From IMG/VR virus record IMGVR_UViG_3300031974_003462, positions 1 to 23,662 of that record: a DNA stretch of 23,662 bases. One strand, written 5' to 3'. The DNA is from a virus. The notes beneath the pieces are model-generated. The model saw nothing but the letters and a program-made list of their open reading frames with translations, did not search any database and had not been told where the DNA came from. Both the position numbers and the translations under genes were made by a program. This document shows positions 1 through 23,662 of this stretch, one piece after another. Positions within the stretch are counted from its first letter, which is position 1; every line of letters starts with the position of its first letter.

Positions 1-3000
1 TTTCACTTGCTGCTTTTCTTCTATCTGCACCTGCGTCAAGTACAATAAATTCATCAGTACCAACCATTGTTGCTGTCATATCTGTAAGTTCTGACATGTC
101 TAAATGGAATGTAATGGTTTCATTTGAAGACTGATCTGTTGTAAAGTCTCCTCCGCCAGATAATCCAGTACCTGCTGCTAGTGCAATTATTGCATTATTT
201 GGTGTTGATCCACTACTTCCATTTGAAGCTGCAGTTACTCGTCCCTGTGCATCTACTGTTATGTTTGCGTTTGTATAACTTGCTGCTGTTACTCCTGAAT
301 TTGGAAGTCTTATTCTTATATTTTCATTAGCAGCTTGGTTTGTTGTAAATGCTTCTGATGTTGTACTTGGAGTTGATTCACTTCCAATAAGTATTCCTGT
401 TTCACCAGTAAGTGTGATTGTTGAATTATTAAGTCCTTCTGGTGCTGTAGAAGCCCCTGCTCCTACTGAGAATCCTGTTCCTGAGTCATCTGTTATTTCT
501 ACTACTCTTGCAAAGTCAGTTACATCATTACCTGTTATATTTGTATCTCCTCCTGAAGAAGTTACTTTTGCTCTAAAGTATTTTGTAGTACTTGCAGCTA
601 AACTATAAGTAGAACTATAAGTAACAACTAAATCTCCATCTGCATTTAGTGCGTCTCCAGTAGAAAATAAATCTGGACTTGCGCTAAAGTTTCCTCCTAA
701 TTGTGTTAAATCGAGTACGATTATTCCATAGTCAGTAGAAGAAAGTGTGCCACTTCCATAAGTACTATTTGTACTATCTTTTGTAAATAAGTCCCCATTT
801 CCGCTATTTCCAGCAGAAGCAATAGATGTATAATCTCCTGGTGTTGTAGATGCGGTAGTAGCATGTTCAAGTAAAACTGTTATACTATTTGGAATATCTG
901 CATATGCAGCACTTCCAGTAGTGTCTGATCCATTTAAGCTTCTTATATCTACTTTTACTTCAAAACTAAGAGTAATTGCAGATGAACTTGTGTTTGAAAT
1001 TTCTACACCTGCAGTATCGTTATCTCCTTGCTCAAAAGCAAATGTTGTAACTGTACTTCCTAAGTTTTCAGCAATTTGTGAAAAAGCTGCTTGTGTAAAT
1101 CCAGTGTCAGAATCAAAATAAACAATACCACTTTTTCGTATAACAATTTTATCAGCAATTACTTGTCCTGTTGTTGATACAGAAAATTCTGCATTTGCAC
1201 CTGTTTGTGTTCCTGCAGTTATTTTATATGAAGAACTAGAATCTAAAGTAATTGTTCCAGCATCTACTCCACTTGAAATTGTTGAAGTAATCTTTCCATT
1301 TGCTACTGACCAGTCTCCAATTGTAGCAGTTGTAGTTGTTAATGCACCTGCTGGTGTGACTCTAAAAGGTGCACTTCCAAATGTAGCATTTCCTAAGTAT
1401 ATTCCATTGCTATCTGCTTTAAATATAGAATTACTTGAACCAATAGAAATTGTACCACCACTCAATGCTCCTGTAAATGTTCCACTTGCTGAACTTAATG
1501 AACCACTAAATGTTCCAGTTGCTGCTGATAATGAGCCACTAAATGATCCTCCAGCGGCACTTAAATCTCCTGAAAATACTGCGTCACCAGCAGAAGAGAT
1601 TCTAAAGTTTTCAGAAGATATACTACCATCACTTAAATTTATTTTTGTTCCTGCTGTAGAGAATCCTGATCCATCTCCTGTTCCAGAATGATTTGATGAA
1701 GTTATTGAACCAGTAGTAATTCTTCCACCGTCAATAACAGTTGTACCACTACTTCCAACATCGGCAGCTTCTAGTGGGTCTACTGATGAAGTACCATCAG
1801 TAAGTGTGCCACCACTAAAAGTAACAACTCCACTAAAACTTGTTTGCTGTACTACACTTGAGTAAGATACTGAAATTGTTGAAGAGCCTGCTGAAGCTTC
1901 TGTGCCGTAGTATCTTACAGTATAAAAAGTATTTGAAGAGGTAGCGTCTTGTGTATTTGGAGAATTTTTCCAAACATTTGTAGTACCACTATCATTAATT
2001 CCTGTGCCTGAAACTACACCTGTTGAAAATGTGTATGTATTTCCAGAAGGTGCGGAAGGTGCACCTGCTGTTGTTTTTTCATAGAAAAGATATCCTTGAA
2101 TTGTTCTTAATCCATCTGCTCCAGGGTCTCCATCTGCAGGTAGTTTTGCAGCATGCACGGACACTGTCCAACTATCTGTAACTGCATAGTTTCCTGTTGA
2201 ATTTGTTTGGGTAACTGTTGCTTGTGCTACATAAATATTGTTTGTTGATGTTGGGTCTGATGGACTTGTTGCCCATGAGTTACTTTGATATGTTCCTGCC
2301 AAAGCTGCACCTGTTGAAGCAGTAAATCCTTCTGTGTCTGCAGGCGCTGTTGGTGTGCTAGTTCCGCTATGATATAAGAAAATAGTTTTACTTCTATCTC
2401 CATCGTTTCCGTCTGCTCCGTCTTGTCCGTCTGCTCCCGCAGTTTCTGCAAAAGTTTCTATTGTATAAGTTCCACCTGTATTTGTTATTTCTGCTACAAT
2501 AGTATCACTTAAAAAGTCTGGTTCATAACTCATCTTAAAGGCATCTGCTCCACTATAAGCATTTACTATACTTTGGTCTACATCTAATGAAGTATCGCTT
2601 GTAATATGAGTAACAGTTGCATAGAATCGTGTACTACCTGTACCAAGTGCTATTTTACTTCCTTCTGAAAAATCTGAAGTAAAAGTTGTACTACTACCTG
2701 TAATAGTAGTTTCAAATTGACCTACTGTAATTGTTCCTGTTATTTGTGTAAGACCTGAATTACTTGCTCCAACTTCTGCTAAGTACTCAAATCCTAAATC
2801 TTTGCCAGCAAATTGTGCTGTGTTGTCTGTTATTATTTCTACAGCTTTTAATGGATCAGAAGTATTGCTAATATCAAAAACTAAATATCCTGTTCCACCA
2901 GACGATACTCCTGAAAAAGCTTGTTGTGATTGAGCTGTAGTTGCTGATGTAATTGCTAGAGAATCTTTTGTAGCATTAAAGAAAGTATAATTACTTTCTG

Positions 3001-6000
3001 CAATAGTTACAAGTCCTGTGCTACTATTTATATTTATAGCACTATTAATTGAACCACCTTTAGTTAATTTTCCAATTCTTGATTCTGCATTTACATTATG
3101 TAAAGCTAAACTTGGTCGTAACTCTTTTGTTACAAATTTTGAATAGTTTCCTATTGTGTTTTGAGTTCTTACACTAATTTTAAAAGTTTTTGATGGATCG
3201 ACATTTTTAAATAGACAAGATGAGTATTTTCCACTTACTACTTTAAATTCTCTGTTTACGTCATCAGAATCTATATTATGTAGTATTTCATAATTTTTTA
3301 TAAAGTCATATTTACCAGTAATTGAAGTTCCATCTTCATCTGTTCGGGTACTCTCTGGGTGTTCCCAAGATACAAGTAAGTTCATTCCTGATGTGTCAAA
3401 AAATTTATCTTCCCCATCATCTATAGAAGAAGCGCTCACTGATAGTGCTAAATTTTTTGGTTCTGGTACTGCTGTTGTATAGTCTGGTGGTCGATTTACA
3501 TCAGGTACATCATATACAGTATATCCTCTGTCAACTTGTTGAAATTTTTCTCTTGCGTATTCACTTGCTGTAAATGTATATATTTGATCGCTACTATCTT
3601 CTGAAACATCAGTAATCATGTATTCTTTTAATGATCCTGCTTGTTTTTCTTCATCTTCGTATTCAACAATACCCCATACAGTATTTTGACTTGGAGCAGA
3701 ACTAAAAGCGGAAGATACATTTAGAGTTGTTGCATTAGAACTTGTAGTAGTAATTTGTTGTCTTTCTGTATGAGAATCTCCTGACCAAACTAATTCTATT
3801 TTATCACCGCTATCATCAACTGCATTTGAAGCTGCTGTTGCAGAGTTTATAGATACGCTATCTCCATCAGTGCTAATTATATCCCCTCGAACATAAACAG
3901 TGCTGCTAATTGTTGCTCTATCTTGTGCTAAATATGCTACACCTGTTGGATATATTAAAGAAAGATAAAAAGTATTTCCAGAACTTACATCAACTGCACT
4001 ATCAAGTTCTATAGCAGTGGTTGTTGATCCTGTTGAACATCTACCACTAAATCTTATATTGTCTCTATCTGCGTCTTGAACTTCAATAACATCACCCACT
4101 TTTAAGTGAGAAGCATTTAATCCAGAAGCAAAAGTAACAACTTCTTTTTCTAAAAGCTCTGAATACAGATACCATTTACCAAATCTATGTGCTTGAGATC
4201 GAGATGTACACCCATAAGCTAAAACTTCTTTTGTTCTTATTTCTTGTGTTTCAAGAATATTATTTGTGTCTTCGACTATTTCTACATTTGTAGTATATAA
4301 CTGTTTAGGATCAACCCATGTAACAACAATTGAGTTATGACGATTTCTACTTTTTGTGCTTTGATAAGTGAATTCACCGTTTATTATATTTGATTTAGAA
4401 AAAGTATAAACTGATTCTTTTTCTCTATTTGCACTTGGTAGAATACTTCCATTTATCCAATGAAGCATGCCTCTAAATACTCCAGAAATATCCTGAATCA
4501 TTTTGTATGCTTCTTTTCTTTCAACTATCCAAGTATTTAAAGTAAATCTAGGTTCTGTTCCTCCTGCACCATCAGGAACTTCTTCATCACAAAATCTCGC
4601 TAAACGAAAGAACTCATACTTATCTATATCGCTTTCTGATACATATTCTCCTAGTCCATATCGTTCATTTGTTAATAAATCATATAAAATCCAGACAGGA
4701 TTATCTGTCCAAACTAAATCACGATTTGGACTTGTTCCATTAAAAGTAGAAACATCTCCTCTAAAATTACCGTCCCAGTTTTGATACTCACTTGCGGCGG
4801 CTCCTGTGCTTACATTTCTATTATAAGTAGCTAATGTGCCATTTCCTCTTTCATGTCGAGCAAAGTAGTTTGTTGGAACTTTTACACGAAGTCCTCGCAT
4901 ATGATACTTTCTTTCTGGTATATTACTAAAGTTAGAAGCGTCGAATGTAATTCCTGCATATGAAGCATATGGATAAGAAAGTTTATCCATAATAACTGCT
5001 TCAGCAGTTTTTAAAGTTGATGGGTTATAGTGTCTTCTACCTCTTGCTTTTGCGTTTGGTGGATTTACTCTTTGTACTATAACTTTAAAATCAGATAAAG
5101 GTTGGTAAGGTGTTAAGTCTATTTCAAACTGTTCAATAAATGGAGTCTTACTTTGTGCTTGTACGTGACCAGAACTATAACCTTGTCCAGAACCATTATC
5201 TAAGTTATGAGTTGCATATCCAGTTGTTCTATTAGATAACTCAGTTCCTGTAGGCCCATATACTAATACTTCTTTCATTGACCCAGTAAAACCTACTGGT
5301 CTATATTGTAATAAAATTCTAAATTCTACAAAAGAACGACCTTCTGTACCGTTACTTTCTCTTATATGATACATTTGTGGAAATTGAAAAGTAAGTTTTA
5401 TAAGATCAACTTCACCTATTTGATTTCCGACTTTTAAATTTGTAGGAGTTACTGTAACTGCGTCTAAAGCAGCTGTTGCATCATCTGTAGTGCTTTCATA
5501 TCCACCAGAAACTTCATTATCTACACTTACTCCTAAAGTAGATAAATCTGTTTGTTGAATATCTTGTCCTGGTGAATAAATAAGACCTGCTGAACCTATA
5601 TCAGCTCTTGTTGAAATAATTCCTTGTCCTCTTGTTCCTTTTCTAAAATTATATTTAGCATTTTTTGCAACATATGTTCCTTCTGCTGAAGCAAAGTCTA
5701 CAACGGGAGTTGATAAAGTACAGTTTACTGCTGTTACATCTCTATCTGTTGTACCATAATCACTTATAGTAGCTAAAACTATAGTATTGTTTCCTGAGTT
5801 TATAGAGCTTACTGTACCAACTAAGTCAACAGTCATTTCAGTAATTGTAGTTGTAGGATCAATTGCTTTATCAAGTATAATACTATCCCCACCGCTTCCA
5901 TTAGCTTGGTGTCCTACAATTTTTCTAGTTATAGTAGTACTATCATTACCTGCACCAACAAAATTAATTAAAGAAAAAGGTAAGTTTGCAACTGAAGCAT

Positions 6001-6382
6001 CATTACTTGCAAAAAATGAAGTACTAGTAGTAATTACATTACCATTAGTGCCAATAGTAATAGTGCCGTCACTTGATGTATATCTTTTCTTTGCACCTTT
6101 TACTCGAATGTACTGAGTTCTAGAAGTGTCTACTTTTTGTACTAAAACAGCATTATTATCTGTTATTGTATTTGTACTAGCAACATAATCTACGTCAGAA
6201 CTAATTGTAGGAAGTGTATTTATATTTCCTGTACCCGACTCTATTGGTGCTCCATCTAAATAAATACCTTTATCAATAAGTCCTGCAACAGGACCTTCTG
6301 ATAAAAGATCATATACTACTACACTCTCATTTCTATTTGGAGAGTTAATTCTATTTTTACCTGTTAAATTAATTTTTGCCAT
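1..6382 (-). CDS. Tail-tip host-specificity protein, lambda gpJ-like, C-terminus cut by window edge
   Basis: The frame is open from the ATG at 6382 to the left edge, giving at least 2127 residues with no stop; the end is missing. It starts 2 nt after the gpI-like stop. The N-terminal half has the gpJ signature: segments such as MRGLRVKVPTNYFARHE (near residue 490) and NPVWILYDLLTNERYGLGEY (near 560), followed by an RLARFCDE segment. An FN3-like domain lies near residues 965-1090. Next come a collagen-like Gly-x-x run (about 1316-1328), two diverged copies of a roughly 90-residue beta-rich module, four 11-residue repeats (1603-1646) and Ser/Thr/Gly-rich fibre modules, including ITVDAQGRVTAASNG and DEFIVLDAGADRRKAASE near the edge. 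Family knowledge: gpJ forms the tail tip and binds the host receptor. Inference: the C-terminal half is a fused fibre. Lambda gpJ is 1132 residues, so this protein is unusually long. The gpJ assignment is confident; receptor and exact length are unknown. Confidence 0.9.
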   Translation of the reverse strand, partial: MAKINLTGKNRINSPNRNESVVVYDLLSEGPVAGLIDKGIYLDGAPIESGTGNINTLPTISSDVDYVASTNTITDNNAVLVQKVDTSRTQYIRVKGAKKRYTSSDGTITIGTNGNVITTSTSFFASNDASVANLPFSLINFVGAGNDSTTITRKIVGHQANGSGGDSIILDKAIDPTTTITEMTVDLVGTVSSINSGNNTIVLATISDYGTTDRDVTAVNCTLSTPVVDFASAEGTYVAKNAKYNFRKGTRGQGIISTRADIGSAGLIYSPGQDIQQTDLSTLGVSVDNEVSGGYESTTDDATAALDAVTVTPTNLKVGNQIGEVDLIKLTFQFPQMYHIRESNGTEGRSFVEFRILLQYRPVGFTGSMKEVLVYGPTGTELSNRTTGYATHNLDNGSGQGYSSGHVQAQSKTPFIEQFEIDLTPYQPLSDFKVIVQRVNPPNAKARGRRHYNPSTLKTAEAVIMDKLSYPYASYAGITFDASNFSNIPERKYHMRGLRVKVPTNYFARHERGNGTLATYNRNVSTGAAASEYQNWDGNFRGDVSTFNGTSPNRDLVWTDNPVWILYDLLTNERYGLGEYVSESDIDKYEFFRLARFCDEEVPDGAGGTEPRFTLNTWIVERKEAYKMIQDISGVFRGMLHWINGSILPSANREKESVYTFSKSNIINGEFTYQSTKSRNRHNSIVVTWVDPKQLYTTNVEIVEDTNNILETQEIRTKEVLAYGCTSRSQAHRFGKWYLYSELLEKEVVTFASGLNASHLKVGDVIEVQDADRDNIRFSGRCSTGSTTTAIELDSAVDVSSGNTFYLSLIYPTGVAYLAQDRATISSTVYVRGDIISTDGDSVSINSATAASNAVDDSGDKIELVWSGDSHTERQQITTTSSNATTLNVSSAFSSAPSQNTVWGIVEYEDEEKQAGSLKEYMITDVSEDSSDQIYTFTASEYAREKFQQVDRGYTVYDVPDVNRPPDYTTAVPEPKNLALSVSASSIDDGEDKFFDTSGMNLLVSWEHPESTRTDEDGTSITGKYDFIKNYEILHNIDSDDVNREFKVVSGKYSSCLFKNVDPSKTFKISVRTQNTIGNYSKFVTKELRPSLALHNVNAESRIGKLTKGGSINSAININSSTGLVTIAESNYTFFNATKDSLAITSATTAQSQQAFSGVSSGGTGYLVFDISNTSDPLKAVEIITDNTAQFAGKDLGFEYLAEVGASNSGLTQITGTITVGQFETTITGSSTTFTSDFSEGSKIALGTGSTRFYATVTHITSDTSLDVDQSIVNAYSGADAFKMSYEPDFLSDTIVAEITNTGGTYTIETFAETAGADGQDGADGNDGDRSKTIFLYHSGTSTPTAPADTEGFTASTGAALAGTYQSNSWATSPSDPTSTNNIYVAQATVTQTNSTGNYAVTDSWTVSVHAAKLPADGDPGADGLRTIQGYLFYEKTTAGAPSAPSGNTYTFSTGVVSGTGINDSGTTNVWKNSPNTQDATSSNTFYTVRYYGTEASAGSSTISVSYSSVVQQTSFSGVVTFSGGTLTDGTSSVDPLEAADVGSSGTTVIDGGRITTGSITSSNHSGTGDGSGFSTAGTKINLSDGSISSENFRISSAGDAVFSGDLSAAGGSFSGSLSAATGTFSGSLSSASGTFTGALSGGTISIGSSNSIFKADSNGIYLGNATFGSAPFRVTPAGALTTTTATIGDWSVANGKITSTISSGVDAGTITLDSSSSYKITAGTQTGANAEFSVSTTGQVIADKIVIRKSGIVYFDSDTGFTQAAFSQIAENLGSTVTTFAFEQGDNDTAGVEISNTSSSAITLSFEVKVDIRSLNGSDTTGSAAYADIPNSITVLLEHATTASTTPGDYTSIASAGNSGNGDLFTKDSTNSTYGSGTLSSTDYGIIVLDLTQLGGNFSASPDLFSTGDALNADGDLVVTYSSTYSLAASTTKYFRAKVTSSGGDTNITGNDVTDFARVVEITDDSGTGFSVGAGASTAPEGLNNSTITLTGETGILIGSESTPSTTSEAFTTNQAANENIRIRLPNSGVTAASYTNANITVDAQGRVTAASNGSSGSTPNNAIIALAAGTGLSGGGDFTTDQSSNETITFHLDMSELTDMTATMVGTDEFIVLDAGADRRKAASE
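1445..1576 (-). repeat. Four tandem 33-bp coding repeats in the gpJ-like gene
   Basis: Four consecutive 11-codon units with pattern F-[ST]-G-x-L-S-x-x-x-x-x, read in the coding direction: FSGDLSAAGGS, FSGSLSAATGT, FSGSLSSASGT, FTGALSGGTIS. The Phe codons fall exactly 33 bp apart (1574, 1541, 1508 and 1475 on the plus strand). The DNA copies are diverged but clearly alignable. Such short beta-type repeats are common in phage fibre shafts; a role as a shaft or as a site of repeat-number change is inference. Confidence 0.85.
4102..4131. repeat. 30-bp segment shared with the tape-measure gene (copy 1)
   Basis: Matches 12082-12111 at 28 of 30 bases, including 22 consecutive identical bases (4110-4131). 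Both copies lie in the same reading frame and encode ASGLNAS followed by H or Q and then L. This copy is in the gpJ-like gene near residue 755. It could be a local recombination trace or a chance match helped by shared codon use. Confidence 0.6.
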
Positions 6383-6384
6383 TT

Positions 6385-7110
6385 TTACGGTTCCGAATAA
6401 GTTATATGAGGATTGTTATCATCTTCCTCTTCTTCATTTTGTACATTTTCTCCACTGCTATCAGAATAATTGACAGCTGCTGTTTTTATATCCATAAATC
6501 CTACGTTTATTGGTACTCCTGGAATTATCATTTCTCCATAACACAAAGGAATTGGTGCACCTTGTCGAATATTATTTACATTTTCATTTCCAAATAATTT
6601 ACTTTCTGGTGAATCAAATGTATCTACATACATCAAATCTGCCATTCCACTTGTTGCTAATAATCCTGCTGTCATAAAAAGTGCTGAAGTTACTAATGGT
6701 TTTGTATTCATTGCTATCAAAAGCATATCGCCAAAGTTAGTAGTTAAACTTGCACTTGCGCCTCCAGTAATAACAGCAAGATATATTGTTAATGCTGCTG
6801 TCAATAATTTTATAAAGCCTCTTGTTCTTCTTCCTTTTGCTGAACCTACAGCAACTGGAGTTATAATTACAGTATCTTTTAAAACTTGTAATCCTGCTTC
6901 ATTAAACTCTTCTTCACTTTGAAAAAGTAATTCTTCTCCATGAATAACTTCAAGACCTATATCATTATTATACATTTCTTCAATAGTTTTAGTAAATCCT
7001 TCAGTTTGACAATCAATAAGTTTTACAATATCTTGATAAGAATGACCTGCAGACTGCCAGTCTGTGCCAAACTTTTCTCCGAGTTCTCCCATTAATTTAA
7101 CTTGGATCAT
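6385..7110 (-). CDS. Tail assembly protein, lambda gpI-like
   Basis: 241 residues. Residues 1-90 look like the ubiquitin-like (beta-grasp) half of lambda gpI-type proteins, ending in DTVIITPVAVGSAKGRR. Two hydrophobic Gly/Ala-rich segments follow (about 103-122 and 138-155). Then comes a C-terminal FGNENVNNIRQGAPIPLCYG stretch, typical of this family, and an acidic tail (NEEEEDD). It overlaps the JAMM peptidase gene by 14 bp and stops 2 nt before the gpJ-like start, the same K-I-J order as lambda. In lambda, gpI is needed to assemble the tail tip but is not kept in the mature tail; a similar role here is inferred. Family and position agree well. Confidence 0.8.
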   Translation of the reverse strand: MIQVKLMGELGEKFGTDWQSAGHSYQDIVKLIDCQTEGFTKTIEEMYNNDIGLEVIHGEELLFQSEEEFNEAGLQVLKDTVIITPVAVGSAKGRRTRGFIKLLTAALTIYLAVITGGASASLTTNFGDMLLIAMNTKPLVTSALFMTAGLLATSGMADLMYVDTFDSPESKLFGNENVNNIRQGAPIPLCYGEMIIPGVPINVGFMDIKTAAVNYSDSSGENVQNEEEEDDNNPHITYSEP

Positions 7111-7414
7111 ATATTGTTACTCCTTTTTCTGGATATGATACTATCATATATGGAATACCTAATGCCTTACAAGCCTTTTTATCATGCTCACTTGGTTTAG
7201 AATCTTCCTCGTAGTGACTATGGACTACATATTTTATTTTTGAATTTAGTTGATATCGAATGAGAAGTTTTGGGTCAATTTTAAAACCATTTTTCTTATC
7301 ATCTTCTAAATTTTTACATTTTATAAATTTTTCAATACCGTTTTGTTCTATTATTAAACCGCACATTTCATTGGGTGCTTCTTGTTCTGCTGCTTTATAA
7401 AGTTCTTCTATCAT
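7097..7414 (-). CDS. JAMM/MPN-family metallopeptidase, N-terminal gpK-like tail protein
   Basis: 105 residues with a complete JAMM zinc-site pattern: E16 in the NEMCGLIIE segment, then H65-S-H67, seven residues, S75, two residues, D78. This is the Mov34/MPN/PAD-1 peptidase fold that forms the N-terminal half of lambda gpK. Lambda gpK also has a C-terminal NlpC/P60 cell-wall hydrolase domain; here the protein ends just after the JAMM domain and no NlpC/P60 domain is visible nearby. The start overlaps the L-like stop (ATGA) and the end overlaps the I-like gene, so it is coupled into the tail-tip series. Likely role: a peptidase acting during tail-tip assembly or on the cell envelope; the substrate is unknown. 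Confidence 0.88.
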   Translation of the reverse strand: MIEELYKAAEQEAPNEMCGLIIEQNGIEKFIKCKNLEDDKKNGFKIDPKLLIRYQLNSKIKYVVHSHYEEDSKPSEHDKKACKALGIPYMIVSYPEKGVTIYDPS

Positions 7415-8637
7415 GAGTATCTCTGCGATCCTGGAAACCCTCCAAAAGGTAAAACTTTATCTCGTGTCGGATTATGCTTCTGTAAACTAGAACTTGATCC
7501 TGCAGTAATTGGATTAAAATTAAATCTCTTATTACATGAAGTTAGTCTTTTACCACAAGAATCTCCTCTTTGCCATTGTACATTATATCCTGGTGTTACA
7601 TTTGTATTTGTTCTTTTTACTTTCCAAACTGTTGAAGCAGACTTAACATAATCATTATACTTATCATCTGTAAAAGCATAGTAAGTAGTACTTGTATTAT
7701 GTGTTGCACTATATACTCTTATTCTTTCGTAGTTTGTGTTTGCATCAGTTGGAGTTCCTAAACTATTACTTGCTCCTGTGCCTGACGCTTTTGCTTGCCA
7801 GTAATTTGTTACTGATACTCCAGTTGTTATGCTACCATCTTCATTAATTCTATCAGCAGTTCCACTTGTACTAATAAAATCATTCTCACTTATAGATAAA
7901 CTTGTAGTGTGTGCTGTAAAACTTGTTGTACTTGGTACTAAATATTCATCATCTTGATTTACATATATAGTATAACTTGTATAACCAGAACTTGAATACT
8001 GTGATAGAGTACCGTTACGATGCCATGAACAACCACCTTTCTTATTTGCTTCAGTATAATCTGGACTTGCACCTTGATACACCCAAGGACAAGCATTTCC
8101 AACAACTTGTCTTTTTGGTAAAGTTATTCCATCTAAATCAAATGGTGAAACTAACTCATATTTTATTCCAACTTTATTAAACTCTCTTATTCTTTCAAAA
8201 ATCCAAACTTGTCTTGAAAACTCAATTGGAGCTGATGTATCTCCTGGATATGAAGCTCCTCCTTTAATATATTTTGCTAAAGTAGTTCTTCGTATCATTT
8301 TCTTTCCAAGTATTGAGTCGAAATCATTTCCTAATCTTAATTTAAAACTTGTACTTGTTGTTGCTGTTGATATATCTGTTGCAAGAGAAATTGTTATTTC
8401 TGGTCTTGCAATTGGCCCACTTTGTTTTGTTTCTAATCCTGAAATTTCTATTGGTAATGGATTATATGTTCTTACTGTTCCACTTGCATAATCAGAATAA
8501 TCTTGTAGTTGTATGCCTGTACCGTCTGCTTTATTGTAGGGACTAAAATAAGCAAATGTTCCATTTGAATATTCAAATTCATATAAGTGAACAAGTGCAC
8601 CGGGTTCTAAACTTTGTATATCTGTTATTATACTCAT
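7411..8637 (-). CDS. Minor tail protein, lambda gpL-like, probable Fe-S cluster protein
   Basis: 408 residues. The N-terminal half (about 1-180) follows the gpL pattern, with SLEPGALVHLYEFEY and a PIARPEITISLA-type segment. It has exactly four cysteines: C183, C203, C361 and C368 (NACPWVYQG, GGCSW, DSCGKRLTSCNKRF), then the family ending LPFGGFPGS. Lambda gpL binds a [4Fe-4S] cluster through cysteines in its C-terminal half, so cluster binding is expected by family. About 157 residues of Thr/Ser-rich, beta-looking sequence (204-360) separate the first Cys pair from the second, making the protein much longer than lambda gpL (232 residues). It sits between M-like and K-like genes with 4-nt overlaps. 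Confidence 0.85.
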   Translation of the reverse strand: MSIITDIQSLEPGALVHLYEFEYSNGTFAYFSPYNKADGTGIQLQDYSDYASGTVRTYNPLPIEISGLETKQSGPIARPEITISLATDISTATTSTSFKLRLGNDFDSILGKKMIRRTTLAKYIKGGASYPGDTSAPIEFSRQVWIFERIREFNKVGIKYELVSPFDLDGITLPKRQVVGNACPWVYQGASPDYTEANKKGGCSWHRNGTLSQYSSSGYTSYTIYVNQDDEYLVPSTTSFTAHTTSLSISENDFISTSGTADRINEDGSITTGVSVTNYWQAKASGTGASNSLGTPTDANTNYERIRVYSATHNTSTTYYAFTDDKYNDYVKSASTVWKVKRTNTNVTPGYNVQWQRGDSCGKRLTSCNKRFNFNPITAGSSSSLQKHNPTRDKVLPFGGFPGSQRYS

Positions 8638-9017
8638 GCTTCATAAACTCTTCTAAATGTTGCTGTTGCTGAATAAAAATTGTCATATGCCCAAGTTTGA
8701 TTCCAACTTGAACAAACTACTTTTACAGTTAATTCATTACCGCTTTCATTTGTATCATCAACAGTATAATCAAAAGATGTTGCTCCTGCTTTACTTTCAA
8801 AAAATCCAATTATATCATCTATTTCTGCTTTTGGTCGAGTAGCAAAACTTAAACTAAACTCTTGTTCTAAAGAGTTTATACCATCTTGTACTCGTTGTTC
8901 ATATCCATCGCCAAATTTTGCGATGTGTACTCGTGGAGTATTTGTAGTACTTAATCCTTTATCTGGCACTACCTGTCTATTTCCAAAACTTGCTCCTGTG
9001 CTAAATCCTACTGCCAT
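8634..9017 (-). CDS. Minor tail protein, lambda gpM-like
   Basis: 127 residues. It has the features of the phage minor tail protein family that includes lambda gpM: a central FGDGYEQRVQDGINSLEQEF segment, a hydrophobic helix around IDDIIGFFESKAG, and an ending like SATATFRRVYEA. It begins at the tape-measure stop (TAATG) and ends in an ATGA overlap with the L-like gene, giving the lambda order H-M-L. In lambda, gpM acts in building the tail-tip complex below the tape measure. The length is close to the lambda protein (109 residues). Confidence 0.87.
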   Translation of the reverse strand: MAVGFSTGASFGNRQVVPDKGLSTTNTPRVHIAKFGDGYEQRVQDGINSLEQEFSLSFATRPKAEIDDIIGFFESKAGATSFDYTVDDTNESGNELTVKVVCSSWNQTWAYDNFYSATATFRRVYEA

Positions 9018-12000
9018 TATCGTGCTAATAACCCTCCTGGTCGTTTTTGTATTTCAATTTCTCTTATTACTACGTTTGAAATTTGTTTACCAAATGCTTT
9101 TGTTTCTTCTGCATCTGAATCTGTTGAAACAGTTCCATCTGTGCTTATGTTTACTGTAACATTGTTTACTCCGCTACCTGCGCCTTTTAGCTCAACTGGA
9201 ATACTTCTACTGTTTCCAAGTGGTACGACTGCTTCTGTTCCGTGAAGTGTTGCTTGATATCCTGAGTCTGGGCCTGTTGCAATACCACCGCTCATATAAG
9301 AACGATATCCTGGAGAAGACATAACTCCTCCTGATCTACCCATAGGCCCAGGAGTTGGAAGAGCTGCCATTGCAGTACCAGAACCTGGAAAGAGTGCGTT
9401 CATGATAAACATTCTTATTGCCATTTTTGTAAGATCAGCAATTACAGATTTTGCAAGTTCACTAAAAGCTTCTTTCATAGTTTTTGTTCCATCTACTACT
9501 GAGACAATTGCATTTGCAACTCCATCGGACATAGCAGTTCCTATTCTATCCATTCCTGCTGCTATAAAATCTAAATTCATTTTTGCTTGTTGAAAGATTG
9601 TTTCTTGATCTATTAGAGCTTGTTTTGCTGCTTCTCTTTCTTGATCTGTATACACCTTTTTCTCACCAAACATATTCATCATTTGACTTGCTATAAGATC
9701 AGGATCATTTGCTGCTTTTGCAATTGCAGCTCCTTGCTTTGTAAAACCAAGACCTCCTAATCCAAATCTTGTACCTAGTTCTCCTCTTCCTCGTACTAAT
9801 TGTTCGTCTTGTCCTTCTTTTCTAATTCGTGCTCGATCTTTTAAAATTTGATTTATATTTTCTTCTTTGTCAATTTGAAAACCAAGCATTTTTAAACTTT
9901 CCTCTAAGAAAGTTTTTTGTTCATCACTTAATTTTAATTTTTCTTCGTTTGCTGCTATTAATATGTCATCAAATATAGTTTGTTGATTTTTTAATTTTAA
10001 AATTTGTTGTTCTCTCTTTTGATAGTCTAGTACTTTTTCTGCTACTGCAGTTCTTAAAGACGCATTTTTTTCTAATCCTGCTCTTTCTGCGTCAATTCTT
10101 GCAATTTCTGTATCAAAACTTTTATCTAAAGATTTTTCTATAATTTCTTGTACTCCTAGTGCAGTCTGTCGAGTGGTATTCAGTTTTGCATATTCGTCTC
10201 GCAAATCTTGAAGTTCGTCTTTTGTTAATTGTAAAAGCGCAACATCAGGCATACCAAATATATTCTCAACTCTTCCGGTTTCCATTGCTTGAGTAAAGTA
10301 ATCATCATCAACAACTTTTCCTAGTTCTGTTTCTAATGTTTTCTTTAGAGTCTGTAAAGCTTTTTCATTTTGTTCTAAAAAGAGTTTATTTGTATTTAAA
10401 GCAGTTGAAACTGGGTCTTTTTTAGCATAAGTAGCTAAAAATCCTGTGAGTTGCTGTTGATATTGTTTTTCTGTTTCAGTATATGCTTTTAATTTTCCAT
10501 TTAAATTTACATACTCCTCTCCTAATCGCATTAAATTTTGAATCTGCTGTTTAGTAGGTTTTTCATGTCTATCATAAGCAGCTGCAATTTCAAGTAAAGA
10601 ATCTCTATATTCAGGGTGAGCAAATTTTGCTTGTTCTTTTAGGTTTTTACTAAAGTCTATTAATGAGTTCATACTATCAATTGCAACATTAATTTCTTCA
10701 GCACTCAGTATAAAGCCTTCATATTCTCCAACTCCAAATTTTGCATCACCAATAGTACGTTGAATTAGATTACCTAAAGTTTTAGGAATTTTTTCTCCTT
10801 TCTCTATCAAATCCATGTACTCACCGTTAGCAGCATCTAGTAGCGTCAGTGTTTTTTTATAATCTTCTATATCTCCAAGAATAGTATTTCCTCTTCCAAT
10901 TTGACCTAGCAGATCTTGAGAAGAAATAGAATTTGCAAATTGTGTAAAATATTCAGTTGAAGATATAAGACCTTCGTCTCTTATTTGATTCATCTGTTTT
11001 AAAGAATCTGTTGCATCATCAACTCCTTTTTTAAATTTTTCAGTGTTGTCAATTGCATCTTGTATAGCTTCACTTAAAGGATCAAAATACCTATACGCAC
11101 TTTTTAATAAATCAAGTGCAATTAATCCAAATCCAATATAACTTACATATTTAAAAATTCCTAACATTGCTGAGGAAAATCGTTGACTATTTTGTGTTCT
11201 TCTTTGTAAACTTTGTTGTTCTTTTAATTCGTTTTGTTGTCTTGCTAATTCTTCTTTTGCAAAACGAGTTTCGGTATCAATTGACATTTTACCTTCTGCT
11301 GCTTTTTTATAAATAACTAATTCATCAAGATCAGCTTTATATTTTGCTTTTATATTATCTGGCAATGTACCAACAAATCCTTTTCCTTTTTGAGCAGCTG
11401 ATCTATACGCTGTTAAAGATGCTAAATTTTTATCTTGAAATTGAGAACCATATCTTGCTGCAAATTTTGACTGTAAACTTGTAGCTTTTCCTTTTATTTG
11501 GTCTTCTGGCATGCCTTGTAAAGCGGCAGCAGCTTTTAATACAGACATGTCTCGATTTAACTCTGCTATTCTACCTTTTATTTTACCACTTGCTTCAATT
11601 GCTGACGCTTCGATTGCTCCAAAGTTTGGTAAAAAACTTCGAAGAACACTACCTGCAAATAGTCCAAAAGCTGCAATTAGTGCAGTAATATTATTTGTAA
11701 ATAGTGGTAAAACAGTTTGTGCTAAGTTTCCTACTAGAACTTTTATATCATCTAACACATCATTGAAAGCTTGTCCAAATTGATTTACGGCAAAAGCTGT
11801 TGGATCCATAATTTTCATTATACCACCAAACTTTTTCTCTGCTTGCTCTAAAACTTCATTTGTAACAGCTTGAGTTCTTTGGAATGGTGTTAAGGTTTCT
11901 TTTGATACTCCCAGTGCGTCTGCATATTTACGAAGTGCAGGGTCAAGTCTTAGTATAATACCAAGTTCGTCAAGTAATTCTGGTTCAGCTTTTGTAACAC

Positions 12001-12547
12001 CTCGAACAAGACGATTAAAAGAGTCTGTAACATCTCTACCTAAAATAAGAGAAGCATTTGCTGCTGCTGTTCCTAATTCAGTTAATTGTGAAGCATTTAA
12101 TCCAGAAGCAATACCAATTGCTGCAGCTTGAGAAGCTTCTGAGTAACTAATTTGAGCAAAAGTTGCCTCACGAATACTTCCTGCTAAACTTTTGTACATA
12201 ACTCCAGTAGCTGCTCCATATGCGAGCTGACCTTCCATTAAATTTTTAAAGTTGCCTGATTCAGTTAAAAATCTATAAGCTGCGGATACTGCAAAAACCT
12301 GTGCGGCTAAAGTTGCATAAATAGGAACAAGCCCGCCTTCAATTGTTTGAGCTTGTTTTGCAAATGCTTTTGATGAATTTGAAGTTTGATTCGATAAAGA
12401 TTTAAGTCGTCTATCTGATTCTTGAACATTCTTTGCTACCGAACCAACGTCTTTACCGGCTTGTTTTGCATTTTTACCAAGTTGTTTTAAAGAACCTTTA
12501 TCGGTTACTTTAATCTCAACTGAACCGCCTTTTACATTTTTTGCCAT
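9017..12547 (-). CDS. Tail tape measure protein
   Basis: 1176 residues, a long mostly helical protein directly after the tail chaperones and before the gpM-like gene, the conserved tape-measure position. The N-terminus is Lys-rich (MAKNVKGGSVEIKV). A conserved Ala-rich block follows (about 100-240, including GLNASQLTELGTAAANAS). Two hydrophobic segments that could cross a membrane lie at about 284-305 and 465-485, then long heptad-like Glu/Lys/Gln helices. The C-terminal region has a DGTKTMKEAFSELAKSV-type segment and the ending GGIATGPDSGYQATLHGTEA, seen in many tape measures. It sets tail length and is ejected with DNA. At the usual roughly 0.15 nm per residue, a tail near 170 nm is inferred. 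No lysozyme or peptidase domain was recognised inside it. Confidence 0.93.
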   Translation of the reverse strand: MAKNVKGGSVEIKVTDKGSLKQLGKNAKQAGKDVGSVAKNVQESDRRLKSLSNQTSNSSKAFAKQAQTIEGGLVPIYATLAAQVFAVSAAYRFLTESGNFKNLMEGQLAYGAATGVMYKSLAGSIREATFAQISYSEASQAAAIGIASGLNASQLTELGTAAANASLILGRDVTDSFNRLVRGVTKAEPELLDELGIILRLDPALRKYADALGVSKETLTPFQRTQAVTNEVLEQAEKKFGGIMKIMDPTAFAVNQFGQAFNDVLDDIKVLVGNLAQTVLPLFTNNITALIAAFGLFAGSVLRSFLPNFGAIEASAIEASGKIKGRIAELNRDMSVLKAAAALQGMPEDQIKGKATSLQSKFAARYGSQFQDKNLASLTAYRSAAQKGKGFVGTLPDNIKAKYKADLDELVIYKKAAEGKMSIDTETRFAKEELARQQNELKEQQSLQRRTQNSQRFSSAMLGIFKYVSYIGFGLIALDLLKSAYRYFDPLSEAIQDAIDNTEKFKKGVDDATDSLKQMNQIRDEGLISSTEYFTQFANSISSQDLLGQIGRGNTILGDIEDYKKTLTLLDAANGEYMDLIEKGEKIPKTLGNLIQRTIGDAKFGVGEYEGFILSAEEINVAIDSMNSLIDFSKNLKEQAKFAHPEYRDSLLEIAAAYDRHEKPTKQQIQNLMRLGEEYVNLNGKLKAYTETEKQYQQQLTGFLATYAKKDPVSTALNTNKLFLEQNEKALQTLKKTLETELGKVVDDDYFTQAMETGRVENIFGMPDVALLQLTKDELQDLRDEYAKLNTTRQTALGVQEIIEKSLDKSFDTEIARIDAERAGLEKNASLRTAVAEKVLDYQKREQQILKLKNQQTIFDDILIAANEEKLKLSDEQKTFLEESLKMLGFQIDKEENINQILKDRARIRKEGQDEQLVRGRGELGTRFGLGGLGFTKQGAAIAKAANDPDLIASQMMNMFGEKKVYTDQEREAAKQALIDQETIFQQAKMNLDFIAAGMDRIGTAMSDGVANAIVSVVDGTKTMKEAFSELAKSVIADLTKMAIRMFIMNALFPGSGTAMAALPTPGPMGRSGGVMSSPGYRSYMSGGIATGPDSGYQATLHGTEAVVPLGNSRSIPVELKGAGSGVNNVTVNISTDGTVSTDSDAEETKAFGKQISNVVIREIEIQKRPGGLLAR
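12082..12111. repeat. 30-bp segment shared with the gpJ-like gene (copy 2)
   Basis: Matches 4102-4131 at 28 of 30 bases, with 22 consecutive identities (12090-12111). It encodes ASGLNASQL in the conserved N-terminal block of the tape measure (about residues 147-155), in the same frame as the copy in the gpJ-like gene. No third copy was noticed. Confidence 0.6.
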
Positions 12548-12894
12548 TACTTTCTTTTAATATTAGACGAGGATATTCCACCTGTGTTCGCCTTACTTTG
12601 ACGCATTTTTGCATCTTGCTTTCTTTTTTGTTCTGTATTTATTTGAGTAGAATGTTCGTTTTCTATATGCTTTAAAAACAGTACTACTTCTTTTTTATTT
12701 TCTATTTCATATATTTCTAACAAGGGAAGTAAAGCTGCCCAGTCTTTTCCCATATATGTTCCACTCATTCCTTCAAATCTATCTGGCATGAGTGAGTAAA
12801 TAAAAAATGCCATTTGTACCTCGTGTGGAAAGTCTTCCATTTCGGGAGGCATTTTTTCTGGGTCTGGCTCCTCTCCTAATTGTTCACAGATCAT
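12547..12894 (-). CDS. Tail assembly chaperone extension (gpT-like part), probably made only as a -1 frameshift fusion
   Basis: Read from its own ATG at 12894, this is a 115-residue acidic N-terminal and basic C-terminal helical protein. That ATG has no Shine-Dalgarno sequence, and the same frame stays open upstream to 12978, inside the end of the preceding chaperone gene and across its stop. Shifting from that gene by -1 at the A AAT TTT heptamer adds YEEQVKQILALIKRKYKDSI and six more residues before M115-start, giving a fusion of 140+26+115 = 281 residues. Lambda and many siphoviruses make gpG and gpGT this way; the T part recruits tail tube protein to the tape measure. The gene ends in a TAATG overlap with the tape-measure start, as expected. 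The stand-alone ORF is less likely to be the real product. Confidence 0.8.
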   Translation of the reverse strand: MICEQLGEEPDPEKMPPEMEDFPHEVQMAFFIYSLMPDRFEGMSGTYMGKDWAALLPLLEIYEIENKKEVVLFLKHIENEHSTQINTEQKRKQDAKMRQSKANTGGISSSNIKRK

Positions 12895-12939
12895 TAAATA
12901 TTTATCAATATCTATTGAATCTTTATATTTTCTTTTAAT

Positions 12940-12978
12940 AAGAGCAAGTATTTGTTTTACTTGCTCTTCGTAAAATTT
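12940..12978 (-). promoter_or_regulatory. Programmed -1 ribosomal frameshift signal: slippery heptamer plus hairpin
   Basis: On the coding strand, the last codons of the 144-residue chaperone read GAA AAT TTT ACG. A-AAT-TTT (12978-12972) is an X-XXY-YYZ slippery heptamer in the correct phase. After 3 nt (12971-12969) comes a perfect 11-bp inverted repeat, AAGAGCAAGTA / TACTTGCTCTT (12968-12958 and 12950-12940), around a 7-nt loop. The zero-frame TAA (12959-12957) lies at the top of this hairpin. The -1 frame continues without a stop into the gpT-like part. The 3-nt spacer is shorter than the usual 5-9 nt, but the lowest A-U pairs could open. No U-run follows the stem, so it does not look like a terminator. 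Confidence 0.85.
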
Positions 12979-13391
12979 TCAAGTTCTCCAACTGTTTCAG
13001 TAACCCATTGATCAAAGTCTACTGAATTTTGCATAAGAACTTCTACGTTTTCTTGACTAAAAGGTAGTTCGCCTGCTCTGCTTGATACATCATCTGCTGT
13101 AAGTAGTAATTGAGCAACGTACTCATATTTAAAACCACTCCACCCTTTTATAACGGAAGCTGTGTACTCCGATAAAAACTTCTCGTCATCAAGTTGTTCT
13201 TCAAACCCTCTGGTTTTCTTGTTAAATTTTTGAGAAACACATTTTGCTCTCAACTTAATTAATTCTTCTCTGGAAAGATAGCAAAGATTAACTTTGAATC
13301 CGTCCATTCCTGGATAGTCAAATTCTACTGTTTTACTTGGTGTTAGTAGTGATTTGAGACTAACCGGTTGTGTTTTTACTTCTTCTGTCAT
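12957..13391 (-). CDS. Tail assembly chaperone (gpG-like)
   Basis: 144 residues, with the look of siphovirus tail chaperones: a Leu/Ser-rich start (VSLKSLLTPSKTVEFDYPGM), then a LSREELIKLRAKC helix, a FNKKTRGFEEQLDDEKFL helix and VIKGWSGFKYEYVAQLL. Lambda gpG-type proteins coat the tape measure before tail tube polymerisation and are absent from virions. A good ribosome site (AGGAG, 13396-13400) precedes the ATG, just downstream of a terminator-like hairpin. The last four codons lie beyond a slippery site, so a fraction of ribosomes should produce the 281-residue fusion instead. Placement between tail tube and tape measure supports the call. Confidence 0.9.
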   Translation of the reverse strand: MTEEVKTQPVSLKSLLTPSKTVEFDYPGMDGFKVNLCYLSREELIKLRAKCVSQKFNKKTRGFEEQLDDEKFLSEYTASVIKGWSGFKYEYVAQLLLTADDVSSRAGELPFSQENVEVLMQNSVDFDQWVTETVGELENFTKSK

Positions 13392-13407
13392 TATTTCTCC
13401 TATAAAG

Positions 13408-13427
13408 TGGAGGGCCGAAGCCCTCCA
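13408..13427 (-). terminator. GC-rich hairpin with UUCG loop after the tail tube gene
   Basis: A perfect 8-bp stem, TGGAGGGC / GCCCTCCA, closed by a TTCG tetraloop on the coding strand, 10 nt past the tail tube stop. It stands out sharply in this AT-rich sequence. It is followed by CTTTAT rather than a strong U-run, then by the AGGAG of the chaperone gene. Likely a partial terminator or an mRNA-end stabiliser that lets abundant tail tube message exceed downstream messages. Confidence 0.75.
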
Positions 13428-13437
13428 GTTAATTTAT

Positions 13438-14646
13438 TTATGATAAGTCATTACCTGTGTATGTAACTTTTGCTTCATAATTACCTGCTGTATCATCGCC
13501 TGGATCAATACTTGCTGGTAATGCATGGAAGTTTACATCTAATGAAATAATATCATCAATAGAATGTGTTGGTACTTCTAAATGACAGTTTGGCATATTA
13601 ACAACAACTTTTGGTGAATTTGCTCCACCAATGTTAAATGTTAAATCAAAGTCATTTGTAATAGTTGTTGTACTTTCTATTATATCTTCAAATAACTCTG
13701 CTGATTTATCTGTATCATTGTTCAAGTAGCAAGTAAAGTTACCGCTAATTGATCTTGTACCTGTTACATTACCTAGTGGTTGGTTAACTACACCAAGAGT
13801 TTCTGGTGTAAGGAAAGTAATATTATTTTCCATAGTTATATTACCACCTGTTAAAACTAAGTCATAACTTGAATTAAAATTACCACTACCACCTGTTGTA
13901 GCTGTTAGTGATGTTAATCTATTTCTAATGAAATTACTTGTAGTTGAAGTTCCTTCGGTAATTAAAGCTGTTGGAGTTGGAGCATCAGCACCACTTTCTG
14001 TGATGATTTTACCCATACCACTCCAGTTAATTGTTGCAATTCCATCAATATCAAAATCGATACTTGCTGAATTTACAACACAACCTTCTATCTTATAAGT
14101 AAGATTTGTAGAACTATTTGCACCACCCATCTCAAAGTAAAGATCGAATGTACCTAAAGCTGCTACTTCTGAAGCTGTCCAATTGACCTCCATACTAGAG
14201 TCGTTATTTACTACAGGAACTGTAGCTGTTGCATCTCCATCTAGATCAGGACCTGCCCATACTGAAGCTGTTGAACCTGCACCAAGTGTAAAGCTTGTTG
14301 CTCCTACAAAGTATGCCCATAATGCTTCTTCAACTGCGTGCTGAGGATTTCCAGTGATAGAAGCACTTGGCTCCCATACATCTCCAACTGCAGGTACAGC
14401 ACCAAATGGTCTCATATAAGTTGAGAAACTCCATTCTGCTGGCGCATAAGAATCAGTAAACATTTGTCTACTTCTTCTACTTCTACCGTTGGCATCAGTC
14501 ATTTCATTAAGTGTTATTTCACTTGTATTTGTGGCTTGAGAAAAACTAAATCCATCTAACACTGGAAGCTCCCACATAACTGCAGTTGAGCCAGAAGGTG
14601 TCATAAAGACTTTCGTATCTCGACTAAAATAAAATTGGTCTGCCAT
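13438..14646 (-). CDS. Major tail tube protein, apparently with two tandem related domains
   Basis: 402 residues, between the probable tail terminator and the chaperones, where the tail tube protein normally sits. It starts MADQFYFSRDTKVFMTPSGS. The strong ribosome site (AAGGAG, about 8 nt before the ATG) and following hairpin fit high expression. Two segments 166 residues apart align: FDLYFEMGGANSS (167-179) with FDLTFNIGGANSP (333-345). Each is followed by a Cys at +21 or +22 (C189, C354) and a SI(D/DD)-type strand (SASIDFDIDGIA, about 193; THSIDDIISLD, about 360). This suggests an internal duplication, as in the T5 tail tube protein, whose two-domain subunit forms trimeric rings that mimic hexamers. 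Tail tube identity is based on position, size and beta-rich composition; the duplication is my reading and is less certain. Confidence 0.85.
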   Translation of the reverse strand: MADQFYFSRDTKVFMTPSGSTAVMWELPVLDGFSFSQATNTSEITLNEMTDANGRSRRSRQMFTDSYAPAEWSFSTYMRPFGAVPAVGDVWEPSASITGNPQHAVEEALWAYFVGATSFTLGAGSTASVWAGPDLDGDATATVPVVNNDSSMEVNWTASEVAALGTFDLYFEMGGANSSTNLTYKIEGCVVNSASIDFDIDGIATINWSGMGKIITESGADAPTPTALITEGTSTTSNFIRNRLTSLTATTGGSGNFNSSYDLVLTGGNITMENNITFLTPETLGVVNQPLGNVTGTRSISGNFTCYLNNDTDKSAELFEDIIESTTTITNDFDLTFNIGGANSPKVVVNMPNCHLEVPTHSIDDIISLDVNFHALPASIDPGDDTAGNYEAKVTYTGNDLS

Positions 14647-14657
14647 TATTTTTCTCC

Positions 14658-15113
14658 TTAGTACCTTATCTCTGCGACAATCTCACCGATGCCGAGAGGT
14701 TCTAGTACTCCTTCGTCTGTATCTATGCTCAAAATAGTTGTCTGAGCAGTAGATTGCTTAACATTATTGGAGTCAAAGTACTCTAACGGATCATTATCCT
14801 CAAGTACTGTCTCCACGTCTTCGAGTAATTCTTCTAAACGATAAATTACGTCATCTTCGCTATGCACATAACATCTTATTGTTACTTGCAAGAAGCGAAA
14901 TCTAAAATTTCCACTTGCATATTCACGAGTTTCATTTCCTGCTCCTACGTGAATAGTTGGAAAATCAGATACTTCGTCCCAAAATTTGAGTCGTCTTGCT
15001 ACTTCTGCGACTGCAACTCGAAACGGAGTTTGTCCATTTATTCCTTCTAATTTTTCAGCAAGAGCCTCTACAACTGCTCTTCTTCGTGTTGAGTATGTTC
15101 TTGCTTGTGCCAT
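14658..15113 (-). CDS. Probable tail terminator protein
   Basis: 151 residues. It begins with a basic helix (RTYSTRRRAVVEALAEKL), then beta segments (TIHVGAGNETREYASGNF, RFRFLQVTIRCYVHSE), then an acidic helix (DVIYRLEELLEDVETVLED) and a C-terminal strand (LGIGEIVAEIRY). This helix-strand-helix-strand layout fits small tail-terminator proteins (lambda gpU or HK97 gp10-like completion proteins), which cap the growing tail tube and join it to the head. It sits immediately before the tail tube gene, its usual place. The start overlaps the stop of the 557-residue gene (TAATG), with no clear Shine-Dalgarno, so it is probably coupled. Assignment is by layout and position rather than a diagnostic motif. 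Confidence 0.65.
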   Translation of the reverse strand: MAQARTYSTRRRAVVEALAEKLEGINGQTPFRVAVAEVARRLKFWDEVSDFPTIHVGAGNETREYASGNFRFRFLQVTIRCYVHSEDDVIYRLEELLEDVETVLEDNDPLEYFDSNNVKQSTAQTTILSIDTDEGVLEPLGIGEIVAEIRY

Positions 15114-16786
15114 TAGTATCTTCTAAAATTTAAAAATCTTGATTGTTTTCTTTCAATCATTATATCTCTTATACTTTCTTGTATTAACTTACGCGGGTCT
15201 CTAAATACACTTCCTTGTTCAAATCCTGGTTCAAATGTTTGATAAGGATATTTTTCATAAGTATAATTTACATTTATTCCACCTGCTACTTTTTTATGTT
15301 GAGTTATACTTGTAACTCTAACTCCAGTATTGAATGGACCTGCAAAAGGCCTTGATGGATTTCCTAGCCCTCTATATTGTAATGCAGGCGGTTCCATATT
15401 TCTTTTTAACATTCTTGGTAATGCTCTATTTACAAGTCGCATTAAGTTTCCAAGTGCTACATCACTTGCTGTTGTTTGAGGATCATATTTTCCTGTTGTC
15501 TTTCTTATAGTGTCTTTTTTAGGAGTTTTTGCTTTACTTAAAATAATTGCTTGTGCTAATTTTTTATAAGACTCCTTAAATTCATCACTAGTTTGTGTTT
15601 TAGTACCTTTTTTATTTAATAAAGCTTTATTAGCTTTAAATCGCATATCAGGAGTTCCTGCTTTAGTAAGAGGTCCAAAAATTCCTTTTACTATAGCTTG
15701 TGCACCCCTTTCAGTATTTAACTCTTTCATAGATTTTGAAGTTTTAGCATCTGGATCTCTTAATTCGTCCATAAGTTCTTTTTCTATTTCGTTAAATAAT
15801 TCAGTTAATGCTGGAATATCTCCTTGTTTCATTAACTTTTGTAAATGTGCAGCTCCTATTGTAATTCCAACTTCAAGATTTTTTTCATTTTTTACAATAT
15901 CAGAAATAGTTGTTCCATTTATAGTAAAATATAAATCTAATTTTTCTAAAACTTTATTGAATCCGAGTTCAAAACTTGTTTGATTTAATTTTTGTCCTGC
16001 TACTTTCTCTACTGTTCTTTTAAAATTTGCACTTTGTAAAACTTTTACCATATCAACTGTACGAGCAGTAGTTCCTTCAACATGGTAAGGCCCTTCTAGT
16101 GGAATAGCACCTGAATCTGCATCTACATGAGGTAAATCTCCTCCATGTAACTTTCTAGCTTTACGAGTCATCATTGTCATAGAACTTTTTCCTACACTTC
16201 TACCTGAAGGAAGAGTTACTGATCTCCCTCTACCTCTAGGAGTATTTACAAGATTATAAATCTGAATTAATCCTTCTCTAGAAGCTTCTACTAATAAATC
16301 CTGATTAGGCCCTATTTTTGTTACTTTATCAAAAACTGTAGGTAGTGGCTGTCCTCTTTGATCTGGAGTCATTTGGCTCATAACTCTTGATGATTTTAGA
16401 GGAAAGTTTAATTTTATATAATCTCTTGTAGTTTTTGAGTCAAAATATACAACTTTGCCTTTCTTTTTATGTCTACTAAAAATAAATCCATGGTTTTTAT
16501 AGGCTTTTGCAATATTTCCTTTTGAAAAATATTTGTAAAACATTTGTTCTATTATATTACGATTACGAGCAAGCTCTGTTTTTACTCCATGAAATTCATC
16601 AGCATACTTACCTTCTGTAATTGTATCAGCCATAATATTAAATAGTAATGTTACAATATGTTCTTTAGTATAAGCTACATAATGACCATTTTCATCATTC
16701 TGCATACGATAAAGATCACGAATTTTATCTTTCTTATATTGTATATTTCGTCCTTTTAATATTTTTAAAATATTTTGTACTGCCAT
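15113..16786 (-). CDS. Unrecognised 557-residue basic protein in the head-tail neck region
   Basis: I do not recognise this protein. It occupies the slot between connector and tail terminator where HK97-like phages carry a small head-closure protein, but it is about five times longer. It is Lys/Arg-rich throughout, with no signal peptide or membrane segment. A basic N-terminal helical part (1-150) is followed by a Gly/Arg/Ser stretch (PRGRGRSVTLPSGRSVGKSS, about 184-203). A helical middle (about 245-440) comes next. The C-terminal part looks more beta-rich (GINVNYTYEKYPYQTFEPGF), then an FRDPRKLIQESIRDIM helix. It overlaps both neighbours by one base (TAATG) and has no strong ribosome site, so translation is probably coupled. 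Inference: a virion neck or head-closure component, perhaps a small neck domain fused to extra DNA-binding regions. Confidence 0.85.
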   Translation of the reverse strand: MAVQNILKILKGRNIQYKKDKIRDLYRMQNDENGHYVAYTKEHIVTLLFNIMADTITEGKYADEFHGVKTELARNRNIIEQMFYKYFSKGNIAKAYKNHGFIFSRHKKKGKVVYFDSKTTRDYIKLNFPLKSSRVMSQMTPDQRGQPLPTVFDKVTKIGPNQDLLVEASREGLIQIYNLVNTPRGRGRSVTLPSGRSVGKSSMTMMTRKARKLHGGDLPHVDADSGAIPLEGPYHVEGTTARTVDMVKVLQSANFKRTVEKVAGQKLNQTSFELGFNKVLEKLDLYFTINGTTISDIVKNEKNLEVGITIGAAHLQKLMKQGDIPALTELFNEIEKELMDELRDPDAKTSKSMKELNTERGAQAIVKGIFGPLTKAGTPDMRFKANKALLNKKGTKTQTSDEFKESYKKLAQAIILSKAKTPKKDTIRKTTGKYDPQTTASDVALGNLMRLVNRALPRMLKRNMEPPALQYRGLGNPSRPFAGPFNTGVRVTSITQHKKVAGGINVNYTYEKYPYQTFEPGFEQGSVFRDPRKLIQESIRDIMIERKQSRFLNFRRY

Positions 16787-17379
16787 TAGATGATTACTCG
16801 ATATAAGTCAAGTACTCGTTTGATATGGTCAGGAAAATCAGTACTTGTTCTTAAGCCTGCAGAACCTTGGTTTTGTATAGTTGCTCCACCAAGTGTCATT
16901 CTCTGCTTGTGTTCATCTTTCAGATAGTATTTTACTAAATCGAAAAGCGCTAACTTAAGATCGGAAGGAGTTGCAGAATATCCTGCATTATATACAACTT
17001 CAATTGCTCCAAATCCTTTTTTAAAAGGTTTTCGATTACCATCTGAGTCTATTCTAAAAATAGAATCACTATTAGTATCAATATAATAATCAGTATTATT
17101 TGTAAGTGTAACGTATGCCGCACTCGGATTATCACGTTCTTTAACTGATGTTACCGAATTTAGTGGTGTTTCACTCATAACTACTACTGAAGTATAATTA
17201 TCAATAATATTAAATGTTTCTGTTTTTGTAGATGAATAAAAATCTATAAAACTTGTCCCACAATACTTTTTAGCAAGTTCAGAAACTTGTGGCACTAAAA
17301 TAGCAAGACGATCGTCATTGTTATCGCCTCTCATGCCTTCTGCGTCTTTATATTCTTGTACTGTTATTAAATCTGCCAT
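16786..17379 (-). CDS. Head-tail connector, HK97 gp6-like adaptor
   Basis: 197 residues. It starts with the connector-type helix MADLITVQEYKDAEG, then DDRLAILVPQVSELAKKYCG, a beta insert (SVTSVKERDNPSAAYVTLTN), the GAIEVVYNAGYSATPSDLKL element and a helix ending YYLKDEH. The Y-x-A-G-Y-x-x-x-P-x-D-L-K pattern is typical of gp6-like adaptors, which form a ring under the portal. It directly follows the capsid gene and its terminator. Directly before the ATG there is only a T-rich sequence (TTTTTTCAATT), with no Shine-Dalgarno, which is unusual among its neighbours. It ends in a TAATG overlap with the 557-residue gene. Confidence 0.83.
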   Translation of the reverse strand: MADLITVQEYKDAEGMRGDNNDDRLAILVPQVSELAKKYCGTSFIDFYSSTKTETFNIIDNYTSVVVMSETPLNSVTSVKERDNPSAAYVTLTNNTDYYIDTNSDSIFRIDSDGNRKPFKKGFGAIEVVYNAGYSATPSDLKLALFDLVKYYLKDEHKQRMTLGGATIQNQGSAGLRTSTDFPDHIKRVLDLYRVII

Positions 17380-17384
17380 AATTG

Positions 17385-17411
17385 AAAAAAGTGAGGGGAT
17401 AGGCTCCCCTC
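17385..17411 (-). terminator. Rho-independent terminator after the capsid gene
   Basis: On the coding strand, a perfect 7-bp stem GAGGGGA / TCCCCTC (17411-17405 with 17399-17393) around a 5-nt loop is followed after AC by six T residues (17390-17385). It begins 14 nt after the capsid stop and ends 5 nt before the connector start. Downstream head and tail genes have no obvious promoter here, so read-through is probably substantial. The effect would be a high ratio of capsid message to downstream messages. Confidence 0.85.
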
Positions 17412-17424
17412 TAGCCTTTAAGCA

Positions 17425-18903
17425 TTAAGTTGCTTTATATTGTAGTCCCCATACGGACGTAGCGTTTGCTATGATATCATCAAATCCAAGTCTTTGTGAA
17501 GCCACAAGTACTCTTCTTTGGTTCTGTACATCATAGTCAGATTCTATTGTAACACCTCTTAATCTTGGCATTACATAGTTTCTTGTATTAACTGCTAGTG
17601 CATAGAACTTCGAAACTGCTGGTGTTGCGAATTCGTCGACAAGTAATACTCTTGATCCGTATACTTGACCGATTTCACCGTTAAGTTTTGTTGCCATATC
17701 GCCAACTAAGTTAACGTCTGCGAACTCACCATCTTCTAGTAGATTGAAGTACTCTTGCTGGTTAACTAGATAGATAACGTCTGATGGATTAACACCATAT
17801 TTACCCATATTATTTCTAGCTGCTAATAAGTTTGCTGCTGTTAGAGATTCTGATGCAAATGCTGTTGCTGACTGAGTTTTGTACTCAGTTGCTGGTGATC
17901 CACCGTCTCCTGCTACTGCTTTAGCAACAAGACCGTTGAATGTAGCACCACTTGTACCATAAACACCGTCACCGTGGTTACCCACTAGAATAGCGTTTTC
18001 AATACCTCTTGCATGTGATCTCACCATGGACTCTCTTAGTAGAGGAAGTATTGGAATAATTGCATCTTCTTCTGTTTCGTTTCCTAGGAAAGAAGTTGAA
18101 ATCAACTTTTTGGTTGAAAGTGTTTTCTCTGTTAGATCAACACCACCATATGGTGAACCATAAGCATCACCTCTTTCTTCTAAGTTACCATGTGGTGATG
18201 AACCACTTGCTGCTTGGTTAGAAGTAAATTCTGCATAACCAGCATCTGGTAAAATAGGTAGGATCATATTAGCTGATGTCATTTCGATTTCTCTAAATAA
18301 CGGTGCTAATACTAGTTCATTTTGAATATCTCTTTCTACATTTGCAGATACGATTTGCTCAAAGTCTGCTGAAGATACTTGAACACCTGAATGTTCGTTC
18401 ACTTTTTGCATAATTGATTTTGTCATTTCTGTTTCATATCCTTTACCTGTTGCCAGACCTAAGAATTTTGTATCAAGGATTTCATTTTCAAAAGCTTTTT
18501 TCCAATCACCATTAGAACCTCTATCTGAGAAAACTCTCTTAGATTCTCTGATGTGTTGAATTTCTTCTGATTTTTCTTTTAACTCAGTTCTAAGTTCATT
18601 AACGATATTCTCAAGATTATCATTCTTTTCGCTAAATCTCTTTTCAACGTCAGTCATTAGCTGTTCTGCACCAGTCATAACTGATACTACAACTTCTTTC
18701 TGCTTTTCCTGTTCTGCTTCGATTTGTGCTTTTTGCTCAGCTTCTACTAGAGCAGCCTTTTCAGCAGCTTCCTTAGCTGCTTTCTCTTCAGCTGCTTTTG
18801 TTTCAGCTTGTTGCATTGCTAGTTTGGTAGCTGCTTTTTCAGCTACTTCTTTAGCAAAAGCATCAAGGTCAAAGCCCTCAGGAGCTTTCTTTTCTTCGCT
18901 CAT
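17425..18903 (-). CDS. Probable separately translated scaffold-capsid protein from an internal in-frame start
   Basis: M197 of the fusion (MSEEKKAPEGFDLDAFAKEV) is an ATG at 18903 with AAGGAG ending 7 nt upstream, a better ribosome site than that of the full-length start. The product would be 492 residues: coiled-coil scaffold then capsid, without protease. The protease ends before residue 160; the stretch 160-196 looks like a linker. A virion needs hundreds of capsid subunits but few proteases, so internal initiation gives a sensible ratio. Overlapping in-frame products of this kind are known for other phage head genes, such as lambda C and Nu3. Direct evidence would be an N-terminal peptide beginning at M197 or S198. 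Confidence 0.72.
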   Translation of the reverse strand: MSEEKKAPEGFDLDAFAKEVAEKAATKLAMQQAETKAAEEKAAKEAAEKAALVEAEQKAQIEAEQEKQKEVVVSVMTGAEQLMTDVEKRFSEKNDNLENIVNELRTELKEKSEEIQHIRESKRVFSDRGSNGDWKKAFENEILDTKFLGLATGKGYETEMTKSIMQKVNEHSGVQVSSADFEQIVSANVERDIQNELVLAPLFREIEMTSANMILPILPDAGYAEFTSNQAASGSSPHGNLEERGDAYGSPYGGVDLTEKTLSTKKLISTSFLGNETEEDAIIPILPLLRESMVRSHARGIENAILVGNHGDGVYGTSGATFNGLVAKAVAGDGGSPATEYKTQSATAFASESLTAANLLAARNNMGKYGVNPSDVIYLVNQQEYFNLLEDGEFADVNLVGDMATKLNGEIGQVYGSRVLLVDEFATPAVSKFYALAVNTRNYVMPRLRGVTIESDYDVQNQRRVLVASQRLGFDDIIANATSVWGLQYKAT

Positions 18904-19491
18904 GCGATTCTCCTTATTGTCGGCTTGCGCCACTTTAGACTGCCCAACGTCTTCAGTTATAACTGAATCTGCTGAGTTAGTCTTTATAAAAGATTCCTTA
19001 AACTCATTGTATGCGTCCATACTATCAAAACTTTTTGCTAATGAAAAAGTTGCTCCTTGGTTACAAGGAACTGATACTACAGAAACTTCAAAAAGTTCAG
19101 CATCTTTGATTCTTAATCCACCAGTGTCAGGAATGTGATCTGCATCTTTTACACGAAAACCTACAGAAAATGCTCCTAGAACACCGTCTTTAATTAAATC
19201 TGTGATTTCACCAGCTGCTTTTGATATTTTCGCTGTGAATTCAAGTCCATTTTCAACTGTCTTAACACCTGTTGCTCGACCAATTGGTTTGTCATAGTTA
19301 TGGTTGTAAAGAACAATAGGATTAGTTAAATAGTTATCTACTCCTCCTTTTGTCCATGCTTCCACTTCAATTACATCACCTGCTCTGTCTTGAGCATTTG
19401 TGCTAGCCAGTCCTTTTATTTCTACACTTCCATCTGCTTGTTCGCCAAGTGACTTAAATGTATTAGTCCAATGAAAAATTTTATTACTCAT
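17425..19491 (-). CDS. Prohead protease fused to scaffold domain and HK97-fold major capsid protein
   Basis: 688 residues with three parts. Residues 1-155 are an HK97-type (S78/U35) prohead protease: H64 in NPIVLYNHNYDKPIG, S109 in LGAFSVGFRV, and an acidic E135 in the AELFEVSVVSVPCN strand are the likely active-site residues. Residues about 197-315 are an Ala/Glu/Lys-rich coiled coil (EEKAAKEAAEKAALVEAEQK), the scaffold or delta-domain type. Residues about 316-688 look like an HK97-fold capsid, from the SDRGSNGDWKKAFENEIL stretch through LPLLRESMVRSHARGIENAI to the end LQYKAT. Fusion makes protease and capsid one polypeptide, but an internal start with a strong ribosome site can also make capsid alone. 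The start at 19491 lies inside the preceding 82-residue gene (8-bp overlap). Self-processing between scaffold and capsid is inferred from HK97. Confidence 0.93.
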   Translation of the reverse strand: MSNKIFHWTNTFKSLGEQADGSVEIKGLASTNAQDRAGDVIEVEAWTKGGVDNYLTNPIVLYNHNYDKPIGRATGVKTVENGLEFTAKISKAAGEITDLIKDGVLGAFSVGFRVKDADHIPDTGGLRIKDAELFEVSVVSVPCNQGATFSLAKSFDSMDAYNEFKESFIKTNSADSVITEDVGQSKVAQADNKENRMSEEKKAPEGFDLDAFAKEVAEKAATKLAMQQAETKAAEEKAAKEAAEKAALVEAEQKAQIEAEQEKQKEVVVSVMTGAEQLMTDVEKRFSEKNDNLENIVNELRTELKEKSEEIQHIRESKRVFSDRGSNGDWKKAFENEILDTKFLGLATGKGYETEMTKSIMQKVNEHSGVQVSSADFEQIVSANVERDIQNELVLAPLFREIEMTSANMILPILPDAGYAEFTSNQAASGSSPHGNLEERGDAYGSPYGGVDLTEKTLSTKKLISTSFLGNETEEDAIIPILPLLRESMVRSHARGIENAILVGNHGDGVYGTSGATFNGLVAKAVAGDGGSPATEYKTQSATAFASESLTAANLLAARNNMGKYGVNPSDVIYLVNQQEYFNLLEDGEFADVNLVGDMATKLNGEIGQVYGSRVLLVDEFATPAVSKFYALAVNTRNYVMPRLRGVTIESDYDVQNQRRVLVASQRLGFDDIIANATSVWGLQYKAT
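18904..18915 (-). promoter_or_regulatory. Internal Shine-Dalgarno site for the capsid start
   Basis: The coding strand reads AAGGAG (18915-18910), AATCGC, then ATG (18903). A full AAGGAG at 6-nt spacing in the middle of an otherwise open frame is unlikely to be required by the protein (it encodes K-E-N), and it lies exactly between the protease and scaffold domains. Confidence 0.8.
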
Positions 19492-19732
19492 CGTTTTTGT
19501 CCTCTACTTTTTTAACAGATTTTACTGGTTTTGGTTTTTCAACAACTTTACCAATATCTGGATAATATCTTTTTACAAATAATTCCATTCTGCTCCATGA
19601 GTTGAAAACTCTTTTTATAATGAGTGCTCTCATTGGCTTATCTTCTTCACTATTATATTCAGGTATACTTAATATTTTACCTTTTTTGGTAAAATATTCT
19701 CCTAATTTGTGAATTGTTGCCATTTTCCTCAT
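19484..19732 (-). CDS. Unrecognised 82-residue basic protein between portal and protease-capsid
   Basis: 82 residues and no recognised domain. It has a mixed N-terminal part (TIHKLGEYFTKKGKILSIPE), a basic helix-like centre (ALIIKRVFNSWSRMELFVKR) and a Lys/Val/Pro tail (VVEKPKPVKSVKKVEDK). The first ATG overlaps the portal stop (ATGA); a second ATG lies 9 nt further in, so the protein may begin MATIHKLG. The gene overlaps the protease start by 8 bp. The coupling and placement suggest a small head-assembly factor, but function is unknown. Confidence 0.75.
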   Translation of the reverse strand: MRKMATIHKLGEYFTKKGKILSIPEYNSEEDKPMRALIIKRVFNSWSRMELFVKRYYPDIGKVVEKPKPVKSVKKVEDKNDE

Positions 19733-20940
19733 ATTTCTTCCTCATTTTCTGTTGGCCTACCACCCTCGATTGGGTTAGCGGCACTACCTGCGATATTTGC
19801 AGGAATTCTTGGTGTATCAAATCCTTCCACTGCTTCAAGATTTAATTTCTCCCTTGCTTCGTTAGGTGTCATAATACCTGTATTGACCAAAGAAGCAAAA
19901 TATGCTGCTTGATCTTTTAATTCTGGTTGTAGTGATGGAACATTTGTTACATCTTCTACAAGTCTAAAACCGAAAAATCTTTCAAAAGATTTCATTACTT
20001 TCTTTACTATTGGTAGTATTGTTTCTAAGTAATACATTCTTTGATTTGGTCTTATATTGGCATTATTACCGCTATCCATAAGAATAGGCGGAACTCCTAA
20101 TGCTTCAAGAATAATTCTTTCGTTTGACTTAATTGCCTCTTGAAAGTCTAATTCTTTAAAATTAACTTCTGTCAAATTATCGACTTCAAGTCCACCATCT
20201 AAAAATAGTGGTCTTCTACCACCAGTGTTTGGATTGTATCTAGCAACCCAAGCCTGCAACATTCTTTCTTTAATTTTTTCAGAAAGAGTGTTAGGTGACT
20301 TTAGTACCAATCCTGGTACTGCTCCATTTTTGAAAAAGTTATCCTGAAAATTTCTCATATTTACAAGTAACTGCATTGTTCGATGTGCTGGTTTTAGTCT
20401 TGGCACACCTCTATAAATGGAGTGAAAACTGTTCTCTTTTATATGTATAATTTCGTTTACTGAGTAGTCAATAGAATTGTCAAAAGAATATCTGCTTACA
20501 TAAGTATCTTCATCAGTTTCTATTGTTACTTTATCAGCAGGTAGATGATACATATGCATACCATCAAAATAAATAAAAATATTTCCATCAATAAGTAAAT
20601 CTGTGATTAAATTTCTTTTAAATGTACTAATATCTTGAAATGGGTTTGGTTCTTTATTTAAAAGTAAATCTACACGTGTTTTTCTTACATTTTTAAATAC
20701 AGGTGTCATTCCACCTATTTGATCTTGAACTAGAAAAGGAATATCAGAGCAATCATCAACAATCATATTTACTGCTCTGTTTACTACTTCTAACTGCTCG
20801 TATGCATTTTTATAGCTCGTGATATTCTCACGACTATCTACTGTAAGTCCTTCATTTCTAGAAATTACATATTGTGAAGGATTTAGTTTCTCTTCATCTG
20901 ATTGAGTACGTCTACCCAATATAAAATCATACCATGCCAT
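19729..20940 (-). CDS. Portal protein, HK97 family
   Basis: 403 residues, typical of HK97-type portals. Recognisable parts: MAWYDFILGRR start; QLEVVNRAVNMIVDDCSDIP (about 49-68), the early helix common to the family; NLITDLLIDGNIFIYFDG (about 110-127); HIKENSFHSIYRGVPRLKPA; FKNGAVPGLVLKSPNTLS; FQEAIKSNERIILEALGVPP; and a C-terminal GIMTPNEAREKLNLE segment. The dodecameric portal forms the DNA channel at one capsid vertex and binds terminase during packaging. It starts 14 bp inside the end of the HNH gene and ends in an ATGA overlap with the 82-residue gene. No C-terminal fusion is seen. Confidence 0.94.
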   Translation of the reverse strand: MAWYDFILGRRTQSDEEKLNPSQYVISRNEGLTVDSRENITSYKNAYEQLEVVNRAVNMIVDDCSDIPFLVQDQIGGMTPVFKNVRKTRVDLLLNKEPNPFQDISTFKRNLITDLLIDGNIFIYFDGMHMYHLPADKVTIETDEDTYVSRYSFDNSIDYSVNEIIHIKENSFHSIYRGVPRLKPAHRTMQLLVNMRNFQDNFFKNGAVPGLVLKSPNTLSEKIKERMLQAWVARYNPNTGGRRPLFLDGGLEVDNLTEVNFKELDFQEAIKSNERIILEALGVPPILMDSGNNANIRPNQRMYYLETILPIVKKVMKSFERFFGFRLVEDVTNVPSLQPELKDQAAYFASLVNTGIMTPNEAREKLNLEAVEGFDTPRIPANIAGSAANPIEGGRPTENEEEI

Positions 20941-21298
20941 GTTTATCTCTTTGTATTTCTACCCATCTTTGCTGTTTTTCAGCAGTTATTAATTTTGGTC
21001 GTTTGCCATAGATTGAATGTAATCTTAAATGATGTTTATGGCAAAGTGTCACTGTTTTAGTGTATATTTGTTCTTTGTACTCATTTATAAATGATTCTCG
21101 TAAACTTAGTATGCTTTCTTCGTCATTAATTTCTAATTTGTTATCTGCTATCCATTTTTCAAGTAGTTCTGTAAGTCCGTAGTAATGATGAAAATCTAAT
21201 TCATCAGTAGAACCACAAATGTAACAGGCAGCTTCTTTTTTATACGCGGATTTTGCTTTATCTCTTACGTATTTTACTAAGTCTCTCTTAAGTGTCAT
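20927..21298 (-). CDS. HNH endonuclease next to terminase
   Basis: 123 residues. It has a zinc-site pattern C25-x-x-C28 (ACYICGS) with C86 and H89/H90 (TLCHKHHLRLH), and the HNH core at H37-H38 (LDFHHYYGLTELLEKW). The ending (KQQRWVEIQRDKHG) is shared by small HNH proteins often seen in marine phages. HNH proteins beside terminase genes in cos-type siphoviruses, such as HK97 gp74, stimulate terminase cutting; that role is plausible here. Its position between terminase and portal, with the portal start inside its end, argues for a fixed packaging component rather than a recent homing insert, though a homing origin cannot be excluded. A near-consensus promoter lies just upstream; no clear Shine-Dalgarno precedes the ATG. 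Confidence 0.88.
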   Translation of the reverse strand: MTLKRDLVKYVRDKAKSAYKKEAACYICGSTDELDFHHYYGLTELLEKWIADNKLEINDEESILSLRESFINEYKEQIYTKTVTLCHKHHLRLHSIYGKRPKLITAEKQQRWVEIQRDKHGMV

Positions 21299-21316
21299 TT
21301 CTATTCTATGTTTCTA

Positions 21317-21345
21317 ATTGTAACAGAAGTTGGAGATAAAGTCAA
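21317..21345 (-). promoter_or_regulatory. Sigma70-type promoter driving the head gene block
   Basis: The coding strand reads TTGACT (21345-21340), a 17-nt spacer, then TACAAT (21322-21317). Each box differs from consensus by one base and the spacing is ideal. The expected start of transcription is near 21310, about 12 nt before the HNH start. It sits in the only sizeable gap (69 bp) of the right half of the window. Since HNH, portal and later genes overlap, it probably drives the whole head and tail block. Confidence 0.75.
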
Positions 21346-21367
21346 GCATTATTTTTTCTAGGTCTCA

Positions 21368-22666
21368 TTAAAACGTAGTCATGCTAGTCTCAAATGAATA
21401 TAGAGCATATCTGAGTGCGTCCGCCATGTGTGAGGCAGAATTGTGTTTTGGTTTTTCTTTAAGTAAGTTCGGATTTGGGTCCCATTGATACTGGTCTAAT
21501 GCCATTAAAGATTCTACACATTTTGCATCGACTATTAATCGATCATTATCTACTATGCCGCCAACATGCCCAATGCCATCAAGAACTGACTTTTTAGCAT
21601 TGAGAGTACTAATCTCATAGTTCTGAGCAAAGTCATATCTAGTTTGCTGAGCTGCTGAATCAATATAAATATAATCTATATCCCACTTATCAATAAGTTT
21701 TCGTATTTCTTCTGCATGTTGTTCAGTAGTTCTTTCACTATCTAAATATTCATCTAGTAAGTAGTATTTCTCCTCTTCCCAGCTATATCCAATAACACAG
21801 AACGCTGTTGGGTCTTTATACCCAACGTCCATTCCTGCAAATATATCCATTTTTCTTATTTCGAGTTCTGATAAGTCTTCAACACATTTTTCATGGTTAA
21901 ATGCCCACACCTGACCTTCAAACACATTGAAGTCTGCCATGTACTCTTGATTAAATTCTGCTTCCGACATAGTCTTTTTTGCTTCTGCTATGTCACTTTC
22001 AGAAAGTCGTGGGTTTTCGTGATAGGTCGCACGAATAGATGCCCACTCTGGATATTCACTACTAAATCCTCGATGCCAAAACTCAGCAAACCAATTATTT
22101 CTACCACGAGGAGTAGATATAAAAAGTGCTTTTGAGTTTTCTTTATCAAGTGTTGGACGTAAAGCAACGTTGAAAGCATCTTTACCATCTACAAGAGCTG
22201 CTTCATCAAATATGATGAGATCATAAGATCGACCCACCACTGAGTCAACTTGGTTAACCGATCCCATACGAATTGTAGAATTATTTGAAAGTTCGATAAC
22301 TTTATCTTTTGCATTATCTCTTATTACTTCTAGATCAAAATGTTTAATTAGTTGTCTTTGCAAATCAAATGAGATTTGTGATAGTGAATAGTTTGGTGAC
22401 ATCAATAATATATGGGAGTTTGGCACTAGAGATACCAACTGCCCAAGTATATTTGCGATGTAGGTTTTGCCTTGTCGTCTTGAGACAGCGGCACATACAA
22501 AACGATATTTAGGATTATTCAATCCATTTATAATACCAGTTTGTGAGGTGTTAGGTTCGATACCCAATAGGTCTAGATAACCTTCAATTGGGAGTTTGAT
22601 AAATCGTGATTCATCAAATTCCATTAGTGAGTCGGATAATATATCCTTTCTTGAAATGTCTATCAT
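21368..22666 (-). CDS. terL: Terminase large subunit
   Basis: 432 residues with both expected domains. ATPase: Walker A variant VSRRQGKT (61-68), Walker B YDLIIFDEAA (148-157, with D154 and E155), and coupling motif LFISTPRG (181-188). Nuclease: the three acidic positions D280 (IFAGMDVGYKDP), D336 (YIYIDSAAQQ) and D416 (SASHMADALRYALYSF), expected to bind two metal ions. The enzyme pumps DNA through the portal and cuts it into unit lengths. The start overlaps the stop of the 73-residue gene by one base (TAATG) with no Shine-Dalgarno, suggesting coupling. It looks complete, though slightly short for the family. Whether packaging is cos or headful cannot be read here; an adjacent HNH gene leans towards cos. 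Confidence 0.96.
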   Translation of the reverse strand: MIDISRKDILSDSLMEFDESRFIKLPIEGYLDLLGIEPNTSQTGIINGLNNPKYRFVCAAVSRRQGKTYIANILGQLVSLVPNSHILLMSPNYSLSQISFDLQRQLIKHFDLEVIRDNAKDKVIELSNNSTIRMGSVNQVDSVVGRSYDLIIFDEAALVDGKDAFNVALRPTLDKENSKALFISTPRGRNNWFAEFWHRGFSSEYPEWASIRATYHENPRLSESDIAEAKKTMSEAEFNQEYMADFNVFEGQVWAFNHEKCVEDLSELEIRKMDIFAGMDVGYKDPTAFCVIGYSWEEEKYYLLDEYLDSERTTEQHAEEIRKLIDKWDIDYIYIDSAAQQTRYDFAQNYEISTLNAKKSVLDGIGHVGGIVDNDRLIVDAKCVESLMALDQYQWDPNPNLLKEKPKHNSASHMADALRYALYSFETSMTTF

Positions 22667-22887
22667 TAGTGTATTGTTACGTTTTCAAATAGTTCAGTGT
22701 CAGGTTCGTTTAACATCTCTTTATCTTCACATATTCCATGCAAATATATGAAGCCTGCGCATAAATCCTGCAATTCTTGTTCTCTTTTATTAAGTTCTTC
22801 TTTTTTAGTTAAATGTTTTAATATTCTTTCACTTGTGTTTAAAAGTGTATCAATCCAAATATCTCTAGTATTCTTTTGATAATCCAT
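22666..22887 (-). CDS. 73-residue helical protein in the usual small-terminase position
   Basis: 73 residues, mostly helical, with a charged central stretch (RILKHLTKKEELNKREQELQ) that could form a short coiled coil, and two cysteines. It has a good ribosome site (AAGGAG) and starts at the stop of the upstream basic-protein gene. Directly upstream of terL is where the small terminase subunit normally lies, but this protein is less than half the usual size of TerS, and no DNA-binding helix-turn-helix is obvious. It may be a minimal or divergent TerS, or an unrelated packaging factor. Function is not established. Confidence 0.72.
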   Translation of the reverse strand: MDYQKNTRDIWIDTLLNTSERILKHLTKKEELNKREQELQDLCAGFIYLHGICEDKEMLNEPDTELFENVTIH

Positions 22888-23231
22888 TAACTTCTCCTTC
22901 TTTTAAGACCTCTAGTAAATTTTTGTGACTTAGGAGGCAATTTTTTAGAACCTCCTTTTCCTGCCCACAAAAATTTATTTGCCCAGTATGCTGGTGAAGA
23001 TTTTCCTCTAGCAATGTTCTTAGCATGTCTTGCTTTAAAACTTCTTCTGGCTTCAGGACTATAATTATGTCCCATGCCTTGTGCACCAAAGCGGATTATC
23101 TTAACTTTTCCTCCAACTCTTGTTGCAACGATAGCTTTTTTAGTACGATGCTTTGGAGTCATCTTTGGTTTGTTTAAACGAGTTAATCCTGCTTTACGCA
23201 GTTTTGCTCTTTCCGCTTTTGATAGTGCCAT
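22887..23231 (-). CDS. 114-residue very basic protein of a marine-phage family of unknown function
   Basis: 114 residues, about a third Lys or Arg. It has a basic N-terminal helix (LSKAERAKLRKAGLTRLNKP), a KMTPKHRTKKAIVATRVGGK stretch, a KIIRFGAQGMG strand, a basic helix (SFKARHAKNIARGKSS) and the closing AYWANKFLW. I recall this pattern as a widespread small phage protein (I believe DUF6321, not checked). It has a good AGGAG ribosome site and TAATG-type junctions on both sides. The charge suggests binding to nucleic acid or an acidic partner, perhaps in DNA packaging; that is inference. Confidence 0.85.
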   Translation of the reverse strand: MALSKAERAKLRKAGLTRLNKPKMTPKHRTKKAIVATRVGGKVKIIRFGAQGMGHNYSPEARRSFKARHAKNIARGKSSPAYWANKFLWAGKGGSKKLPPKSQKFTRGLKRRRS

Positions 23232-23476
23232 TATCTTCTCCTACGACTCCTTTTTACAGGTCTAGGGTTTAGTGTTTTACCGTATCTAGGTCCAATAGCT
23301 TTTGCTCCAGTTGGTGCATATCTAGCTGCTTCGAATCCTACCATATTTTTTGTATTTACTGGAACTCCTGCAGCATTATTCATATCTCTAGTAACACCTC
23401 TTTTTAATTTATGTTTTCTTAATTTTGAAGTGTTATGAATACTTGGGCCTACTAAAAATCCGCCTTGTCTAGCCAT
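23231..23476 (-). CDS. 81-residue basic protein, unknown function
   Basis: 81 residues, rich in Arg, Lys and Gly, ending in a run of arginines (PRPVKRSRRRR). It starts MARQGGFLVGPSIHNTSKLR; no recognised domain, no signal peptide and little hydrophobic content. It has an AGAGG ribosome site, its first codons overlap the end of the preceding gene (8 bp), and its stop overlaps the next start, so it belongs to the small basic cluster upstream of terminase. The arginine-rich tail resembles nucleic-acid-binding tails, but no structure or partner can be assigned. Confidence 0.8.
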   Translation of the reverse strand: MARQGGFLVGPSIHNTSKLRKHKLKRGVTRDMNNAAGVPVNTKNMVGFEAARYAPTGAKAIGPRYGKTLNPRPVKRSRRRR

Positions 23477-23662
23477 TCTTTTTCCTCTTTATCGCTCTCA
23501 CATATGCTTGGTGAGTGCTGCCTGGCATAAACACTTTGTCACGACCTCTGCCGTGTGAGTGTATGCCTTTCAATCCTAATGCTCTTGCTCTTTTTCTTGC
23601 TTGAGTCATTGTTCTATAAATGTCTTTATTTGCTCTAAAAGCTTTATGTTTTGCTTTACTAT
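23469..23662 (-). CDS. Small basic protein, start cut by window edge
   Basis: The frame is open from the right edge to a TAG at 23471-23469, giving at least 63 C-terminal residues; the true start lies outside unless translation begins at an internal ATG (MTQARKRARALGLKG...). The visible sequence is basic (KAFRANKDIYRTMTQARKR, then GIHSHGRGRDKVFMPGS and AIKRKKNG at the end). It overlaps the next gene by 8 bp, in the same style as the other genes of this cluster. No domain is recognised. The regular neighbourhood, frame openness and matching composition support a real gene. Confidence 0.72.
   Translation of the reverse strand, partial: SKAKHKAFRANKDIYRTMTQARKRARALGLKGIHSHGRGRDKVFMPGSTHQAYVRAIKRKKNG

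Follow-up and report, generated by a model that had tools for sequence, protein, structure and literature searches.

The marine phage represented by the window (the whole stretch of DNA analysed, a 23.7-kb virus fragment of 23,662 nucleotides) very probably makes two versions of its tail assembly chaperone, to judge from its sequence, by a -1 slip of the ribosome at a fixed spot. Its relatives, T5 included, appear to reach the same joined protein via other signals, some of them forward (+1), and thus both the signal and the direction of slippage would have changed in evolution.

On its minus strand, the window carries a siphovirus head-tail module with genes for terminase, portal, capsid, tail terminator, major tail protein, tail chaperone, tape measure, minor tail proteins, and a lambda J-like protein. 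The two chaperone frames, G and T, lie between the major tail protein and tape measure genes (Table 1), as do the G/GT chaperones of long-tailed phages, and both are homologous to chaperone families: in a family search, G matched the tail assembly chaperones of PHROG 313 (E 8e-16) and T those of PHROG 3914 (E 8e-21). Columns 170-258 of the 258-column PHROG 313 profile are matched by the T of a T5-like phage, and therefore fused G-T forms belong to this family. Against Pfam Phage_TAC_5 (PF08890), the window protein scored 15.1 bits, below the gathering cut-off of 27. The predicted fold of G (pLDDT 79.5) matches those predicted for T5-like tape measure chaperones (E down to 4e-13), and sequence and fold searches of the PDB gave no significant match. 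Elsewhere in the module, a 688-aa ORF (17425-19491, minus strand) resembles a head maturation protease in its N-terminal part and a major head protein in its C-terminal part, and is thus a predicted protease-capsid fusion. Additionally, a small ORF in the terminase-portal interval (20927-21298, minus strand) has an HNH endonuclease-like pattern (CYICGSTDELDFHHYY...CHKHH).

Table 1. Features of the chaperone region of the window.
Feature	Coordinates	Strand	Basis
Major tail protein, upstream of G	13438..14646	-	Head-tail module
G, zero-frame tail assembly chaperone, 144 aa, stop TAA 12959-12957	12957..13391	-	ORF; PHROG 313
Slip heptamer A_AAT_TTT, in phase with G	12972..12978 (12978-12972)	-	Sequence; codon constraint in 109 relatives
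Spacer ACG, 3 nt	12969..12971 (12971-12969)	-	Sequence
Candidate stimulatory hairpin, 11 bp, 7-nt loop	12940..12968	-	Fold z -7.6; covariation
T, -1-frame chaperone domain, 141 aa (YEEQVK...KRK)	12547..12972	-	Open frame; PHROG 3914; homologous to +1-class T
Apparent 115-aa ORF, part of T	12547..12894	-	Lys in place of the ATG in nearest relatives; start lacks a Shine-Dalgarno match
Tape measure protein, overlapping the T stop at its start	9017..12547	-	ORF; head-tail module

Read directly from the minus strand of the window, the G frame runs GAA AAT TTT ACG AAG AGC AAG TAA and thus holds an in-phase heptamer of the X_XXY_YYZ form of -1 frameshift sites. The hairpin that follows has the arms AAGAGCAAGTA (12968-12958) and TACTTGCTCTT (12950-12940), which pair without a mismatch around a loop at 12957-12951, and the zero-frame TAA consists of the two innermost bases of the 5' arm and the first base of the loop. 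Its fold is at -14.4 kcal/mol, in comparison to -2.3 +/- 1.6 kcal/mol for shuffled sequences, none of which equals it (0/200). The 39-nt pattern from the heptamer to the end of the stem occurs once in the window and in none of 100 shuffles of the window; an Rfam search of the window returned no match. After the slip, the -1 frame is free of stops for 141 aa and its stop overlaps the tape measure ATG at 12547, such that the predicted fusion joins G residues 1-140 to 141 further residues, 281 in total. A preliminary description of this DNA is borne out by these readings, having reported the phased A-AAT-TTT, a perfect 11-bp inverted repeat 3 nt after it, a zero-frame stop within the hairpin, a -1 frame open to the tape measure start, and a fusion of that length.

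We are highly confident that -1 slippage at A_AAU_UUU, together with the hairpin, would yield the G-T fusion. Translation of G, upstream of the tape measure gene, would give the 144-aa chaperone. With tRNA-Asn on AAU and tRNA-Phe on UUU, a fraction of the ribosomes would be held by the hairpin just downstream; both tRNAs would slip back one base together, onto AAA/UUU, and the slipped ribosomes would continue with YEEQVK... and translate the T domain up to the tape measure start. By analogy with lambda, G may coat the tape measure protein and G-T may recruit the major tail protein. We infer the slippage, its efficiency, and the role in assembly; the sequence, its phase, the selection on the heptamer codons, the covarying stem, and the conserved T domain in the shifted frame are direct observations.

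A nucleotide search of isolated phages gave no match to the window, and protein searches were therefore used. Proteins from 893 phage records, chiefly T5-like, align to most of G at identities of up to 40%. An IMG/VR scan with the G protein found 79 loci, and alignments, further members, and T5-like phages extended the search to about 330 loci; a scan with the protein of L079 recovered only its own contig. In all but a few of the 79 loci, AAATTTT is followed by the zero-frame stop at a distance of exactly 19 nt. None of the loci has G and T fused in a single frame, and the open -1 frame with its conserved domain recurs, reaching the T ORF in 154 homologous loci. The zero-frame stop is four codons past the slip in 135 of the 152 A_AAT_TTY loci, where the -1-frame codon lying over it is GTA (128/135) or CTA (7/135). 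Two loci (L170 and L328) have GAATTTT in place of the perfect heptamer. Aeromonas phage Akh-2 (L087) was excluded because of an interrupted T frame in a record seemingly full of frame errors; its neighbouring genes are also split into short ORFs, and the breaks in this record are probably sequencing errors.

Codon counts in 109 different -1-class G genes point to selection on the synonymous positions of the slip codons. The slip Asn is AAT in 108 of these, compared with an AAT:AAC ratio of 364:237 (61%) in the rest of these genes, and similarly the slip Phe is TTT in 108, against a TTT:TTC ratio of 554:164 (77%) elsewhere; the loci are related, so that these counts are not independent events, and the same constraint is also present in distant branches. 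The third base of the next Thr codon is free (ACC 35, ACG 32, ACT 20, and ACA 12). Conservation of heptamer and stem in related phages had been proposed as a check at the outset, and the heptamer is found to be invariant and the stem to covary. Overall, the comparative evidence for -1 programmed frameshifting, drawn from these sequences, is very strong.

These data also bear on the alternative that T is an independent gene initiated at ATG 12894 or at some other internal codon, perhaps termination-coupled to G, the heptamer and hairpin being incidental or regulating initiation. Start codons do exist in the T frame, the GenBank records of T5 and most of the relatives shown give T as a separate gene, and some Shine-Dalgarno-like match is present in the first 50 T codons of about half of the +1-class loci. 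However, no T start within the first 50 codons has a Shine-Dalgarno match in 90 of 102 -1-class loci, while most G starts do have one. The ATG at 12894 also has no such match, and the eight nearest relatives compared have Lys (AAA) in its place, in agreement with the earlier opinion that the apparent 115-residue gene is not independent. An independent T leaves unexplained the invariant AAT TTT, as well as the conservation of the peptide that the T frame encodes from the slip site to the ATG, and we regard this alternative as very unlikely.

In the 45 nt after the site, the mean fold z is -3.44 in the -1 class versus 0.0 in the +1 class (p = 7e-21), and 81% of the -1 class fall below -1.5. Two stem arrangements share the 5' arm CAAGTA: in the first, which is that of the window, a 7-nt loop separates the arms (53 different sequences), and in the second the 3' arm lies further downstream (24 different sequences). 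The 3' structure is supported by covariation in both, with counts of changes on both sides and covariation scores above those of 500/500 shuffles (36 and 24 aligned sequences). For instance, pair 8-28 is GC in 24 sequences and CG in 12. In the second arrangement, pair 16-29 is CG in 11, AU in 6, UA in 3, and GC in 1, and pair 15-30, which begins with the stop codon's third base, is GC in 19 and AU in 5. The conserved core CAAGTA/TACTTG starts 8 nt past the heptamer, and the first pair is about 3-8 nt downstream in relatives with a clear stem, the 3-nt spacer being confined to the longest stems. The very short spacer noted previously therefore holds for the window but not as the arrangement of the family, since with the core 8 nt downstream it reflects a lengthened stem. 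The proximal stem is weak or absent in basal A_AAT_TTY loci (L079, L096-L104, and L110), and thus a stem is not required throughout.

It is highly improbable that the hairpin is instead a transcription terminator or mRNA processing signal between G and T. It is a perfect stem followed by a few T residues, but the sequence after it is ATTAAAAG, with no U tract, and it sits at a set distance from the heptamer, within coding sequence that precedes the essential tape measure gene. The stem moreover accompanies A_AAT_TTY loci and not TTT_CGN loci, which have none (mean fold z 0.0). Transcriptional slippage on AAAATTTT, or a +2 shift, has next to no likelihood as a substitute for -1 ribosomal slippage: the site is A/T-only, but its A and T runs, of just four each, are short for slippage by a polymerase, the G_GGA_AAC of relatives has no long run, and the in-phase heptamer, 3' stem, and codon-specific AAT/TTT constraint are ribosomal signatures. 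All three alternatives were considered and rejected on this evidence.

The -1 heptamer of the window is one of three signals, nearly exclusive of each other, that occupy the same fusion site in about 310 homologues: the final tally is 152 A_AAT_TTY (-1), 88 TTT_CGN (+1), 71 G_GGA_AAC (-1), and 2 others. The +1 class includes T5-like phages and a large marine clade. In 91/91 of its loci, T is in the +1 frame and TTT CGN is in the zero-frame phase at the homologous Phe, inside the frame overlap, as it is in T5. Elsewhere in +1-class genes, Arg is mostly AGA, and before TTT, AAC is preferred to AAT. The two classes, -1 and +1, have homologous T domains (E values as low as 4e-21). As for direction (+1 versus -2), codon conservation favours UUU -> UUC slippage, while a 277-aa join in Salmonella phage Shivani fits -2. 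The preliminary description had held that relatives without the heptamer and the open -1 frame would count against it; T5 and many marine relatives are of this kind, yet they do not refute the -1 reading because in them a candidate +1 site takes its place at that codon.

The G_GGA_AAC loci form a mainly separate clade (L158 and L254-L332), for which 'freshwater' is a loose label not taken from sample habitats. The site is one codon upstream of the window's, reads GGA AAC in 71/71 loci, and has little proximal structure and no strong stem. A_AAT_TTT is absent there because the Asn codon is always AAC; three loci inside the clade (L294, L304, and L316) have AAATTTT or AAATTTC instead. Two of the motifs are combined, as A_AAT_TTT_CGT, in only six loci, all marine and in the +1 class (L183, L191, L193, L200, L203, and L206), and this sequence could in principle slip either way.

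In T5 (L253, AY543070), T5.143 and T5.142 are annotated as two hypothetical proteins. The G frame reads CTA GAT ACT TTT CGT AGC (slip region of T5.143, CTAGATACTTTTCGTAGC), in which TTT_CGT is in phase; the open +1 frame starts shortly before this site and extends through T5.142. A joined chaperone CDS is present in only one of the T5-like records examined, that of Shivani (L337, record 93207-94038); its product in a structure library is 277 aa, whereas +1 at TTT_CGT gives 276. T5-like phages (Demerecviridae) share with the window homologous G and T domains, gene order, and fusion at the same invariant Phe, but they have T in the +1 frame, with UUU_CGU or UUU_CGA as the site, and lack the -1 heptamer. 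The authors of the Sugarland genome stated that, like T5, the Sugarland chaperone has no predicted frameshift signal, citing the T5 structure paper of Zivanovic et al. 2014 (PMC6256483).

Phylogenetic analysis of 77 G+T sequences, excluding the junction, gave an unrooted tree on which no older state is assigned, with at least 2 changes of direction and 8 of signal type; a quick tree of 145 rows gave the same change count. The +1 loci L106-L109 are nested within a -1 clade (support 100/98), where L109 adjoins the -1 locus L096 (100/98). A single clade of all -1 sequences, a group defined by the trait and not by the tree, is rejected (AU p = 0.0066). L096 and L109 differ by CAG versus CGT after a shared AATTTT and by a 2-nt indel downstream. 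Similarly, L106-L109 and L096-L102 are close relatives that would shift in opposite directions, with AATTTT or AACTTT shared before CGT versus CAG, plus the 2-nt indel. We consider it likely, from these comparisons, that one fusion joint is served by three interchangeable signals (A_AAU_UUY -1 with a hairpin, G_GGA_AAC -1, and UUU_CGN +1), that direction switched at least twice, once between the close relatives L096 and L109, and that T5 has an overlooked UUU_CGU +1 site.

The G/GT system of lambda has been reviewed, and such frameshifts are widely conserved in tail assembly, in long-tailed phages with varying sequences, including -1 shifts and a probable +1 case in archaeal viruses; in lambda, the binding partner of G is the tape measure protein and that of T the tail tube protein, and neither G nor T is present in virions (PMC5009743). 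The window resembles lambda in its -1 direction, its G/T frame overlap, its short G plus G-T fusion, and their place in the gene order, after the major tail protein and before the tape measure; the likeness drawn here is one of arrangement, not of homology of this family (PHROG 313/3914) to lambda G or T. It differs in its strong covarying hairpin and in its A_AAU_UUU, an A/U-only site as opposed to the G-rich site of lambda, a contrast also drawn previously. The tape measure chaperone slip sites of phiCbK (AAAAAAC) and Colossus (GGGAAAC) also show heptamers exchanged within one phage group, and GGGAAAC is the site of the 'freshwater' relatives, but both are -1 and a change of direction was not reported (PMC3556154). 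Influenza A PA-X is made by +1 frameshifting at UCC_UUU_CGU, for which UUU_CGU was defined as the slip site (PMC3498833). The UUU_CGN motif, at which P-site Phe slips from UUU to UUC in that case, is conserved in the +1-class relatives, but PA-X belongs to a eukaryotic virus and ribosome, and no common descent is implied. The window is a further member of the known G/GT frameshift type, and the probable family-wide exchange of signal and direction is new; a literature search, outside which most subscription journals lay, found no paper on a UUU_CGN site in T5-like or marine phages or on a switch of direction.

Across the family, slip site, stem, and even direction vary in a dense natural series, while the invariant Phe of the joint and the protein product stay. 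Such a series would permit direct tests of signal replacement without loss of the product, for instance of whether A_AAU_UUU_CGU slips both ways. Additionally, a specific +1 site is proposed for T5 and its relatives, whose chaperones are mostly annotated as two genes in the records examined.
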